From Prosthecobacter fusiformis (lineage in GTDB: Bacteria; Verrucomicrobiota; Verrucomicrobiia; Verrucomicrobiales; Verrucomicrobiaceae): DNA of 64,000 nucleotides. The notes below the pieces were generated by a model. The model was not told the origin of the DNA. It did no database searches and saw only the letters and a program-made list of their open reading frames with translations. Positions 1 through 64,000 of this stretch are shown in pieces (the first letter of the stretch is position 1; the number at the start of each line of letters is the position of its first letter). The stretch is taken from positions 124,001 to 188,000 of the forward strand of contig NZ_SOCA01000009.1 of assembly GCF_004364345.1 (NCBI RefSeq). Direction: 5' to 3'. Position numbers and translations under genes: made by a program.

Positions 1-489
1 CTCGTCGGCATTTCCGATAACGGTTACCGCGTCCGTGGACGTGCCCGCCATGGAGATGTGTCCGGGTGGGTACGCCAGCCAGACCTGCTATCCCCCGATC
101 CCAATCTGGTCCCCAATCTCAAAAAACTTCACCAGCGTCAGATTGAAGTCCAGGCTCTGATTGACGCCAAACAAATCGCCCTCGGTATGACCAGCGAGGA
201 AGTTCATGCCAGCCTGGGCAAGCCCAATCGCAAATCCAGCAAAGTCAGTGCTTCAGGCCGTGAGGAGACTCTCGAATACATTGTTTACGATCGCATTCCC
301 CAATACAACACAGGCTTCGACGGCCTTGGACGGCCTGTGCAGACCGTCGTTTATATCAAGGTGGAAACCGGCAGCATGAGCGTCAACCTCAAGGGCAACG
401 TGGTGGAAAGCATCGAGGAAACCAAGGGTAATCCACTTGGCACTGGAGGTGTCAAAATTGTCCCTGGCCCCATCATCTTCGGCTGGTGA
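1..489 (+). CDS. Secreted-type SH3-like/BamE-like protein, 5' truncated
   Basis: The reading frame is open from the first base of the window, so the N-terminus lies outside. A GTG at 58 could serve as a start, but the sequence before it (ending GDVSGWVRQPDL) reads like the last strands of a bacterial SH3 domain and is probably coding. The middle part (MTSEEVHASLGKPNR) looks like the BamE/SmpA-OmlA fold, where a turn-helix 'G-M-T-x-E-E-V...L-G-x-P' opens a small envelope domain. The C-terminus is Gly/Pro-rich. Function is unknown; an envelope location is inferred from the two domain types. It converges with ruvA, with only six bases between the stops. Confidence 0.6.
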   Translation, partial: LVGISDNGYRVRGRARHGDVSGWVRQPDLLSPDPNLVPNLKKLHQRQIEVQALIDAKQIALGMTSEEVHASLGKPNRKSSKVSASGREETLEYIVYDRIPQYNTGFDGLGRPVQTVVYIKVETGSMSVNLKGNVVESIEETKGNPLGTGGVKIVPGPIIFGW

Positions 490-495
490 TCCGCC

Positions 496-1104
496 TCACT
501 GTAGCGAGCGCAGCGCATCCCGGATCAGTTTATCCGCACGCACAGGTTCGGTAGCAGCTTTCGCCAGTTCATTGACTGTCTTCTGCGCATCGCTCTGCTT
601 ATAACCCAGCGCGATTAATCCCAGTACCGCATCGCTCACTGCTTCCTGGCGCGGGTCATGCGCTCCACGGGCTACCTCCGCTGCCTGCCACGCATCCACC
701 ACGCCCACCTTGTCCTTCAGTTCCAGGACAATGCGCTCCGCCGTTTTTTTCCCCACCCCTTTGATCCGAGCCAGGGCGGCGGTGTCATTGCGGATCACCG
801 CATCTTTAAAGGCAGGCACCGGCATTCCGCTCAAGACAGAAAGCGCCATCTTGGGACCGATCCCGGATACCCGGTCGATCAGCAGGCGGAAAAGATCTCG
901 CTCATCGTTGGTGAAAAAACCAAACAACGTATGCTCCCGCTCCGTCACGTGATGATGTGTCAGCAGCTTCACCTCCCCGCCAGGCTGCGGCAGTTTGTCA
1001 AAAGTCGTCAGCGGGATGTTCGTTGCATAACCCACCCCTCCCACATCCACAATGGCCTGATGAGGATGGGCTTCAGCGAGCTTGCCACGAAGAAATGCGA
1101 TCAT
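496..1104 (-). CDS. ruvA: Holliday junction branch-migration protein RuvA
   Basis: RuvA binds the four-way Holliday junction and loads the RuvB motor during recombination and repair. The 202-residue product starts MIAFLRGKL, as RuvA proteins do, and matches the usual length (about 203). It has the N-terminal OB fold (GVGYATNIP), two helix-hairpin-helix motifs (VSGIGPKMALSVLSG and IKGVGKKTAERIVLELKDK) and a C-terminal three-helix domain (LIALGYKQSDAQ). The frame stays open upstream to 1182, but those 26 extra residues do not look like RuvA, so the ATG at 1104 is preferred. No ruvB or ruvC is adjacent. Confidence 0.95.
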   Translation of the reverse strand: MIAFLRGKLAEAHPHQAIVDVGGVGYATNIPLTTFDKLPQPGGEVKLLTHHHVTEREHTLFGFFTNDERDLFRLLIDRVSGIGPKMALSVLSGMPVPAFKDAVIRNDTAALARIKGVGKKTAERIVLELKDKVGVVDAWQAAEVARGAHDPRQEAVSDAVLGLIALGYKQSDAQKTVNELAKAATEPVRADKLIRDALRSLQ

Positions 1105-1212
1105 CCCGAGATGAAGCCGTGTCGCTCCCCCAGCGCAAGGCCTTTGATGCTGGCACAGAGATGAAACACGTGCTCCATTCACCGCCAGCCCGTTTTCTTC
1201 CGGCAGATCTCC

Positions 1213-1818
1213 ATGAAAAGCCTCCTCTTTGCCGCCCTCGCCTTTACCTCCTCTCTCACGGCCCAGACAGTGGCAGGAAAATTGGAAACTCTGCTGCTGC
1301 TTCCAGAGCCTGCCGTCCTGCGAAACAACTTCTCCTTTAGCCCAGAAGGCGCAGAAAAAACCGTCCTGACACCCGCTAAAGAGCTCACCGATGTGCCCGG
1401 CATCATGGCCTACTCCAGCGAGGAATTTAAACAGCTCGGTCTCAGCGTCGCCACCTTTACGGAGCGGGCCAAAAAAGCAGCCGATATCCGTCTCGCCTCC
1501 TTAAAGCCCCATCTCGTCAAAGATGATGCGGGCAAGGTCCTCTATGCCGTTTATCGCAGTGAGAAACCTCTCATCGCGTCCCTCCTCGTCGCCCCTTCCC
1601 TGCCCCTCATCTTCGAGTCCCTCTTCGGCAGTGAAGTCTGGGTGGCCATCCCGGACCGCCACTCTCTATTCATCTTTCCTGCTAAACCCGAAGCCCTCGA
1701 AGAATTCACCGCCGACCTCGCTGATCGCTTTCACAACGATCCCCGCGCCGCCAGTTCCGAGATCTTTTCCCTCAAAAAGGACACCCCTATTCGGGTCGTC
1801 GGCAGCTTCATGCCATAG
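1213..1818 (+). CDS. Exported protein of unknown function
   Basis: The 201-residue product has a clear N-terminal signal peptide (MKSLLFAALAFTSSLTA) and a predicted cleavage near residue 18. The rest is soluble, with a hydrophobic strand region at about 125-145 and a motif VWVAIPDRHSLFIFP at about 147-161. The general layout recalls DUF1444-type proteins, but I cannot confirm this. It is transcribed away from ruvA across a gap of about 110 bases and has no evident operon partner. It is probably periplasmic. Confidence 0.6.
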   Translation: MKSLLFAALAFTSSLTAQTVAGKLETLLLLPEPAVLRNNFSFSPEGAEKTVLTPAKELTDVPGIMAYSSEEFKQLGLSVATFTERAKKAADIRLASLKPHLVKDDAGKVLYAVYRSEKPLIASLLVAPSLPLIFESLFGSEVWVAIPDRHSLFIFPAKPEALEEFTADLADRFHNDPRAASSEIFSLKKDTPIRVVGSFMP

Positions 1819-1906
1819 CTCAATCTGGCCATTCCAGAGCCAAAGTAGTCTAGAACTCTAGCTTGCCGAAACCCCCTTCAAACATCGGTCAAGCCTCCAC
1901 ACAAAA

Positions 1907-1936
1907 AACGCGGAACCAGTTTCCCGGTTCCGCGTT
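1907..1936 (-). terminator. Rho-independent terminator of the Gfo/Idh/MocA gene
   Basis: A perfect 11-bp stem (aacgcggaacc / ggttccgcgtt) encloses an 8-base loop. On the minus strand it is followed by a run of T. It lies 22 bases beyond the stop of the oxidoreductase gene at 1959, which reads into it. Confidence 0.85.
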
Positions 1937-1958
1937 CTCAAGATTTGGTTAGGCCAGC

Positions 1959-3446
1959 TTAGCTGATTTTAGGCAGCTCGAACTCAGGCACATACTCTTC
2001 CATCGCCATCTTGTTGGCCTCGTCAGCGAACTCACCGGTGAACTTCTCGCTCTTCGGATCGTATTCCAGCCAAGGACCGACGGATGCCTTCTCAGCATTC
2101 ATGTCGATCTTGTTGTCCACGAGGTTCTGCACGAAGTGTTCGAAGGTCTCCTGGGCGGCCTTGCTGTTGCTGAGGCGCTCTTTGATCTGGTCGTTGGACA
2201 TTTCCTTGCCGAGGCGATAGGAGATGTTGGACATGTGAGCCAGGGCTGCCGCATGGTAACCATGGGAAACATGGAGCACATCCTTCGTCAGCTTACCTGC
2301 ACGGCAGGAGTTGATGAAGTTCAGCATGTGGTCGGGACCGTCCTGGAAGTTTTCAAACTTCTCGATGCTCTTGCCGTCATTGTCATAGGCCTTCGCCTCT
2401 GCAATGAAGCCGCCTTCGCAATGAATGACGTTGCCGATACGCGGAGCGGATGTCTTGCCATTGATGCGGTAAACGGGTTCAAAACCTTTCGTCCAGTTCA
2501 TGTCCTTCATCGGAAGGCCACGGTTGTCGAAAAGCAAAGGCGCGCCTTCAGCATAGTCAAAAAATGCCATCTGGTTGTTCGCGGTCTCGCCATCGTCATC
2601 GTAACCCCAGCGGCCGCCGAGGCTCATCACGCGTTTTGGCAGCTCCGTTGGATCACCCAGTGCCCAGCGGGCCACGTCGAGCTGGTGAGGCCCCTGGTTG
2701 CCAATGTCGCCATTGCCGTAAGCCCACTGCCAGTGCCAGTCATAATGGAACTTCTGGCGGTGAAGTGGCAACTCTGCACGAGGAGCAGACCACAGCTTGT
2801 AATCCACAGATTCAGGCGGCGCCACAGCAGCTGGTACCTTACCGATGCTCTGGCGTGCTTTGTAATTGATCCCGCGGCTCAGCACCGTCTTGCCGATCTT
2901 GCCACTTTTCACATATTCCATGGCGGCTGCCCAGCCCAGGTCAGAGCGGCGCTGCATACCATGCTGGACCACCTGGCCTTTTTTCTCCACGATACCAGCA
3001 GCTTCAACAAGCTTGCGGCCTTCCCAGATGTTGTGGCACACAGGCTTCTCCACATACACATGCTTGCCAGCGGCAATGGCCGTCAGGGCGATCAGGGTAT
3101 GGCTGTGGTTCGGTGTAGCGATGGTGATCGCATCAATGTCTGGATCTGCGCAGCACTCGCGGAAGTCTTTATAAGGCTTCACCTTGACGTCTTTCTTGGC
3201 CAGCTCGGCGACCTTCTTGTCCAGGACTTCGCTGTCCACATCACACAGAGCGACGATACGCACTCCTTTGATTTTCAGCAGGCTGTTGATGTGGCCTGAG
3301 CCACGGGACTTGAAGCCGATGACGGCCACGCGGACATCATCGTTCGCACCGATGGTTTTCGCCCAGGTGGGCAAAGTGGCAAGGCCGGCGGCTCCGGCGA
3401 TGGTGCCGCGCACAAAGGTACGGCGACTGGTGTTGACTGGATTCAT
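1959..3446 (-). CDS. Tat-exported Gfo/Idh/MocA family oxidoreductase
   Basis: This is a 495-residue NAD(P)-dependent oxidoreductase-type protein with a twin-arginine signal (SRRTFVRGTIAGAAG, residues 7-21). The Rossmann fold follows (VRVAVIGFKSRGSG, then VALCDVD), along with the family EKP motif (GKHVYVEKPVCHN) and a C-terminal GFO/IDH/MocA alpha/beta domain (WHWQWAYGNGDIGNQGPHQLD). Tat export implies folding with its cofactor in the cytoplasm and action in the periplasm. Many paralogues of this type occur in Verrucomicrobiota and Planctomycetota, where sugar or polysaccharide substrates are suspected. The substrate cannot be told from sequence. It is monocistronic with its own terminator. 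Confidence 0.88.
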   Translation of the reverse strand: MNPVNTSRRTFVRGTIAGAAGLATLPTWAKTIGANDDVRVAVIGFKSRGSGHINSLLKIKGVRIVALCDVDSEVLDKKVAELAKKDVKVKPYKDFRECCADPDIDAITIATPNHSHTLIALTAIAAGKHVYVEKPVCHNIWEGRKLVEAAGIVEKKGQVVQHGMQRRSDLGWAAAMEYVKSGKIGKTVLSRGINYKARQSIGKVPAAVAPPESVDYKLWSAPRAELPLHRQKFHYDWHWQWAYGNGDIGNQGPHQLDVARWALGDPTELPKRVMSLGGRWGYDDDGETANNQMAFFDYAEGAPLLFDNRGLPMKDMNWTKGFEPVYRINGKTSAPRIGNVIHCEGGFIAEAKAYDNDGKSIEKFENFQDGPDHMLNFINSCRAGKLTKDVLHVSHGYHAAALAHMSNISYRLGKEMSNDQIKERLSNSKAAQETFEHFVQNLVDNKIDMNAEKASVGPWLEYDPKSEKFTGEFADEANKMAMEEYVPEFELPKIS

Positions 3447-3626
3447 GACGAAGTTTGGGTTAGGTTACGGACGCGCGGATTCTATCCGCACATCGCGGTA
3501 AATCGTAGCTTACTCAATACGGCAGAAACCTGCCAACCTTTCTTCTGACGTGATGCCCGAATCGGATACTTTTATGCCGGGATAGTCCAAACCCCGGTCA
3601 CAAAGCTCTGCCTAACCAAAAGCGTG

Positions 3627-4703
3627 TCAATCATTGAAGAAGTGGCGGCCAGTCGCGCCTGCTTCCGTCTTGTTGTCCACTTCCCAGTACACATCTTCGA
3701 AAATCGACTCTGGCTCCGGATAAGCACTCGCTTTCGCAAACTCGGCCGATGCCTCAGCTTCTGCCTGGGCTTCGCGGTCGATCTTCTTCAGCTCATCCTC
3801 CGTCGCCACACCTTCTTCCAGCAGATTGCGCTTCCACACCTGGATCGGGTCATGTTGCTTCTGGTAACGTTCCACTTCTTCCTTCGTGCGATACTTCATC
3901 TTGTTCGCATCCGCGACCGAGTGACCTTCCCAGCGATAGGTTGCGATTTCCAGCATCGTCGGCTTACTCTCATTGTGAGCACGGTCAATCGCCACCTGCA
4001 CGCGAGCGCGCACGTCATAGAGATCTTCACCCACAAACGAATCCCAGGCCATGCCGTATCCTTCAGCACGCTTCGCCAAATTTTCATTGTAAGCCGAAGA
4101 ACGCTCCTGGCTGGTGCCCATGGAGTAACCGTTGTTTTCGATCACATAAATGACCGGCAGATCCCAGAGAGCGGCCAAGTTCAGTGATTCATGAAACGCA
4201 CCTTGGTTCACCGCACCATCACCTAAAAAGCAAAGCGCCGCTCCTTTGAGGCCGCGATATTTCAAACCATAGGCCAGGCCAAGACCCAGCGGAGTCTGGC
4301 CAGCCACAATGCCGTGACCACCCCAGTAATTTTTATCCGGCGCAAAGTAATGCATCGATCCACCCTTGCCCCTCGAGCAGCCAGTCACTTTTCCAAAAAG
4401 TTCCGCCATGCACTCATTCATGGACATGCCCACTCCCAGCGCGTGCGCGTGGTCGCGATAAGCGGTGATGACATGATCGTTTTCACCCATCAAGGAAACG
4501 CAGCCGATCGCCACAGATTCCTGGCCGATGTAAAGATGAAGGAAACCACCCATGCGACCCGCCTGATAATGCTGCAATGAAACCTGCTCAAAGCGACGCA
4601 CCCGCACCATCTTCCGGTATAGTTCAATCTTGTCCGCAGCGGTCAGTTTCGCATTAATCGGAGCATCAGCGGATTTGGCAGAAGGAGCAGTCTGGGTGGC
4701 CAT
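3627..4703 (-). CDS. pdhA: Pyruvate dehydrogenase E1 component, alpha subunit
   Basis: The 358-residue protein is the thiamine-diphosphate E1 alpha subunit that decarboxylates pyruvate in the PDH complex. The ThDP/Mg motif is visible as GDGAVNQGAFHESLN followed by IENNGYSMGT, and the RFEQVSLQHYQAGRMGGF N-terminus is typical of E1 alpha. The phosphorylation-loop region (YRWEGHSVADANKMKYR) matches the family. The first 20 residues are Ala/Ser/Thr-rich and probably disordered. The E1 beta, E2 and E3 genes are not in the window. A branched-chain or acetoin dehydrogenase E1 alpha is a less likely alternative. Confidence 0.9.
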   Translation of the reverse strand: MATQTAPSAKSADAPINAKLTAADKIELYRKMVRVRRFEQVSLQHYQAGRMGGFLHLYIGQESVAIGCVSLMGENDHVITAYRDHAHALGVGMSMNECMAELFGKVTGCSRGKGGSMHYFAPDKNYWGGHGIVAGQTPLGLGLAYGLKYRGLKGAALCFLGDGAVNQGAFHESLNLAALWDLPVIYVIENNGYSMGTSQERSSAYNENLAKRAEGYGMAWDSFVGEDLYDVRARVQVAIDRAHNESKPTMLEIATYRWEGHSVADANKMKYRTKEEVERYQKQHDPIQVWKRNLLEEGVATEDELKKIDREAQAEAEASAEFAKASAYPEPESIFEDVYWEVDNKTEAGATGRHFFND

Positions 4704-5030
4704 AGTTGAGGGAAAGAGATACTAGCCGGATGAGGAGGGGAAGCAAGTCAGGAGTCCATGCTGTAAAGTAAACACGGATTAGACAGTCCATCCCCTTTGG
4801 ATAGCATGGATGATGCCTGCTTTCTGGAAGCCTCAAGACTGTTTCCTGCATCTCAAGGATGTGGAGAATATCCCCTCCATACTTTCGGCATAAAGTGCCG
4901 GAATGATCAACATAGTCCCCGGATCATTCATTCGACATCCTTGTGGTGCCCGCCTCGCTGCTTGTGCGTTTTCTTAAACGACCCACATTTCTGGCCAGAT
5001 CCTCTAAACCCGGGATAAACTCATTCATCC
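4704..5030. other. Intergenic region, divergent promoters presumed
   Basis: About 330 bases separate pdhA (minus) from a membrane-protein gene (plus). I see no convincing ORF, RNA gene or strong hairpin. It presumably holds the pdhA promoter and the promoter of the rightward gene. Confidence 0.5.
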
Positions 5031-5387
5031 ATGCTCACACAGGACCTCCAAAATCCAGCCGAGAGATCGATGATCATCTCCGTTCGTCTGTGGTTCTTTT
5101 GGCCACTGGCCTGTATACTCTTCGCCGCCGCTTCATACCCTTTCGGCTCCTATATCCGCGTCGCCAACAGTTGGGCTCAGTGGATCTATTTCATCATGCT
5201 CGCGGCTTTCGCCATCATACCCCTTAAATTTTTCTGCCTCGCCGCACGCTCTTCTTGGCTAGCCCTGAAGGATCGAAAGCACCGACATCAGGGTGTCATT
5301 TCGATCATCATGCTGGGCCTCGCAGCCCTGATCATCTTCCCGCTGGGCTTAGTCATAGCAAATCTGGGCGTCATGGCCGGCTCCTGA
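5031..5387 (+). CDS. Small integral membrane protein of unknown function
   Basis: The 118-residue protein has about three hydrophobic segments (roughly residues 20-38, 48-68 and 88-112) separated by a short basic loop (KDRKHRHQG). No family was recognised. An internal ATG at 5070 (MIISVRLW) could be the true start, because the 13 residues before it are polar and weakly supported. It precedes mnmG by about 90 bases and may share a transcript with it. Confidence 0.55.
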   Translation: MLTQDLQNPAERSMIISVRLWFFWPLACILFAAASYPFGSYIRVANSWAQWIYFIMLAAFAIIPLKFFCLAARSSWLALKDRKHRHQGVISIIMLGLAALIIFPLGLVIANLGVMAGS

Positions 5388-5477
5388 TCCCTCCCATTTG
5401 TTCCACATGGAACAATTTATCCGGATGTGCTAAGGTGAATGCCGGGTTTAAAACCGACCTATTTCCCTTTCCTGACC

Positions 5478-7340
5478 ATGTCCACCAGCCTCTATACCTA
5501 CCCGAAACACTACGATGTTATCGTCTGCGGAGCAGGCCATGCGGGGGTAGAGGCAGCGATGGCGGCTGCGCGGCTCGGATGTCAGACAGCCATCCTCACT
5601 CAGAATCTGGACACCATCTCCCAGATGTCCTGCAATCCCGCTATCGGTGGCCTCGCCAAAGGTCACGTCGTGCGGGAGATTGATGCGCTCGGCGGCGTTA
5701 TGGGCCTGAATACGGACGCGACAGGTATCCAGTTCCGCATGCTGAACGCCAAAAAGGGACCCTCTGTCCAGAGCCCCCGAGCCCAATGCGACAAGAAGGC
5801 CTACCAGTTTCGCATGAAGTGGCTGATCGAAAACCAGCCAAACCTGGATATGCACCAGGGCAATGCAGCCGAAATCTTGGTCGAAAATGACGTCGTCATC
5901 GGCATCCGCACCAGCCTCGGGATGATCTATCGCGCCTCCGCCGTCATCATTTCCTCCGGCACATTCATGCGCGGACTCCTCCATGTCGGCCTCCAAAACC
6001 AAGCCGGTGGCCGCATGGGAGACAGCATCTCCACTCTCTCGGATAGCCTCCTACACCTCGGCTTCGAAGTGAAGCGTTTCAAGACCGGCACCCCTTGCCG
6101 GATCAACAGTCGCAGCATCGATTTCACCCAGTGTGAACTCCAGCCCGGCGACACTCCCCCACCCCATTTCAGCTATCTTTCCGGGGTGCAAGACCAAGAT
6201 CCTGACCTCTTTACCCTCAACCACTGGGGTCCAAAAATGTTCCACGTGGAACAAACCCCTTGCTGGATCACCTACACCAACCCCCAAACACACGACATTA
6301 TCCGGGCTAATCTGGACAAGTCACCCATGTATTGCGGTCGGATTGAGGGGGTCGGCCCACGTTACTGTCCGTCCATTGAGGACAAGGTAGTGCGCTTTTC
6401 AGAGAAGGAACGTCACCAGGTTTTCTTGGAACCCGAGGGTCGCCATACCCGCGAATTCTATATCAACGGGGTATCCACCTCCCTGCCATACGAGGTCCAA
6501 CTCCAGTTCATCCGCTCCATAGTTGGGCTCGAAAAGGCCGAAATCATCCGTCCAGGGTACGCTGTGGAGTACGATTATTGCCCCCCAACCCAGCTCTCCT
6601 CAACCCTGGAAACCAAGCGAGTCGGCGGTCTATACTTTGCCGGACAGATCAACGGGACCTCCGGATATGAGGAAGCAGCCGGTCAAGGTCTCCTCGCCGG
6701 GGCCAATGCTGCCCTCAAAATCCAGGGTAAACCACCCCTCATCCTCGGCCGTAGTGAGGCTTATCTCGGCGTGCTGGTGGATGATCTCGTCACCAAAGGC
6801 ACCACCGAACCCTATCGCCTCTTCACTTCCCGCGCTGAATACCGCCTCCTTCTCCGTCAGGATAATTGCGACCTCCGCCTCACTCCCCGCGCCGCAGCGC
6901 TGGGTTTGGTCGATGATTTCCGTCGCACTCATACCGAGCAGAAGGCCGCCAAACTCGCCGAGGCGAACCACTTCGCACAAACCACCAGTCACAGCAGCAT
7001 GCGCCTTCATGCCTGGATTCGTCGGACTGAAAACGATCATACTTTCCTGCCCCAGGATATCCGCTCCCAGTTTTCCGATGAAATCTGGCAACTCCTGGAG
7101 AACGACCTCAAGTATGAAGGCTACGTCCAGCGCCAAGAACTCATGGTCGAAAAGACCTCACGCATGGATGAAAAGGAGATTCCTGCCAATTTCGATTACT
7201 CCAAAATTCACGGTATGAAGACCGAGGCCCACATGCGCCTCTCCCAAATTCGCCCCACCACCCTCGGCCAAGCAACCCGCATCCAAGGCGTCACCCCTGC
7301 TGATATCGCGCTCCTCGCTGTCATGCTAAGAAAGGGATGA
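5478..7340 (+). CDS. mnmG: tRNA uridine-5-carboxymethylaminomethyl synthesis enzyme MnmG (GidA)
   Basis: With MnmE, MnmG installs the carboxymethylaminomethyl group on wobble uridine 34 of several tRNAs, using FAD and a folate donor. The protein is about 620 residues (family about 630). It has the N-terminal dinucleotide motif [22 protein letters not shown], the family signatures [21 protein letters not shown] and [11 protein letters not shown], and a C-terminal helical domain with [19 protein letters not shown]. The ATG at 5478 ([13 protein letters not shown]) is preferred over an ATG at 5439 because it places the FAD motif at the usual distance from the start. No good Shine-Dalgarno site is visible at either. 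Confidence 0.95.
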
Positions 7341-7346
7341 GTTTCG

Positions 7347-7817
7347 ATGCTGCTTTTGCTCCAATGCATGGGCATTGCCCTGCTCATCTATCTCCTCCTT
7401 CATTATCTCTCCCAATGGGCGGTATCCGTCTGGGCAACCAAAGTAGCTGCTAAAGCTTTAGCCAAGCCTCATCGCCCCTCTACCCTTCTACCTGAAAGCC
7501 TCTGCACCATTCACATCACTGAGGATGAATTCAGCTTCTTTCATCCCGATGGCACCCAACAAAGCCTGAAGTGGTCTGATCTCCAGAAAATGGAAATCAT
7601 CACCACCAGTGATGGACCACTGCTCCCAGATCGCTTTTGGGTGCTGCATGGTTTACAGGAACCCATCATCATTCCTCAAGGAGCTCAAGGCGACGTCACT
7701 TTGCTCGAGAGACTGCAGAAGCTTCCTGGCTTTAAAAACGATGTTTTTATCGAGGCTCAGGGCAGCACTTCATATGGCCACTTCACTTGCTGGAACAAGT
7801 CACCCGCCGAGCCATAA
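7347..7817 (+). CDS. Membrane-anchored protein of unknown function
   Basis: The 156-residue protein has one N-terminal transmembrane segment (residues 2-22) and a soluble domain with beta character (IHITEDEFSFFHPDGTQQSLKWSDLQKMEIITT), which resembles small PH-like or YcxB-like membrane-proximal domains. The gene begins six bases after the mnmG stop, so the two are probably co-transcribed. No functional residues were recognised. Confidence 0.6.
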   Translation: MLLLLQCMGIALLIYLLLHYLSQWAVSVWATKVAAKALAKPHRPSTLLPESLCTIHITEDEFSFFHPDGTQQSLKWSDLQKMEIITTSDGPLLPDRFWVLHGLQEPIIIPQGAQGDVTLLERLQKLPGFKNDVFIEAQGSTSYGHFTCWNKSPAEP

Positions 7818-7855
7818 GCAGTGCAATTCTTGTCCATGACAAGAACTCCTCAAAC

Positions 7856-8338
7856 TCATCCCAAGTGGATACCTCTCCGGGTTCTTCTTCCTCCACCAAA
7901 GACTAGCAGCCTGGCACCAAACAATAACCCCAGCCCGCCTCCGCCCATCATCAGCCAGGGAAGTTTGCCCGTTTTTCGCTCCAGGCAGGCTTCATGCGGA
8001 TTTGCAGGATCATAGTAAACAGGGACTTCTTTTCCTACCGGCCGTGCATTGACGATCACCGCCGCATCCGACCTGTTGCTTGAACTCCCGTCCATAAAGC
8101 CGATCTGGTCACCCTTATATGTTTGGCCGTCCACCTCATACTCATAAGTCACCCGTGCCTCATACATTCTCGTCGTAGCACCGGCTCTTGTCCTTGCCTC
8201 CGCCACTTCAGAATGCAGCACCTTACCGGCGGCAACAGGCCAGGACTCACTCGTCTTCATCTTCGAGTAATAGCCCCAGCCCAGCCAGATAAAATAACCC
8301 GAAACAAGGAGAGGAATGAATTTGGTGATTGCGCGCAT
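7856..8338 (-). CDS. DUF3592 membrane protein
   Basis: The product has an N-terminal transmembrane segment (ITKFIPLLVSGYFIWLGWG), an extracytoplasmic beta domain with the DUF3592 features W-P-x-x-x-G-x-V, YEYEVDGQTYKGDQI and VPVYYDPANPHEACLE, and a second transmembrane segment near the C-terminus (WLMMGGGGLGLLFGARLLVFG). The frame extends upstream to 8395, but MRAITKF at 8338 gives a clean signal anchor and is preferred. The role of DUF3592 proteins is not known. Confidence 0.75.
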   Translation of the reverse strand: MRAITKFIPLLVSGYFIWLGWGYYSKMKTSESWPVAAGKVLHSEVAEARTRAGATTRMYEARVTYEYEVDGQTYKGDQIGFMDGSSSNRSDAAVIVNARPVGKEVPVYYDPANPHEACLERKTGKLPWLMMGGGGLGLLFGARLLVFGGGRRTRRGIHLG

Positions 8339-8423
8339 GATGGCGATTGATGGCATCGAATAGTGTGATTGACCAAATCCTCCTGTATGTGACACACTTT
8401 TCTACCTGCCCTTTTTAGCTCGT

Positions 8424-9179
8424 ATGACTCCTCGCCTTTATCGTTTCCTGGGCAGCCTCGGCTTCCTTATCGCCCCTGCCCTGCTCGCCACAGACATCCA
8501 AGAATACGACGGAGCCCTCTACCACCTGTACCGCGTTCCAGTCGCTGAACACACCAAGCTGGACCTGCGATGGACCGATCCCACAGGCCAACCCCTTTCT
8601 GATTTCGGGGGCCTTCAGCAGCAGCTCGCCAGTGAGGGTAAAAAGATCCTCTTCGCCACCAATGCAGGCATCTACGAGCGTGGCCCCCGACCATGCGGCC
8701 TAACAATAAGTGCTTCAAAAGAACAAGTGTCTTTAAATCTTGCCGACGGCGCCGGAAATTTCTATCTCAAACCCAATGGCGTCTTTTATCTCGATGACGT
8801 TGCAGGCCCCGGCATCGTCACCAGCCCCGAATACCCGGCCCTGAATGTGCGCCCGCGCATCGCCACTCAATCCGGCCCCATCCTCCTTCGCAAGGGTGTC
8901 ATTCACCCCGCCTTCCAGCCCGATTCTGTTAATAAAAGACAGCGCAGCGCCGTGGGCATCGTCGCTGCCACTAAGGAGATCGTCTTCGTCATGAGCGACC
9001 GTGAAGACCGCGCCAAAGGCCGCGTGACCTTCCACCAGCTCTCCCGCTTCCTTCTCCACCTCGGCTGCCAGGATGCACTTTATCTCGATGGAGAAATCTC
9101 CCAGATGATCACCGCCCCCGCTCCCGGCACAAAGTTCAGCCCCAATACCTTTGCAGCCATGTTCGTCATCACGGACTAA
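8424..9179 (+). CDS. Exported phosphodiester glycosidase-type protein (NAGPA/DUF2233 fold)
   Basis: The 251-residue protein carries a signal peptide (ending LLATD, about residue 22). The NAGPA/phosphodiester glycosidase core is recognised by ATNAGIYERGPRPCGLTIS, the GNFYLKPNGVFYLDD segment, RIATQSGPILL, and the C-terminal DALYLDGEISQM. The family removes GlcNAc or similar caps from phosphodiesters and is linked to capsule or polysaccharide metabolism; the substrate here is unknown. It is likely periplasmic and stands alone. Confidence 0.8.
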   Translation: MTPRLYRFLGSLGFLIAPALLATDIQEYDGALYHLYRVPVAEHTKLDLRWTDPTGQPLSDFGGLQQQLASEGKKILFATNAGIYERGPRPCGLTISASKEQVSLNLADGAGNFYLKPNGVFYLDDVAGPGIVTSPEYPALNVRPRIATQSGPILLRKGVIHPAFQPDSVNKRQRSAVGIVAATKEIVFVMSDREDRAKGRVTFHQLSRFLLHLGCQDALYLDGEISQMITAPAPGTKFSPNTFAAMFVITD

Positions 9180-9210
9180 CAAAGAGTATCACAAAAAAGC
9201 ATCTGCCCGA

Positions 9211-9902
9211 TCAGCCCAGGTCACCTGGGTCCACACCCATCTCCCGCAGCTTCGCTGCCAGTAGATCAGCCCGCTCCTGCCCCGTAAATAGCATCTTCCC
9301 TTCCCGGTCGCACCAGCGCAACCATTGATGCGTCACTCCTTCGAACTCGCCTTCCCAGAGCATCAGGCCCAGGCCCAATTCACCAAACGTCATCTGCTGC
9401 TGGGGCCGGTAAACGCTCCGCTCCAGCGCAAACACGCTCTGGCTTTTTTCCGAGAGATAGTGGATGGGATCAAACACTGCATACCACGTCACTCCCATGT
9501 GCTGGTAATTGCGCAGCTTTGCATCCAGTTCACTCCCTTGGTGTTTGAAACAATCTCAATCACCACATCCGGGACCTTGCCATCAAACATCCAGCTAAAG
9601 TAAGCGCGATGTTCTTTGTTCATCAGGTCCTGCAGGGGTTCCACATGGGTAGTCACCAGCACATCCGGCACAATGGCAGGCCGGTTCAGTGCTACATATA
9701 CCCCCACATTCGCCATGGCTACAAATGGGAATCCCGGATGCCAGGAGGCATGAATGGATTCCGTGAGAAGCCGCATCTGTTTCTCAGAGAATCGATTAGC
9801 CAGCGGAACATCGTCCTCAGTGATCAGGTTGGAGACATCTGGACGCGGGATTTCCTCCTCCAAATCGCCTCCTGTATGGGTGCTCGTGCTGCCATCCATC
9901 AT
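9211..9902 (-). pseudogene. Uma2-family (PD-(D/E)XK-like) nuclease, frameshifted
   Basis: Two overlapping minus-strand reading frames together make one Uma2/DUF820 protein. The upstream frame (start 9902) gives the N-terminal half through KVPDVVIEIVSNTKG and stops at 9489. The downstream frame continues with SELDAKLRNYQHMG and then WYAVFDP, the exact continuation expected for the family. The break falls at the GGG run of the minus strand (plus positions 9535-9537), consistent with loss of one base. It is either a recent pseudogene or a sequencing error. Uma2 proteins are common paralogues, often associated with mobile genes; the native role is not established. Confidence 0.8.
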
Positions 9903-10001
9903 GCGCCAAGAATAAACGAGCAGCCGCTTCCCACAAGATGCTAAACCATCCCAACTGAGAGTCCTCAGGCCTGCTACTCTCCGTCACTCCCGCAAGACCC
10001 G

Positions 10002-11414
10002 TTACTTGTAGTCCTCCCCATTCAGGCTGCGCGCCACGCTTTCCAGCCAGTCTTCCAGCGCCATTTGCATCTGCGGCACCCGCTCAGGCTGCTCGGCAAA
10101 GAGCACCCGGCTTTCTGTGGGATCTGCACTCAGATCATAGAGTTCCCATTCCACCTGCCCTTTTTTGTCTTCGATGCGATGCAGCTTCCAGTTTCCGTCC
10201 AGCCAGGCCGCATGCCCTGGAAAATTATCCACGGACATCGGCTCACCGATCACTCCTGCATCTTTGAAAAGGCGATTCTCACCTTCGGGTTCGCGGCCAT
10301 CTGCCTGCGCAGCCAGCAGATCACTCATCCACTCCTCAGACGGTGTCGGAATGCCCTTCCCCGGCCGTTCCCAAAAACCGATCGAGCGATTCCGTTTCTT
10401 TTCAGTCCCCTCCAGCAGTGGCAGCAGATTGATACCGTCCAGCTCATGCAGTTTCTCCGGCTCCACCTTCGCCATCGCCAGCACCGTCGGAAAAATGTCG
10501 CTGGTCGTGCACGGTGCCGTGATGACCTTCGGCTCCGCGAATAACGCCGGCCACTCCATCAGCGCAGGCACCAGCAGCCCACCCTCATAAATATTACCCT
10601 TGTTTCCACGGCGACCCCCGCTTGAGCCTATTTTGGGCAGCGCCCCATTATCACTGCAGTACCACAGCACCGTGTTCTCGCTCAATTCCAAATCCTTCAA
10701 CTCCTGGCGGATGCGGCCAAAGGCACGATCCATAGCCGTGATCTCTCCATAGAAATCCTGCACATTCTTCGGCTGGTCAGCATACAGTGTCCGGTCCTCT
10801 TCCAGCGCTCGGTGTGGGCTGTGTGGGGAGCCAAACCAGACCACCGCCAGGAAACGCTGCTTTTGGTTAGACTGCTGCCGGATATACTGGATAGCCAGTT
10901 CCGCTGTGATATCCGAGCTATCTCCCTTGAACTGTTTAGCCGTGCCTTCATCACTCAGGATCGGATCCATATCGAAGAAATTTGGGGCCGAAATCCAATG
11001 GTCAAAACCGCTCGCACCTGGACTTACCGGACTCGCCTTCTGCACTCCGCCCAGATGCCATTTGCCATAATGGCCTGTGCGATAGCCCGCTTCCTTCAGT
11101 ACCTCCGCCACCGTGATCTCCTGCGGCCTCAGCGGGTATCCCCAAGAAAAGCAGCCAAACCGGTTTGGCGTACGTCCTGTCAAAACACTGCCGCGCGTGG
11201 GCGAGCACACGGGGGCCGCCGCATGAAAATTATCGAATCGGATTCCCTCCTTCGCCATTGCATCGAAGTTCGGCGTCTTCAGATGCGGGTGGCCATTATA
11301 GGCCATGTCTCCCCATCCCTGATCATCCGCCATCACCAAGACAATGTTCGGCGGCTCAGTGGTGATGGCTTGCGCTGAAACAGTCACGAGGAAACTCAAA
11401 AGTAGTGCTTTCAT
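10002..11414 (-). CDS. Secreted arylsulfatase-type sulfatase
   Basis: The 470-residue type I sulfatase has a signal peptide (MKALLLSFLVTVSAQA) and the metal-binding start NIVLVMADDQGWGD. The formylglycine signature C-S-P-T-R is at residues 70-74, where Cys70 would be oxidised to formylglycine by a maturase that is not in the window. Further family motifs are GYRTGHYGKWHLG and WYCSDNGALP. ATG 11414 is chosen because the seven residues before it interrupt the signal-peptide pattern. It hydrolyses sulfate esters, probably on polysaccharides, in the periplasm or outside. No carbohydrate operon surrounds it. Confidence 0.9.
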   Translation of the reverse strand: MKALLLSFLVTVSAQAITTEPPNIVLVMADDQGWGDMAYNGHPHLKTPNFDAMAKEGIRFDNFHAAAPVCSPTRGSVLTGRTPNRFGCFSWGYPLRPQEITVAEVLKEAGYRTGHYGKWHLGGVQKASPVSPGASGFDHWISAPNFFDMDPILSDEGTAKQFKGDSSDITAELAIQYIRQQSNQKQRFLAVVWFGSPHSPHRALEEDRTLYADQPKNVQDFYGEITAMDRAFGRIRQELKDLELSENTVLWYCSDNGALPKIGSSGGRRGNKGNIYEGGLLVPALMEWPALFAEPKVITAPCTTSDIFPTVLAMAKVEPEKLHELDGINLLPLLEGTEKKRNRSIGFWERPGKGIPTPSEEWMSDLLAAQADGREPEGENRLFKDAGVIGEPMSVDNFPGHAAWLDGNWKLHRIEDKKGQVEWELYDLSADPTESRVLFAEQPERVPQMQMALEDWLESVARSLNGEDYK

Positions 11415-11591
11415 ATCACAGATCGGTTTATGCAAAGGCTACGGACTGCGAGCGTACATGTCCAGACTCGCTTGCACTGGAATAAATCGGAAGCCGTCAT
11501 CTCCCATCTCACGAAAGCACACACATCTGAAAGTTTGGCTGCCATCGTAACGCATGAGTAGTCGCCACATACGCCAACCCCCTTTGCGACC

Positions 11592-12209
11592 ATGAAACTC
11601 TTTATCTCACTCCTCGCCGCCATGTCCACTGCCCTTTCCCCCGCCATCGCCGCAGATCCTGCGCCCTCATCTGGAAAAACTGAGCTCGCCGTACTCGGCG
11701 GTGGTTGTTTCTGGTGTACCGAAGCCCAGTATGAAATGCTCAAAGGCGTGAAAACCGTCGTCAGCGGTTATTGCAACGGCAGCAAGGAAAACCCCACGTA
11801 CAAGGAGGTCTGCACCGGCGATACTGGCCACAATGAAGTCATTCAGATCGAGTTCGACCCCACCATCATCACCTACAAGGAAATCCTCGATTACTTCTGG
11901 ATCGCCCATGATCCCACCACCCTCAACCGTCAGGGCAATGATGTGGGTGATCAATACCGCTCCGGCATCTATTACATGAATGACGAGCAGAAAAAGATCG
12001 CCGAAGAATCCATGAAAGCCGCTCAGAAAGACTGGGACCAGCCCATCGTCACCGAGATCGTCCCTCTGAAGAAATTCTACATCGCCGAAGACTACCACCA
12101 GGACTACTTCGTGAACAACCCCAACCAGGGTTACTGCCGCGCCGTCGTCAGCCCCAAAGTCTCCAAATTCCGCGCCAAACTGGCCAAGGAAGGCAAATTT
12201 AAAGAGTAA
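11592..12209 (+). CDS. msrA: Exported peptide-methionine (S)-S-oxide reductase MsrA
   Basis: MsrA reduces methionine-S-sulfoxide in damaged proteins. The 205-residue product carries the catalytic motif GGCFWCTEA (first Cys, about residue 39, is the nucleophile) and the family segments VVSGYCNG, GHNEVIQIEFDP and YRSGIYYMN. An N-terminal signal peptide (MKLFISLLAAMSTALSPAIAA) indicates export, so it probably repairs envelope proteins. No MsrB domain is fused. The C-terminus (NQGYCRAVVSPK) has a possible resolving cysteine. Confidence 0.92.
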   Translation: MKLFISLLAAMSTALSPAIAADPAPSSGKTELAVLGGGCFWCTEAQYEMLKGVKTVVSGYCNGSKENPTYKEVCTGDTGHNEVIQIEFDPTIITYKEILDYFWIAHDPTTLNRQGNDVGDQYRSGIYYMNDEQKKIAEESMKAAQKDWDQPIVTEIVPLKKFYIAEDYHQDYFVNNPNQGYCRAVVSPKVSKFRAKLAKEGKFKE

Positions 12210-12328
12210 GCCCGCGAGCGGAATGAATCCGGGCCTCTATGCGCCCATCCTCCTGCTGAAAATCGATAGAAATGAGGTGGCAATGGCCGGATGGTCCGGT
12301 CCTTGTCACCTCTTCTTTTATCGGCCAC

Positions 12329-12838
12329 ATGAAGCTGCCTCAGTTCGAATCACCAGCCATGCTGGATGAGTTTAAGAAATTCATCCTCAAAGGAAACGTC
12401 GTCAGCCTTTCCACCGGAGTCATCATTGGCTCCGCCTTCAACAACATCGTCACCGCTTTTACCAAAGGCATCGTCGAGCCCATCCTCGCCATCTTCGGTG
12501 GCAACGATCTCGGCACCTCCAATTGGAAATTCAAAATCTGGGAGAAAATGGCGACCGTCACCGAAAAGGTCAACGGCGTCGAAGTGAAGACCGAAAAAAT
12601 GATCCCCGTACTCCTGGATGTTGGAGCCATCATCGGCAGCGTCATCGGATTCCTCATCACAGCAGCCATCGTCTTTTTCATCATCGTCAAGCCAACCAAC
12701 AAGCTGCTGGACCTCGTCGTAAAAAAAGACACGCCACCCGCAGCCCTACCGCCGGATGTCGCCCTTCTCACCGAGATCCGCGACATGATGAAACGCCAGG
12801 AAGAAGCGGCCAACCGCAGCCAGTCCCCCGTTTTGTAG
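12329..12838 (+). CDS. mscL: Large-conductance mechanosensitive channel MscL
   Basis: MscL is a homopentameric channel that opens on membrane tension to release solutes during osmotic downshock. The sequence begins with the typical amphipathic helix (LDEFKKFILKGNVVSLSTGVIIGSAFNNIV), has a second transmembrane helix (IIGSVIGFLITAAIVFFIIVKP) and the C-terminal helix LLTEIRDMMKR. At about 169 residues it exceeds the E. coli protein (136), mainly through a longer periplasmic loop around VTEKVNGVEVKTEKM. An ATG at 12359 (MLDEFKKF) is an alternative start closer to the usual N-terminus. Confidence 0.93.
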   Translation: MKLPQFESPAMLDEFKKFILKGNVVSLSTGVIIGSAFNNIVTAFTKGIVEPILAIFGGNDLGTSNWKFKIWEKMATVTEKVNGVEVKTEKMIPVLLDVGAIIGSVIGFLITAAIVFFIIVKPTNKLLDLVVKKDTPPAALPPDVALLTEIRDMMKRQEEAANRSQSPVL

Positions 12839-12840
12839 TC

Positions 12841-12854
12841 CCGCCTTAAGGCGG
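12841..12854. terminator. Short GC hairpin between convergent mscL and aroC
   Basis: The 14-base palindrome ccgccttaaggcgg lies three bases after the mscL stop and 29 before the aroC stop. It has a short stem and only a weak T stretch (attcttt) on the plus side, so its strength as a terminator is doubtful. Confidence 0.4.
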
Positions 12855-12882
12855 ATTCTTTGAACACCGCACCCAGCCTTTT

Positions 12883-13962
12883 TTACGCATTAAGTGCCCG
12901 CTGCCGCAGGAAGTGGTCCACCACTACCAAGTGCACCATCGCCTCCACCATCGGCACGGCACGCGGCAGCACGCAGGCATCGTGACGGCCACGGGCTGAG
13001 AGCGTCGTATCCTCGCCGGTGTTGGTCACCGTCTTTTGCTCTCGCAGGACAGTGGCGGTCGGTTTGAAAGCCACACGGAAAACGATTTCCTCGCCGTTGC
13101 TAATCCCGCCTTGGATACCGCCGCTGCGATTGGTGCGGGTGCGCACATTTTCGCCGTCCATATAAAATTCGTCATTGTGCTCCAGACCCGTCATCAGCGT
13201 CCCGGCAAAGCCGCTGCCAATTTCAAAGCCCTTCGTGGCAGGCAGGCTCATCATCGCCTTGGCCAGATCTGCTTCCAGTTTGTCAAAGACCGGTTCTCCC
13301 AGCCCGGCGGGCACTCCCCGCACCACGCATTCCACCACACCGCCCACGCTGTTTCCCTGACTGCGCACGCTTTCTATCAACTCGATCATCCGCTCCGCCG
13401 CATCAGGATCGCAGGTCCGGACAATGTTGGATTCGATCAACTCGGATGTCAGCGTCTCAGGCACCTTGGCTTCCAGATGCTGGATGGTCTTCACGTAAGC
13501 CAGGCATTCATAGCCCTTTAGAGACTGTTGGAGCACTTTGCGGGCGATGGCCCCGGCTGCGACACGGCCAATGGTTTCACGCGCGCTGGAGCGGCCTCCA
13601 CCCGAGACGGCTCGGATGCCATACTTCGCGTCATAGGTATAGTCGGCGTGGCTCGGCCGGTATGCCTGCGCCATCTCCGTATACGCTGAGGGACGCTGAT
13701 CCGTATTCCTCACGAAAAGGCCGATGGGCGTACCCAGCGTCACACCATCCAGCACTCCAGACAGGATCTCCGCCTTGTCATCCTCTTTGCGGGGCGTCAC
13801 AATCTTGCTCTGCCCTGGGCGACGCCGGTCCAGCTCACTTTGGATGTCCTCCACGGTCAAAGGGATACGCGGCGGGCAGCCATCAATGACAACACCCACC
13901 CCGGGACCATGGGATTCACCCCAAGTGCTGATGCGGAAAAGAGTGCCGAGGCTGCTGGACAT
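12883..13962 (-). CDS. aroC: Chorismate synthase
   Basis: AroC makes chorismate from 5-enolpyruvylshikimate 3-phosphate using reduced FMN, the last common step to the aromatic amino acids. The 359-residue protein has all three family signatures: [17 protein letters not shown] near the N-terminus, [23 protein letters not shown], and the C-terminal [20 protein letters not shown]. Length is typical. No other shikimate-pathway gene is adjacent. Confidence 0.96.
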
Positions 13963-14029
13963 AGGGTGGGTATGATGGACGGCAGAGATGCCTGTGCAAG
14001 CAAAGCTGTGCTCAGAGTGAGTTATGCCT

Positions 14030-14102
14030 CTTATGCCCAGTCTCTGAGATTGAATAAGGGTAGCTCAATTAAATCTCCTTATCCGTATAGGCTGGGCATA
14101 AG
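14030..14102. repeat. Long-range inverted repeat between aroC and rnc
   Basis: An 11-base perfect inverted repeat (cttatgcccag at 14030-14040 and ctgggcataag at 14092-14102) has a 51-base spacer. The spacer contains a smaller imperfect palindrome (ccttatccgtatagg). This lies in the roughly 280-base gap upstream of aroC. It may form a structured leader or small RNA, or may be chance. Confidence 0.4.
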
Positions 14103-14246
14103 ACCAATAAGCCTGTTCCTCTGCCCAAACCGGGCCGTTCCACAGTTGCTTTCTCTGCGGATAAAATTGCGCATAGGCTGTGTATCCTCACGAACAAGTC
14201 TCAGTTATGAGGGTTGCTCGCAGAGTTGAGGGGAGTTATCGGCCTC

Positions 14247-14993
14247 TTACTCACACTTAATGACAGAAATTTTAGTGGATTTAATATTCAGGGAAGCCAG
14301 ACTTTTAAGTTGTGCTATAAGAGTTGGAGATTCCAAAGCTGCTTTAGCCGATGCTGTCTCCGCTTCTTTCTTGCTGTTTCCGCTTCCAGTTCCAAGCACG
14401 GCACCCATCCAATTGACGCTGGCTTCGAAAGACTTGGCGTGATCTGGCCCGGATTGACCGAGGATCTCGTATTGAGGAGGCATGGGCCCTACCGACTGGA
14501 TGATTTCCTGAAGCTGCCCCTTCGGATTCTGGTCTCCTGGATTCACCAGCAGCTTTTCCAGATCCTCACTAAACAAGAATCGTGCGAAGCGCTGCGCTTC
14601 GGCAATACCTCCATCCAGATAAATGGCCCCTGCGACAGCTTCCAAGACATCCGCCAGCGTGCTTTCCCGCTCGCGGCCACCATTGGCCTGTTCGCCACGG
14701 CCCATGATCAGAAAACTTCCCAGTTTTAACCGGCGTGCGACATTGGCCAAAGCCTTGGTGGAAACGATTTGGGAACGCAGGGTGGTCAGCTTCCCCTCGT
14801 CCGCCTTGGGCAGCCTTTGATAGAGCAACTCCGAAAGCAACAGCTGCAGGACGGCATCTCCCAGGAATTCCAGGCGTTGATTGTCTGCCTGGACCCGCTG
14901 CGCCTCATAGCCGACACTTCCGTGAGTCAGGGCCATCGTCAGCAATTGACGATCACGAAAGGAGTAACCAAGGACAGATTCGAGCACTTCCAT
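14247..14993 (-). CDS. rnc: Ribonuclease III
   Basis: RNase III cleaves double-stranded RNA in rRNA maturation and RNA turnover. The 248-residue protein has the catalytic signature NQRLEFLGDAVLQLLLSE with acidic metal ligands and the second acidic pair in DVLEAVAGAIYLDGG. The C-terminal double-stranded-RNA-binding domain follows (PKGQLQEIIQSVG, ending KKEAETASAKAALE). The last 25 residues extend slightly beyond the usual end. It is transcribed in the same direction as the tRNA-His gene just upstream. Confidence 0.95.
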   Translation of the reverse strand: MEVLESVLGYSFRDRQLLTMALTHGSVGYEAQRVQADNQRLEFLGDAVLQLLLSELLYQRLPKADEGKLTTLRSQIVSTKALANVARRLKLGSFLIMGRGEQANGGRERESTLADVLEAVAGAIYLDGGIAEAQRFARFLFSEDLEKLLVNPGDQNPKGQLQEIIQSVGPMPPQYEILGQSGPDHAKSFEASVNWMGAVLGTGSGNSKKEAETASAKAALESPTLIAQLKSLASLNIKSTKISVIKCE

Positions 14994-15060
14994 GAGACCA
15001 GGAGAATTTCACACGCCTTGTTCCAGAGGGTAGAACGGCTGTCAACGTGAACAGCGGGAA

Positions 15061-15136
15061 TGGGGTGATCGACGGGGCTCGAACCCGCAACAACCAGAAT
15101 CACAATCTGGGGCTCTACCATTGAGCTACGACCACC
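15061..15136 (-). tRNA. tRNA-His (anticodon GTG)
   Basis: Read on the minus strand, the gene folds into a full cloverleaf. The 7-bp acceptor stem GTGGTCG/CGATCAC is preceded by the extra 5' G (G-1) opposite the C discriminator, the hallmark of tRNA-His. The D arm is AGCTC...GAGC, the anticodon stem-loop is CAGA-TTGTGAT-TCTG with anticodon GTG, and the T arm contains GTTCGAG. The 3' CCA is encoded (15061-15063). Confidence 0.97.
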
Positions 15137-15312
15137 ATCTGAAAACTAGCGAAGCGGAACATAATGCAGTGTTGGCTCAGCGCCAGCACTTTTTTGCAAC
15201 CTGCTTCTCACACAGAATGGTTAAGACAGGAAAAATTAGCAGTTGTCAACCGGGTCCACGCGCAGCACTCTTAGACCGCCCGGATTTCTGAAAAATCCGC
15301 GCTGAGTTATCT

Positions 15313-15642
15313 ATGCCTCCTCCTCGTCGTTCAAATAATCGTGGCGGACCACGTCGTCCATCGGGTCCATCCCGTGGCGGTTCCGGTCGTCGCCCCCCTC
15401 CGCCCCCGCCACCTGAAGACGAACTGAAGCAGAAGGAAGAGGCCATTGAACTTGATGGCGTCATCTCTGCCGTTCTCGCTGGTACCATGTTCCGCGTAAA
15501 GCTGAAGAACGGTCATGAAGTTCTGGCCCACATCTCCGGCAAGATGCGCAAGCGCTTCATCCGTCTGGTGATCGGTGACAACGTGAAGATCGAAATGTCG
15601 CCTTACGACATGGACAAGGCCCGTATCGTCTATCGTCTCTGA
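15313..15642 (+). CDS. infA: Translation initiation factor IF-1 with N-terminal Arg/Pro/Gly-rich extension
   Basis: The last 72 residues are a standard IF-1 S1/OB fold ([20 protein letters not shown], then [20 protein letters not shown] and [12 protein letters not shown]). IF-1 occupies the ribosomal A site during initiation. The first 35-40 residues are a low-complexity tail rich in Arg, Pro, Gly and Ser, ending in seven consecutive prolines (residues 28-34), which normal IF-1 (about 72 residues) lacks. The tail is in frame with no internal start next to the domain, so it is probably translated. It may bind RNA through its arginines. No Shine-Dalgarno site is visible upstream of 15313. Confidence 0.9.
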
Positions 15643-15647
15643 GTGCG

Positions 15648-16196
15648 ATGGCCCGGGATATTGTTTACTTCGACCTGGAAACCCGCCGCACCGCCAATGA
15701 TGTGGGCGGCTGGGGGAACAAGCACAAGATGGGTATTTCCGTCGGTGTCACCTTCAGCACCCGGCTTGGGGAATACCGCATCTTCCAGGAAGAGGAAACG
15801 TCCGATCTGATCTACCAGCTCACGCGGGCAGATCTCGTCGTCGGTTTTAACCATGTCAGCTTCGACTATGAAGTGCTCATGGGTCATACCATCTTCGACT
15901 TCCGCGACCAGGTCCGGGATCTGGACCTGCTGGTGGATCTTGAGAAAAAGCTCGGCCACCGGCTCAAGCTGGATGCCGTCGCCTCAGCCAGCCTGGGTAC
16001 GGGCAAGACGGCCGATGGTCTCGATGCTATCCGCTGGTGGCAGCAGGGAAAGATCGCCGAGATCGCCGAATACTGCGCCTTCGATGTTAAGGTAACCAAA
16101 TGCGTTCACGAATACGGTGCCAAAAATGGCTTCGTCAAATACCATGACCGCAACGGTCGTGAGCAGCAGGTGGCTGTGGACTGGAAGATCGACTGA
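15648..16196 (+). CDS. Ribonuclease H-like DEDD 3'-5' exonuclease family protein
   Basis: The 182-residue protein has the DEDD exonuclease motifs: DIVYFDLETRR (motif I, residues 5-15), ADLVVGFNHVSFDYEVL (motif II) and EYCAFDVKVT (motif III). These are the features of the PolB-like/YprB RNase H-like family. Single-domain relatives occur in several phyla and are presumed to trim DNA or RNA. It begins six bases after infA, so the two are probably co-transcribed. Substrate unknown. Confidence 0.8.
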   Translation: MARDIVYFDLETRRTANDVGGWGNKHKMGISVGVTFSTRLGEYRIFQEEETSDLIYQLTRADLVVGFNHVSFDYEVLMGHTIFDFRDQVRDLDLLVDLEKKLGHRLKLDAVASASLGTGKTADGLDAIRWWQQGKIAEIAEYCAFDVKVTKCVHEYGAKNGFVKYHDRNGREQQVAVDWKID

Positions 16197-16209
16197 GGTG
16201 CTGCCGACT

Positions 16210-17145
16210 TCACTTTTCCTTGCGGCGTAGCGTCACGAGGAGTGCAGCGTGGTCACTGTGGGAAAGAGCCCAGACCTTGCGGGCTTCGACCGTCTGCCAG
16301 TCTCGGCCTAACCAAAGATGATCCAAACTGAGCAGGGGAAGCCCCAGTGGCCAGGTTTCTTTGAAGCCTTCTCCTGCATCCTCCAGTGCGTGGGTATAGC
16401 GTGCGCGGTATCCATCGAGAAGAGCGGACTCCAAAGGCGTATTGAAATCACCCATCAAGAGCGCATCGGAACGTCCTTGTGTATGGGAAAGAGCATCCTC
16501 CAACTGGCCTTTGCGCCAGTGCAGTGGATGCGGGTAAACATCCGCGACCACGACCGGGAAAGTTGGGCCGAGGCCTGTGACTTCATAGCATGCATAGGCA
16601 CCTGAGCGCTCCAGAGTACCCCAATCGCGGCGGGTATAGTCCACACGCGAAGCCCAGAGAATACCACGGCGCATCCATTCCACCTTATAGCCCGGCAGCA
16701 TGGATTCATAGATGCGGCATCGATCTTCCATGTTCTTGCGGCCCGGCTCCACAAAGGCTGCGAAATGGGGCTTGAAGTCGCGGATCAGATCTACCATGCC
16801 CTGGTGTATAGTGGTCGGATGGGACAGATTCCAGTAGAGGATACGCACCTCTTGGTTCTTATCCCGCACTAAGCCAGCAGGCGGACCGCTGCCCCAGGAG
16901 CTGGCGATCCAGGTGGATGCCAGGGCCAGGCTGGTGATCGCTGCAGCCAGACGGGAGCGTTTGCCTGCCTTTGGCCAAACCAAAAGGATGACAGCGAGTG
17001 CCAGCAGGCATGGCTTTGGCATCGCATAAAACAGAAGCCGCAGGCCAAACAGATGATCCTTGAGACCGAACTGGAGGACGAGTCCCAGCCCAAGCCCCGC
17101 CCAGCCTGAGATCAGGCAAAAGCGGAGCAGCCGGGAAAGGATCAT
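16210..17145 (-). CDS. Endonuclease/exonuclease/phosphatase family membrane protein
   Basis: The first ~85 residues form about three transmembrane segments; the remainder is an EEP-fold domain with the typical stretches VRILYWNLSHPT (Asn), LLMGDFNTPLES (Asp and Asn) and the catalytic SHSDHAALLVTL at the C-terminus. Membrane-anchored EEP proteins of this type hydrolyse phosphodiesters or phospholipid-like substrates outside the cytoplasm; the exact role is unknown. It lies 12 bases after sufD on the same strand and may be the last gene of that transcript. Confidence 0.82.
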   Translation of the reverse strand: MILSRLLRFCLISGWAGLGLGLVLQFGLKDHLFGLRLLFYAMPKPCLLALAVILLVWPKAGKRSRLAAAITSLALASTWIASSWGSGPPAGLVRDKNQEVRILYWNLSHPTTIHQGMVDLIRDFKPHFAAFVEPGRKNMEDRCRIYESMLPGYKVEWMRRGILWASRVDYTRRDWGTLERSGAYACYEVTGLGPTFPVVVADVYPHPLHWRKGQLEDALSHTQGRSDALLMGDFNTPLESALLDGYRARYTHALEDAGEGFKETWPLGLPLLSLDHLWLGRDWQTVEARKVWALSHSDHAALLVTLRRKEK

Positions 17146-17157
17146 TGCCGGATTGGC

Positions 17158-18516
17158 TTAAACAGCGCGTTCCAGCTTCTCATCAATACGGGCCACAAGG
17201 GTGTCCAGCACCTCACTGTTGCCAAAGCGCTTCAGCACATCCGCTAGGAAACCTTCGATGATCAGCTTGCGGGATTCACTGTCGCTGATGCCGCGGGCCT
17301 TCAGGTAGAAGAGCTCTTCATCGCTGATGGGGCCGCTGGTGGCACCGTGGCTGCACTTGACCTGGTCAGCATTGATCTCCAGACCAGGAAGCGAAGTGGC
17401 TTCGGCTTCATCACTGTTGAGCAGGTTGCGGCAAGTCTGATAGGCGTCCGTATAATGGGCGGTTTCATCCACGGTGATCAGGCCGCTGAAGATGCTGCGG
17501 GATTTGCCATACAATGCATTCTTGTAAAGAAGGTCGCTCGTTGCATGCGGGGCCATGTGGTTCTGCAATGTCCGCTGATCCACGATCTGGTCACCGATAG
17601 GCAGTGAGACGCTGAGCATGTCACTGCGGGATCCCTGGCCGATGAGGTCACTGACGGTTTCACTGCGGCTGAACGCGGCACCGAGCTGGACCTGAAAGCT
17701 CTTCACATTGGCGTCACGACCGGCGACGATGCTGGAAAGATGCAGGGCCTGCGCATCGTCCGCCAGCTCCTGGCAGGCAGCATAGGTGATGCGGCTACCA
17801 GTGCCACTGACGAGGTCAGCAACGGCGATGCTGAGCCCGCCTTCACCTTCCAGGCTGCGGTAATGGTCCACCACGCTCACTTCAGCATTGTCACCGCTAA
17901 CAATAAGTGTGTGCGGGAAAATGGCGGCATGATCACCCACCACCCAATGGAAAACCTCAATGGGTTTTTCGATGGCCACATTCTTCGGCAAGACGATGAC
18001 GGTACCTGCCTTGACATGGGCCAGATGCAGCGCGGCAAACTTGGCCGAGCCGAGGGTCATCTCCCGTTTCATGAAGTGATCCTTCAGCACATCGCCATGT
18101 GACTTCAGAGCTTCAGCGAAGTTCACACAGACCACGCCGACTGGCAGGGCATCGGTTTCTGAAAGCACCAGCTCATCATTCACAAAGACAAAGCGGGCCG
18201 TGCGTTCCTTCAATCCCTCGGATGCTAAGATAGCCGCCTGCTTCTGGGCTTCCGTGGCTGGCATGGCCGGGCGATGCTGAGCCAGCTCCATGTTTTTGGC
18301 ATTGGAATAACGCCAGTTTTCATCCTTGATGCTGGGCGTCGGAAGCTTTTGAAACTCCTCCCAGGCCGCTTCAGAGCGGGCTAAGAACCAGCCTGGAGCG
18401 GAGGTTTCATCACGCACAGGCGCAATGACTTCAAGACCGGAGGGAGCAGGGATGGCAGGAGTGTCAGACACAGGATCGAGGTTAAGTTTGGGAGTGGGGG
18501 AAAGGGTAGCGGGCAT
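17158..18516 (-). CDS. sufD: Fe-S cluster assembly protein SufD
   Basis: SufD pairs with SufB and SufC to form the scaffold on which Fe-S clusters are built. The 452-residue protein has an N-terminal helical region (PTPSIKDENWRYSNAKNM) and the right-handed beta-helix core ending in the family signature CSHGATSGPISDEELFYLKARGIS. Compared with SufB it keeps the conserved C-terminal Cys/His. It belongs with sufB and sufC but is separated from them by a toxin-antitoxin pair on the other strand, so it probably needs its own promoter within or beyond that insert. Confidence 0.93.
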   Translation of the reverse strand: MPATLSPTPKLNLDPVSDTPAIPAPSGLEVIAPVRDETSAPGWFLARSEAAWEEFQKLPTPSIKDENWRYSNAKNMELAQHRPAMPATEAQKQAAILASEGLKERTARFVFVNDELVLSETDALPVGVVCVNFAEALKSHGDVLKDHFMKREMTLGSAKFAALHLAHVKAGTVIVLPKNVAIEKPIEVFHWVVGDHAAIFPHTLIVSGDNAEVSVVDHYRSLEGEGGLSIAVADLVSGTGSRITYAACQELADDAQALHLSSIVAGRDANVKSFQVQLGAAFSRSETVSDLIGQGSRSDMLSVSLPIGDQIVDQRTLQNHMAPHATSDLLYKNALYGKSRSIFSGLITVDETAHYTDAYQTCRNLLNSDEAEATSLPGLEINADQVKCSHGATSGPISDEELFYLKARGISDSESRKLIIEGFLADVLKRFGNSEVLDTLVARIDEKLERAV

Positions 18517-18564
18517 GGAAAAATCTGGCTAGACTGGCTAGAATGAAAAGGTTATGCTCGGTTT

Positions 18565-18840
18565 ATGAAAGCCGTTAAAAAAGAGTGGCAACTCCAGGAA
18601 GCGAAGAACCGCTTCAGTGAGGTGGTCAACCAGGCGCTGACCGACGGCGCGCAAACCATCACCCGGCATGGCAAGCCTGTCGTCGTGGTGTTGTCACAAG
18701 AAGAGTTCAGGCGGCTGGCTCCAAAGAAAGAAGAGAAGGAGTGGAGCATGCTGGAGCACTTGCTGGCCTGTCCGGACAAGACGTTGCACAAACGGGTCTT
18801 TAGGACCCCAGGTGCACCGCGTGATGTTGATTTCTCATGA
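18565..18840 (+). CDS. Phd/YefM-type antitoxin
   Basis: The 91-residue protein has the Phd/YefM pattern in its first 55 residues (WQLQEAKNRFSEVVNQALTDG, then ITRHGKPVVVVLSQEEFRRL), which dimerises and binds the operator DNA. The C-terminal tail (HKRVFRTPGAPRDVDFS) would wrap and inhibit the toxin. Its stop overlaps the toxin start by four bases (ATGA). It is expected to neutralise the PIN toxin and autorepress the pair. Confidence 0.88.
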   Translation: MKAVKKEWQLQEAKNRFSEVVNQALTDGAQTITRHGKPVVVVLSQEEFRRLAPKKEEKEWSMLEHLLACPDKTLHKRVFRTPGAPRDVDFS

Positions 18841-19259
18841 AGTATCTGCTCGACACCATGGTCGTCAGCGAGCCGACCAAACGTAAACGAGAGCCAAAAG
18901 TTATTCAGTGGCTTATCGCACAGGATGCTGATTGCGCCATCTCCATCCTGACTCTGGGCGAAGTGGAACGCGGAATCGTGAGCATGGCCCCTAGCCAGCG
19001 GAAACGTAATCTGACGGAGTGGTTTAACAGCTTTGCGGAGCACATGGAGCAGCGTAACCGCATTCTCCCGGTGGACCGCACGTTGATGAGTTTTTGGGGT
19101 CCGGTTTACACTCGAGAAGAGCGACTGACCAAGCGCAAGCCGCCCTTTGTCGATACGATTCTCGCGGCTACCGCTGAACTGCATGGGCTGACACTGGTGA
19201 CGCGCAATGAAAAGGATTTCCCGAAGAGTCTGAGCCTGATTAATCCTTGGAAGATCTGA
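18837..19259 (+). CDS. PIN-domain toxin (VapC/FitB-like)
   Basis: The 140-residue PIN-domain ribonuclease keeps the acidic metal-binding residues: Asp in YLLDTMVVSE, Glu in TLGEVERGI, and Asp in PPFVDTILAATAELHG with the final TRNEKDF. Such toxins cleave RNA, often initiator tRNA. Translational coupling to the upstream antitoxin is shown by the ATGA overlap. The pair lies opposite to and between sufB and sufD. Confidence 0.88.
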   Translation: MKYLLDTMVVSEPTKRKREPKVIQWLIAQDADCAISILTLGEVERGIVSMAPSQRKRNLTEWFNSFAEHMEQRNRILPVDRTLMSFWGPVYTREERLTKRKPPFVDTILAATAELHGLTLVTRNEKDFPKSLSLINPWKI

Positions 19260-19377
19260 AGAGGAGCGGGGTCCAGTGTTTCGAGATGCACGCGCAGACC
19301 AGCCGCCGCAGACTTTGCGGTCATCACTTAGGTTATTATGATGAAGCTGGGAGAGCATGATTTCTACAGATGACGGA

Positions 19378-19569
19378 TCAGGGCTGTTCTGCGGAAGCGG
19401 GTTTTACTGCAGTGGATTTTGCTTGCTGGATAACCAGAAGTTGGTCAAGCTTGGTTTCGATGGAATCCATCCTTACACGCAGGGTGTTAACTAAGCGGAG
19501 AATCCACCAGATGAACACATAGGCAAGTATAGGCCATATTACGGCCAAGGCTTGGTTTAACGAATGCAT
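19378..19569 (-). CDS. Small membrane protein coupled to sufB
   Basis: The 63-residue protein has one transmembrane helix (about residues 8-27) followed by a short amphipathic, probably coiled-coil stretch (RVRMDSIETKLDQLLVIQQ). Its ATG overlaps the sufB stop by one base (TGATG), a common sign of translational coupling. The function is unknown; its topology is that of small single-pass accessory proteins. A SUF-related role is only inferred from position. Confidence 0.6.
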   Translation of the reverse strand: MHSLNQALAVIWPILAYVFIWWILRLVNTLRVRMDSIETKLDQLLVIQQAKSTAVKPASAEQP

Positions 19570-20987
19570 CAGCCGACGCTGCCCTCCATTTCGAGATCAA
19601 TGAGGCGCTTGAGCTCGACGCTGTATTCCATGGGGAATTCTTTGACGAGGTCGTTGATGAAGCCGTTGACGCTGAGGCTCATGGCCTCGGCTTCACTGAG
19701 GCCGCGCTGCATAAGGTAGAAGATCTGATCGGCACTGACCTGGCTGACGCTGGCTTCGTGCTGCGTAGAGTGCTGGTTGCCGCGCACGCTGATGGCCGGG
19801 TAGGTATCGGTGCGGCTGTTGGTGTTGATTAGCAGGGCATCGCACTCGGTGTTGTTCTTGCAGCCTTTGAGGTGCTTCGGAATATGGACCAGACCGCGAT
19901 AGGTGCTGCGGCCTTCACCAATGGAGATGGACTTGCTGATGACGTTGCTGGTGGTGTCATCGGCAGCGTGCACCATCTTGGCACCAGTGTCCTGATGCTG
20001 GCCGGTGTTTGCCAGAGCAATGCTGATGACCTCACCACGGGCGCGCTTGCCCTTCATGATGACGCCGGGGTACTTCATGGTTAGGCGGCTTCCGATGTTG
20101 CAGTCGATCCAGCGCACTTCAGCATCTTCATGGGCGATGCCGCGTTTGGTGACGAGGTTGAAGACGTTACTGCTCCAGTTTTGCACGGTCACGTATTGGA
20201 TCTTCGCACCCTTCATGGCCACGAGTTCCACCACGGCGCTGTGCAGCGTGGCGGTTTCAAATTTAGGGGCAGTGCAACCTTCCATGTACATCAGCTCCGC
20301 GCCTTCATCGGCGATGATGAGCGTACGCTCGAACTGGCCGAACTGCTCGGAGTTGATGCGGAAGTAAGCCTGCAAAGGATGCTTCACTTTCACGCCTGGA
20401 GGCACGTAGATGAAGGAACCGCCAGAGAACACGGCGCTGTTGAGGGCGCTGAATTTGTTGTCGCCAGTCGGGATGACTTTGCCGAACCACTTCTTGAAAA
20501 TCTCGGGGTGCTTGTGCAGGCCCTCGGTGCTGTTGACAAAGATGACGCCCTGCTCCTCCACGGCGGCCTTGATGTTGGAGTAAGCAGCCTCCGAGTCATA
20601 CTGAGCCTCCACGCCGGCGAGGAATTTTCTTTCCTGCTCCGGAATGCCCAGGCGGTCAAAGGTGCGCTTCACATCTTCTGGCACATCGTCCCAGGAACGC
20701 TTCGGCTTCTGGCCATCGGAGAGGTAGTAGCGGAACTCGTCGAACTTGATGTTCTCCAGATCCTTGGTGGCCCAATGCGTAGGCATGGGCTTGCTCTGGA
20801 AAATCTTGAGCGCTTTGTGGCGGAACTCACGGATCCAGTCGGGGTCGTTTTTGACATCGGCGATGAAGTCCACCGTCTTTTCGGTGATGCCGAAGCCGGA
20901 GTCGAACTTGTTGCGCTCAGGGAACGTGAAGTCCCCCACGCTATCAACCTTGATGTCGGAAATGTCGTTGTCTGGGGCGGTGACCAT
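19569..20987 (-). CDS. sufB: Fe-S cluster assembly protein SufB
   Basis: SufB is the main scaffold subunit of the SufBCD complex. The 472-residue length and motifs are standard: [25 protein letters not shown], the beta-helix core with CTAPKF and [14 protein letters not shown], and the C-terminal signature [25 protein letters not shown]. It lies in the minus-strand cluster downstream of sufC and a YcxB-like gene. Confidence 0.95.
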
Positions 20988-21026
20988 AATAAGAAAGTGT
21001 TTGGTGTTCAGTTTTCAGTGCTCAGC

Positions 21027-21542
21027 TCAGCCAATCTTGGAATGCTTGGTTTTGGTGGAGATGAGCTGGAGGAAGCGGTCGTAATCGGACTCGGAAGAGA
21101 AGGCGGTTTTTGGGAGCCAGTTGAAGGCTTTTTTATGACTGTAAATCATAGCGCCATCAGGTGTGGAGATGCTTTCAATGAAGTAATCCCAATCGAACTT
21201 CCCCTCTCCTAGTGGCATTCTCACCAATAAGCCTTGATCATTAAATTGGTATGACACCGTAGTTCCGAATGATGGAGAAGTCTTCAAGGCTCGCAGGTAG
21301 ATTCGCGGCCCCATCCAATAAGCCAATGCTAATAAGAGCGCGGCTCCCACCAAAAACCAATACTGCGGGAACATCTGGATTTTACCCTGGCTGATAATTG
21401 AGGGAATGGTGGAGATAACTACAAGTGCAACGGCCACCCAAAGAGGCCAGCCAAACACTGTGGAACGACGACTGTGCCATTTGTACCCCGCCAACATTGT
21501 TGGAGCATCAAAAGGCATAGTCGCTGTAATCTCTTCGTTCAT
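21027..21542 (-). CDS. YcxB-like membrane protein
   Basis: The 171-residue protein has two transmembrane segments (about residues 31-50 and 60-80) and a C-terminal YcxB-type domain (TTVSYQFNDQGLLVRMPLGEGKFDWDYF, then YSHKKAFNWLPKTAFSS). It sits between sufC (8-base gap) and sufB (39-base gap), an unusual place inside a SUF operon. The function of YcxB proteins is unknown. It may be a passenger or part of local regulation. Confidence 0.7.
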   Translation of the reverse strand: MNEEITATMPFDAPTMLAGYKWHSRRSTVFGWPLWVAVALVVISTIPSIISQGKIQMFPQYWFLVGAALLLALAYWMGPRIYLRALKTSPSFGTTVSYQFNDQGLLVRMPLGEGKFDWDYFIESISTPDGAMIYSHKKAFNWLPKTAFSSESDYDRFLQLISTKTKHSKIG

Positions 21543-21550
21543 TCAATTAG

Positions 21551-22306
21551 TTAGGCAGCAGCGAGCAGCTCTTCCTTGACCCAGTCGTAGCCTTTTTCTT
21601 CGAGCTTGAGGGCGAGTTCTTTGCCGCCGGTGTGGACGATCTGGCCGTCGATCATGACGTGGACGATGTCGGGCTGGATGTAGTTCAGCAGGCGCTGGTA
21701 GTGGGTGATGACGAGGAAGCCGCGGTTCTCGCTGCGCATGGCATTGACGCCACGGGAGACGACCTTGAGGGCATCGATGTCGAGGCCGGAATCGGTCTCA
21801 TCAAGAATGGCATACTTCGGCTCCAGCATCATGAGTTGGAGGATCTCGTTGCGCTTTTTCTCGCCGCCGGAGAAGCCTTCGTTGACGCTGCGGCCGGTGA
21901 AGCTGCGGTCCATTTCGAGCTGGTCCATGCGTGCATAGAGCTGCTTGTAGAATTTGATGGCGTCAATGTCCTCGCCTTTCGGCAAGCGGGCCTTGAGGGC
22001 GGCACGAAGGAAGTTGGCGTTGCTGACGCCGGGGATCTCATGCGGATACTGGAAGGCCAGAAAGAGCCCGGCGCGGCTGCGGGCATCCACGGCCATATCG
22101 AGGATGTTTTCGCCATCCAGGAGGACTTCACCGCTGGTGACTTCGTAGTCTTCGTGGCCGCAGAGGACCTTGCTCAGAGTGCTTTTGCCAGAGCCGTTGG
22201 GGCCCATGATGGCGTGGACTTCACCCGGATTGATCGTGAGGTTGAGGCCTTTGAGGATTTCGCGGCCGGGGATCTGGGCGTGGAGTGCTTTGATTTCGAG
22301 GGACAT
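21551..22306 (-). CDS. sufC: Fe-S cluster assembly ATPase SufC
   Basis: SufC is the ABC-type ATPase that drives conformational change of SufBD. The 251-residue protein has Walker A (GPNGSGKST), the Q-loop ([12 protein letters not shown]), the SufC form of the ABC signature ([14 protein letters not shown]), Walker B with DETDSGLD, and the H-loop (VITHYQRLL). The frame is open far upstream to 22528, but that extension is low-complexity read-through of the regulator gene. MSLEIKALH at 22306 is the natural start, 19 bases after the regulator stop. Confidence 0.95.
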
Positions 22307-22325
22307 GAGGGAGTTTAAGAAAGGG

Positions 22326-22781
22326 TTAGGCTTTGTGGGAACACGCGTTGCAGGTTCCGTGGATGGCGATGTCCATGCGGGTGACCTTGGTGCCAGCGGG
22401 CAGGTTCCAGAATTTGGCTGGGTCGAAGTCGGCCGCAGGGTGGGCATCAATGACCTTGCCGCAGGTCTCGCAGTGAAAGTGGACGTGCTCGTGGAGGTTG
22501 GCGCAGTAGCGGGACTGGCCGCGCTCAAGCTGGACCTGGCGGATGAGGCCGTGGGTGGTCAGGTGCTCCAGACAATTGTAAACGGTGGCGAGGGAGATGC
22601 TGGGGGAGCGCTCCTTGACCTTGGCGAAGAGATCGTAAGCCGTCGGGTGGTCATTGGACTCGGCCAGGGCCTGGAAGACCTCCCGACGGTGCGGGGTCAA
22701 GCGAGCATCCGTGCCCAGCACGGCCAGACGGCAGTCCAGGCCGCTGGGCTTGGATGAAGAACGTGGGGATGGAGTGGCCAT
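22326..22781 (-). CDS. Fur-family transcriptional regulator heading the suf cluster
   Basis: The 151-residue protein has a Fur winged helix ([26 protein letters not shown], then [19 protein letters not shown]) and the metal-binding dimerisation domain with [13 protein letters not shown] and a C-terminal CNAC, so two CxxC zinc pairs are present. Position at the head of sufC-sufB suggests it senses iron or peroxide and controls Fe-S assembly. Whether it is Fur, PerR or a SUF-dedicated member cannot be decided by reading. A palindromic operator abuts its start, suggesting autoregulation. Confidence 0.88.
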
Positions 22782-22782
22782 G

Positions 22783-22809
22783 TTAGAATTAGAATTGGAA
22801 TGATTCTAA
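22783..22809 (-). promoter_or_regulatory. Candidate Fur/PerR-type operator
   Basis: Two bases upstream of the regulator ATG lies TTAGAAT-N7-ATTCTAA (22789-22809), with an extra TTAGAAT copy at 22783-22789. Read as hexamers it is GAATTA, GAATTG, GAATGA, then TTCTAA, which fits the three-hexamer description of Fur boxes and the AT-rich PerR palindrome. On the minus strand a TTGACG about 10 bases beyond could be a -35 element. Confidence 0.65.
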
Positions 22810-23404
22810 TGTATTGGATACGTCAAGGAATCAAGGGGGGATTCGAGATGCAGTGGAATTTGGGGTAGAAGGAAGTACTCAGTGCTCAGTTCGGAGCGCA
22901 CAGTGCGTTGATGAGATCAAGATGGTATTTATAAAAATGGTTATGGGGGTTATGGATGATAAGGCTTATTGGAAGGCGGATGGGGATGGGGAGAAATTGA
23001 ATTTTATCCCCATTTGGGGATCATTTGAGTTAATAGCTTGAGGATGAGTGTCTTAGCATGGGGATTGGTTCCCCATGGAGTCCCCATTGGGGGATGGTTG
23101 GGGAATCATGGGATTGCTAGATTCGATCTGCATTGGGTCTGAAGGGAAGATTGAAAAGGGTAGGTTTGCGGATAGAATACATTATTTATGGATGTTTACA
23201 AGGTGGTGATGAAGAGGATAGGTAGGATGGATGGGGCCATGCACTGAAACTCCCAAATCACCACTGGTTCTTTTTGCCGCAATGGGGCAGAGGGGCAGAT
23301 TTCTTATTCAGTCTCACTTCATTCGCTGCTCCTCCGCCCCCCTCGGTTAAGTCGGTTGATTGGGTAGAGAGTCGAGATGAGGTCTGGAACAGCACAAGGT
23401 ATAG
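22810..23404. other. Long intergenic region upstream of the suf cluster
   Basis: This is the largest gene-free gap (about 590 bases), between the Fur-family gene and an esterase gene. Its left end should carry the suf promoter. The centre is a cluster of GGGGA/TCCCC hairpins (annotated separately). The right part (23110-23400) shows no ORF or RNA gene that I can support. Confidence 0.6.
23006..23094. repeat. Cluster of three GGGGA/TCCCC hairpins
   Basis: Three consecutive inverted repeats occur within 90 bases: ATCCCC-N4-GGGGAT (23006-23021), CATGGGG-N7-CCCCATG (23057-23077) and TCCCC-N3-GGGGGA (23081-23094). The surrounding sequence repeats short ggggat/ttgggg words. They could form a small structured RNA or a protein-binding array. 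No T-run follows, so termination is not the obvious role. Confidence 0.5.
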
Positions 23405-24343
23405 CTACTTGAGGTGCTTGAGGAAGAAGGCGACCGTTCGGGACTGAATTTCGGAGCGGGGTGGATGGATGGATTCGCCGCTGAAACCGTGGCCGGCTCC
23501 TTTGGAAATGAGGCATTCGATGGGGATGCCTTTGGCGGTGGCGGCGTCGCGGAGGGCGATGGCGTTTTGAAAGTTGAGGACGATGTCATCATCCCCATGG
23601 GCGACAAAGATGGGAGGGCTGTCGGCACGGAGGAGCTCGATGGGGCTGAGCTTGAGGGCGAGGTCGCGTTTTTCCTCAAGAGTGCCGCCGAGGAGAGGGA
23701 GGAGACGCTGGGGCCGCTCGAAATTGCTGCCTTTCATGAGTTCGCGGTCCACAAAGGAGACGAGTGGATAGTATGAAGCCACACAGCGGATCCTTACGGG
23801 TGGACCGGGGATGGCTGGATCGCAGGGATAGTCTGCATCCTCTCCCAGGGCAGTAACGAGGGTGAGGTGGCCGCCGGCAGAGGAGCCAAAGGTTGCGATG
23901 CGCTCGGGATCAATGCCATAGTCCCCGGCGTGTCGGGCCAGGAAACGCACGGCGTCCTTGCAGTCGGCCACGGCATCATTGGCAGTGGTGGGCTGGCCGT
24001 CCACAAGGCGGTATTCAATGCTGGCACAGGCGATGCCTTCCTGGTTGAGGCTGCGGATGACGCCAATGATGTCCTGACGGAGGGCTTTGTATTTATCCCC
24101 CTTCCCCCAGCCACCGCCGTGGATGTAAACGACGAGAGGCGCTTGATCGAACTTCTTTTCCAACGGCTGAAAGAGCATGAGGTCCAGCTTCTGACCTCCG
24201 GCTTCTTTGAAGACGATGTTATTGATGATCTTCAGGTCCGCTGGAAGGCGGGGGATGTGAGCGGCTGTTTCCTCGGGAGCAGAGAAGGCGAAGTTGAAGA
24301 AGAGCAGACTCTGGATAGTCAACAGAAGGGAAAGCAGTTTCAT
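23405..24343 (-). CDS. Exported alpha/beta-hydrolase (carboxylesterase-type)
   Basis: The 312-residue protein has a signal peptide (about 20 residues, ending FAFSA) and the HGGGW oxyanion motif (VVYIHGGGWGKGDK, about residues 71-84). The nucleophile elbow GSSAGGH puts the catalytic Ser at about 155; the acid lies in FVAHGDDDIVL and the histidine in KGAGHGFSG. This is the BD-FAE/HSL-like family. It probably deacetylates or hydrolyses plant or polysaccharide esters in the periplasm. No neighbours suggest a substrate. Confidence 0.86.
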   Translation of the reverse strand: MKLLSLLLTIQSLLFFNFAFSAPEETAAHIPRLPADLKIINNIVFKEAGGQKLDLMLFQPLEKKFDQAPLVVYIHGGGWGKGDKYKALRQDIIGVIRSLNQEGIACASIEYRLVDGQPTTANDAVADCKDAVRFLARHAGDYGIDPERIATFGSSAGGHLTLVTALGEDADYPCDPAIPGPPVRIRCVASYYPLVSFVDRELMKGSNFERPQRLLPLLGGTLEEKRDLALKLSPIELLRADSPPIFVAHGDDDIVLNFQNAIALRDAATAKGIPIECLISKGAGHGFSGESIHPPRSEIQSRTVAFFLKHLK

Positions 24344-24491
24344 GGAGAGGAGTATGGGAACGTGGTTTTTTTAACCCTTCTTTGACCGTTCTCCCGGCTT
24401 TACATACTGGATTAGGATTGTCATGAAACGAGGCGACTCTATCGCATAGGCATAAGAGTTGCCTAATTGAGAAATGGGCCTAGAAGGGTAG

Positions 24492-25952
24492 ATGCTTATC
24501 TGGCGCGCCACAGGAAATTTGCTTCTATTTTTCAGCTATTGCTTTGTGTGTGATGCCAAATCTGAGACGCTGCCTGGAAAGGAACGTGAGATGGTGGTGC
24601 AGAGAGATGCTACTCCGCTAGGAAGCCGGACCCAGGTGGTTTTAAGCTATGCGGATGTGATTGAGCGTGTGCGGGACAGCGTGGTGACAGTGTATGTTTC
24701 CCGAGCGAGCAAAGGTGAGGATCGTGAGGACAGTGAGGAAAATCCTTTTGATCTTGTCCCAAGACGAAGATCCATTGATGACGATTCAGAAGAAAAGTAT
24801 CAAGGCAGCGGGAGTGGTGTCATTCTTACTCAGGATGGATTGATCGTCACAAATGCCCATGTGGTGAAGGATGCGGACAAGATTTACATCCGGCTACGTG
24901 GGAGAGAAGAAGACATGGAAGCAGTGATGATGGGCATTGACCCGGCGACGGACATCGCCGTGCTCAAGATGGAGGCGGAGAGTCTGAAGCCGTCCACTCT
25001 GGGGGATAGCAGCGTGGTGCGTCCAGGGGATGTAGTGCTGGCCATCGGCAGTCCTTTCGGGCTGGAGCAGACGATCACCCTGGGTATCATCAGTGCTACA
25101 GGCCGGGGTACACTGGGGCTGATTGACGGAGGGATGGAAGATTTTTTGCAGACGGATGCGGCGATCAATCCTGGCAATTCGGGAGGGCCTTTGCTGGATG
25201 GATTGGGGAGGGTGATCGGCATTAATACGGCCCGCTACTGGGGAGATAACATCGGCTTTGCCGTGCCGGCCAATCTGGTGCTAAAAGTCGCCGGAGATTT
25301 GTACCGCCATGGATGGGTGGTGCGAGGTTTTTTGGGGGTGCATACACTGGAGGTGACTCCGAAACTGGTTGGAGAACTGAAGCTGCCCAAGAAGGCGCGG
25401 GGTGTGATCATCAACAGTGTGGAAGCCGATGAAGCTGCTGCGAAGGCTGGATTTCATTCGGGAGATCTGGTCATTGAAGTGAATGGCCGACGGGTGGAAA
25501 ATGGGGCAAGATTTCGCCTCAGTCTGGCCAGTCAGCAGCCGGGTGATGAAGCGACTTTCCAGGTGTTGCGCGATGGGAAGGAAATCAGCCTTCAAGCTAA
25601 GCTGGGAGACCCTCCCGAATTGAGGGCAGCGCGTGCTATCGCAGCGAAGGCGGAGCCGTCCGATCATGAGTGGGCTCCCGGTCTGTTTGTGGCGGAGGTG
25701 GACCGGGATTGGAGGATGAAGCTAAAGCTGTCCCCCCAGATAAAAGGCCTGGTGGTCACGAAGGATTTCAAAATCCAGGATCGTGGTGTCCATCTCAGTG
25801 CCGGAGACCAGATCTTGCTGATCAATGGCAAGCCGGTGAAAAACCAGGCAGAGGCTAAAGCGCAGCTGGCTTCGCTAAAAACTCAGATCCTATTGCTTAA
25901 AATCCGGGGAGCGGAGGATGAACGTTTTGTGGCGGTGCCGCGTGTGCCCTGA
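24492..25952 (+). CDS. HtrA/DegP-like serine protease with PDZ domains
   Basis: The 486-residue envelope protease has a trypsin-like domain with catalytic His123 (TNAHVV), Asp154 (TDIAVLK) and Ser230 (NPGNSGGPL). A first PDZ domain follows (about 275-365: VRGFLGVHTLEVTPKL through ARGVIINSVEADEAAAKAGF), then a second, degenerate PDZ (about 395-480: SAGDQILLINGKPVKN). The N-terminus is hydrophobic (LLLFFSYCFV) and likely a signal peptide or anchor. It precedes the giant WD40 protein by 32 bases and probably shares its transcript, suggesting a joint role in envelope protein quality control or processing. Confidence 0.88.
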   Translation: MLIWRATGNLLLFFSYCFVCDAKSETLPGKEREMVVQRDATPLGSRTQVVLSYADVIERVRDSVVTVYVSRASKGEDREDSEENPFDLVPRRRSIDDDSEEKYQGSGSGVILTQDGLIVTNAHVVKDADKIYIRLRGREEDMEAVMMGIDPATDIAVLKMEAESLKPSTLGDSSVVRPGDVVLAIGSPFGLEQTITLGIISATGRGTLGLIDGGMEDFLQTDAAINPGNSGGPLLDGLGRVIGINTARYWGDNIGFAVPANLVLKVAGDLYRHGWVVRGFLGVHTLEVTPKLVGELKLPKKARGVIINSVEADEAAAKAGFHSGDLVIEVNGRRVENGARFRLSLASQQPGDEATFQVLRDGKEISLQAKLGDPPELRAARAIAAKAEPSDHEWAPGLFVAEVDRDWRMKLKLSPQIKGLVVTKDFKIQDRGVHLSAGDQILLINGKPVKNQAEAKAQLASLKTQILLLKIRGAEDERFVAVPRVP

Positions 25953-25984
25953 AGAATCCAAGTCATTCCCCTTTTCCAAATTGT

Positions 25985-28900
25985 ATGATGAATTCGTCTT
26001 TATCCTGTATCTTGCTGGCAGCTCTGTGGTGGCCGGGAGTCTTGTCCGCCCAGAATCAGGATGTGCCCGAGCCGCCTGCGGAGTGGAAGGTGGAATTTCA
26101 GCCGAGGACAGCATCCGCACTGTTGGGACATCTGGGAGAGCCTGAAATAGGCTCACCGATGAATACGCGTGATCTCAGGATGGTCTGGCATGAGAGCGGG
26201 CGTCTTTTCTTTTCTAATACAGGGATCCATATCCCCCCTTCCGAGCAGATCATTCAGGTATGGAGCTACCCGACGGCAACATCCCCGGCGAAATGCAAGG
26301 GCAGTCTCAACGTGGGGGGATCTTGGTCGCTCTCTGCAGCGGGTGACCGGTTGTGTGCCCAAGCCTACGCGCCCGCCGAAAAGTATCACTATGACAAGAA
26401 TGAATTTCATGCGGTGAGCTGCTTTCGGTTTCCTGAGGGCGTGCGAATATGGAAGTGCGCTTTTGATACTGGCAATTATGCGAGGCTGGTAGCCACCTGT
26501 TTCAGTAAAGACGACAAGCGGGTCCTGGCCGCCACTTACAATGAAGGTCTGTCCACATTGCATTTATTGAATGCGGAAACTGGGGCCGAAGAAAGCCGGT
26601 TGGTCGTGTCAAACCATCAAGAGCGAAGGTGCTCCGAGAGCTGTCTGGTGGCTTTGGGAGATGAGTTTGCCCTGATTATGCAATCCGAGTCCCAAGGGGC
26701 CAAAATATTTCAAGTAAGGCTGAATCCACTGAGACTGGATCCGGCCCCTTTTGAAAATTTGTCTTTGGGTGATCTACATCGTCTGGTGCGTAGCAAGGAC
26801 GAACGCTACCTGGCTGTATCCAGCAGTGATAGCTATGAAATCCTGGAGGCAAAAAGAGGTATGTGGGAATCCTGCCTGGATGGCCGTGCCCAGGGGGTGT
26901 GGTCTGGTAACGGCAGATTTTTAAATCCGATGGTTTTCTCACCCGACAGCCGGTTTTTGTTTGTGAGCACGTCCGCAGAAGCGAAGGTGATCGACATCGC
27001 CGCACGAAAGGTGATCAAGGATGAACTAGGAGGTGCAGAGGGGGCCGTTTATTCGCCAGACGGGTCAGTGATTTTGGTGGCGGAGCACAGCGGCATCGGT
27101 GTCTGGAATACGAGGGACTGGAGCTACCGGCCTTCCATCGAAAGCCAGCATGACTGCCCGGTATCGGGGGTGAATTTTTTACCTGATGGCAAAACGCTGA
27201 TCTCTCGAGACCACAATGGCCTGATCGTATGGGATTTACCCACACGAAGAGCGCGAGCTTCGCTCAAAAGCTCACGGACCCAAGCCCAGTTTGGAGCTTT
27301 TGTTCTGGTCAATGGGATGCGGGACATCATCGCCAGTGACGGCTGGGACTACTTGCGCTGGCCTATGCCTTCTTTACAAGGTCCGCCGCCTGCCAAGCCT
27401 GTGAAAAAGTTGGGTGTTCCGGCCTTTGGAACAGTGCTTAGCCAGGCCGAGTCATGCACGCACCAAAGCATCTTTGCAGATAAAACAGGCCGTCAGCTGA
27501 TTACGGTGTCGTCTGGGAGCGTGCATCTGAGGGATGTATCGGCACCCGGTACGGTCAAGACCTTGTCATCATTGGAGAATACTAGATTCAGCGACTATGA
27601 GCATCTGGTCTTTTTGGATGAACAGAATATCTGTTTGCATAATTCGGAAGGTGAAATTTTCCATGTGAATCTGAAAACGGATCAGCTAACTGAACTGACC
27701 GAGATGAAGGATGCCTCGTATAAGGGGCTGTGGATTCCTGGCAGGCGGTGGTATGCAACTCTGGGCAAGGCTGGTGTGCAGTTCATTAATGCAGGAACTG
27801 GAGCCGTGGCACAGACTTTGCGTAAAATGAAGGGGAATGTGGATTTTAGCCATACCTACATCCAAGGAGCGTTTGGAGCAGCGGTCACCAAGAATGAAAA
27901 AATGGTGGCGGCTTTTATGTCAGACCGTTTGCACGGCATCAATTACGTGAGTCTTTGGGACCTTGATTCGGCACAGATGCTAGCTTTGCAGATGCTGCCT
28001 GGGATGAGTATGAACTGCCTGGACTTTTCCCCGGATGGAAAGACCCTGGCGGTGGGACATGGGAACACGGCGATTTCCCTGTGGGATGTGGACAAGATGA
28101 TCGCGGCAGCTCCGCCGCCTGCGGAAATTCCGGTGGTGGCTTCAAGCGCTCCGAGAGTGCGTCCTAAGGTGGCACAAGCTGAAGAAGAGCCATCTGGTCC
28201 TGTGCCCGATGCGGAAGGTCATCTATGGACTTTCCGTCCAGACGGTTCCTGCGCGGTAGAATCCCGCCTGCCATCATTTGGGAAACTGAAAGTGAATGGA
28301 AAGCCGTTTGTCAGCCAGCGGGTATCCTACTTCAAGGCAGAAAAGGAGCTGATACGCAGCCCATTTGCCCTGGATCATTTTGGAGTGATCGAAGGGGAGG
28401 GGGTGTGGGTGAGCCGCCACTTGGGTGTGCATGCAATGTTCATGATGGCAGAAAATATTCTGCATGCGGTGGACAGCTTTACCAATGTAACTGACAAAGC
28501 AGTGAAGACCGAGATCAGTTTTGAAATCGAGTATCCGGCTGATGCCAAAGGGCTACTGACAACTCCGGATGCGCCGTTAACCATCCCACAAGACGGGCGG
28601 TTTTCACTGGGGAAGGATGACCTCTGGATCGCGGCTTCAGGGTCTGGAAAAGTGGGGGAAACGCTGGCGGCTGTGCGTGTGCAGACGATCGTCAAGAAGC
28701 AGTCTCCCCAGGTGCAATGGGATGCGATGAGCAAAAAGCTGCTGGTCACTTATACCGCAGAGATTCCGCCCGGTGAGACACGCTGGCTGGCGCATGGTGT
28801 AAGTCTGGTCCGACGTTATACTGAGGGGGGGATTGATGCGGTGACTGGTTTTCCCAGCCATGCCGAGGTCGGCTACCATGTGCCTCCTGGAAATGACGCC

Positions 28901-29737
28901 CAGATCCTCAATTTTGGCCGACCTGATCTGGGGAGTCCTGATCATGTGAAGCTTCCTCAATTCTCCTCCACGATGGACGAGGAGAACAGTGATTCTAAAA
29001 CGAAACGAGACCTGGACGGCCTGGGTTTTACCTGGGCAGAGCAACATGACAAGGGGAGATATGGGGAAATGGGAGCGACGAGTGTCTATCAAATCTGGTT
29101 TGAGGGACGCCCTGCAAGGATGAGGCTGCCTGATTCCTTGTTGCAGCCTCATTACAACGGAAAACTGGTGATGCGGTCTGCCATCGTCCTGCATGACCCC
29201 ATGTCCCCGGTGATGGTGCAGCGCCAGGATCATAATCTTGAAGGTGGAGCAGCTACCGTATGGCAGGATAAATTTTACAATCCAGATGCGGAGGCCCGGA
29301 CCGTGCGCATGAGCTATGTGACTACATTCCGCTCACCTGTGGTGGCTGTGTGGGATGCGAATGGGCAAAAGCGACCACTGGCGGATCTGAAGGACACGGC
29401 TTCGGGACTGGGCGGAGCCTGCGCGTTCGTTTTGGAAGGAGCGGAGCAACCTGCCACACTGCTGGCTTTTCATCGTGAGGGCGCAGCCATATCCGCAAAG
29501 ATGCGTTGGCTGGGGCCTCAGGCGATCGCGCTGGATTACGAATTTGTGATCGAGGCAAAAACGACGGTGAATCTTCTCCATGGGGCTTGTCAGCGCCCTT
29601 TAACAGCTTTTGGTGGGGCGGATAGTGCTTTTTCCGACTGGCTGCCGTTAAAGCTTAAACCTTCAGTTGCACAGCCGGGTCAAACTTCGGTCCAACCTAT
29701 CATGTTGCTAAATTATATAGTAAGTCCCTCTCCATGA
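25985..29737 (+). CDS. Giant secreted WD40-repeat protein with unknown C-terminal half
   Basis: The 1250-residue protein starts with a signal peptide (LLAALWWPGVLSAQ). Residues ~100-715 form one or two beta-propellers; clear WD-like blades include VFSPDSRFLFVSTSAEAKV, VYSPDGSVILVAEHSGIGVW and DFSPDGKTLAVGHGNTAIS. A Pro/Ala-rich linker at about 715-745 leads to a C-terminal part (745-1250) that I do not recognise; it has beta-rich stretches such as GEGVWVSRHLGVHAMFMM. The stop overlaps the cupin start by four bases. An extracellular scaffold or substrate-binding role is inferred only. Confidence 0.8.
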   Translation: MMNSSLSCILLAALWWPGVLSAQNQDVPEPPAEWKVEFQPRTASALLGHLGEPEIGSPMNTRDLRMVWHESGRLFFSNTGIHIPPSEQIIQVWSYPTATSPAKCKGSLNVGGSWSLSAAGDRLCAQAYAPAEKYHYDKNEFHAVSCFRFPEGVRIWKCAFDTGNYARLVATCFSKDDKRVLAATYNEGLSTLHLLNAETGAEESRLVVSNHQERRCSESCLVALGDEFALIMQSESQGAKIFQVRLNPLRLDPAPFENLSLGDLHRLVRSKDERYLAVSSSDSYEILEAKRGMWESCLDGRAQGVWSGNGRFLNPMVFSPDSRFLFVSTSAEAKVIDIAARKVIKDELGGAEGAVYSPDGSVILVAEHSGIGVWNTRDWSYRPSIESQHDCPVSGVNFLPDGKTLISRDHNGLIVWDLPTRRARASLKSSRTQAQFGAFVLVNGMRDIIASDGWDYLRWPMPSLQGPPPAKPVKKLGVPAFGTVLSQAESCTHQSIFADKTGRQLITVSSGSVHLRDVSAPGTVKTLSSLENTRFSDYEHLVFLDEQNICLHNSEGEIFHVNLKTDQLTELTEMKDASYKGLWIPGRRWYATLGKAGVQFINAGTGAVAQTLRKMKGNVDFSHTYIQGAFGAAVTKNEKMVAAFMSDRLHGINYVSLWDLDSAQMLALQMLPGMSMNCLDFSPDGKTLAVGHGNTAISLWDVDKMIAAAPPPAEIPVVASSAPRVRPKVAQAEEEPSGPVPDAEGHLWTFRPDGSCAVESRLPSFGKLKVNGKPFVSQRVSYFKAEKELIRSPFALDHFGVIEGEGVWVSRHLGVHAMFMMAENILHAVDSFTNVTDKAVKTEISFEIEYPADAKGLLTTPDAPLTIPQDGRFSLGKDDLWIAASGSGKVGETLAAVRVQTIVKKQSPQVQWDAMSKKLLVTYTAEIPPGETRWLAHGVSLVRRYTEGGIDAVTGFPSHAEVGYHVPPGNDAQILNFGRPDLGSPDHVKLPQFSSTMDEENSDSKTKRDLDGLGFTWAEQHDKGRYGEMGATSVYQIWFEGRPARMRLPDSLLQPHYNGKLVMRSAIVLHDPMSPVMVQRQDHNLEGGAATVWQDKFYNPDAEARTVRMSYVTTFRSPVVAVWDANGQKRPLADLKDTASGLGGACAFVLEGAEQPATLLAFHREGAAISAKMRWLGPQAIALDYEFVIEAKTTVNLLHGACQRPLTAFGGADSAFSDWLPLKLKPSVAQPGQTSVQPIMLLNYIVSPSP

Positions 29738-30210
29738 ACCGTACCCACTCTGAAGATCTGCCCTGGAACACGCAAAATTCGCCACAGAGGAAGTATGGGG
29801 TGATGAGGCGGGGGCTTTCGCAGGCGGCGGGTTGCCCGAAGGATACGGGGACTTGGGGTGGGGGACATCCGTTTGAGGTGGAGATCCACCGGGTGGCACC
29901 GGGGAAAATCAATTTTCCGCTGCATGAGCATTCGGCGCAGTGGGAGGCTTATTATATTCTCTCCGGAATGGGCCAGGTGCGCGGGCCGAAGGGAACAGAA
30001 TCGATCCAGGCGGGGGATTATTTGGTCTTTCCGCCGGGGGAGGCGCACCAGATCATCAACCATACGGAGGAGGAGCTGACTTTTATGGTGATCGCGGATC
30101 AGCCCCAGGCGGATGCGATCCATTATCCAGAGTCGGGCAAGTGGCTCTTGAAGCCCCAGAAGAAGTGCTTTGAGATGAACGAGGTGGACTACTTTAAGGG
30201 GGAAGAGTGA
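29734..30210 (+). CDS. Cupin-domain protein
   Basis: The 158-residue single-domain cupin has motif 1 around PLHEHSAQWEAYYILSGMG (metal-ligand histidines) and motif 2 around PPGEAHQIINHT. A metal-dependent sugar isomerase, dioxygenase or sensor role is possible; the substrate is unknown. Its ATG overlaps the stop of the WD40 gene (ATGA), so it is translationally coupled to it and is the third gene of the HtrA-WD40-cupin operon. No signal peptide is seen, so it is cytoplasmic. Confidence 0.83.
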   Translation: MNRTHSEDLPWNTQNSPQRKYGVMRRGLSQAAGCPKDTGTWGGGHPFEVEIHRVAPGKINFPLHEHSAQWEAYYILSGMGQVRGPKGTESIQAGDYLVFPPGEAHQIINHTEEELTFMVIADQPQADAIHYPESGKWLLKPQKKCFEMNEVDYFKGEE

Positions 30211-30227
30211 GGAGTGGTGCACAAAAA

Positions 30228-30257
30228 AGGCGCTGACCGTGGGAACGGGCAGCGCCT
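30228..30257 (-). terminator. Rho-independent terminator of the L,D-transpeptidase gene
   Basis: An 8-bp stem (aggcgctg / cagcgcct) with an inner ccg/cgg extension is followed on the minus strand by a run of six T. It lies 20 bases after the L,D-transpeptidase stop, and may also stop the convergent cupin transcript. Confidence 0.8.
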
Positions 30258-30277
30258 GGGAAAAGGGGATGGTTTAG

Positions 30278-31186
30278 TTATTGACCAGGGGCGGGCTCGG
30301 CAGGCTTGACCTCTTCAACCGGGGTGGCTGGTGCGGGTGCGTCTGGGACGGATTCGAGAGCCTGTGTAGGAGCGGGGGTGGGCGCAGGCAGAGTGGTGAT
30401 GGTGGTGGTGCCGGTAGGGGTGGTGGCCGGGGTAGTCGCTGAGGCATCAGGGCCAGGGCCGTTCGGATCATCGGCTGCCAGGCTGGTGGCTTCTTTTTGA
30501 CCAGCGACATCGGCTTTGGCCTTGGCGGCAGCCAGCTTGGCGGCATTGGCTTTGGACTTGGCGTTGGACTGCTTCAGGTAGGTGGCGTAGTCCGGGCCGC
30601 TGCCGACGATGGTGACTGGGGTGCCAAGGGTGACGCTGCGATAGATGGTGCCGGCGAATTTGGATGGCAGGCGGATGCAGCCGTGGGAGGCGCGGCGGCC
30701 TGGGCGGGGGATGGGACCGATGTGCATGCCCACGCCATCATTGGTGAGGCGCATGAAATAGGTCATCTTGGCGGCTTCAAAGCGGCCACCGGGTGGCAGG
30801 AGGTCGCGTCCTTGTTTGAAATCTGAATTAACCAGCTTGCCGTTGGCATCGTAGCCTTTGCCATAAAGGTTGGAGACTTTGTCCGCGACTTTTTCGATGA
30901 TTTTGAATTCACCGGTGGGGGTGGGGAAGCTGGTGATGCCGGTGGCGACGTAGGTCCAGCCGATCTGGTCCTTGCCGTTGTAAAGGTAGGCGATCTGCTC
31001 ATCCACGTTGATCTTGATGGAGGTGATGCTCTTGCCTTCGCCGGTCCATTCAAAGAGTCCGGTACGCTTTTGGGCCTCTGCTGCGGGCGGAGGCTCCGCC
31101 GTGGGGGTCTTACAGGATGAAAGACCGAGAGCAGCCACCAGGATGGTGCTTTGGAGAGTGATTCGCAGGATGCGGTTATGGGACAT
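30278..31186 (-). CDS. L,D-transpeptidase lipoprotein (YkuD domain)
   Basis: The 302-residue protein makes or edits 3-3 peptidoglycan cross-links, or links proteins to the wall. A lipobox (LGLSSC, Cys25) indicates an envelope lipoprotein. The YkuD domain spans about 55-195, with the active-site signature GPIPRPGRRASHGCIRLP (His168, Cys170). The C-terminal ~100 residues are Ala/Thr/Pro-rich low complexity (ATTPATTPTGTTTITT), probably a wall-spanning disordered tail. It has its own terminator downstream. Confidence 0.9.
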   Translation of the reverse strand: MSHNRILRITLQSTILVAALGLSSCKTPTAEPPPAAEAQKRTGLFEWTGEGKSITSIKINVDEQIAYLYNGKDQIGWTYVATGITSFPTPTGEFKIIEKVADKVSNLYGKGYDANGKLVNSDFKQGRDLLPPGGRFEAAKMTYFMRLTNDGVGMHIGPIPRPGRRASHGCIRLPSKFAGTIYRSVTLGTPVTIVGSGPDYATYLKQSNAKSKANAAKLAAAKAKADVAGQKEATSLAADDPNGPGPDASATTPATTPTGTTTITTLPAPTPAPTQALESVPDAPAPATPVEEVKPAEPAPGQ

Positions 31187-31226
31187 GGTCTGGCAGACTA
31201 CGCCTAATTTCCGCTTGACTCAAGGG

Positions 31227-31886
31227 TCAGCACGATTTGGCGAAGATTTCGAGCAATTCGCCCGGCTGGGAAATGATGTGATCTGCACCGTTTTCGGTGA
31301 GTTCCTGGACGGAGCGGAAACCCCAGTCCACCCCGATGGCGAGCATGCCAGCGCTTTTGGCGAACTGCATATCGATGCCTGAATCGCCGACGTAGGCGCA
31401 TTCATGGATGCTGATTCCTAGGGAGGCGGCGGCTTCTAAGGCACCTGCAGGATCGGGTTTATGAGGGACTTCCTGACGCTGGCCGAGAATGATATCAAAG
31501 CTGCCAGGGCCGAAGAAGTGCTCGGTCATGGGGACGGTAAAACGGTGGGCTTTATTGGAGATGACGCCGAGCTTCAAGCCGTTTGCTCTGAGTGAGTCAA
31601 GAGCCGGGACGATGCCGTCATAAGGCAGGGTCTGCTGCTGCCACAGGGTGTTATAAAGGGTCCGGTATTCCTCTGTACAAATCCGGATGAGTTCACTGTT
31701 GCGGTGGGCTGCCGGCAGGGCGCGCTCGACGAGTTTTTCCATGCCGTCCCCGACCATCTGTTTGAAAATTTCGATGTCACAGCGGGGGTAGCTGCGGGCA
31801 TCCAGCATACGGTTGATGGATTCGGCGATGTCCGCGAGGGAATTGATGAGGGTGCCGTCGAGGTCGAAGATGAAAGCTTTCAGCAT
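31227..31886 (-). CDS. gph: HAD-superfamily phosphatase, phosphoglycolate-phosphatase-like
   Basis: The 219-residue HAD hydrolase has DxD motif I (FIFDLDGTLINSLADI), motif II Ser/Thr (KLGVISNKAH), the Lys of motif III (PHKPDPAGALEAAASLG) and motif IV (YVGDSGIDMQFAKSAG). The cap domain and length match Gph, which recycles 2-phosphoglycolate from DNA repair; other small phosphoesters are possible substrates. It lies upstream of the L,D-transpeptidase on the same strand, 40 bases apart. Confidence 0.82.
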   Translation of the reverse strand: MLKAFIFDLDGTLINSLADIAESINRMLDARSYPRCDIEIFKQMVGDGMEKLVERALPAAHRNSELIRICTEEYRTLYNTLWQQQTLPYDGIVPALDSLRANGLKLGVISNKAHRFTVPMTEHFFGPGSFDIILGQRQEVPHKPDPAGALEAAASLGISIHECAYVGDSGIDMQFAKSAGMLAIGVDWGFRSVQELTENGADHIISQPGELLEIFAKSC

Positions 31887-31939
31887 GCTGTGTGATGGCC
31901 CGGGATGCAGGAGACTTCAAGCATGCCTGTGTTACGGAG

Positions 31940-33034
31940 TCAAAGGCCGGACTGGGTGTCACCAGATTCCAGGAGGATGGGATTTTTGAGATCCCAGACG
32001 ACAGGTGTGCCTTTTTGCTGGGCGGCGAGCCAGTTCAGACCTGCGTTGTAGATGATTTCGTGCGCTCCATCAAACAGGGTGATGCGGGTGCTGCCGGAGA
32101 TTTTGCGAAACAGAACGGGCTTGGGGGTGCGGAGGGTCTCCTTCAGGAGTCTGGATTCGGTGGAGCCGGGCATCCAGCCAGGGCGTTTGGAACCGGGGGG
32201 AAGGATGGATATGTAAAGAGGGTCAGGCTCGGGAGCCGGCCAGGAGGATGGGCGTTGCTGGGTTTCATAATAGCTCTGAATCTCCTGGTCCGGCAGGGTT
32301 TCAGCAGCGGCCTGGTTGAAGGCTAACAAACTATGCCGAAATGGAACGCTGCCCAGGCGGCCATCCTGGATGCCATGATTGAGGTCCAGGGGCAGCTGTC
32401 TGGCCCGGGACAGCCAAGTCAGGGGCGAGCGCTTGATGGCTTCCTGCAATCGTGCGTCTGTCGGCGGTCCACCGAGGGAGGCTTCGATGTTCTGAGCATA
32501 ACCATCGGGGCGGCCGTTTCTCAGATGCTCGCTATGCCAGGCTGCGATGTCGCTGATGCCGCACCAGGCTGAGACGCCCGCCCAGATTTCCGGATGCCTG
32601 CCCGCCATAAGCATGGCCATATGGCCGCCACCGCTGACGCCGATGAGGTAGATGCGGCTGGTATCCACGGCCTGGCTCTTTTTCATGTGCTCCACTGCAT
32701 CAACAACGTCCTGCACGGCCAGGTCGCTGCCCATGGCCTCGGGTGTGTTGTTAGGCCCGCGGAAATTGGGGGCGATGAAATGCCAACCCATTTGACTGCA
32801 CCAGTGGGCGTAGGCACGGCCATTGGAGCTTTGTTTATAGTCGCTGCTCCAAGTGTGGAGCCCGACGAGCAGGGGGCGGGCTTCCGTGCCGGGTGGAGAC
32901 CACGCCAGTGCAGGCTGTTCTGTCTGGTCGGCAGAGCTGCGGACTTGGATATGCTGGAGGTTGGGTGGCCAGGCCTGGGCGTAGGCTAGGTGGCAGGCCA
33001 AGAAAAAGATCCCGGTGACAAAAATGGATTGCAT
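31940..33034 (-). CDS. Exported prolyl-oligopeptidase/esterase-type alpha/beta-hydrolase
   Basis: The product from ATG 33034 (about 364 residues) has a signal peptide (VTGIFFLACHLAYAQA). The alpha/beta-hydrolase core has the nucleophile elbow IYLIGVSGGGHMAML (GxSxG) and the sequence RPLLVGLHTWSSDYKQ around the oxyanion strand. A catalytic His is likely near the C-terminus (LFDGAHEI). The 29 residues upstream of 33034 do not resemble a signal and were left out. It is likely a periplasmic esterase or peptidase; the substrate is unknown. It is divergent from the unknown gene at 33128. Confidence 0.82.
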   Translation of the reverse strand: MQSIFVTGIFFLACHLAYAQAWPPNLQHIQVRSSADQTEQPALAWSPPGTEARPLLVGLHTWSSDYKQSSNGRAYAHWCSQMGWHFIAPNFRGPNNTPEAMGSDLAVQDVVDAVEHMKKSQAVDTSRIYLIGVSGGGHMAMLMAGRHPEIWAGVSAWCGISDIAAWHSEHLRNGRPDGYAQNIEASLGGPPTDARLQEAIKRSPLTWLSRARQLPLDLNHGIQDGRLGSVPFRHSLLAFNQAAAETLPDQEIQSYYETQQRPSSWPAPEPDPLYISILPPGSKRPGWMPGSTESRLLKETLRTPKPVLFRKISGSTRITLFDGAHEIIYNAGLNWLAAQQKGTPVVWDLKNPILLESGDTQSGL

Positions 33035-33127
33035 GGAATCCAGAGGGTCCAACGAAGGACGGGGAGCATCAAGAATAAAATGATGCTGAGGAAGGCAACT
33101 GCTAGTGAGTGTCAAAATCAACCTAAG

Positions 33128-33688
33128 ATGACATTTCGGTCATTTATCGACAAGTCTTTGCAAGCGCAGGAATACCCAGCGAAGATGGGGCTGCATCCTT
33201 TTATGAGGCTTCAACAACAAATCATCTCTGCGATCTTGATGTTGGTTTATGCCTTCACCGGTACATCCATGCTTCCGGCAATATTTGTTATGCTGGCGGT
33301 GTATGATGGCAGCCATAGCATCCAGGTCCGGGAATCGGATCGCGGGACCCATCTGCTGCTCCATCATGATGCGGGGAATTATACACCGGCTGTTTGTGAT
33401 CATGAGAATCGGGTGGCCAAATTCATGGTCACCCTTTGCAGACCAGATCATGAGGGAGATCACTGCCTGCTGTCAGCGCACATGAGGGTCAGCATAACTT
33501 CCGAAGATCATTCTCTCAAGGGACTGGCGAAAAGCAATCAGATGCTCAACTACGGGGCGACCGAAAAGCTGGTGTTCAGCTTTCCCAGATATTCGGATAA
33601 CGAAGCACAGGCAAGGATGAATGACCTGGGCCAAGCTTGTCTGAAGCACCGCCAGGAGAATTGGGGTACGGTGCAGATGCTGGTTTGA
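33128..33688 (+). CDS. Secreted or membrane-anchored protein of unknown function
   Basis: The product from ATG 33128 (186 residues) has a hydrophobic segment at about residues 28-53 (IISAILMLVYAFTGTSMLPAI), a signal anchor preceded by a basic/polar stretch. The exported part is rich in His, Asp and Cys, with YDGSHSIQV, LLLHHDAG and TLCRPDHEGDHCLL. No family was recognised. It lies about 290 bases upstream of the DUF3570 gene, so membership of that operon is uncertain. The start is uncertain: the frame is open to 32990. Confidence 0.55.
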   Translation: MTFRSFIDKSLQAQEYPAKMGLHPFMRLQQQIISAILMLVYAFTGTSMLPAIFVMLAVYDGSHSIQVRESDRGTHLLLHHDAGNYTPAVCDHENRVAKFMVTLCRPDHEGDHCLLSAHMRVSITSEDHSLKGLAKSNQMLNYGATEKLVFSFPRYSDNEAQARMNDLGQACLKHRQENWGTVQMLV

Positions 33689-33980
33689 GAGGTGAGAAAT
33701 GCGCGTGCCGCCATACCGCGTGCTTCTTCAGCCCGGTGGCCCATGTCGGTCCCATGAGCGGTTAGAGAAGCAAATGCAAATCATCATTTGTTAGGGGGTG
33801 GCTCAGCCGTACGAGCGCCACATCTGTCTCTTCACCCTCCCTGTGCTTCATGGGCATGCAGTTCAATATCCATGCAGAGGCGACTACAGGCCAGCACAAC
33901 CCTGCCCTGATGACAGCCACAATTTCTTCACCGCTCCGTCCAACATGTCCATTACCAAGCCAGCCCATCCCGAGACTTTC

Positions 33981-35162
33981 ATGCGGGAACTTATAAACAA
34001 GCCGTTGATGAGACCCCGTACTCTGGCTCCGCTGCTGCTGCCCACGATTTCCCTGGGTGCGGCTGAACATCTGCGCTTTGACTCCAGCTATCAGACCTAT
34101 GAGGAGGCCAATGGCCGCATAGCCGTGGAGTCCTGGTATTACCGTGGTGAAATGAATCTCACGGATGAAACCCTGTTTAAATTCCAGCTCTTGAGAGATG
34201 CCATTAGTGGCGCATCGCCGACGGGGGCACTGCCGGGGGGCACCCAGCCATTTCTTTCGGACGTGGAGGATGTGCGTAATGGGATCCTGGGTGCATTGTC
34301 GCATCAGTTTGGAGACCATCGGGTGGAGGTGGAGTTTTCCCGCAGCAAGGAACATGACTACCTTTCGTATGGGCTGTCTCTGAGTGACCGCTGGGAGTTA
34401 AACCAGAAGAATACGACGCTGTCTATGGGGTTGAATTACCTGGACGATTCCATTGTGGTGCTGGGGATTGAGGATCAGTCAAAAAAGAGTTATGACCTTT
34501 TCTTTGGGGTGACCCAGCTGCTGGACAAAAACACGGTGCTGGCTGCGAACCTGACGGTGGGATACAGCGAAGGATATCTGAATGATCCGTATAAGGCCAT
34601 CCAGCGCACAGACATTGTCTCTGTTTCCGATGGAATGGGAGGGATGATTGATTTCCCGACGACAAACCTGTATCGGGAAAATCGCCCGGACAGCAGGCTG
34701 CGAGGGGTGTTGCAATTGCAAGGAACGAGGTTTTTTGACAAGTTTCAAGCCGCGTTGGACGCGACGGTGAGGCTGTCCACCGATGATTATGGTGTGTTTT
34801 CCCAGAGTCTTCAGGTGGAATGGAGGCAAGCGCTTGGGAGCAGGCTGGAGCTGACGCCGTTTTTCCGTTACTACAGGCAGAACGCGGCCGATTTTTTCCA
34901 CAATACCCTGGATGATGTGTCTGTGGCAGACCCTGCGGAATATCCCAGCGGAAGGGGGCCACACTATTCGGCGGATTATCGCCTTTCCTCCATGAGCTCT
35001 CTGAGCCTTGGGCTGAAGGCCCGCTGGCGTGTGAGTGATAACATCTCCCTGTCTGCCGCCTATGAGCTTTATGACATGAGCGGCACAGGATCACAGCAGG
35101 CACCTGCTCAGGCTTATCCGACGGCGAGCATATGGACCTTTGGCGTGACCATCGAATTTTAA
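33981..35162 (+). CDS. DUF3570 outer-membrane beta-barrel protein
   Basis: The protein has a signal peptide (RTLAPLLLPTISLGAA) and long stretches of alternating hydrophobic beta strands ending in an aromatic residue (WTFGVTIEF), as outer-membrane barrels do. It begins LRFDSSYQTYEEANGRIAVESWYYRGEMNLTDETLFKFQLLRDAISGASPTG, a typical DUF3570 N-terminus whose DAISGAS (Asp73-Ser79 from this start) resembles ApbE flavinylation sites. Its stop lies three bases before apbE. Start choice is uncertain (33945 or 34008 are alternatives). A conduit or anchor for the redox operon is inferred. Confidence 0.8.
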   Translation: MRELINKPLMRPRTLAPLLLPTISLGAAEHLRFDSSYQTYEEANGRIAVESWYYRGEMNLTDETLFKFQLLRDAISGASPTGALPGGTQPFLSDVEDVRNGILGALSHQFGDHRVEVEFSRSKEHDYLSYGLSLSDRWELNQKNTTLSMGLNYLDDSIVVLGIEDQSKKSYDLFFGVTQLLDKNTVLAANLTVGYSEGYLNDPYKAIQRTDIVSVSDGMGGMIDFPTTNLYRENRPDSRLRGVLQLQGTRFFDKFQAALDATVRLSTDDYGVFSQSLQVEWRQALGSRLELTPFFRYYRQNAADFFHNTLDDVSVADPAEYPSGRGPHYSADYRLSSMSSLSLGLKARWRVSDNISLSAAYELYDMSGTGSQQAPAQAYPTASIWTFGVTIEF

Positions 35163-35165
35163 ACC

Positions 35166-36143
35166 ATGTCCGCTCACCAACAAAACCAACCGATGCGGAT
35201 CACGCCGGACAGCCGTGGAGTGCGGAGTATTCCTTTCCATGCTTTGGGGGCACCCTGCGGTGTCCAGTTTCGATGCGATGACGATAAAAGGTCATTGCAA
35301 TTTGTGGCGGATGCCTTGGGCTGGCTGGGTCATTTTGAAGCGAAGTTTTCACGCTTTCGTGCTGATTCCATGGTCACCCGAATCAACGAGGCAGCAGGGA
35401 AACAATGGGTGGAAGTGGACCCGGAGATGGAGCAGATGCTGGACATCGGAGATGCGATGCACCGCTTGACTGCGGGTTTGCTGGACCCTGCCATGCTGCC
35501 CCTGCTGCGAGTGTGGGATTGGAAAAAAGTGCATGCGGCACTGCCTGATGAGGAGACCATCCGGGAGGCGCTGGACCTGTGTAACTGGAGCGAGGTGGAA
35601 AGGAGTCCAGGAAAGATCCGGCTGCCAAGAAAGGGCATGGGCCTGGATTTTGGCGGCTTTGGCAAAGAGCATGCGGTGGACCAGATCGCCAGTATAGCGC
35701 GGCAGCATGGGATTGAGGATCTGCTGGTGGATCTGGGGCGTGATATCTTTGCGATGGGCGGGAACGGGCTGCATCCGTTTTGGCATGTGGGCATCCAGGA
35801 CGGCATCCAGACGGAGCGTTGCATTGGTGGTCTGGCGGTCTCCAACTATGCCGTATGTGCCTCAGGCGACTATGCGCGGAGGTTTGAACATAAGGGGGTG
35901 CGCTATGGGCACATCCTGGACCGCCGGACCGGCTGGCCTGTGTGCCATGGCCTGAGGGCGGTGACCGTCCTGGCACCGACCTGCCTTGTGGCCGGGATCT
36001 ATTCCACCTGTGTGTTTGTCCTGGGCAGGCGGGAGGGGATGCAATTCGTGCAGAACGCTCCGGGAGTGGAGGCCTGCCTACAGGATGAACAAGGGATTTC
36101 AGGGACAGAGCATTTTAGCAAACACCAAGTCAAAGCGGCTTAA
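35166..36143 (+). CDS. apbE: ApbE-family FAD:protein FMN transferase
   Basis: ApbE transfers FMN from FAD to Thr or Ser of target proteins. The 325-residue protein has the family blocks FRADSMVTRIN, LDPAMLPLLRVW, GLDFGGFGKEHAVD, LLVDLGRDIFAMGG, GDYARRFEHKGVRYGHILDRRTGWPV, and the Mg-binding TCLVAGIYSTCVFVLG. No signal peptide or lipobox is visible, unlike most envelope ApbE proteins, and no upstream in-frame start adds one. The gene sits between DUF3570 and TlpA genes in one tight operon, so its targets are probably encoded nearby. Confidence 0.92.
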   Translation: MSAHQQNQPMRITPDSRGVRSIPFHALGAPCGVQFRCDDDKRSLQFVADALGWLGHFEAKFSRFRADSMVTRINEAAGKQWVEVDPEMEQMLDIGDAMHRLTAGLLDPAMLPLLRVWDWKKVHAALPDEETIREALDLCNWSEVERSPGKIRLPRKGMGLDFGGFGKEHAVDQIASIARQHGIEDLLVDLGRDIFAMGGNGLHPFWHVGIQDGIQTERCIGGLAVSNYAVCASGDYARRFEHKGVRYGHILDRRTGWPVCHGLRAVTVLAPTCLVAGIYSTCVFVLGRREGMQFVQNAPGVEACLQDEQGISGTEHFSKHQVKAA

Positions 36144-36164
36144 AACGATACCAACTCAAATCAT

Positions 36165-36653
36165 ATGAAATACATCATCAGTCTTGTCATTACCGTCTGC
36201 TTCAGCCTAACCATGATTGTCGCGGGGGAACCTGCGGTCGGATCCGCTCTGCCGGATCTTGGCAGTCTGCTGCCTGGATCCGCCCTGCCAAAAACGGCGG
36301 GTAAAGTGGTCTTAGTGGACTTTTGGGCATCCTGGTGCGCGCCTTGCAAGGCATCCTTTGCCACGATGTCGCGCTTGCATCAAAAGTATGCGGCTCAGGG
36401 CTTGGTGATCATTGGCATCGGGGTGGATGAGGAGAAGGAAAAGTTCCTGTCATTTGCAGCCAAACAGCAACCCGGTTTCACCCTGGTGCATGATGCCGGA
36501 CAGGCAGCGGCCGGTTTTTTTAATCCGCCGACGATGCCAACGAGCTATCTCGTCGATCGCAGCGGTAAGATCCGGCACATTCACAAGGGATTTAAAGGTG
36601 CGAAGACCGAGGCCGAATACACGGCGGAGATTGAGGAACTGCTGAGCAAATAA
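36165..36653 (+). CDS. TlpA-like periplasmic thioredoxin
   Basis: The 162-residue protein has a signal peptide (IISLVITVCFSLTMIVAG) and a thioredoxin fold with CAPC active site (WASWCAPCKAS, Cys58 and Cys61), a cis-Pro loop (PTMPTSYLVD) and length typical of TlpA/ResA. It would reduce disulfides in the periplasm, possibly keeping cysteines of the DUF4266 lipoprotein or another partner reduced. It lies 21 bases after apbE and 17 bases before the DUF4266 gene. Confidence 0.9.
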   Translation: MKYIISLVITVCFSLTMIVAGEPAVGSALPDLGSLLPGSALPKTAGKVVLVDFWASWCAPCKASFATMSRLHQKYAAQGLVIIGIGVDEEKEKFLSFAAKQQPGFTLVHDAGQAAAGFFNPPTMPTSYLVDRSGKIRHIHKGFKGAKTEAEYTAEIEELLSK

Positions 36654-36670
36654 CTCTACGACCAACCGAG

Positions 36671-36898
36671 ATGAAACCTTTGATGCTCCTTCTGGCTTTT
36701 GCCATGACCGCACTCTTGAGCAGTTGCTCAGAAAATCTTGTTAGGGTGAAGCCTTTTGAGAGGGGAAACCTGGCGAATCCTTTGATGAGCACGGACCGTG
36801 ATTCCCTTCTCCTGGCGATGACCATGCATGCCTACTTTTCACGCGAGGCGAGTTTTGGTGGCGGCGGAGTGGGAGGCGGAGGCTGTGGCTGCAACTAA
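36671..36898 (+). CDS. DUF4266 lipoprotein with Gly-rich GCGCN C-terminus
   Basis: The 75-residue lipoprotein has a lipobox (ALLSSC, Cys19) and a short core (RVKPFERGNLANPLMS) with the family-typical SREASFGG and ends in GGGGCGCN. These are DUF4266 hallmarks. The terminal CxC could bind a metal or be a disulfide partner of the adjacent thioredoxin. No one has, to my knowledge, shown a function. It is the fourth gene of the operon. Confidence 0.85.
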   Translation: MKPLMLLLAFAMTALLSSCSENLVRVKPFERGNLANPLMSTDRDSLLLAMTMHAYFSREASFGGGGVGGGGCGCN

Positions 36899-36920
36899 CC
36901 GATTTAAAACCATCCAGATT

Positions 36921-39878
36921 ATGAACACCATGAAATGTTATTCACTCATTCAGAAACTCAAAAAATCTTTGTCGCGCGGTGGGTCGTTGCTCCTGCTTTT
37001 CCAGCGCACCCCGGTGGCGCAGGTGCTCATGCCGGAGGTAAATTTTCTGGCTTCGGCGGCGGCAATGGACACAGCGAAGATCGTCATTACCAGTGTGATC
37101 GGACTGGGAGCGTACGACAGTGTCGCTGGTGCAACTACGGTGAGCCAGGTGGCACCGGCAGCCGGTTCCACAACGGTGCCTGTGACATCGGGCACCAATC
37201 TGGGAAGTGTCTTCCAGATCATAGGAGGAGGTGGGCACACGCCTCAGTCCTGGTCGGTCTCCAGCGGCACATTGCCGAGCGGCCTGACGCTGACCAATGC
37301 GAAGGGGAAAACCACTACTCTGACAGGAACCACGACGCAGACGGGCAATTATCCAGTGACGATCAGGGCCTGGGAAAGCACCGGCTTCAAGGGAAGATCT
37401 GCGCAAGGAGCGTTTACGGTGCAGGTTTCCGCTCCTCCATCTGCAGCCATCGTTACCCAGCCGTCGGCGACCACAATCAATAGCGGGAGTGCGGCGACGC
37501 TGACCGTGACGGCTTCAGGAGGAATACCTCTGACATATCAGTGGTACCGGGGAAACAGCGGTGTCACCGACTTTCCTGTAGGGACGAATGCTGCCTCGTA
37601 TACGACGCCTGTTTTGACAGCGACGACCAGTTATTGGGTGAAAGTGACCAATACCGTCAATCCTACTGGTGCGAACTCTAGTACGGCCACTGTGACTGTC
37701 CGGCAGCCTGCGGTGATCACGAGTGATCCGGCTCCCGTTTCCATCAATAGCGGACAAAGCATCGTGCTGACTGTCACAGCTACCGGGGATGATCCGCTGA
37801 GCTATCAATGGTATGAAGGAGCCAGCGGGGTGATAACAACGCCTGTGGGAGAAAATTCGGCTTCATTCACCACGCCGGTGCTGATCTACACGACGAGCTA
37901 CTGGGTGAAGGTGAGCAATATCGCGAATCCTACTGGAATGAATTCTACGGAGGCCACAGTAACGGTCGTGCCACCGGCCATGCCTGTTATATTTACTCCT
38001 TCTCAGTTGGCTACCGGCAGGACTGGGATCTCGTACCGTGTGGCACTGGGGGCAGTGGGGGGGACGGGACCCTATGCTTGGTCACTCAGCAGTGGTACGC
38101 TGCCTGAGGGTCTAGAGCTGGACAGCACAGGGGTCATTTCCGGGACGCCGACGGTGGTGGGGACAAGTGCATTCACGGTGGAGGTGACGGACTTCAATGG
38201 GGATAAGGATACAGAAGCCTACAGTGTGACAATGAGTGACCTAGCCATCTCGACGACCATGTTGCCTACGGCTGTGAAGGGTGTGGCGTATTCTTATCCT
38301 CTGTCAGGTTATGGCGGCATGCCTGCATATTCATGGAAAGTGATTGGAGGCAGTCTGCCAGGGGGGATGAGCTTTTCAGATACGGGAATGCTTTCCGGAG
38401 TTCCTGCGACTGTTGGGAATGCGCCTCTGACGGTTCGTCTCACGGATGGTAGCGGTTTTTCTGTCACCCAGCAGCTGACAGTGCCCGTTTCGGCTACTTT
38501 TTTGGTACCTGTCATTCAGCCGTTCAGCTTTGAGCCAGTTACTATTGGGACCGATTTTAGCTATACGGTTTCGGCATTAAATTATCCGAAGACTTTTGTT
38601 ATGACCGGCCTCCCGAAAGGGTTGAAATTTGTGGCAGCGACGGGAGTGATTAGCGGTCTGCCAGACGTGTCAGGGGTTTTTAATGTGCAGATTCGTGCTA
38701 GCAACACCGGGGGAACGAGCAGCACAGTGACAGTGCCTTTGACTGTGAATGCGCTGAAGGATAACTTGGTCGGTAGCTTTGGTGGATTGGTGGCGCGCGA
38801 TCCTGTGAACCGGGGCCTGGGGGGCGTCTTGACCGTCACGACGACCTCGATTGGTAGTTATACGGTCAAGCTAGTTGGAGCACTGGGTATCAAGGCAGCC
38901 TCCACGAGTTATTCAGCCAAGGGCCGGTTGGTAGCTGCTGCCCCGCAGTTGAAAGTGCCCTTAGGAGGATATGAGTTGGCTTTAACCATCGATCCCGATA
39001 CCGGGCTGATGGCAGGCACGCTTGGCAGTGTGAAAGTTAGCGGCTGGCGCTCTGCTTGGAATGCGAGGACCCATCCTGCGGATACACTGCTGGGCTATTA
39101 TAGTCTGGCGTTGGACCTGAAGGATGCTTGGGATGTGGGTGTGGATACGGTTCCTCAAGGCAGCGGCTTTGCCACATTCACCGTCAGTTCTGCGGGAAGT
39201 CTGAAAGTGGTTGGGAAGACTTCAGATGGCCAGACGATCACAGGTGCCAGTTTCCTGGGATCTAAAGGAGAGTTTTGGATCTATACAGCTTTGTACAAAA
39301 ATTTAGGCAGCATTCAGGGGGAGCTGGCCGTGCATGAGGATGAGGGGGGAATCGCTGCCTTCAATACTATCCGGGGAACTGTGTCCTGGTTTAAACCGGG
39401 AACGGTGACGCTGACCTATCCTGCGACCTTTGGACCGGTCAATTTAAAGGCAGAAGGGGGTTATCTGGCACTAGCGAGCAAAGCAAATATCCTGGGGTTG
39501 CCGGATGCGGGAAGCGTGCGACTGAGCTTCACGGATGGCGGGCTGGCAGCCTCGGACAAGGATCCGGACATGAGCTTCACCTATACTGCGGATCACAAAA
39601 CCGTATTGTTAACTGATGCGGTGAATAATCCTGGAAAGGTGACTCTCAAAATCAATGCTGCTACGGGAGCCGTGCTGGGCAACTTTACCCTGGTGGAAGC
39701 CACACCACCTCTGACGCGGGCAAAAGTGCCTTTTGTAGGGCAGGTGGTGAGAATGAGTGATGGCGGTGTGAAGGCTGCAGGTTACTTCCTACTGCATCAG
39801 ATTCCGGTCTCAGGCCAGACGGCGGCGAAGGCACCCGTCCTTTCGGGTGGTTTCAAACTTCAGCAGCCTGTTCCTTAA
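36921..39878 (+). CDS. Large Ig-like repeat protein with candidate N-terminal flavinylation motif
   Basis: From ATG 36921 the protein has 985 residues. The N-terminus (LLLLFQRTPVAQVL, about 23-36) is hydrophobic but not a classical cleavable signal. It precedes LGAYDSVAGATTVSQV (Asp66 to Thr72), which resembles the ApbE FMN-attachment consensus D-x-x-[ST]-G-A-T except that Ala replaces the Ser/Thr. Two tandem Ig-like repeats (SYWVKVTN at each end) at about 170-350 and several putative-Ig/He_PIG domains (GTLPEGLELDSTGVISGTP type) follow; the C-terminal ~370 residues are a beta-rich region seen in large Verrucomicrobiota surface proteins. It is the last gene of the operon, 22 bases after DUF4266. 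Upstream start codons are possible; 36930 is an alternative. Confidence 0.8.
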   Translation: MNTMKCYSLIQKLKKSLSRGGSLLLLFQRTPVAQVLMPEVNFLASAAAMDTAKIVITSVIGLGAYDSVAGATTVSQVAPAAGSTTVPVTSGTNLGSVFQIIGGGGHTPQSWSVSSGTLPSGLTLTNAKGKTTTLTGTTTQTGNYPVTIRAWESTGFKGRSAQGAFTVQVSAPPSAAIVTQPSATTINSGSAATLTVTASGGIPLTYQWYRGNSGVTDFPVGTNAASYTTPVLTATTSYWVKVTNTVNPTGANSSTATVTVRQPAVITSDPAPVSINSGQSIVLTVTATGDDPLSYQWYEGASGVITTPVGENSASFTTPVLIYTTSYWVKVSNIANPTGMNSTEATVTVVPPAMPVIFTPSQLATGRTGISYRVALGAVGGTGPYAWSLSSGTLPEGLELDSTGVISGTPTVVGTSAFTVEVTDFNGDKDTEAYSVTMSDLAISTTMLPTAVKGVAYSYPLSGYGGMPAYSWKVIGGSLPGGMSFSDTGMLSGVPATVGNAPLTVRLTDGSGFSVTQQLTVPVSATFLVPVIQPFSFEPVTIGTDFSYTVSALNYPKTFVMTGLPKGLKFVAATGVISGLPDVSGVFNVQIRASNTGGTSSTVTVPLTVNALKDNLVGSFGGLVARDPVNRGLGGVLTVTTTSIGSYTVKLVGALGIKAASTSYSAKGRLVAAAPQLKVPLGGYELALTIDPDTGLMAGTLGSVKVSGWRSAWNARTHPADTLLGYYSLALDLKDAWDVGVDTVPQGSGFATFTVSSAGSLKVVGKTSDGQTITGASFLGSKGEFWIYTALYKNLGSIQGELAVHEDEGGIAAFNTIRGTVSWFKPGTVTLTYPATFGPVNLKAEGGYLALASKANILGLPDAGSVRLSFTDGGLAASDKDPDMSFTYTADHKTVLLTDAVNNPGKVTLKINAATGAVLGNFTLVEATPPLTRAKVPFVGQVVRMSDGGVKAAGYFLLHQIPVSGQTAAKAPVLSGGFKLQQPVP

Positions 39879-39899
39879 TTTTCCATGGACCAGGCTATG

Positions 39900-39932
39900 A
39901 GGCCTGTCTTTGCATTCAGCAAAGGCAGGCCT
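39900..39932 (+). terminator. Hairpin after the Ig-like protein gene
   Basis: A 14-base stem (aggcctgtctttgc / gcaaaggcaggcct, one G-T wobble) encloses a 5-base loop. It lies 21 bases after the operon's last stop. There is no T-run, so it may act as a processing or Rho-assisted end. Confidence 0.6.
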
Positions 39933-40056
39933 GCCCCGAATTAAGGCACGTGCTGTGCTGTAAAGAAGGGTGGCGGGAGGGGGTTCTCGCCCCCAGGGAG
40001 CGGCGGTGCAATAAACGGGCGGACTGGATTTGAAGCTGAATTTTTCTGTTATTTCT

Positions 40057-40629
40057 ATGAACTCGTATTTATTACTTTTAATTAACCTTTTGTTAGGTGC
40101 CACCCTGGTGCAGGCGGATCAAAAAGTGCTGTGGTCAGGAACCGGGGACATAACTTTTTCCGGTACTTCCACCCTTCATGACTGGGCGGGCAAAGTGGCG
40201 GCCAGCCCTTTTTCGGCCACAGTGGTTTATGACGAATCTGGTCGGCCCCAAAGGATCCAGGCGAAGGTTTCAGTGGAAGCTGGCAAGATGGACACGGCCG
40301 AGCCAAAACGGGATGAAAACATGAAGCAGGCACTGAATGTCCCGATTTACCCGCTGATCCAGGCCAGCCTGGATGCTCCGGCAGAGAAAATTGCTGCGGA
40401 TGGCAAAACGCCCACCCGTCTGCCGATGACCCTGATGCTACTAGGGAAGTCCCACAAAATCGTAGCGGAGATCAGTGATTGGAAACTGTCTGCCAAGAAA
40501 GCGACCTTTGATCTGGACTTCGACGTATCCATGAAGGCTAGCGGGATCAGTGTCCCGCCGGTGCTGATATTCATCCGCGTAGGCGATGCCGTGAAGGTGC
40601 ATGCCTCTGTGACCCTCACACAAAACTGA
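40057..40629 (+). CDS. YceI-family exported lipid-binding protein
   Basis: The product (190 residues from ATG 40057) has a signal peptide (MNSYLLLLINLLLGATLVQA) and the YceI lipocalin-like pattern: FSGTSTLHDWAGKVAASPF, the AGKMDTAEPKRDENMKQALNV segment, then LMLLGKSHKIVAEISDW. YceI proteins bind long-chain isoprenoid or amphiphilic lipids in the periplasm. It ends five bases before the polyketide synthase gene, so it may carry the phenolic lipid made by the following enzymes. A TTG at 40030 is a less likely start. Confidence 0.82.
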   Translation: MNSYLLLLINLLLGATLVQADQKVLWSGTGDITFSGTSTLHDWAGKVAASPFSATVVYDESGRPQRIQAKVSVEAGKMDTAEPKRDENMKQALNVPIYPLIQASLDAPAEKIAADGKTPTRLPMTLMLLGKSHKIVAEISDWKLSAKKATFDLDFDVSMKASGISVPPVLIFIRVGDAVKVHASVTLTQN

Positions 40630-40634
40630 TCCCC

Positions 40635-41783
40635 ATGTCTTCTTACATTCATCACATCGCCACGGCCACGCCACCCTATGCCTACAGCCAAGCTTATACG
40701 CGTGACCGGCTCAAGGAATGGACGCAGAATCCGAAGACGAAGCGACTGATCCAGGCGATCTATAACCGGAGTGGCATTGAGACGCGGCATAGTGTGACGG
40801 GTGACTTCATCGCCGGGGCGGATGCAACGTTATTCAGGTCTGATGCGGAGGGCAGGCTTATTCCTCCAGGCACTGCGGAGCGAAACCGTGTTTATGCACA
40901 CAGTGCGCGTGAGCTTTCGGTGGAGGTGGCGAAACGCGCGATTGCGGATGCGCCGGGTTTTGCCAAAGAAGACATTACCCACATCATTTATACATCCTGC
41001 ACGGGTTTTGCTAATCCTGGACCGGACTACCATGTCATCCGTGAGCTGGGTTTGAGAGGGAATATTCAGCGTTACACGCTCGGGTTCATGGGCTGTTATG
41101 CGGCGTTTCCGGCATTGAGGATGGCGGCGCAGTTTTGTGAAGCGGATGCGGATGCTGTGGTGCTGGTGATCTGCCTGGAACTGTGCACGCTGCACATGCA
41201 GGTCAATGACCAGCCGGACAGCATCCTGGCCAATTCTCTTTTTGCGGATGGTGCGGCGGCGGCCATTGTGAGCGCTCGGGAGCCAACGGTGAAGAAACCG
41301 GCGTATCGTCTGCGCGGTTTTGAATCAGCACTGTTGCCGTCGAGCGAGGCGGACATGGCCTGGGAGATCGGCAATGAAGGCTTTAATATTGTGCTCTCCA
41401 GCTATGTGCCGGACATCATCGGCCAGAATATCCGTCAGCTTCTGAAGGGTATCCTGACACGCAAGGGGACCTCCCCGGAGGAGATGAACGAGTGGGCGGT
41501 ACATCCGGGCGGCAGGTCCATTTTAGACAAGGTGCAGGAAAGCCTGGCGCTGCCAGCGGATACGCTGGAGGCTTCCAGAACGATTTTGAGAGACTATGGG
41601 AACATGAGCAGTGCGACCATTCTGTTTGTGTTGAAGGAGATGCTGGACACGGCGGATACGGATCATGCGAATCTATGTGCCATGGCCTTTGGGCCTGGTC
41701 TCACGGTGGAAACGGCGCTGCTGGAGCGGCTGGGCAGTACGGCGATGAGCACGCATGCTTTGGCTGAAAACTTGAAGGTCTGA
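40635..41783 (+). CDS. Type III polyketide synthase (phenolic lipid/alkylresorcinol type)
   Basis: The 382-residue chalcone-synthase-family enzyme has the Cys-His-Asn triad: Cys154 in GFMGCYAAFPAL, His290 in AVHPGG and Asn323 in YGNMSSATI. It condenses a fatty-acyl or other starter with malonyl-CoA units and cyclises the chain; the context with a methyltransferase/monooxygenase suggests alkylresorcinol or alkylpyrone lipids. No acyl-carrier gene is next to it. Starter preference cannot be read from the sequence. Confidence 0.92.
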   Translation: MSSYIHHIATATPPYAYSQAYTRDRLKEWTQNPKTKRLIQAIYNRSGIETRHSVTGDFIAGADATLFRSDAEGRLIPPGTAERNRVYAHSARELSVEVAKRAIADAPGFAKEDITHIIYTSCTGFANPGPDYHVIRELGLRGNIQRYTLGFMGCYAAFPALRMAAQFCEADADAVVLVICLELCTLHMQVNDQPDSILANSLFADGAAAAIVSAREPTVKKPAYRLRGFESALLPSSEADMAWEIGNEGFNIVLSSYVPDIIGQNIRQLLKGILTRKGTSPEEMNEWAVHPGGRSILDKVQESLALPADTLEASRTILRDYGNMSSATILFVLKEMLDTADTDHANLCAMAFGPGLTVETALLERLGSTAMSTHALAENLKV

Positions 41784-41785
41784 CC

Positions 41786-43840
41786 ATGGCTTCAACGACA
41801 ATGATGTACACGCCAGCTCAGCGCTGGGTGGCACTGGCTTATGGGCTGGTGAGCCATACGCTTTTTTTAGCGGCAGTGGGTGTGATGTTTGTCAGCCTTT
41901 ATGAGGGACTGCATCTGAGCCTGCTGCATCTGCATGGCTGGGCGGCGGCGGTAGGGGACGTCATTTTGGTCCTGCAGTTTGGGCTTGGGCATTCGCTGCT
42001 GCTTTCCGACCAGGGCCGCCGATGGCTAGCGAGAATGGCTCCGCTGGGACTTGGGCGGGAGCTTTCGACAACGGTTTTTGCGGGGTTGGCCTCCTTGCAG
42101 TTGCTGATTACTTTTTTGTTATGGTCATCTTCGAAGGTGTTGTGGGCGGCGCCTGAGGGGTGGGTTAAAGGTGGGTTAAGCGTGCTTTACGGTATTTCTT
42201 GGCTGCTACTGGCGAAGTCCATGAGTGATGCGGGACTGGATGTGCAGGTGGGCAGCATTGGCTGGCATTCCGTGTGGCGGGGGCATGCGCCCGTATTCCG
42301 GCCGTTTGCACGCACGGGCCTGTTCAGATACAGCCGTCAGCCGATTTATTCCTCTTTCACGCTGATCCTCTGGACGGCCCCGGTGTGGACGCCGGATCAT
42401 CTGCTTATCGCAATGCTGTGGACGTTGTACTGTGTGGGAGCACCCGTGTGGAAGGAGAAACGCTATCTGCGCTTTTATGGTCAGGCGTATGCTCGCTACC
42501 AGGCCGTGGTCCCGTATTGGTTCCCAGGCCGCAAGGGCCGCGATATGAGTTTTCCGACTGAGCCTTCTATTCCTGCGGTTCACGATGCCGAGGTCATTGT
42601 GATCGGTGGTGGTCCCGTGGGTATGGCCTTAGCCTGCTTGCTAGGAGGTCGTGGGGTGCGCGTGCTGGTGGTGGAAAAACGTGGAGCACTGCCTTCACAT
42701 TCGCAGGCCATCGGCATCACACCGCCGACTTTGGCCATCTTGTCCGAGCTAGGGCTGGATGAAGCGTTTATAGGGCAGGGCCTGCCTATTCATGACTGCC
42801 ATGTACACGGTGAAAGCGGGGCTTTGGGCATTGCTTCATTCCGGCAGATCCCGGGGCAGTATCCATTCATCCTTTCGCTGCCGCAGCAGATCAGCATGCG
42901 GCTGCTGGCGGATAAGCTGGCCCTGTATCCATCGGTTAAAATGCTGCGTGGGGTGGAAGTGGTTTCGGTAGAGCAGACCGGAGATGCCGTGACTGTGGGA
43001 CTGAAGGATGAAGCAGGCGTGATCACTATCCGCAGCGCGGCTTATGCGGTAGGATGCGACGGGCACCGGAGCCGGGTGCGGGATCTGCTGCGGATGCGTT
43101 CCCGACGGTATGACTACGGGCATCATTTCGTGATGGGTGATTTCCAGGACCGAACGGCGCTGGGAGGGGAAGCGCATCTTTTTTTTACCGCACAGGGGGC
43201 CGTGGAGAGCTTTCCTCTGCCGGGAGGATTGCGGCGGTGGATCGTGCAGACAAAACAGCCGGAGGCGGAGCCACCTGCGGGTTTTATCAGTGAGGTCGTC
43301 CGTATGCGTTCAGGACACATCATTGCGCCGGAGGATCAGGTGAACCAGAGCGCCTTTTCCCCCTGGCGGCTGGACTGTGAGCAGCTCTATGATGGACGTG
43401 TTATTTTATGTGGTGATGCGGCGCATGTGATGAGCCCCATCGGTGGTCAGGGAATGAACACGGGGTTTGCCGATGCGGAGTTTGCGGCGTTGATGCTGCA
43501 TGCCATTCTGCGGCAGGGCCAGCAGGCGGGTCCCTGGTTGGCGGAGTATGACCGCTGCCGACGCAAGGCATCCAACACTGCGGCTACGCGGGCCGCGCTG
43601 GGCATGGGCCTGGGTACATGGCGTGGCAAAGGGATGTCGTGGCTGCGGGACAGGCTGCTGCGGCACCTGATTTTACGCGGGCCGATGGCGGGCATTGTGG
43701 GTCCGTGGTTTGCGATGATGACGATCCCTTTCAACCGCGCGGCGAAGTCCCGTTTCGTCGCGACGTACATGACCGGTAATTGCACAGAAAAAAGCCAGCC
43801 TGAATCCAGGCTGGCTTTTCAAGAGGAGTCTCAAGGCTGA
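41786..43840 (+). CDS. Fusion of ICMT-like membrane methyltransferase and FAD-dependent monooxygenase
   Basis: The first ~250 residues have five or six transmembrane segments and the isoprenylcysteine-carboxylmethyltransferase-like signature (GLFRYSRQPIYSSF and YGQAYARYQAVVPYWFPG). Residues ~268-684 are a UbiH/PHBH-type FAD monooxygenase with VIVIGGGPVGMALA (Gly-rich loop 274-279), the DG motif (GCDGHRSRVRDLL) and CGDAAHVMSPIGGQGMNTG. Such partners act separately as SrsB and SrsC in the Streptomyces srs pathway, methylating and hydroxylating alkylresorcinols. An in-frame ATG at 42545 marks the junction. The gene starts two bases after the synthase stop. Confidence 0.88.
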   Translation: MASTTMMYTPAQRWVALAYGLVSHTLFLAAVGVMFVSLYEGLHLSLLHLHGWAAAVGDVILVLQFGLGHSLLLSDQGRRWLARMAPLGLGRELSTTVFAGLASLQLLITFLLWSSSKVLWAAPEGWVKGGLSVLYGISWLLLAKSMSDAGLDVQVGSIGWHSVWRGHAPVFRPFARTGLFRYSRQPIYSSFTLILWTAPVWTPDHLLIAMLWTLYCVGAPVWKEKRYLRFYGQAYARYQAVVPYWFPGRKGRDMSFPTEPSIPAVHDAEVIVIGGGPVGMALACLLGGRGVRVLVVEKRGALPSHSQAIGITPPTLAILSELGLDEAFIGQGLPIHDCHVHGESGALGIASFRQIPGQYPFILSLPQQISMRLLADKLALYPSVKMLRGVEVVSVEQTGDAVTVGLKDEAGVITIRSAAYAVGCDGHRSRVRDLLRMRSRRYDYGHHFVMGDFQDRTALGGEAHLFFTAQGAVESFPLPGGLRRWIVQTKQPEAEPPAGFISEVVRMRSGHIIAPEDQVNQSAFSPWRLDCEQLYDGRVILCGDAAHVMSPIGGQGMNTGFADAEFAALMLHAILRQGQQAGPWLAEYDRCRRKASNTAATRAALGMGLGTWRGKGMSWLRDRLLRHLILRGPMAGIVGPWFAMMTIPFNRAAKSRFVATYMTGNCTEKSQPESRLAFQEESQG
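43790..43819. terminator. Bidirectional terminator overlapping the end of the fusion gene
   Basis: A perfect 13-bp stem (aaaagccagcctg / caggctggctttt) with a 4-base loop is flanked by a run of A on the left and T on the right. It ends 25 bases before aguA, for which it is a strong terminator on the minus strand. It lies inside the last 17 codons of the rightward gene. Confidence 0.85.
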
Positions 43841-43844
43841 GTGA

Positions 43845-44891
43845 TTACTTGGGCTCGTGCATAGCGATGCAGTGCAGTGCACCGCCTTCCATAACAAGAT
43901 CCTTGGAGGTGACGGAGATGATCTCGCGACCTGGGAAACATTCGGCGATCTTGTCTTCCGCAATCGCGTCCTTCTTCTTCTGGCCGAAGATGGGGACCAT
44001 GACGGCATTGTTCAGGATCATGAAGTTGGCATAGCTGGCCGGCAGGCGGCTGAGGCGCCAGTCCTTGGCTTCGATGGCGTTGGGCATTTCGATCTCGATG
44101 ATCTCTAGCTTGCTGCCATCGGCGGTGCGGACGTCGTCGAGCTGCTCGCGGATCTGCTTGAGCACTTTGAAGTTCGGGTCGGATTCCTTGGATTCCACCA
44201 TGCAGATGACGGCGTCATCGCGGACGAAACGAACGATGTCGTCGATGTGGCCGTCGGTATCGTCACCTTCGATGCCTTCTTTGAACCAGACGATGTTGCT
44301 GACGCCAAGCATGCCTTTGAGTTCTTTCTCCATCTCTGCCTTGGAGCGTGCCTTGCCGCCATTGCGGTTTGGATTCAGCAAGACGGCTTCCGTGGTCAGG
44401 AGGAGACCTTTGCCATTGGTTTCGATGGCACCGCCTTCGAGAGTGAAGTCGGAGGTGAAGCGCTGCATCTTCAGGACTTCGGCCGCCTTCTCGGGGATGG
44501 TGTTGTCGAGGTCGTAGGGGAACTTGCCGCCCCAGGCGTTGAAGTTCCAGTCGGTGATGGCGATCTCACCGGTTTCATTGTGCTTGATGAAGATGGGGCC
44601 GTGGTCGCGGCACCAAACGTCATTGGTGGTGTGATTGTAGAGGTCCACCATGTTCAGCGCGCCTTCATTGTCAGCGATGCTGAGGCGGATGCTCATGTGC
44701 ATCATCTCAGGCGCATTGATGCGCACACGCTGGTAGCGGGTGAGGTTGGCTGCGATCTCTCCAAACTTGTCCTGCAGCTTGAGATAGGTCTTCGGACAGC
44801 TCTCCTTGTTGGAGGGCCATGAAAGCCAGATTGCTTCCTGCGTTTCAAATTCGGCGGGAAGGTGGTAGTTCTGCGGGTATCCTTTACTCAT
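43845..44891 (-). CDS. aguA: Agmatine deiminase
   Basis: AguA converts agmatine to N-carbamoylputrescine, the first step from arginine-derived agmatine to putrescine. The 348-residue porphyromonas-type peptidylarginine-deiminase-fold protein has the substrate loop NDVWCRDHGPIFI, the GDDTDGHIDDIVRFV histidine region and the catalytic cysteine (Cys341) in GGALHCIAMHEPK at the C-terminus. It overlaps aguB by eight bases. Confidence 0.94.
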   Translation of the reverse strand: MSKGYPQNYHLPAEFETQEAIWLSWPSNKESCPKTYLKLQDKFGEIAANLTRYQRVRINAPEMMHMSIRLSIADNEGALNMVDLYNHTTNDVWCRDHGPIFIKHNETGEIAITDWNFNAWGGKFPYDLDNTIPEKAAEVLKMQRFTSDFTLEGGAIETNGKGLLLTTEAVLLNPNRNGGKARSKAEMEKELKGMLGVSNIVWFKEGIEGDDTDGHIDDIVRFVRDDAVICMVESKESDPNFKVLKQIREQLDDVRTADGSKLEIIEIEMPNAIEAKDWRLSRLPASYANFMILNNAVMVPIFGQKKKDAIAEDKIAECFPGREIISVTSKDLVMEGGALHCIAMHEPK

Positions 44892-45750
44892 CGAGGTAGC
44901 GTTTGGTCAGAGGGGCGTAAGTGTCAATGCGACGATCACGGAAAAAAGGCCAAATGCGACGAAAGTCTTCAACGGCTTGAAGATCGCAGGTCACAATGAC
45001 CACTTCTTCCTGTTCGACTGAACCTTTGGCGACGATTTCGCCATAAGGGTTGGCCACGAAGCTCTGGCCCCAAAATTCGGTGTCGTCCTGGAAACCGGTG
45101 CGGTTGACGGCGGCGACGAAGCAGCCATTGGCCACGGCATGGCCACGCTGGACGGTTTCCCAGGCGCAATGCTGTGCGCTGCCCAGTTCCGCCTTTTCAC
45201 TGCTGAGCCAGCCGATGGCAGTTGGGTAAAAAAGGATCTCGGCTCCAGCCAGGGCAGTCAGGCGTGCGGCCTCCGGATACCATTGGTCCCAGCAGATGAG
45301 GACGCCTATGCGGCCGAATTTGGTGTCCCAGACTTTGTAGCCCAGGTCACCGGGGGTGAAGTAAAATTTTTCTTCAAAGCCCGGGTCCTGCGGGATGTGC
45401 ATCTTCCGGTATTTGCCGAGATAGCTGCCATCGGCATCTACGACGGCGACGGTGTTGTGATACAGGCCTGGACCGCGCTTTTCAAAAAGGGGGACGATGA
45501 TGACGACACCGAGCTCTTTGGCCAGGGCCGTCATGTGCTCGGTGGTAGGCCCAGGGATGGGCTCAGCCAGATCAAAGAGGGCTGTGTCCTGGCGGGTGCA
45601 GAAATACGGGATGTCGAAAATCTCCTGAAGGCAGATGATCTGTGCGCCCTTGGCGGCGGCATCCCGGATCAGCACGTCATGGCGGGCATGGCTTTCGGCC
45701 TTGCTTGCATACGTGGTGCCTTGGATCAGGCCGAGGGTGACGGTGGACAT
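44884..45750 (-). CDS. aguB: N-carbamoylputrescine amidase
   Basis: This nitrilase-fold amidase hydrolyses N-carbamoylputrescine to putrescine. The catalytic triad is Glu43 (LQEIFDIP), Lys116 (KYRKMHIP) and Cys153 (GVLICWDQWYPEAAR); length 288 and YFCTRQ match AguB. ATG 45750 (MSTVTLGLIQ) is used because the upstream in-frame extension does not look nitrilase-like. Overlap with aguA shows a two-gene polyamine operon transcribed as aguB-aguA. Confidence 0.94.
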   Translation of the reverse strand: MSTVTLGLIQGTTYASKAESHARHDVLIRDAAAKGAQIICLQEIFDIPYFCTRQDTALFDLAEPIPGPTTEHMTALAKELGVVIIVPLFEKRGPGLYHNTVAVVDADGSYLGKYRKMHIPQDPGFEEKFYFTPGDLGYKVWDTKFGRIGVLICWDQWYPEAARLTALAGAEILFYPTAIGWLSSEKAELGSAQHCAWETVQRGHAVANGCFVAAVNRTGFQDDTEFWGQSFVANPYGEIVAKGSVEQEEVVIVTCDLQAVEDFRRIWPFFRDRRIDTYAPLTKRYLDE

Positions 45751-45941
45751 GGGGGGCGGAGGATTGAGAGATGTACGGGCGGCGCAAGTGAAGAAATGCG
45801 GCACATCTGTTCAGGTTACTCTTTTGAACCCCGACCTGTCAAAGCCCATGAGAGCAGCGCGAGGGGAGAATGCGGTTATTTAAAACTGGATAACCCGAGG
45901 TCAATCACCTAGTGTAGTCGCGCCTTATTCCCAAACGCCTT

Positions 45942-46325
45942 ATGAAATCCATCCTCATCGCCCTCCTGCTTTCCACATTCACTTTCACCCTCCAGGCTGC
46001 CGATGCACCTGCTGCCAAAAAGGGTGAGGCAAAGGAAAAAACGGTGTCTGAAGCGGCCGTGGCGACAGCCAAGAAACTGACACCGACGGAGAAGACGAAA
46101 CTGCTGGAACTGCTGAACAAAGGTGATGATGCGGCGCTGCAATCCCTCCCAGGCATCGGCCCTGCGAAAGCCAAAGGCATCGTGAAGGCGCGTCCATTCA
46201 GCGATCCAGCGGATCTGGTGAAAGTGAATGGCATTGGCGATGCGACCCTGGCTGACATTGTGGCACATGCGAAAGCCGGTTATCCAGTGGCGGAAAAGAA
46301 GAAGACCGAGGCCAAGAAAAAGTGA
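45942..46325 (+). CDS. Exported ComEA-like helix-hairpin-helix protein
   Basis: The 127-residue protein has a signal peptide (FTFTLQAADA) and a C-terminal double helix-hairpin-helix DNA-binding unit (LQSLPGIGPAKAKGIVKARPFSDPADLVKVNGIGDATLADI), framed by Lys/Glu/Ala-rich segments. ComEA proteins bind incoming DNA in the periplasm during natural transformation; a role in DNA uptake is inferred. No other com genes are adjacent. Confidence 0.85.
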   Translation: MKSILIALLLSTFTFTLQAADAPAAKKGEAKEKTVSEAAVATAKKLTPTEKTKLLELLNKGDDAALQSLPGIGPAKAKGIVKARPFSDPADLVKVNGIGDATLADIVAHAKAGYPVAEKKKTEAKKK

Positions 46326-46461
46326 TGGAGCTGCTAATAAAAAATCAGCCAAAGAGTAATCGTGACAGCTAAAAGGTGCATCTTAGTGCGCGGTCCGGTC
46401 CAGCCAGGAGGGTGTTGATATCCCTCGTGGCCCCGGAAGCACATTCATCATTACATTCCCC

Positions 46462-47484
46462 ATGAACCCTTGGTTTTACGTCGATTCAGAAGGTCAGAGG
46501 CATCAGGTCAGCGAAGAACAATTGCAGTCTCTGGCCAGTGCCGGTGCGCTGCGGCCGGAGAGCCTCGTATGGACAGACGGGCAGGCGCAATGGAGCCGTG
46601 CTGACCAAGTGCTGCCAGCTTTGTTCAATGGTGCTGGACGCATGCCCCCACCCTTGGCAGGGCCTCCTCCTTTGCCAGGTGGCCGAGGTATGCGGGCGCA
46701 TGATGTGGACTATGAGATCCATGGAAATGAGATGCAGATCGTGGAGGTGGAGCTGGATCCTGGGGAGACCGTGATCGCTGAAGCTGGTGGCATGAACTAC
46801 ATGGATGACGGCATCGTCTTCGAAACAAAAATGGGGGATGGATCCTCGCCATCCAGCGGTGGGCTGATGGGCATTTTGAAGACTGTGGGCAAGCGTGTGC
46901 TGACGGGAGAATCCATCTTCATGACGCATTTCACCAACCGTGCTTCTGCCGGGAAAAAACGCGTCGCTTTTGCCGCCCCCTATCCGGGTAAAATCATTCC
47001 GCTGAAGCTCACGGACTACGGTGGTGAAATCCTGTGTGAAAAGGATGCCTTCCTTTGCGCAGCCTATGGAACATCGGTGGGTATCGCCTTTCAGAAGCGA
47101 TTTGGTGCAGGCCTCTTTGGTGGTGAGGGATTCATTTTGCAGCGTCTCCAGGGGGATGGAATGGCCTTCATCCATGCGGGTGGCACGATCATCAAAAAGG
47201 AGATGAAGGGGGAGACATTGCGCGTGGATACAGGCTGCCTCGTCGCCTTTACGCAGGGCATCAGTTATGACATTGAGCGGGCGGGAAATTTGAAGAGCAT
47301 GTTTTTTGGCGGTGAGGGTCTGTTTCTCACCACCCTTACCGGACATGGCACCGTCTGGCTGCAGAGCCTGCCCTTCTCGCGGCTGGCGGATCGCATCCTG
47401 GCCAATGCACCTTCTGCAGGTGGCAAGGCAACGGGTGAGGGTTCCGTTCTCGGTGGCATCGGCCGCATGTTTGACGGGGAATAA
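46462..47484 (+). CDS. GYF_2 domain + AIM24/TIGR00266 family protein
   Basis: The first ~55 residues are a GYF_2 domain ([25 protein letters not shown] with the W...W pattern). A Pro/Gly-rich linker then leads to an AIM24-like beta-sandwich (about 90-325), marked by [34 protein letters not shown] and a long series of Gly-rich strands. AIM24-type proteins may act in membrane or stress processes in other phyla; function here is unknown. It stands alone between convergent terminator-like hairpins. Confidence 0.82.
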
Positions 47485-47506
47485 ACTCCGATTAAAGATC
47501 GCTGAA

Positions 47507-47537
47507 GGGGCTGGTGCAGGTTCAGTGCACCAGCCCC
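47507..47537. terminator. Hairpin shared by the AIM24 and NCS2 permease genes
   Basis: A perfect 12-bp stem (ggggctggtgca / tgcaccagcccc) with a 7-base loop lies between the two convergent genes. It overlaps the stop codon of the permease at 47522-47524. No T-run follows on either side. Confidence 0.6.
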
Positions 47538-48892
47538 ATTGTGTAATAAGCGGCGCACAGACCAGCCAGCACCCACATGCCAGCATTCAACTCCCGGCCC
47601 CGGCCGGCAGCCACTTTTAGGACCGGGTGGATGACGAAACCTGCGGTTAGGCCGTTGGCAATGTTGTAGGTGAAGAGCATCATGACGATGGTGGCAAAGG
47701 CGGGCACCCATTCGGTTAGGTCGTCGAAATCAATGCGCCTGACGGAGGACATCATCAGCACGCCCACGGCGATCAATGCCGGGCCATAAGCAAAGCGGAG
47801 CTGCTGCAGCGGCTCAATGAGCGGGATGAAAAACAGCGAGAGGGCAAACAGGCCTGCGGTGACCAGGGCGGCGAGTCCGGTGCGCGCACCTTCTGCAATG
47901 CCCGTTGCAGATTCGATATATGCGCCGCTGGTGGAGGTGCCCACCAGTCCGCTGAACATGCAGGTCAGTGCATCCACAAGCATAGGCTTTTCAATCTGTG
48001 GAAAATTGCCTTTTTCATCCAGCATGTCTGAGGCGGCACCTAGCCCAGTCAGGGTGCCGAGCGTGTCCAGGAAGCTCATCAAAAAGAGAGTGAGAAGGAC
48101 CGGGAGAAAGCTCAGTTTCAATATGCCCAGGATGTCCAGTTTAAAGGCGATGGCAGTTAGATCATAGTCTCCAATGAAAGGCAGCGCAGCCAGCCCTTTG
48201 GGAGCGTGTCCGAAACCGCATAGGCCACCGATAAGCCCCGTGATAACCATGCCGATGAGAAGGGCACCGCGCACTTTGCGGATCATGAGAATGGTCATGA
48301 GCACAAATCCAAAGAGGGCTAGAAGGACCTGTGGATCTCGCAGGTTGCCGATCTTAACCGGAACTGGAGGAGCCGCAAGAAGCTCCCCTGCCCCGGTGGC
48401 CAGGGCCTGGACAGGCATGCCAGTGATGAAGCTGGTAACGATGCCCGTTTCATACAGTCCGATGAAGGCCAGGAACAGGCCGATGCCGACTGCAAAGCTA
48501 TGCTTCAATCCCGTTGGAACTGCATTGGCCAGCCAGCCACGGATGCCTAACAAAGTGATGAATAAAAACAGTGCGCCACTGACGAAGACCGCGCCGAGCC
48601 GTTGCTCCCACCCAATGCCGAGGGCCACCAGGCCAAAGGCGATGAAGGCATTTTCCCCCATGTAGGGTGCGACGGCGATGGGCCGGTTGGCGATCAGACC
48701 CATCAGCAGGCAACCGAATACCGCCGTCAGGATCGTGGCTACTGTGCCTGGTCCTGAGGGAATGCCTACGAAGGCGAGGATGGCCGGATTCACCACCATG
48801 ATGTAGGCCATGGTAATGAAGGTGGTGACGCCGCCTAACAACTCCTGACGCACCGTGGTGCCGCGTTCGTGCAGTTTGAAGAAGGCTTGCAT
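47522..48892 (-). CDS. NCS2-family purine permease
   Basis: The 456-residue transporter has about 12 transmembrane segments. It starts with the AzgA-like stretch LHERGTTVRQELLGGVTTFITMAYIMVVNPAILA, keeps the NCS2 carrier signature in MLVDALTCMFSGLVGTSTSGAYIESATGIAEGARTG, and matches the AzgA/PbuG/PbuO clade that takes up adenine, guanine or hypoxanthine with protons. Which purine is carried cannot be told. No purine riboswitch-like structure was seen upstream of 48892. Confidence 0.9.
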   Translation of the reverse strand: MQAFFKLHERGTTVRQELLGGVTTFITMAYIMVVNPAILAFVGIPSGPGTVATILTAVFGCLLMGLIANRPIAVAPYMGENAFIAFGLVALGIGWEQRLGAVFVSGALFLFITLLGIRGWLANAVPTGLKHSFAVGIGLFLAFIGLYETGIVTSFITGMPVQALATGAGELLAAPPVPVKIGNLRDPQVLLALFGFVLMTILMIRKVRGALLIGMVITGLIGGLCGFGHAPKGLAALPFIGDYDLTAIAFKLDILGILKLSFLPVLLTLFLMSFLDTLGTLTGLGAASDMLDEKGNFPQIEKPMLVDALTCMFSGLVGTSTSGAYIESATGIAEGARTGLAALVTAGLFALSLFFIPLIEPLQQLRFAYGPALIAVGVLMMSSVRRIDFDDLTEWVPAFATIVMMLFTYNIANGLTAGFVIHPVLKVAAGRGRELNAGMWVLAGLCAAYYTMGLVH

Positions 48893-49024
48893 GATTTCTG
48901 ATGATGGGAGCGCAGGCTATCTAAGCCGCAATCGGAAAAATGAAAATGCCATGAGAGTCAGCTTTGCACTTTGATGAATCAAAGGCCGTCATGTGGCGTT
49001 GTAGTGGCGAACTGGAACACTTTC

Positions 49025-50515
49025 ATGAAACGCCTCTTCTGCTCCCTTGTACTCCTGCTGATACCGCACATCCAGGCCGCCACTCCCAAGCCGGATGTGC
49101 TGGTCATTCTGACGGATCAATGGAGCCCGCGTTACTTGAGCTGGGAGAACCCGGAGGTAAAGACGCCGAACCTGGACCGCATCGCCAAAGAGGGGATGAT
49201 TTTTGATGCCTGCTATACGACCTCCCCCGTATGCATGCCGGCGCGCATCTCGTTGATCACGGGCCTGTATCCGCACAATGGCGGGCATTCGGTTTGGGGG
49301 AATGTCAGCAATTACGCGGTGCCCACGGAAGCGGCACCGATGTTTCGTGACATTCGTGCGGCGGGTTACACAACGGCGCAAGTGGGCAAGCTGCACTGGA
49401 CGGGCGGTGGAGCGTGGAGGGAGAAGTTTGCGTCTCAGGCTGAGTATCAGACCGCCCTGGGGCTGGATCATGTGGTGGATGTTCCAGGTCCGCCGGATTC
49501 CGCCACAGACCGCAGTGCCTATGGACAGTACCTGAAGAAGCTGGGGCTGTTGGATGCCGTCGCCAAGGACCTGCATGACCGCTATGTGAAGTGGGAATTC
49601 GAACCGCGTGCCAGTGTGGTGAAGCCGGAGGATTACCACGATACCTTCGTGGCCGGTGCCGCCGTGGATTTCATCGACGGTCAGCCCAAGGAGAAACCGC
49701 TTTGCCTTGTCGCCAGTTTTCATTCTCCCCATCCACCGCTGGATGCGCCTGGGGAGTTTGCGACGATGTATGATCCTGAGAAGTTGACGCTGCCTGCTAA
49801 TGTGCCGGATGTTTATCTGCGCGAAGGCCATGCGCTGAACCATGCGGAGACCCGCGAGGCCCTGGCCAATTACCTGGGCAAGATCGCCCTGGTGGATGAA
49901 TGCGTGGGCAGGCTGGTGGAAGCGCTGAAGAAACGGGGTACGTGGGACAATACGTTGGTGCTTTTCACGGCTGATCATGGGGAGATGATGGGTGCGCATG
50001 GCTACCTAACCAAAGGTCGTTTTTATGAAGAATCCGTCCGTGTGCCGCTGGTGGTGCGTTGGCCCGGCCAGGTGAAGGCCGGACGAACACAGGCCAGAGC
50101 GCAGATGATGGACGTTTACCCGACCATCGTGGAGGCCATTGGTGGTGAACTTTCACCTGGTCGTTTTGCGGTGTCCCAACTGCCCGTGGCCACCGGCCAG
50201 AAGAAGACGGTGCGCCGTGTCGCCATCAGCGAGATTGGGACCGTGGCACCGCTGCGTGTGATGGCCCGTGACGCCCGCTACAAGTGGTGGGCGGAAGAGG
50301 AGAAGGAGTTCCTATTCGACCTTCAGGAGGATCCTCTCGAAATGAACAATCTGGCCGACAAGCCGGAGCATCGCGAGACCCTCCAGCACATGCATGATGA
50401 AATGCTGCTGCATCTTCGCAGCACCCAGCTCAACCTTTCCGCAGGCTATAAATCCAAAGTGGCCAGGCTGCGGGAAGCGGAAGGGAACACGAAGGAGAAA
50501 AAAGCGAAGGAGTGA
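49025..50515 (+). CDS. Secreted sulfatase
   Basis: The 496-residue type I sulfatase has a signal peptide (MKRLFCSLVLLLIPHIQAAT), the metal-site start VLVILTDQWSPRYLSWENPEV, and a Cys-type active site C-M-P-A-R (residues 70-74), with the GRFYEESVRVPLVVRWPGQ loop near the C-terminus. The Cys needs formylglycine modification. It differs in its core from the arylsulfatase at 10002. Substrate unknown, probably a sulfated glycan. Confidence 0.88.
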   Translation: MKRLFCSLVLLLIPHIQAATPKPDVLVILTDQWSPRYLSWENPEVKTPNLDRIAKEGMIFDACYTTSPVCMPARISLITGLYPHNGGHSVWGNVSNYAVPTEAAPMFRDIRAAGYTTAQVGKLHWTGGGAWREKFASQAEYQTALGLDHVVDVPGPPDSATDRSAYGQYLKKLGLLDAVAKDLHDRYVKWEFEPRASVVKPEDYHDTFVAGAAVDFIDGQPKEKPLCLVASFHSPHPPLDAPGEFATMYDPEKLTLPANVPDVYLREGHALNHAETREALANYLGKIALVDECVGRLVEALKKRGTWDNTLVLFTADHGEMMGAHGYLTKGRFYEESVRVPLVVRWPGQVKAGRTQARAQMMDVYPTIVEAIGGELSPGRFAVSQLPVATGQKKTVRRVAISEIGTVAPLRVMARDARYKWWAEEEKEFLFDLQEDPLEMNNLADKPEHRETLQHMHDEMLLHLRSTQLNLSAGYKSKVARLREAEGNTKEKKAKE

Positions 50516-50654
50516 ATCTGGAAGGGTGCTCTACCAGACCTGACGTGCGGATGGCCGCTTATCTGTTGGCTGACGGACGTTTCATCAGCCCCCCTAACTT
50601 TATTTACTTACTCATCTCGACAGCTTGCACAGGAAGGTTTTACATCGCGGTCTC

Positions 50655-51713
50655 ATGAAGACCTCTCTTTCGTTTTGGTTGGTGGCCACGAGTATGGTCG
50701 CCCTTAATTTTGGCCACGCTCAAACAAGTCCTGAGTTTACCAAGGATGCACCAGGTTCAAAAGACCATCCCATCCTGAAGCGCATTGAGGGATCGGTGAT
50801 CCTGAAATATGCGACGAAGAAATTTGATTCCCATCAGGTGGCGCTGGGTCCGGTGATCTTTGACTATGCGGAGCAAAAGACCAAGGAGTGGAAGAAGATC
50901 GATGCTGAAGGCGCAAGGACGACGCTATTCTATCGTGCACCGGCCGATGCCAGCACGCTGGAATGCCTGCGGTCTTATCAGGCTGATTTGAAGGAGAAAG
51001 GTTTTGAGATCCTCTTTGAAGGATACAGTGGCGGTAAGCCTCAGGAGGATGGTAATACTCTGGACAATGGCTATGGCCGATTTGTTGCAGGCGTGTACAA
51101 AACGGAGACCGATTATGGTCTCCAGGAATACACGTTGCCGGGTTCAGAAGACTTCCGGTATACGGCGATGAAGAAAACGGGAGAAGGCGGAGCCGGAGAT
51201 GTGTATGTGACCATCTTTGCCGCTGCCGTGACGGATTCCTGGAAGGATCCTGAAAAAGGTATCCTGGCGGGCACCGTGGTGGCGCGAGTGGATGTCATCG
51301 AAACCCAGGCGATGCAAAACCGCATGGTGATGGTGAAGGCGGATGAAATGGAAAAGCAGATCACCACCACAGGCCGCGTGGCTCTTTACGGCATCTATTT
51401 CGATACCAACAAGGCGACGCTGAAACCGGAATCCGACGAGACTTTGGCTGAGGTGCAAAAACTGATGAGTACGGATCCCGGCATCAAGCTGCTTGTTGTC
51501 GGACATACCGACAATGTGGGAGAATTCGAATTCAACCGGGACCTTTCCAACCGCCGCGCTGCCGCCGTGGTGGAGGCATTGACGAGCCGTTATGGGATCT
51601 CCTCCCAGCGTCTATTTCCTTTTGGATGCAGCTTTGCCAGCCCAGCCGCTCCAAATGCGACTGAGGACGGCCGGACGAAGAACCGTCGTGTAGAGCTGGT
51701 GAAGTGGAATTAA
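50655..51713 (+). CDS. DUF4892 + OmpA-like envelope protein
   Basis: The protein from ATG 50655 (352 residues) has a signal peptide (VALNFGHAQT). A DUF4892 domain follows (about 25-230, with KDAPGSKDHPILKRIEGSVILKYATKKFDSHQVALGP). The C-terminal OmpA domain is clear (YFDTNKATLKPESDETLAE, VVGHTDNVGEFEFNRDLSNRRA, GRTKNRRVELVKW), which binds peptidoglycan. It probably tethers the outer membrane to the wall; a DUF4892 role is unknown. Confidence 0.87.
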   Translation: MKTSLSFWLVATSMVALNFGHAQTSPEFTKDAPGSKDHPILKRIEGSVILKYATKKFDSHQVALGPVIFDYAEQKTKEWKKIDAEGARTTLFYRAPADASTLECLRSYQADLKEKGFEILFEGYSGGKPQEDGNTLDNGYGRFVAGVYKTETDYGLQEYTLPGSEDFRYTAMKKTGEGGAGDVYVTIFAAAVTDSWKDPEKGILAGTVVARVDVIETQAMQNRMVMVKADEMEKQITTTGRVALYGIYFDTNKATLKPESDETLAEVQKLMSTDPGIKLLVVGHTDNVGEFEFNRDLSNRRAAAVVEALTSRYGISSQRLFPFGCSFASPAAPNATEDGRTKNRRVELVKWN

Positions 51714-51763
51714 CTGGCTAGGGGCGGGCGTGCCGTGCCGGGATCTGTCGCTTATCATCTGCC

Positions 51764-51910
51764 ATGTTTACACGTCGTCATCTCCTCACCACGGGGACTG
51801 CCGGGCTGCTGCTGGATTTTCACGGCACTCTGGCTGAAGTGGCCATCTATCCCCGTGTGCTGAGCGCCCGGGAAATCGCGGATAACGATCGCGCAGGCAG
51901 GGCGGGGTGA
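51764..51910 (+). pseudogene. Remnant of a Tat-signal LamG-type protein
   Basis: A 48-codon reading frame joins a Tat-like start (MFTRRHLLTTGTAGLLL) directly to a sequence ending DFHGTLAEVAIYPRVLSAREIADNDRAG, which matches the last strand and tail of LamG/concanavalin-fold domains (the E-V-A-I-Y-x-R-x-L-S motif). The two parts normally lie hundreds of residues apart, so this looks like an internally deleted gene. It abuts the DUF2238 stop. Confidence 0.6.
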
Positions 51911-52603
51911 TCAAATCGGAGAGATGTTCGGATGCGCAGCCACCTTCAGGCTGTCTGACCATTCACGGGCGAAGTCCCGCTGGTAACGCCAGTTGATGAA
52001 GGCGATGATGAGCACGGCGATCAATGCACCCAGACCGGCCAGTGCCATGTCCTTGTGGGCATCCCACACATCGCCCTGCGTGCCCAAATAGGCCGCACCC
52101 AGTTCGCCGCCGAAGGCCCCCGCGGCGGCCCATTCGATGAGTTCGAACAAGGCCGAGGTGGAGAGCATCACATCCAGGGGAAGGAAGTAAGACCAAAATC
52201 CGCGCACCCTGGCCACGCGCAGAAAGATCTCGCGAAAGGGATAAGCACACAGCAGGCCATACAGGAAATGGAGAAGGCGGTCGAAGTGGTTCCGCTCCCA
52301 GCCCATGAGGGCATTGAAGCTGCCGCCAGTCAGTGCCTGCCACCATTCATCGTACGGCACCTTTTCGTACGTGTGATGTGCACCGATTTCGTGCAGGCAG
52401 AGAAACACAAAGATGAGCGTGTGTGACACCCGCGAAAACAGCCGCCTTTTCCAGCCCCAGATCAGCAGGGCCGCAGCCGGTACGAGCATCACATTTTCCA
52501 ACAGCCAGTCATGCCGGTAAGAAGGGCTGATGGCCAATGCCGCCCACCACAGAACAAAAAGAACGAGCAGTGTGCAGGTATACCTCTCATAGCTGAGTTT
52601 CAT
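51911..52603 (-). CDS. DUF2238 (YjdF-like) membrane protein
   Basis: The 230-residue integral membrane protein has about six transmembrane segments. Hallmarks are FLCLHEIGAHHTYEKVPYDEW, NHFDRLLHFLYGLLCAYPFREI and LGTQGDVWDAHKDMALAGLGA, which together identify the DUF2238/YjdF family. The conserved His and Asp residues lie at the membrane face and hint at an enzyme or metal site. Function unknown. Confidence 0.85.
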   Translation of the reverse strand: MKLSYERYTCTLLVLFVLWWAALAISPSYRHDWLLENVMLVPAAALLIWGWKRRLFSRVSHTLIFVFLCLHEIGAHHTYEKVPYDEWWQALTGGSFNALMGWERNHFDRLLHFLYGLLCAYPFREIFLRVARVRGFWSYFLPLDVMLSTSALFELIEWAAAGAFGGELGAAYLGTQGDVWDAHKDMALAGLGALIAVLIIAFINWRYQRDFAREWSDSLKVAAHPNISPI

Positions 52604-52689
52604 GGTGGGGATGAAACGGGAGCGCGGAGAACGTGCTGTGAAATTGAAACAATTGGATGAATATTGAAGGAAGCACAGCGCTTCAAAAT

Positions 52690-53169
52690 TCAGTTGGTTA
52701 TGCGAATCAAATTTTGAATGAAGGTCGAAAATCTGATTACCTCATGCCATGGAATTTCTGGATAGGAATAAATAGCCGGGCATTCTACTTCGCTGCGTCC
52801 ATTCAGCCACGGGTATTCAGGATTTAGACGCTCTATTCCGCCTACAGGCACCAAATTCTGAATTCTCTCTGCCCACGGAATGATTTTATCTATATAACTT
52901 TTGAATTGTTTAGGATTATTCGAAAACTTCAGACGGTCCCGTATCTCTGGTCGTGAGGGCAACATCCGGAGAAAGGAAACCAAGACAAGATGGGATTTTT
53001 CATCCAGGCTTTCATTTCCGGTCAACATGAAAAACTTCGCCAGCTTTTCAGTCGCCATCTGCAGATAATGCAGGCGATGGCACATTGGAATTTGAGGCTG
53101 GGCTTTGAGATGGATAAAAACCTCGTAATCACTTATCGCCTGCTGACGAAAAGCCTCTTTCCATGTCAT
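52690..53169 (-). CDS. HEPN-like protein
   Basis: The 159-residue product from ATG 53169 (MTWKEAFRQQAISDYEVFIHL) is a helical protein whose start resembles HEPN domains (QQAISDYEVF followed by CHRLHYLQMATEKLAKFFM). The RxxxxH ribonuclease motif of active HEPN toxins is not visible. It is translationally coupled (ATGA) to the small gene upstream, which together look like a two-gene module, possibly a toxin-antitoxin-like or MNT/HEPN-like pair. Function is inferred only. Confidence 0.6.
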   Translation of the reverse strand: MTWKEAFRQQAISDYEVFIHLKAQPQIPMCHRLHYLQMATEKLAKFFMLTGNESLDEKSHLVLVSFLRMLPSRPEIRDRLKFSNNPKQFKSYIDKIIPWAERIQNLVPVGGIERLNPEYPWLNGRSEVECPAIYSYPEIPWHEVIRFSTFIQNLIRITN

Positions 53170-53492
53170 CTTGACTCCTCCGTATTGAGGAGTTCTGCTT
53201 CCTCCCAAGTCCCCCAGCCTCTGGGGAGTCCAAGTCTGCCGTCTTCGCCGTCACGGATTAGGGCAACACCGGATGGGGCGGGCAGATTGTGCTCAGGAGA
53301 TGCAGGAAAATAAAAAGGCTGAATGTTATCGATTAGAGATGGTTGCATGTCTGTCGCCACCTCAACAAGCCGCACCTCATTATCAGCGGGGAACCAGTAG
53401 AACTTAATGATATTAGGATCCGTCCGCCGCGCCTCTTCTGCTAGCAGTTGGGCTTGTTTCTGGATCGTTGTATTGAAAGTCAAGGTGCTCAT
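53166..53492 (-). CDS. Small protein coupled to the HEPN-like gene
   Basis: The 108-residue soluble protein has no recognised domain. Notable stretches are the N-terminal helix (IQKQAQLLAEEARRTDPNIIKFYWFPADNEVRLVEV) and the C-terminal RLGLPRGWGTWEEAELLN. It overlaps the HEPN-like gene by four bases. A partner or antitoxin role is possible from gene order. Similar small proteins with WFP...VRLVEV seem familiar next to HEPN-like genes, but I cannot confirm this. Confidence 0.6.
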   Translation of the reverse strand: MSTLTFNTTIQKQAQLLAEEARRTDPNIIKFYWFPADNEVRLVEVATDMQPSLIDNIQPFYFPASPEHNLPAPSGVALIRDGEDGRLGLPRGWGTWEEAELLNTEESR

Positions 53493-53572
53493 AACTTCTT
53501 GCTGAAGAACGTATTCAGATTCAGGTGCTAAGCAATTTGCTTTCCATGGATAGCTCTGAAGTGGCCTCCGCT

Positions 53573-55318
53573 TTACTTCTTCGGAGCCAGGGTCTTGAGT
53601 TCAGCCAGCATACCCTGGATCTTTTTGCGCAGGGCTTTGAATTCGTCGCTGCCTTTATCGAGCTTGCTCAACTGGTCGTTGAGGGTCTTGATTTCGAGAG
53701 CCTTGGCGCGGCGTGCTTGAACGCCTGTGGCGGAAACGGGGCCTTCTTTGGGCTCCACGTCATCCCAGTCATCGGTGCGGAAGACGGAGGCGGGCAGGTC
53801 TTCGCTATTCACCAGATTTGCGCCTTCAGGATTGGAGGCCCAGGCGTAGCGAACGGCAGCGGGCTCTTTCACTTCTGGGCTGCTCACGACCACGCGGTCC
53901 GCGCCTTCAATCTTCGCGGTTGCCCAATGCCAGACGCGGTCTGCACCAGCGATTTCAAAGCGCTTTAAGTCACCTCCGTCGCGGGCTTTTAATCCGGTGC
54001 CAGCATGGTCAAAGGTGATGTGCATGGCACTGTCTTTAACTTCGGACGATTTGTACAGGGGACTGCTGTAAATGAGGTCGCGACCATAGTCCTTGGCCAA
54101 TGCCCAGCGTGCGAGCCGGTAGCCGGGAGTCATCTTGTCTTTCGGGTGGATGTCGCTGACCTCGCCCACGTCATTGATGACGGCCATGCCCGTCTTCGGT
54201 GTGGTCTGGAGAATGAGGCGCATGCGGTCCTGGAGCAGGGCCCAGTAATCCTGGGTGCCAGGGGCGGTGGAGGGGGTGCGGTAGTTGGCAAGTTGGACGA
54301 AGTAAAAAGAGAATTCATCATTCCAGCGCTGGCGCCAGTCTTTGATCATGAGGGGCAGCGTCTGGTCATACGGCACAGCTCCAGCCTTCGCGTTACCTTC
54401 TCCCTGATACCAGATGGCTCCACGCATCGTGTAACCGGCAAAGGGGTTGATCATGGCATTAAAAAGCACGCCCGGCTTTCCTTCGGTGATGAGCGGAGGT
54501 TTCGGCGCGGCCGGTTTTTTGGGCAGGCGTTTGCGTGCTTCTGCGGGTTTGTCTTTTGCTGCTGCCATGGTGGCCTTCCACTGTTCCAGACGTTTGGCAT
54601 ATTCGGCGTCGGCGCTGGCCTGATTGTAGGTGGCGGCTTCGGTCATCAGCTTGTCAACGAGTGCCTTGGTACCAGGAAGAGTGTTCAGGGCTTCACGGCT
54701 GGTGAAGGTCTCCACGGGTTTGCCACCCCAGCAGGTTTTAAGTACACCGACTGGTATCCCCAATTCCTGATGCAGTTTCAACGCATAGAAAAAGGCAACG
54801 GCAGAATAACCAGGAACTGTTTCAGGACTGCACAGCGACCATTCACCCTCAATGTCATCCTGGGGTTCCGCTGCCGTTACCAGCGGCGCGTTGAACATGC
54901 GAAGGCCGGGATAATTGGCCTTGGACATGAGCTCCTCGTAAGCAGGCACCCGGTTCATGGTGAAATACATGTTGGATTGCCCGGAGGCCAGCCACACTTC
55001 TCCCACCAGCACATCGGAGACAGCGATGCTTTTGTCTCCTGATGCCACTTTCAGTTCCGCGCCTTGAGCATCCGCTGCGCCGGTTTCAATGGCCAACCGC
55101 CATTGGCCCTCCGCATCCGCTTTGGCCGTTGCAGTCTTGCCTTTGAAAGACACGTTGACCGCCGCATCGGGTTCCGCCTTGCCCCAGATCGAGGCAGCTC
55201 GCTCGCGCTGGAGGACCATGTGGTCACTGAAGAAATGAGGCAAGGAAAGCTGGGCCCACGAGCTGGCAGGCAGGCTCAGGGAAAGGAGGGCGGATAGGAC
55301 GAACAAATAAGGCTTCAT
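53573..55318 (-). CDS. Sialate O-acetylesterase-type enzyme
   Basis: The 581-residue secreted protein has a signal peptide (YLFVLSALLSLSLPASSWA) and the GDSL/SGNH-like SASA domain with SGQSNMYFTMNRVPAYEELM (catalytic Ser in GQSN) and WYQGEGNAKAG (block with Glu/Gly). The catalytic Asp/His near the C-terminus is in the DIHPKDK stretch. It removes O-acetyl groups from sialic acid or plant/animal glycans. ATG 55318 fits the signal peptide; the upstream extension does not. No carbohydrate partner is adjacent. Confidence 0.88.
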   Translation of the reverse strand: MKPYLFVLSALLSLSLPASSWAQLSLPHFFSDHMVLQRERAASIWGKAEPDAAVNVSFKGKTATAKADAEGQWRLAIETGAADAQGAELKVASGDKSIAVSDVLVGEVWLASGQSNMYFTMNRVPAYEELMSKANYPGLRMFNAPLVTAAEPQDDIEGEWSLCSPETVPGYSAVAFFYALKLHQELGIPVGVLKTCWGGKPVETFTSREALNTLPGTKALVDKLMTEAATYNQASADAEYAKRLEQWKATMAAAKDKPAEARKRLPKKPAAPKPPLITEGKPGVLFNAMINPFAGYTMRGAIWYQGEGNAKAGAVPYDQTLPLMIKDWRQRWNDEFSFYFVQLANYRTPSTAPGTQDYWALLQDRMRLILQTTPKTGMAVINDVGEVSDIHPKDKMTPGYRLARWALAKDYGRDLIYSSPLYKSSEVKDSAMHITFDHAGTGLKARDGGDLKRFEIAGADRVWHWATAKIEGADRVVVSSPEVKEPAAVRYAWASNPEGANLVNSEDLPASVFRTDDWDDVEPKEGPVSATGVQARRAKALEIKTLNDQLSKLDKGSDEFKALRKKIQGMLAELKTLAPKK

Positions 55319-55431
55319 GGCAGATAGGCTGCTGGCAGAACGAAATCCACGCAGCAGACTTTCAGAAAACCTGGAACAGCTCCGGTCCTTTCGTCCCAAG
55401 TGACCTTCAAGTCCCAAGCGCACTCCCGAGC

Positions 55432-55674
55432 TTAATAGTGGCGGTAGCTGCGGCGGTGACCCGAGTGGTGATGGTGCCCGCGATGTGAGCGGTAGTTGTT
55501 GTTATTGTTGGCCAGGCCATAGGCGAGCAGGCCCACTGCGGCTGCGCCGACAACGGCGGTGCCGGGGTCCACCACCTGGATAGGACGGCCGTAAGCATCA
55601 TACGCAGTGGTACAACTCGTGACAGTGGTAATGAGGGTGACGGCGGCCACCAGACGAATCAATGAAGTTTTCAT
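55432..55674 (-). CDS. Small lipoprotein with His/Arg/Tyr-rich tail
   Basis: The 80-residue lipoprotein has a lipobox (TVTSC) and a Gly/Ala-rich hydrophobic stretch (AVVGAAAVGLLAYGLA), then NNNNN and a basic, His/Tyr-rich tail (SHRGHHHHSGHRRSYRHY). The tail could bind metal or nucleic acid/polyanions. The hydrophobic stretch resembles glycine-zipper lipoproteins. Function unknown. Confidence 0.65.
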   Translation of the reverse strand: MKTSLIRLVAAVTLITTVTSCTTAYDAYGRPIQVVDPGTAVVGAAAVGLLAYGLANNNNNYRSHRGHHHHSGHRRSYRHY

Positions 55675-55800
55675 ACACTGATTCTGACGGGAGCCTCCCC
55701 CGCCTATTCAAAAAACAATGCTGAATTTCCGAGATTCAGACAGTGGCATGCCGACCCGTGGACTAACGTTTATGCCAATGAGGCAGCGAGCGTCTCCAAT

Positions 55801-56784
55801 TTATTTCTTTGCTGCGGTCCAGCGTTCCACTTGGTTTTCGATTGCGGGAAGGGTTTTGAGGTATTCGTAGAGGGCACCCAGGTCCTCCTTGGTCATGCCT
55901 GAATACATGGTCCAGGGCATGACGGTCTGCATTTCGCCCTTGCTGGCATCCACCGGTGGGGGGGTGAATGTAGCAGGGTCATAAGCCTTGAAGCGTTCCA
56001 CAAACATCTGCTTCGTCCAGGCACCAATGCCCGTGGTCGCGTGAGGGGTGATATTGGGAGAGCGGACGGTACCGCTGGGCATGGCAAATTCGAATCCACC
56101 CGCATAAGGTTCCCCTGCAGGCTTTCCCTGGACCATTTTGGTGTGGCATTCGGTGCAGCCTGCGGCGTTGGCCAGATAACCGCCATAGGCTACCGCGTCA
56201 GAGGGTGCGGGTAGGGTGACGGGTGCTGCAGGCCTCGGCATCAGGTGCATGATGATATTTACCGGCGGAGCCGCTTTGGAAGGAGTCGTGCTGTTTTCCA
56301 CCGCAGGCAGACTGCGGATATAAGCCATGATGCTGTAGATGTCCTCCGTCGCCATTTTCCGATAAGCCGGATAAGGCATGATGGGGAATAACGGATGGCC
56401 GTCCTTGCTGACGCCGCTGGCGATGGCGCGATAAAGTTCCCCGTCGCTCCAGTCCTTCAAAGCATGAGGGGTGATATTCGGGGCGATGAAGGCCCCGGGA
56501 AAATTCATCGTCTCGTCAAAGCGTTCGCCGCCCATGCCGAGAGTACCTGGCTTCAGCGGGCCGGAAAACAGCGCCCAGTCCCGGCTGCTATGACAATCCA
56601 TGCATACAGCCACATTGTGGGCTAAATACTTCCCGCGCGCGATGCGCTCGGATGTCGCCTCGACCCTCAGCTCCTGCTGAACAGGGATGGCAGGCAAGAA
56701 ATTGACCACAAACAATGCGCTTGCTGCACCGAGAAGAATAACAACGGCGACGAGGATGGCCAGGATTTTAAGCGGCTTTTTCAT
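55801..56784 (-). CDS. Diheme membrane-anchored cytochrome c
   Basis: The 327-residue protein has an N-terminal signal anchor (LAILVAVVILLGAASALFVVNF) and two class I-type heme-binding motifs, CMDCH (Cys61-His65) and CTECH (Cys210-His214), with distal methionines likely in the IMPYPAYRKM and VMPWTMYSGM stretches. It is a periplasmic electron carrier of the c-type dehydrogenase/terminal-acceptor kind. The partner dehydrogenase is not in the window. Confidence 0.9.
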   Translation of the reverse strand: MKKPLKILAILVAVVILLGAASALFVVNFLPAIPVQQELRVEATSERIARGKYLAHNVAVCMDCHSSRDWALFSGPLKPGTLGMGGERFDETMNFPGAFIAPNITPHALKDWSDGELYRAIASGVSKDGHPLFPIMPYPAYRKMATEDIYSIMAYIRSLPAVENSTTPSKAAPPVNIIMHLMPRPAAPVTLPAPSDAVAYGGYLANAAGCTECHTKMVQGKPAGEPYAGGFEFAMPSGTVRSPNITPHATTGIGAWTKQMFVERFKAYDPATFTPPPVDASKGEMQTVMPWTMYSGMTKEDLGALYEYLKTLPAIENQVERWTAAKK

Positions 56785-56865
56785 GGGGGTGCAGTCTGCT
56801 AGTCGAAAGCCGTCTGAATTTCAAGAGGTAGGAGTGAGCGCACCAATTACAGATTGTGCCACCTG

Positions 56866-57426
56866 CTATTCCCGGGTGTCTTCCCCCTGACCGAGGCGGG
56901 GCTCATAACCTTTGGCAATACGCTCAATCCAAGGCGCATACTTTTTCTCTTCAGCATGTGGATAATTGATGCCCCATCCTGAGACATAATGTTTGTTAGC
57001 TGTGAAGCGTTCGTAGAATGCGGAGCCGTCCTCGCTGACTCCAGAGATGACGTACCAGTCCTTCGTCTTGCGCTTGTAAGTGACTTTACGGCCAGGGAGG
57101 TTGAGGTCCGTTTTATACCTCGCATCAATGTCGTCATTTCCTTCGATAAAAAAAGCGCTGTAAACGTGGAACTGAACCTGGTTATCCAGGGAGGCGAAGG
57201 CCTGGCCGTCGCCATTGTACGGTGGGATCAGCGCGCGCATCCCGGGTGGAACAGGGATCACGGCACCAAAGCGGGCATTTTTGTAGATCATCCAGCCATC
57301 GGCTCCAAGGGTCACTGGGACTTGGACTTCTTCTTCTTCCTGCTGAGCCCCGAGATGAGGAGCATTCAGAGCGAATAATGAGAGGGCACAGATGAGGAGA
57401 CCATGGAATGTAGGGGCAGGCTTCAT
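56866..57426 (-). CDS. Exported protein of unknown function
   Basis: The 186-residue protein has a signal peptide (ending APHLGAQ), a Glu-rich stretch, and a conserved-looking domain (WMIYKNARFGAVIPVPPGM, then WYVISGVSEDGSAFYERF). This pattern resembles small secreted lipid- or stress-related proteins seen in many bacteria, but no family is certain. It has no clear operon partner. Confidence 0.6.
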   Translation of the reverse strand: MKPAPTFHGLLICALSLFALNAPHLGAQQEEEEVQVPVTLGADGWMIYKNARFGAVIPVPPGMRALIPPYNGDGQAFASLDNQVQFHVYSAFFIEGNDDIDARYKTDLNLPGRKVTYKRKTKDWYVISGVSEDGSAFYERFTANKHYVSGWGINYPHAEEKKYAPWIERIAKGYEPRLGQGEDTRE

Positions 57427-57495
57427 GAGAAATTCCGGTGTTATCAGATGCCCACTTCTATCCTAAACAAGGCAAATCTGCCAGCACTGTTCCAA

Positions 57496-58377
57496 TCAAG
57501 AGTCGATGGCCGAGAGCCAGTCTAGACGGAACTGCAGTTTTGCTTTACGCTCCGCATTTGGATTTGGATATAGGATGGGATACCAGGCAGACATGACGGC
57601 TGCTCTCGCGACGAGGCATTGATGAAGGGCTTGCTCGTTGTAGCTGCCACCCGCTTCAAGGTAAGCGTTGAGGATCTGGTTCACCGTTTCGTGGTCTTCT
57701 TCCAAAATCCGGGCGTTCCAGATGACAGAGGCGAGATCCCATTCGACAGGCCCAGAAAAGGTATCCTCCCAGTCTGTCCATAAAAGGCCAATTGTGGTGT
57801 TCATGAGATTCCCAAGGTGGGCATCTCCATGAAGCGGCTGATGCGGGAAAGTGTCCAGAATGGCAGTGGATTCCGTCAAATGCCGGCGCAGCAAATCAAG
57901 CGTGGCAGCAGGCAATAGCTGGCGCTGTGCCAGAGTGTCCAGCAGAGCCAGGCTTTCTGTGAGGATGGCCAGCTTTGGCAGAACTGCCGGGAAGCTCCGC
58001 AAAAGATCATGGCACTGCCACAGGGTTCTGCCTACACCCTTCGGCTCGGGTGGAGCCGGGACCGCAGTAACGTATAACCAATAGTTAATTGGATACCCCA
58101 GGTGCTGATGCGGTCCTGGAGGCAGAGCTGGATGAAGCGGAATGATGGGTGCTCCATGTTGCGTGAGATGGAGAGCCATCGCATTTTCTCGCGCAAACCA
58201 TTCCGTGCCCTGCCGTGGCCCGTCCACATCCTGTACCACTCGGGCGACGAGGGTCTCCGTCAGCCGGAGCACCAGGGTGCTTCCGTCTTGAAGAATATCG
58301 CAGCGGTCCGGTGTGATGCCATGAGCCTGGGCGGTTTCCGTGGCGGCGCGGATGGGGAGCGTAAGATGTGACATCAA
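57496..58377 (-). CDS. Aminoglycoside-phosphotransferase-fold kinase
   Basis: The 293-residue protein has the APH/protein-kinase-like fold with catalytic loop LHGDAHLGNLM and the metal site LLWTDWEDTFSGPVEWDLAS (DWED in place of the usual DFD). It is closest to the phosphotransferase/choline-kinase-like families. The substrate is unknown. An ATG at 58374 is an equivalent start. It lies 36 bases before pyrC's end on the same strand. Confidence 0.82.
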   Translation of the reverse strand: MMSHLTLPIRAATETAQAHGITPDRCDILQDGSTLVLRLTETLVARVVQDVDGPRQGTEWFARENAMALHLTQHGAPIIPLHPALPPGPHQHLGYPINYWLYVTAVPAPPEPKGVGRTLWQCHDLLRSFPAVLPKLAILTESLALLDTLAQRQLLPAATLDLLRRHLTESTAILDTFPHQPLHGDAHLGNLMNTTIGLLWTDWEDTFSGPVEWDLASVIWNARILEEDHETVNQILNAYLEAGGSYNEQALHQCLVARAAVMSAWYPILYPNPNAERKAKLQFRLDWLSAIDS

Positions 58378-58413
58378 AATCCAGGGCAGTAGTGGTGGAC
58401 AGGATGCCGTGAT

Positions 58414-59508
58414 TCAGGCCAAAATCCGCCAAGTCAGCTCCAGACCCATGCCTGCGGGCAGAGGCATGACGGGTCCGGCGGGTGTCTCCAGGACCGGTGT
58501 CTGTGAGGCTGTCTTTTCCATCCGGAACCTCTTTGATGATGCAGGGAAGCCGTAATAGGCAGGTCCGTTAAGACTCAGGAAACGCTCAAAGAGTGTTTGT
58601 CCATCGGAGCTGCCCAGATCGGCACCTGCTTCTTCAAAAGCCATTGCATAGAGCTGGGGTGCGCAACCCCCGGTGAAGCAGCCTGCTGCACAGCCACAGG
58701 CGGTGGCTTTGGTCGTGTGGGGAGCGCTGTCGGTTCCTGCGAAAAACTTGGTCTGCCCGGCCTTGGTGACCTGCTGGCGTAAAGCTGTGCGGTCATCCTG
58801 AAACTTGACGATAGGAAGGCAGTAAAGGTGATACTTCAGCCCCTGAATCAAATGCCCCAAGGTGTAAAGCAGATGCTGGGGCGTGATGGTCGCACCCACA
58901 TGCTCCGGTGCGGCCGCGACGAACTCTGCAGCCGTGCGTGTGGTGATGTGCTCACAGACGATGCGCAGTTTCGGATGTGCTGCTAGCAGGCGCGGCATCC
59001 GCTCGGAATAGAAGCGTGTCTCAGCATTCTGCTGCGCATCAATGTAGTCTGGTCCGCTCAGCGCGTGCTGCTCACCATGAATGCAGAGGATAATGCCATG
59101 CTCCTCCATGGCCCCGAAAACCTCACCTCCGATGAGGTCATCCATCGGCATACCATGTTCGGAGTTGGTCGTGCCGTGAGGCGGATAATATTTGCAAGCA
59201 CGCAGCAGGCCTGTGGCAGCCCCTTCGCGAATCATTTCCGCCGTGGTCTGACGGGTCAGGTAAAGAGGGACGATGAGCTGCTCAAACGCATCCGCTCCCG
59301 CTGCACGCAACTCGGCAGAATAGCTTTCGATGGACCAGCCATCCGCCTGCGCCGCACCGGACACTTTGGAAACAGGCGGCTGGGTATTCGGCATCGCCAG
59401 TGCTCCTGCGCATCCCATGTCATGATGAGCCTGGATATAAGCCGCCGTGGCAGGTCCTTGGCGGAAGTGAGTGTGGAGGTCAAACCATCTGGGCAGATCA
59501 AGTGTCAT
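58414..59508 (-). CDS. pyrC: Dihydroorotase
   Basis: PyrC closes carbamoyl-aspartate to dihydroorotate in pyrimidine synthesis. The 364-residue type-II enzyme has the metal-binding DLHTHFRQG, the catalytic/metal LVYTLGHL-type histidine region, and DSAPHTTKAT with the conserved Asp. Length and motifs match the homodimeric PyrC family (E. coli type). The substrate loop with Arg20/Asn44-type residues is present (MPNTQPPV). A hairpin precedes its start. Confidence 0.92.
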   Translation of the reverse strand: MTLDLPRWFDLHTHFRQGPATAAYIQAHHDMGCAGALAMPNTQPPVSKVSGAAQADGWSIESYSAELRAAGADAFEQLIVPLYLTRQTTAEMIREGAATGLLRACKYYPPHGTTNSEHGMPMDDLIGGEVFGAMEEHGIILCIHGEQHALSGPDYIDAQQNAETRFYSERMPRLLAAHPKLRIVCEHITTRTAAEFVAAAPEHVGATITPQHLLYTLGHLIQGLKYHLYCLPIVKFQDDRTALRQQVTKAGQTKFFAGTDSAPHTTKATACGCAAGCFTGGCAPQLYAMAFEEAGADLGSSDGQTLFERFLSLNGPAYYGFPASSKRFRMEKTASQTPVLETPAGPVMPLPAGMGLELTWRILA

Positions 59509-59544
59509 GCTGTTCTGTTAGCGCGAGAAAGCGAGGGATCAATA

Positions 59545-59582
59545 CCCAGGTGAAAGAGTCGTGATGACTCCTTCATCCTGGG
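59545..59582 (-). promoter_or_regulatory. Hairpin in the pyrC leader
   Basis: An imperfect hairpin (cccagg.gaa.gagtc / gactc.ttc.cctggg with small bulges and a 5-base loop) lies 37 bases upstream of the pyrC start on its transcript. It could end the transcript of the upstream gene or form a leader that controls pyrC. No T-run follows. Confidence 0.4.
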
Positions 59583-59628
59583 CTATATGCCGCGTCTGCT
59601 GAGCTTACCGCTAATGAACCCTTCGCGT

Positions 59629-59910
59629 CTAACGCGGCCTTATTTTCGAACCCGCACTTCCACGCCAGAGCTTGTGAAGCCCGTGGACCACGAGGCAGGC
59701 CAGAACGCTGAGGCAAGCCATGAAGAGGCCCCACCGCAGGTGTGAAGCCACGGCGGTGGAGACGCTGATCCCGGTGATAAGCGCCACATAAGCAGCCATG
59801 CATACAGGACACTTGGGCATCAGGATGAGCGTCACACTGGAAAGGAGAAAGCCTGTGAAGTGCGTCACTCGTCGTTTTGACACTTCTGTGCAGCAGGGAA
59901 GTTTGTTCAT
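59629..59910 (-). CDS. Small membrane protein with CPxC motif
   Basis: The 93-residue protein has about two or three transmembrane segments and a CPVC motif at the start of one (MPKCPVCMAAYVALITGISVS), plus a CC pair near the N-terminus (KLPCC). The pattern KCPxCxAAYxALxTGxGxS recurs in small proteins of Verrucomicrobiota and Planctomycetota as I recall it. It could be a thiol-redox or metal-binding membrane protein. Its start overlaps the DUF899 stop by four bases, so both are one operon. Confidence 0.65.
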   Translation of the reverse strand: MNKLPCCTEVSKRRVTHFTGFLLSSVTLILMPKCPVCMAAYVALITGISVSTAVASHLRWGLFMACLSVLACLVVHGLHKLWRGSAGSKIRPR

Positions 59911-60725
59911 CTATGTGCGGCGGGTTGGCAGCAGGACGTTGTGTTGGGAATCGCGGGACCATATTGATCATGGTGACGCCACCAGACCCCGCCCTCTTCA
60001 TTGCGACCTAGCGGAGCCCGATCCAGCCAGGGATACATGCCCCACAGACCGTCCACACCCCGCGAGTAGGTGGAGTAAGTGTGATAGACTGTGCCGTCTT
60101 TCTGGATGAATGCACTCATCCCTGGTCTCTGCCGAAGATAGGTCGGTGTATTGACACCGCAGAGAGTGGCAAATTCGAATTCAGCCCCTTCGCCTCCACC
60201 CGGTTCACCAGCACGCCATTGCTGCTGCGGCTCCCGGGTAAAATTATAGTCGAGCCCCTCACGCTGCTGAGCTTCGGTATAGGAGGCGCAAAAATCGGAG
60301 TTGAAATCGCCGCCCATGGATGAAGCCCAAGGAAAGGTCCAATCCATGCGCTTCCTGAAGGCCAGGAGTTTTTCCAGGGGTGCCAGTGACACTGCTGTCA
60401 GCATGACATCGTGATTGGCCAGGTGAACACAAATGCCGTTAAACCCATCCGCAATGGACGAGCAGGAGGGACAGCCTGCCGTGTAGTCCGGTCCATACAT
60501 AAAATGATAAACCAGTAGCTGGGAACGGCCCTGAAATAGGTCCTCCAGCCGGGCCTCGCCAGCTTCGGTCATGAAGGGGTAATCTTTGGCGACTGGCACC
60601 CATGGCAACTGTTGGCGGCGCTGGGCCAGCTCGTCACTTTTCCGAGTGAGTTCCTTTTCTGCTTTCAGCAGTTCCATGCGTTCTGTGAGCCATTCTTCAT
60701 GGGTTCCGATTCGGTGTGCGGTCAT
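59907..60725 (-). CDS. DUF899 thioredoxin-like protein
   Basis: The 272-residue protein starts with HEEWLTERMELLKAEKELTRKSDELAQRRQQLPWVPV and has a thioredoxin-like domain with GCPSCSSIADGFNG (CxxC) near residue 100, both typical of DUF899. Family members have been annotated as dithiol-disulfide isomerase-like, but function is unproven. It is divergent from the regulator gene at 60848, and heads an operon with the CPxC membrane protein. Confidence 0.85.
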   Translation of the reverse strand: MTAHRIGTHEEWLTERMELLKAEKELTRKSDELAQRRQQLPWVPVAKDYPFMTEAGEARLEDLFQGRSQLLVYHFMYGPDYTAGCPSCSSIADGFNGICVHLANHDVMLTAVSLAPLEKLLAFRKRMDWTFPWASSMGGDFNSDFCASYTEAQQREGLDYNFTREPQQQWRAGEPGGGEGAEFEFATLCGVNTPTYLRQRPGMSAFIQKDGTVYHTYSTYSRGVDGLWGMYPWLDRAPLGRNEEGGVWWRHHDQYGPAIPNTTSCCQPAAHR

Positions 60726-60847
60726 GTGTATTCCTCCGTGGATTGAAATGTTGGTTTCCTGATCGTGACAACCCTGTTTGGGCTAGCCGGGATCAAGTTA
60801 TCGCTTGGCAGCAGCGTGTGTGAGTGACAACGGTGGCGTGATTTTTC

Positions 60848-62068
60848 ATGGACTCGCTCATCACTGCGGCTGCCTCTGCCCTCGCTGCGGGTGACCCCCT
60901 GCGTGCCCTGAATTGTGTGGCTCTGCGTGAAGACGCACCCGCTCTGGCACTGAGGGGCATCGCCATGGCACAATTGGGGGATCTCACTCAGGCTCGCCAT
61001 CTTTTGAAGCGGGCCGCGAGAGCCTTTGGGCCGAAGCAGGCCGTGGCCCACGCCCGTTGTGTGCTCGCCCAGGCGGAGATCGCCTTTGTCTCCCGGGACC
61101 TAGGATGGCCGGTGAAAGCGCTCGCCGCAGCCCAGGCAGCTCTTGAGCAAAATGGGGATGCGATCAATGCCATCCATGCCTGCCATCTCCAGGCCAGACG
61201 CTCTCTTTTGTTAGGCCAATTAGATGAAGCAGAGCGAGTGCTGAGGGCAGTGGAGCCGGCGCTTTTGCCACCCATACGGCGCGCTGCGCATGAAATGATC
61301 CTTGCAGGCATCGCCATGCAGCGGCTGCGCACGGCTCCTGCACGTGCAGCCTTGGTCCGTGCTCAAGCCGCTGCCGATCTCTCCCGCATCCCAGCTTTAA
61401 AGGCAGAGGTAGCGACTGCTGCGGAGCGTTTGGATGCACCGGTGGCGCGGCACATTGCGGGTGGCAAAGAACGCCTCATTGCCCTGGCAGATGTGGAGGA
61501 CTTATTAGCCTCAGGGACACTGGTGGTGGATGCCTGCCGTCGTGTCGTGCGTCGTGGTAAAGTGGTGGTCCCGCTGGCTTCACGTCCGGTCCTGTTTGCC
61601 CTGGCGCGCGCATTAGCAGAAGCCTGGCCTAACGATGTATGCCGAACGGATCTCCTGCGAGCCGCCTTTCAGGCAAAGCGGGTAGATGAATCCCATCGCG
61701 CACGGCTGCGGGTCGAGATGGGTCGCCTGCGTCAGTTGCTGCGGCCATTAGCCGATGTGCTGGCAACCTCACGTGGTTTTGTACTTCAACCTCGCCAAGC
61801 CTCCGCCGTGAACGTTTTAGCCTGGCCGGTGGAGGAGGAGTATGGCGCGGTGCTGGCCTTTCTTGCCGATGGTGAGGCCTGGTCCAGCTCCGCCCTCGCC
61901 TTGGCTCTCGGCATCAGCCAGAGGACGGTGCAGCGTTCTCTCGACACTCTAGCGGCTGAGGGAAAAGTACAATGGTTTGGGCGTGCGCGTGCGCGGCGTT
62001 GGACAACCGCGACAGTGCCAGGATTCACGACGATAATGTTACTCCCCACCCTGTTATCCGACGGTTAG
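60848..62068 (+). CDS. TPR/winged-helix transcriptional regulator
   Basis: The 406-residue protein has an N-terminal Ala-rich helical part with TPR-like repeats (about 1-190), an OmpR-like winged helix at about 225-318 (VVDACRRVVRRGKVVVPLASRPVLFALARAL, then LRVEMGRLRQLLRPLADVLATSRGFVL), and a C-terminal helix-turn-helix (SSALALALGISQRTVQRSLDTLAAEGKV). It probably controls the divergent DUF899 operon or itself. It is followed one base later by the beta-propeller gene. Confidence 0.75.
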   Translation: MDSLITAAASALAAGDPLRALNCVALREDAPALALRGIAMAQLGDLTQARHLLKRAARAFGPKQAVAHARCVLAQAEIAFVSRDLGWPVKALAAAQAALEQNGDAINAIHACHLQARRSLLLGQLDEAERVLRAVEPALLPPIRRAAHEMILAGIAMQRLRTAPARAALVRAQAAADLSRIPALKAEVATAAERLDAPVARHIAGGKERLIALADVEDLLASGTLVVDACRRVVRRGKVVVPLASRPVLFALARALAEAWPNDVCRTDLLRAAFQAKRVDESHRARLRVEMGRLRQLLRPLADVLATSRGFVLQPRQASAVNVLAWPVEEEYGAVLAFLADGEAWSSSALALALGISQRTVQRSLDTLAAEGKVQWFGRARARRWTTATVPGFTTIMLLPTLLSDG

Positions 62069-62069
62069 A

Positions 62070-62738
62070 ATGGACCCCATGAACCCAACATCCCCAGCCG
62101 ATATTGTTTGCGAATTTGGTCCTTTTCCGGGCAACGCCAAAGTTCACGGAGTCACCTACGATGGCGAGGTTGTCTGGTGGGCCTCGGACAATAAACTCAA
62201 TGCGCTCGATCCTGCTAGTGGTGAGATCGTCCGTTTCCTGGAGGTGCCCGCCCATTCTGGGACTGCCTATGACGGCAAACATCTCTACCAGATCTCCGAG
62301 GGCCGCATTCAGAAGATCAATCCTGAAACTGGCGATATCCTCACCACCATCCCTGCCCCTACTGCCGATGACAACACTGGCCTCGCCTGGGGTGAAGGCA
62401 GCCTCTGGATTGGCCAGCGTGATGGCCGCAAAATTCATCAGCTTGATCCTCAAACCGGAGCCATCCTCCGCACCATTCCCTCCAACCGTGTCGTCACGGG
62501 TGTGACCTGGGTGGATGGCGATCTCTGGCACGGCACCTGGGAAGATGATAGCGAGTTGCGCCGCATCGACCCTCACTCCGGCGAGGTTTTAGAAAGCCTC
62601 GCCATGCCTCCTGGCATCGGCGTTTCCGGCCTCGAATCCGATGGTAAAGATCGCTTCTTTTGCGGCGGTGGCAGCGCCGGAAAGTTGAGGGTGGTGCGCA
62701 GGCCCAAGCGCCGGACTCATGCAGGTGGTGGTGCTTAA
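62070..62738 (+). CDS. Beta-propeller (glutamine cyclotransferase/Vgb-like) protein
   Basis: The 222-residue protein has repeats of the form LDPASGEIVRFLE, INPETGDILTTIPAP, LDPQTGAILRTIPSN, IDPHSGEVLESLAM, each preceded by an Asp/Gly/Trp-rich strand, giving a propeller of about five blades. Similarity to glutamine cyclotransferase or Vgb/YncE-type propellers is suggested. It has no signal peptide and probably sits in one operon with the regulator. Its stop overlaps the LysR stop (TTAA). Confidence 0.7.
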   Translation: MDPMNPTSPADIVCEFGPFPGNAKVHGVTYDGEVVWWASDNKLNALDPASGEIVRFLEVPAHSGTAYDGKHLYQISEGRIQKINPETGDILTTIPAPTADDNTGLAWGEGSLWIGQRDGRKIHQLDPQTGAILRTIPSNRVVTGVTWVDGDLWHGTWEDDSELRRIDPHSGEVLESLAMPPGIGVSGLESDGKDRFFCGGGSAGKLRVVRRPKRRTHAGGGA

Positions 62739-63637
62739 TGCACCGAAGAATGAGCGGATTGCAGACGCACATGCTCCATCAGGGCTTTGACGGCTTTCCC
62801 TTGGTAGCGATAAGAGTTCCACATCATTGCCACGGTGCGAAAAGGTTTTTCTCCGGAGAAGGAGCGATAGACGCGCCTATCACTGAGGTCGAGCCTGCGC
62901 GCCATCTCCGGGACGATGGAGACACCATGGTCCAGCGCCACGAGTTCTTGAACGGTTGTGAGCTGGCTGGTGCGCTCGATGGTGACGGGTTGAACCGACT
63001 GCCGCCTGCAGAAGGAGGAAATGTTTTCCGAGAGGCAATGCGCCTCATTTAACATGACAAAAGGATACCCGTCCACGGCCTCAACCAAGAGGGGATCTTG
63101 GGTGGCCAAGGCATGTCCAGCGGGCAGAACGAGGAGCAATTCTTCAGAGAATAGCGGCTCGATCTCCAAAGCCTTTGCAATGATGGGCAGCGCGACGATC
63201 GCCAGATCAATGTCCCCCTGATTGCAGTTTTTAATGAGAGTCTCCGTCGTGTCTTCCTGAACGATCACGGAGATATCGGGATATTTTTCGGCGAAGCTGC
63301 TGAGAAAATTCGGCAGAAAATAAGGTGCGATGGTGGGTATCGTCCCCAGGCGGACGCGGCCTCGGCGGCCAGCTTCATCCAGCTCCGAAAAGGTGTCCTC
63401 GACCAGCTTTAGGATTTTCCTGGCACGCTCAAGGAGGAGCTCGCCAAAGTCAGTCAATACGACCTCGCGCGGTTTGCGCTCAAACAAGGACTGGCCAAGC
63501 TGGTCTTCGAGCTTTTGAATGGCCCGGCTAAGAGCCGATTGAGAGAGATTTAAGTCCGCCGCCGCACGCGTGAAGTTTTTGGCTCGGGCCAGGGCGACGA
63601 AATGTTCGAGCGATTGCAGATCCAGGCCATTTCTCAT
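62735..63637 (-). CDS. LysR-family regulator, OxyR-like, divergent from katG
   Basis: The 300-residue protein has the LysR HTH (LEHFVALARAKNFTRAAADLNLSQSALSRAIQKLEDQLGQSLFERKP) and an effector-binding domain with the Cys in LNEAHCLSENISSFCRRQ (two Cys about eight residues apart, as in the redox-active pair of OxyR). Its divergent position next to an exported catalase-peroxidase suggests peroxide sensing. Assignment as OxyR is inferred, not shown. Confidence 0.85.
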   Translation of the reverse strand: MRNGLDLQSLEHFVALARAKNFTRAAADLNLSQSALSRAIQKLEDQLGQSLFERKPREVVLTDFGELLLERARKILKLVEDTFSELDEAGRRGRVRLGTIPTIAPYFLPNFLSSFAEKYPDISVIVQEDTTETLIKNCNQGDIDLAIVALPIIAKALEIEPLFSEELLLVLPAGHALATQDPLLVEAVDGYPFVMLNEAHCLSENISSFCRRQSVQPVTIERTSQLTTVQELVALDHGVSIVPEMARRLDLSDRRVYRSFSGEKPFRTVAMMWNSYRYQGKAVKALMEHVRLQSAHSSVH

Positions 63638-63644
63638 TCCGGAA

Positions 63645-63698
63645 GCTTAATGATGCGTTAAGCGCATGGCAACCATTCAAATAATGCATTGGATGCAT
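63645..63698. promoter_or_regulatory. Candidate LysR operator in the regulator-katG gap
   Basis: The 137-base gap holds GCTTAA-N7-TTAAGC (63645-63663) and ATGCAT-N3-ATGCAT (63684-63698). The first is a perfect 6-bp dyad lying eight bases from the regulator start, the second a direct/inverted repeat. Either could be a LysR-type T-N11-A site or a promoter element. Confidence 0.5.
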
Positions 63699-63774
63699 CG
63701 CACATCTTCAAGCAAGTGGGAGATGCGGATCCAACCCAATCCGCAACACAACACCCAACCCAACCAAAACAGCT

Positions 63775-64000
63775 ATGATATTACCAAGATTCAGGGCTCT
63801 GCTTTCCACTCTGATGCTGGCTCCGGTCATGATGGCTTCAGCCCAGGACGGCACGGCTCCGACCGTAACGGACAAGCCTGAAGAAGCCGTCGGCAAATGT
63901 CCCGTCATGGGCACGCCAGCGGGTCCCATGAGACACACCGCAGCAGGAGGCATGACCAATAGCGACTGGTGGCCGGAGCAACTGAATCTCAAGATTTTGC
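63775..64000 (+). CDS. katG: Exported catalase-peroxidase (KatG), 3' truncated
   Basis: The open frame runs off the window end. It starts MILPRFRALLSTLMLAP, a signal peptide with cleavage near ASAQ|DG, then reads EAVGKCPVMGTPAGPMRH and MTNSDWWPEQLNLKIL, the typical KatG N-terminus (CPVMG and DWWPNQLNL). Bifunctional catalase-peroxidase removes hydrogen peroxide. Export is unusual for KatG, most of which are cytoplasmic, and resembles KatP of enterobacteria. Divergent from a LysR regulator. Confidence 0.9.
   Translation, partial: MILPRFRALLSTLMLAPVMMASAQDGTAPTVTDKPEEAVGKCPVMGTPAGPMRHTAAGGMTNSDWWPEQLNLKIL

Follow-up and report, generated by a model that had tools for sequence, protein, structure and literature searches.

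A candidate ApbE acceptor motif in the N-terminal segment of an Ig-like protein encoded beside a DUF3570 flavinylation cluster of Prosthecobacter fusiformis

In the window, i.e., the whole stretch of 64,000 nucleotides of P. fusiformis DNA analyzed here, the gene of a large Ig-like protein follows a DUF3570-type gene cluster that includes an FMN transferase, ApbE. Near its N-terminus the protein carries the sequence DSVAGAT, which resembles the acceptor site of ApbE substrates and whose Gly and Ala are present in all of the 113 aligned copies of the segment. Judging from sequence comparison, the Ig-like protein is fairly likely to be a second flavinylation target of this cluster, and its family is probably a new family of ApbE substrates with a relaxed motif, i.e., a family of candidate flavoproteins.

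Motif and N-terminal Segment

The elements of the Ig-like protein are as follows.

36921..39878, + strand: Ig-like (He_PIG, Ig_7) protein of 985 aa, assigned by Pfam; the start may be 36930
37002..37013, + strand: QRTP, second conserved N-terminal element (Q28 in 113/113, R29 in 106/113 and P31 in 112/113 copies)
37071..37115, + strand: hydrophobic stretch before the motif, residues 51–65, by Kyte-Doolittle; part of a low-confidence AlphaFold helix (38–65)
37116..37136, + strand: DSVAGAT, candidate ApbE acceptor motif, from ORF reading and alignments; the candidate FMN-bearing Thr is at 37134-37136

The motif lies where the earlier note had placed it, at residues 66–72 of the ORF starting from 36921, with the codons GAC AGT GTC GCT GGT GCA ACT. 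Since most homologues in the alignment begin level with the second ATG (36930), its true numbering may be 63–69. Its location directly after a hydrophobic N-terminal segment, also proposed in that note, was borne out, with the stretch being only moderately hydrophobic: the Kyte-Doolittle mean is 1.99 over residues 54–65, and the best 19-residue window reaches 1.53. An AlphaFold model predicts residues 66–72 as a coil between helix 38–65 and an Ig strand at 73–78, with pLDDT below 50 at 47–68, and a Foldseek search with the N-terminal model returned mostly Ig-like folds.

The window protein departs from the strict consensus D-x-x-[S/T]-G-A-[S/T] in that Ala stands before Gly. No NCBIfam match was obtained for its N-terminal segment, and a Pfam scan of 31 aligned members of the segment gave chance-level matches only (best E 0.046). 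PF04205 (FMN_bind), DUF3570 and DUF2271 domains were all absent from the Ig-like protein in a Pfam scan at E 0.01.

The Gene Cluster

The Ig-like gene comes after genes for DUF3570, ApbE, TlpA and DUF4266, in this order, and is followed by a further set of genes.

33945..35162, + strand: DUF3570 protein, from a family in which an ApbE substrate has been demonstrated (PF12094, E 9.2e-72); the start is inferred
34197..34217, + strand: DAISGAS, DUF3570 acceptor-type motif, from ORF reading and alignment; coordinates calculated from those of the ORF
35166..36143, + strand: ApbE-type FMN transferase (PF02424, E 9.9e-68)
36165..36653, + strand: TlpA/thioredoxin-like protein with CAPC and, by eye, a signal peptide (Pfam AhpC-TSA/Redoxin)
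36671..36898, + strand: DUF4266 small protein ending in CGCN, a CXC motif (PF14086, E 3e-19)
40030..40629, + strand: YceI-like protein, the next downstream gene, with an uncertain start (PF04264, E 1.3e-08, scanned from 40054)
40635..41783, + strand: type III polyketide synthase (PF02797/PF00195)
41786..43840, + strand: protein in which an N-terminal membrane part precedes an FAD-binding monooxygenase domain (PF01494, E 8.8e-48, residues 268-601) at the C-terminus

The four genes from DUF3570 to DUF4266 correspond to a published flavinylation system composed of DsbD, DUF3570, DUF4266, thioredoxin and ApbE, for which the DUF3570 protein of Chlorobium luteolum was shown to receive flavin from its cognate ApbE at two [S/T]GA[S/T] motifs (PMC8238504). 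Because the DUF3570 protein with DAISGAS already supplies a substrate of the known type, the Ig-like protein is not needed to explain the presence of ApbE, a point that the earlier note does not raise. The proposal of the earlier note that the Ig-like protein is a new ApbE substrate is partly borne out: motif conservation and linkage to ApbE strengthen it, the Asp is variable, and the DUF3570 protein offers the enzyme a substrate of the known type. In one relative, the DUF3570 gene is split over two overlapping frames (L056:11269-12497), either by a frameshift or by an assembly error.

Downstream of the Ig-like gene, genes for YceI, type III polyketide synthase and FAD monooxygenase were found in 11/18 regions of the own family (the window, L056-L059, L062-L064 and L066-L068), and in none of 83 other, mostly shorter regions. 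Perhaps these genes form a dedicated pathway for a quinone, linked to the flavinylation cluster. The N-terminal membrane part of the monooxygenase protein had no Pfam match and appears methyltransferase-like by eye.

Conservation of the Segment

In the window's own family (f1), a single-protein search of 68 genomes found the N-terminal segment in 17 of them, giving 19 copies including the window, with matches to the Ig part alone left out. D66, V68, G70, A71 and T72 are identical in 19/19 of these copies, the invariant residues also including Q28 and R29, while residue 69 is Ala in 18 copies and Ser in one from the window's own genus, which reads DSVSGAT (L069). A profile of the segment matched 23/384 genomes of the class and 18/387 genomes of a phylum sample, one of the 18 being false and the two sets overlapping, and a broader profile found the segment in 114/200 genomes of family f16 and 23/195 of family f2. 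The first matches from f2 and f3 read DSVAGAT, DSVSGAT, DTVTGAT, DTVSGAS, DTVTGAT and DCVSGAT. The pattern D-x-(L/V)-A-G-A-T given in the earlier note for other Verrucomicrobiota holds in outline, and among the relatives there are the textbook forms DSVSGAT, DTVTGAT, DTVSGAS and DCVSGAT.

For a wider comparison, 113 distinct copies from 101 regions were aligned (median pairwise identity 0.34). Two L116 rows duplicating L113 were removed (115 to 113), as was G527/L124 with three stops in its match; L199 yielded no copy, and L111 (NSVAGAT) fell under the profile threshold and is outside the 113. In these copies, which were found with motif-containing profiles so that the conservation figures carry that caveat, G70 and A71 are both present in 113/113, and residue 72 is Thr in 105 and Ser in 8. 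A Thr/Ser exchange at residue 72 is expected of an ApbE acceptor and counts for flavinylation. Residue 69 is Ala in 94, Ser in 8, Thr in 6 and Val in 5, so that textbook cores with Ser or Thr (14/113) occur within the Ig family. Besides the motif, the Q, R and P of QRTP are near-fixed.

The Asp behaves differently: residue 66 is D in 62, H in 32, N in 14 and Q in 5 copies. By family, D66 is found in 19/19 copies of f1, 26/26 of f2, 1/1 of f3, 16/66 of f16 and 0/1 of f76; it is fixed in the 46/46 copies from the family and order of the window and lost in 50/66 copies of the distant f16, whose 40 regions are a non-random sample hand-picked among the matches listed. The check suggested beforehand, whether D, G, A and T are invariant, therefore came out well for G, A and T/S (113/113) but not for D (62/113). 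Chance resemblance without function might be suspected from a short motif in an Ala- and Gly-rich context, and is scarcely credible; invariance of G and A at such a low pairwise identity contradicts it, and this explanation was rejected. Two or three copies of the segment occur in one region in L066, L182, L188, L224, L226, L227, L232 and L237.

A divergent Ig relative directly follows DUF4266 in 4/20 DUF3570-only regions, all from genus g19 (L276:4923-5804, L277:9033-9914, L280:4739-5650 and L281:4850-5722), and the profile had missed all four. These relatives carry QRLP and HxLSGQ[S/T], keeping G and S/T with Gln in place of Ala71 (SGQS/SGQT), and profile comparison with the Ig segment gave a probability of 52% (E 1.4e-4). 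Among ORFs of more than 120 residues within 1.5 kb downstream, no equivalent was recognized in the nine regions L265-L273 from other own-family genera; nor was one recognized in L274, L275, L278, L279 and L282-L284, of which L274 and L282-L284 are close to the end of a contig.

A Signal Peptide as an Alternative

Large secreted proteins can have extended signal peptides, with a long conserved extension, a hydrophobic core and A-x-A. The segment may be read in the same manner, as a basic n-region, a QRTP extension and a hydrophobic core with cleavage after A-G-A; Thr72 would then be the first mature residue, and the link to ApbE would reflect operon neighborhood only. Judged by hydropathy and residue pattern, A-G-A at 69–71 fits cleavage by signal peptidase I, a small residue (A/S/T/V) occupies −3 in 113/113 copies, and the core is moderately hydrophobic. 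However, a signal peptidase site would leave −2 and +1 free, and these are the positions of the fixed Gly and the Thr/Ser. As a control, TlpA proteins from the same regions have G at −2 in 2/66 and T/S at +1 in 15/66, a comparison that is indicative only, with sites assigned in 66/76 proteins by a crude finder that plainly misplaces several of them. Furthermore, the g19 relatives have Gln at −1 in the A-G-A register, and the Ig family tracks DUF3570 across genomes (see below). The segment thus differs from extended signal peptides in its fixed Gly, in Thr/Ser at the supposed cleavage site and in its linkage to ApbE. A plain signal peptidase site as the whole story is weakened by the TlpA control, and this alternative is rather unlikely, though to be taken seriously; signal-peptide and flavinylation roles could coexist in one segment.

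Alanine Before the G-A-T Core

Ala in place of Ser or Thr is also found in other flavinylation proteins. In DUF3570 proteins of the same regions, Ala takes the S/T position in 21/73 readable sites (L116 and eight ORFs without a readable site left out), for example, DSIAGATP and DTIAGATP in f16. Among nine FMN_bind domains from 57 genomes of the class, the residue before GAT is S in four, T in two, G in two and A in one. In the mutagenesis of the motif covered by a review, flavinylation was lost on changing T to A, fell to approximately half with G to A or with A to V, and was little affected by Asp to Ala (PMC12052999). The substitutions given in the available motif description of the same review do not include Ala at the [S/T] position. 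The DUF3570 and FMN_bind variants and the mutagenesis agree with a required G-A-T core, and DSVAGAT itself may be used.

The DUF3570 site shows several other forms. DxIAGATP is common (L109, L111, L113, L115, L117, L119, L120, L123 and others), and SGSS, SGST, TGSS or TGST is also seen in f1 and f2. The FMN_bind domains L246, L250 and L253 have NIAGAT or NIGGAT instead of [S/T]GAT.

Linkage to ApbE and DUF3570

ApbE lies within 5 kb of 80/113 copies overall and of 19/19 own-family copies, the window included. The earlier note had proposed beforehand to ask whether the motif is kept in homologues neighboring ApbE, and it is: G, A and T/S are present in all of the 80 copies. The other 33 consist of 15 with a cluster gene but no ApbE within 5 kb, five at contig edges, and 13 in whose fetched DNA neither DUF3570, ApbE nor DUF4266 was found, the motif still being AGAT or TGAT. 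A genome-wide search for ApbE covered the own genome and 18 others, i.e., 16 with copies but no ApbE in the fetched region plus G767 and G814, whose copies were unfetched, with G356 and G793 (no ApbE in the fetched region) outside it. ApbE was present in 18/18 and in the own genome, so that no genome with the Ig family and without ApbE was found among them.

Co-occurrence of the Ig segment with DUF3570 was tabulated for three families, with tables of unequal sensitivity, as Ig presence was scored by the single-protein search in the own family and by profile in f16 and f2. Genomes with both, Ig only, DUF3570 only and neither number 110, 4, 3 and 83 in f16, 22, 1, 24 and 148 in f2, and 17, 0, 8 and 43 in the own family. 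The Ig-like protein therefore occurs nearly always with DUF3570, while DUF3570 needs no Ig-like protein.

QRTP and GAT may instead be a docking or sorting element for DUF3570, DUF4266 or a secretion factor, the likeness to the ApbE motif being convergent. QRTP, whose conservation score is at least equal to that of GAT, is no part of the ApbE motif as described in the available text of PMC12052999, and GAT is kept in the 13 copies that have no cluster gene close by. From docking, however, one would not expect the S/T alternatives seen at residues 69 and 72 in agreement with the ApbE consensus, and the DUF3570 proteins' own site shows a similar range of variants; this explanation is improbable.

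The ApbE of the Cluster

In an alignment with FMN transferases of solved structure (E 4.4e-32), the cluster ApbE retains both the SG-motif Ser and the HI-motif His. Where the DALAT motif has its Asp, Gly is found in every DUF3570-cluster ApbE compared, including that of the window. Ser241, His257 and Asp285 are conserved catalytic residues of Vibrio ApbE (PMC12052999), and Asp285 is presumably the Asp of DALAT. Seven other ApbEs have Asp in four (three of them own-genome paralogues), Ser in two and Gly in one, showing that the Asp is not universal. No signal peptide was recognized by eye in 36 cluster ApbE ORFs, one of them a duplicate. Cytosolic ApbEs exist (PMC12052999), and if the cluster ApbEs are cytosolic, FMN would be added before export. 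From sequence, the activity and the compartment of this Gly-type enzyme lacking a signal peptide are uncertain. As separate observations, the ApbE of a Vibrio DUF3570 cluster (L285) is also of the Gly type, and that of a Hymenobacter DUF3570 cluster (L286) has the Asp and, by eye, a signal peptide.

A Possible Flavinylated Ig-like Protein

In the preferred reading, flavinylation of the Ig-like protein, the N-terminus runs from a basic start through QRTP and a predicted hydrophobic helix to a short linker that ends in G-A-T and is followed by the first Ig strand. ApbE would move FMN from FAD onto Thr72, or onto the Ser that replaces it in some relatives. Once the protein is exported, its FMN would lie at the foot of the Ig stalk beside the membrane, and may relay electrons between the FMNs of DUF3570 on one side and thiol carriers (TlpA and the CXC of DUF4266) or a quinone on the other. 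Against flavinylation stand the Ala at the [S/T] position, the loss of D66 in f16, the 13 cluster-free copies, the signal-peptide look of the segment, the Gln of the g19 relatives, the Gly-type ApbE lacking a visible signal peptide and the low confidence of the model at 47–68. Taken jointly, the proposals would describe a large Verrucomicrobiota family of Ig stalks in which a covalent FMN lies where a membrane or signal helix meets the first Ig domain. A Gly-type ApbE without a signal peptide would attach it in the cell before export, and the stalks would serve an envelope flavin electron path that, in the window's genus, would often be linked to a dedicated quinone derived from a polyketide; such a picture is rather unlikely.

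The candidate shares features with known ApbE substrates. Like the DUF3570 protein (PF12094), it belongs to the same cluster, and both have acceptor cores of the [S/T/A]-G-[A/S]-[S/T] kind; unlike it, the Ig-like protein lacks a DUF3570 domain, and its motif is predicted to follow a hydrophobic helix and precede an Ig strand. The available account of the DUF3570 system in PMC8238504 does not mention the Ig-like protein. The GAT core is shared with FMN_bind proteins (PF04205), from which the Ig-like protein differs in having Ig-like domains and no PF04205 match. Flavodoxin_4 and FMN_red were found as ApbE substrates by co-localization with apbE and the motif, which in FMN_red sits in an added unstructured stretch (PMC11334425). 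The Ig candidate likewise rests on apbE co-localization and motif; these two, as described there, are relatives of flavin-binding proteins, whereas the Ig-like protein is without a known flavin-binding fold. No description of the Ig-like family was recognized in a literature search, and tables of PMC8238504, PMC11334425 and PMC12052999 might list one.

Much of the flavin-based electron transfer outside the cytosol is defined by the substrates of ApbE, an enzyme that in some genomes has no known substrate (PMC8238504). If the Ig-like protein is flavinylated, it would represent a class of Ig-like flavoproteins without a known flavin-binding fold, Ala would be accepted before G-A-T, and an N-terminal segment without a family model would gain a directly testable role.
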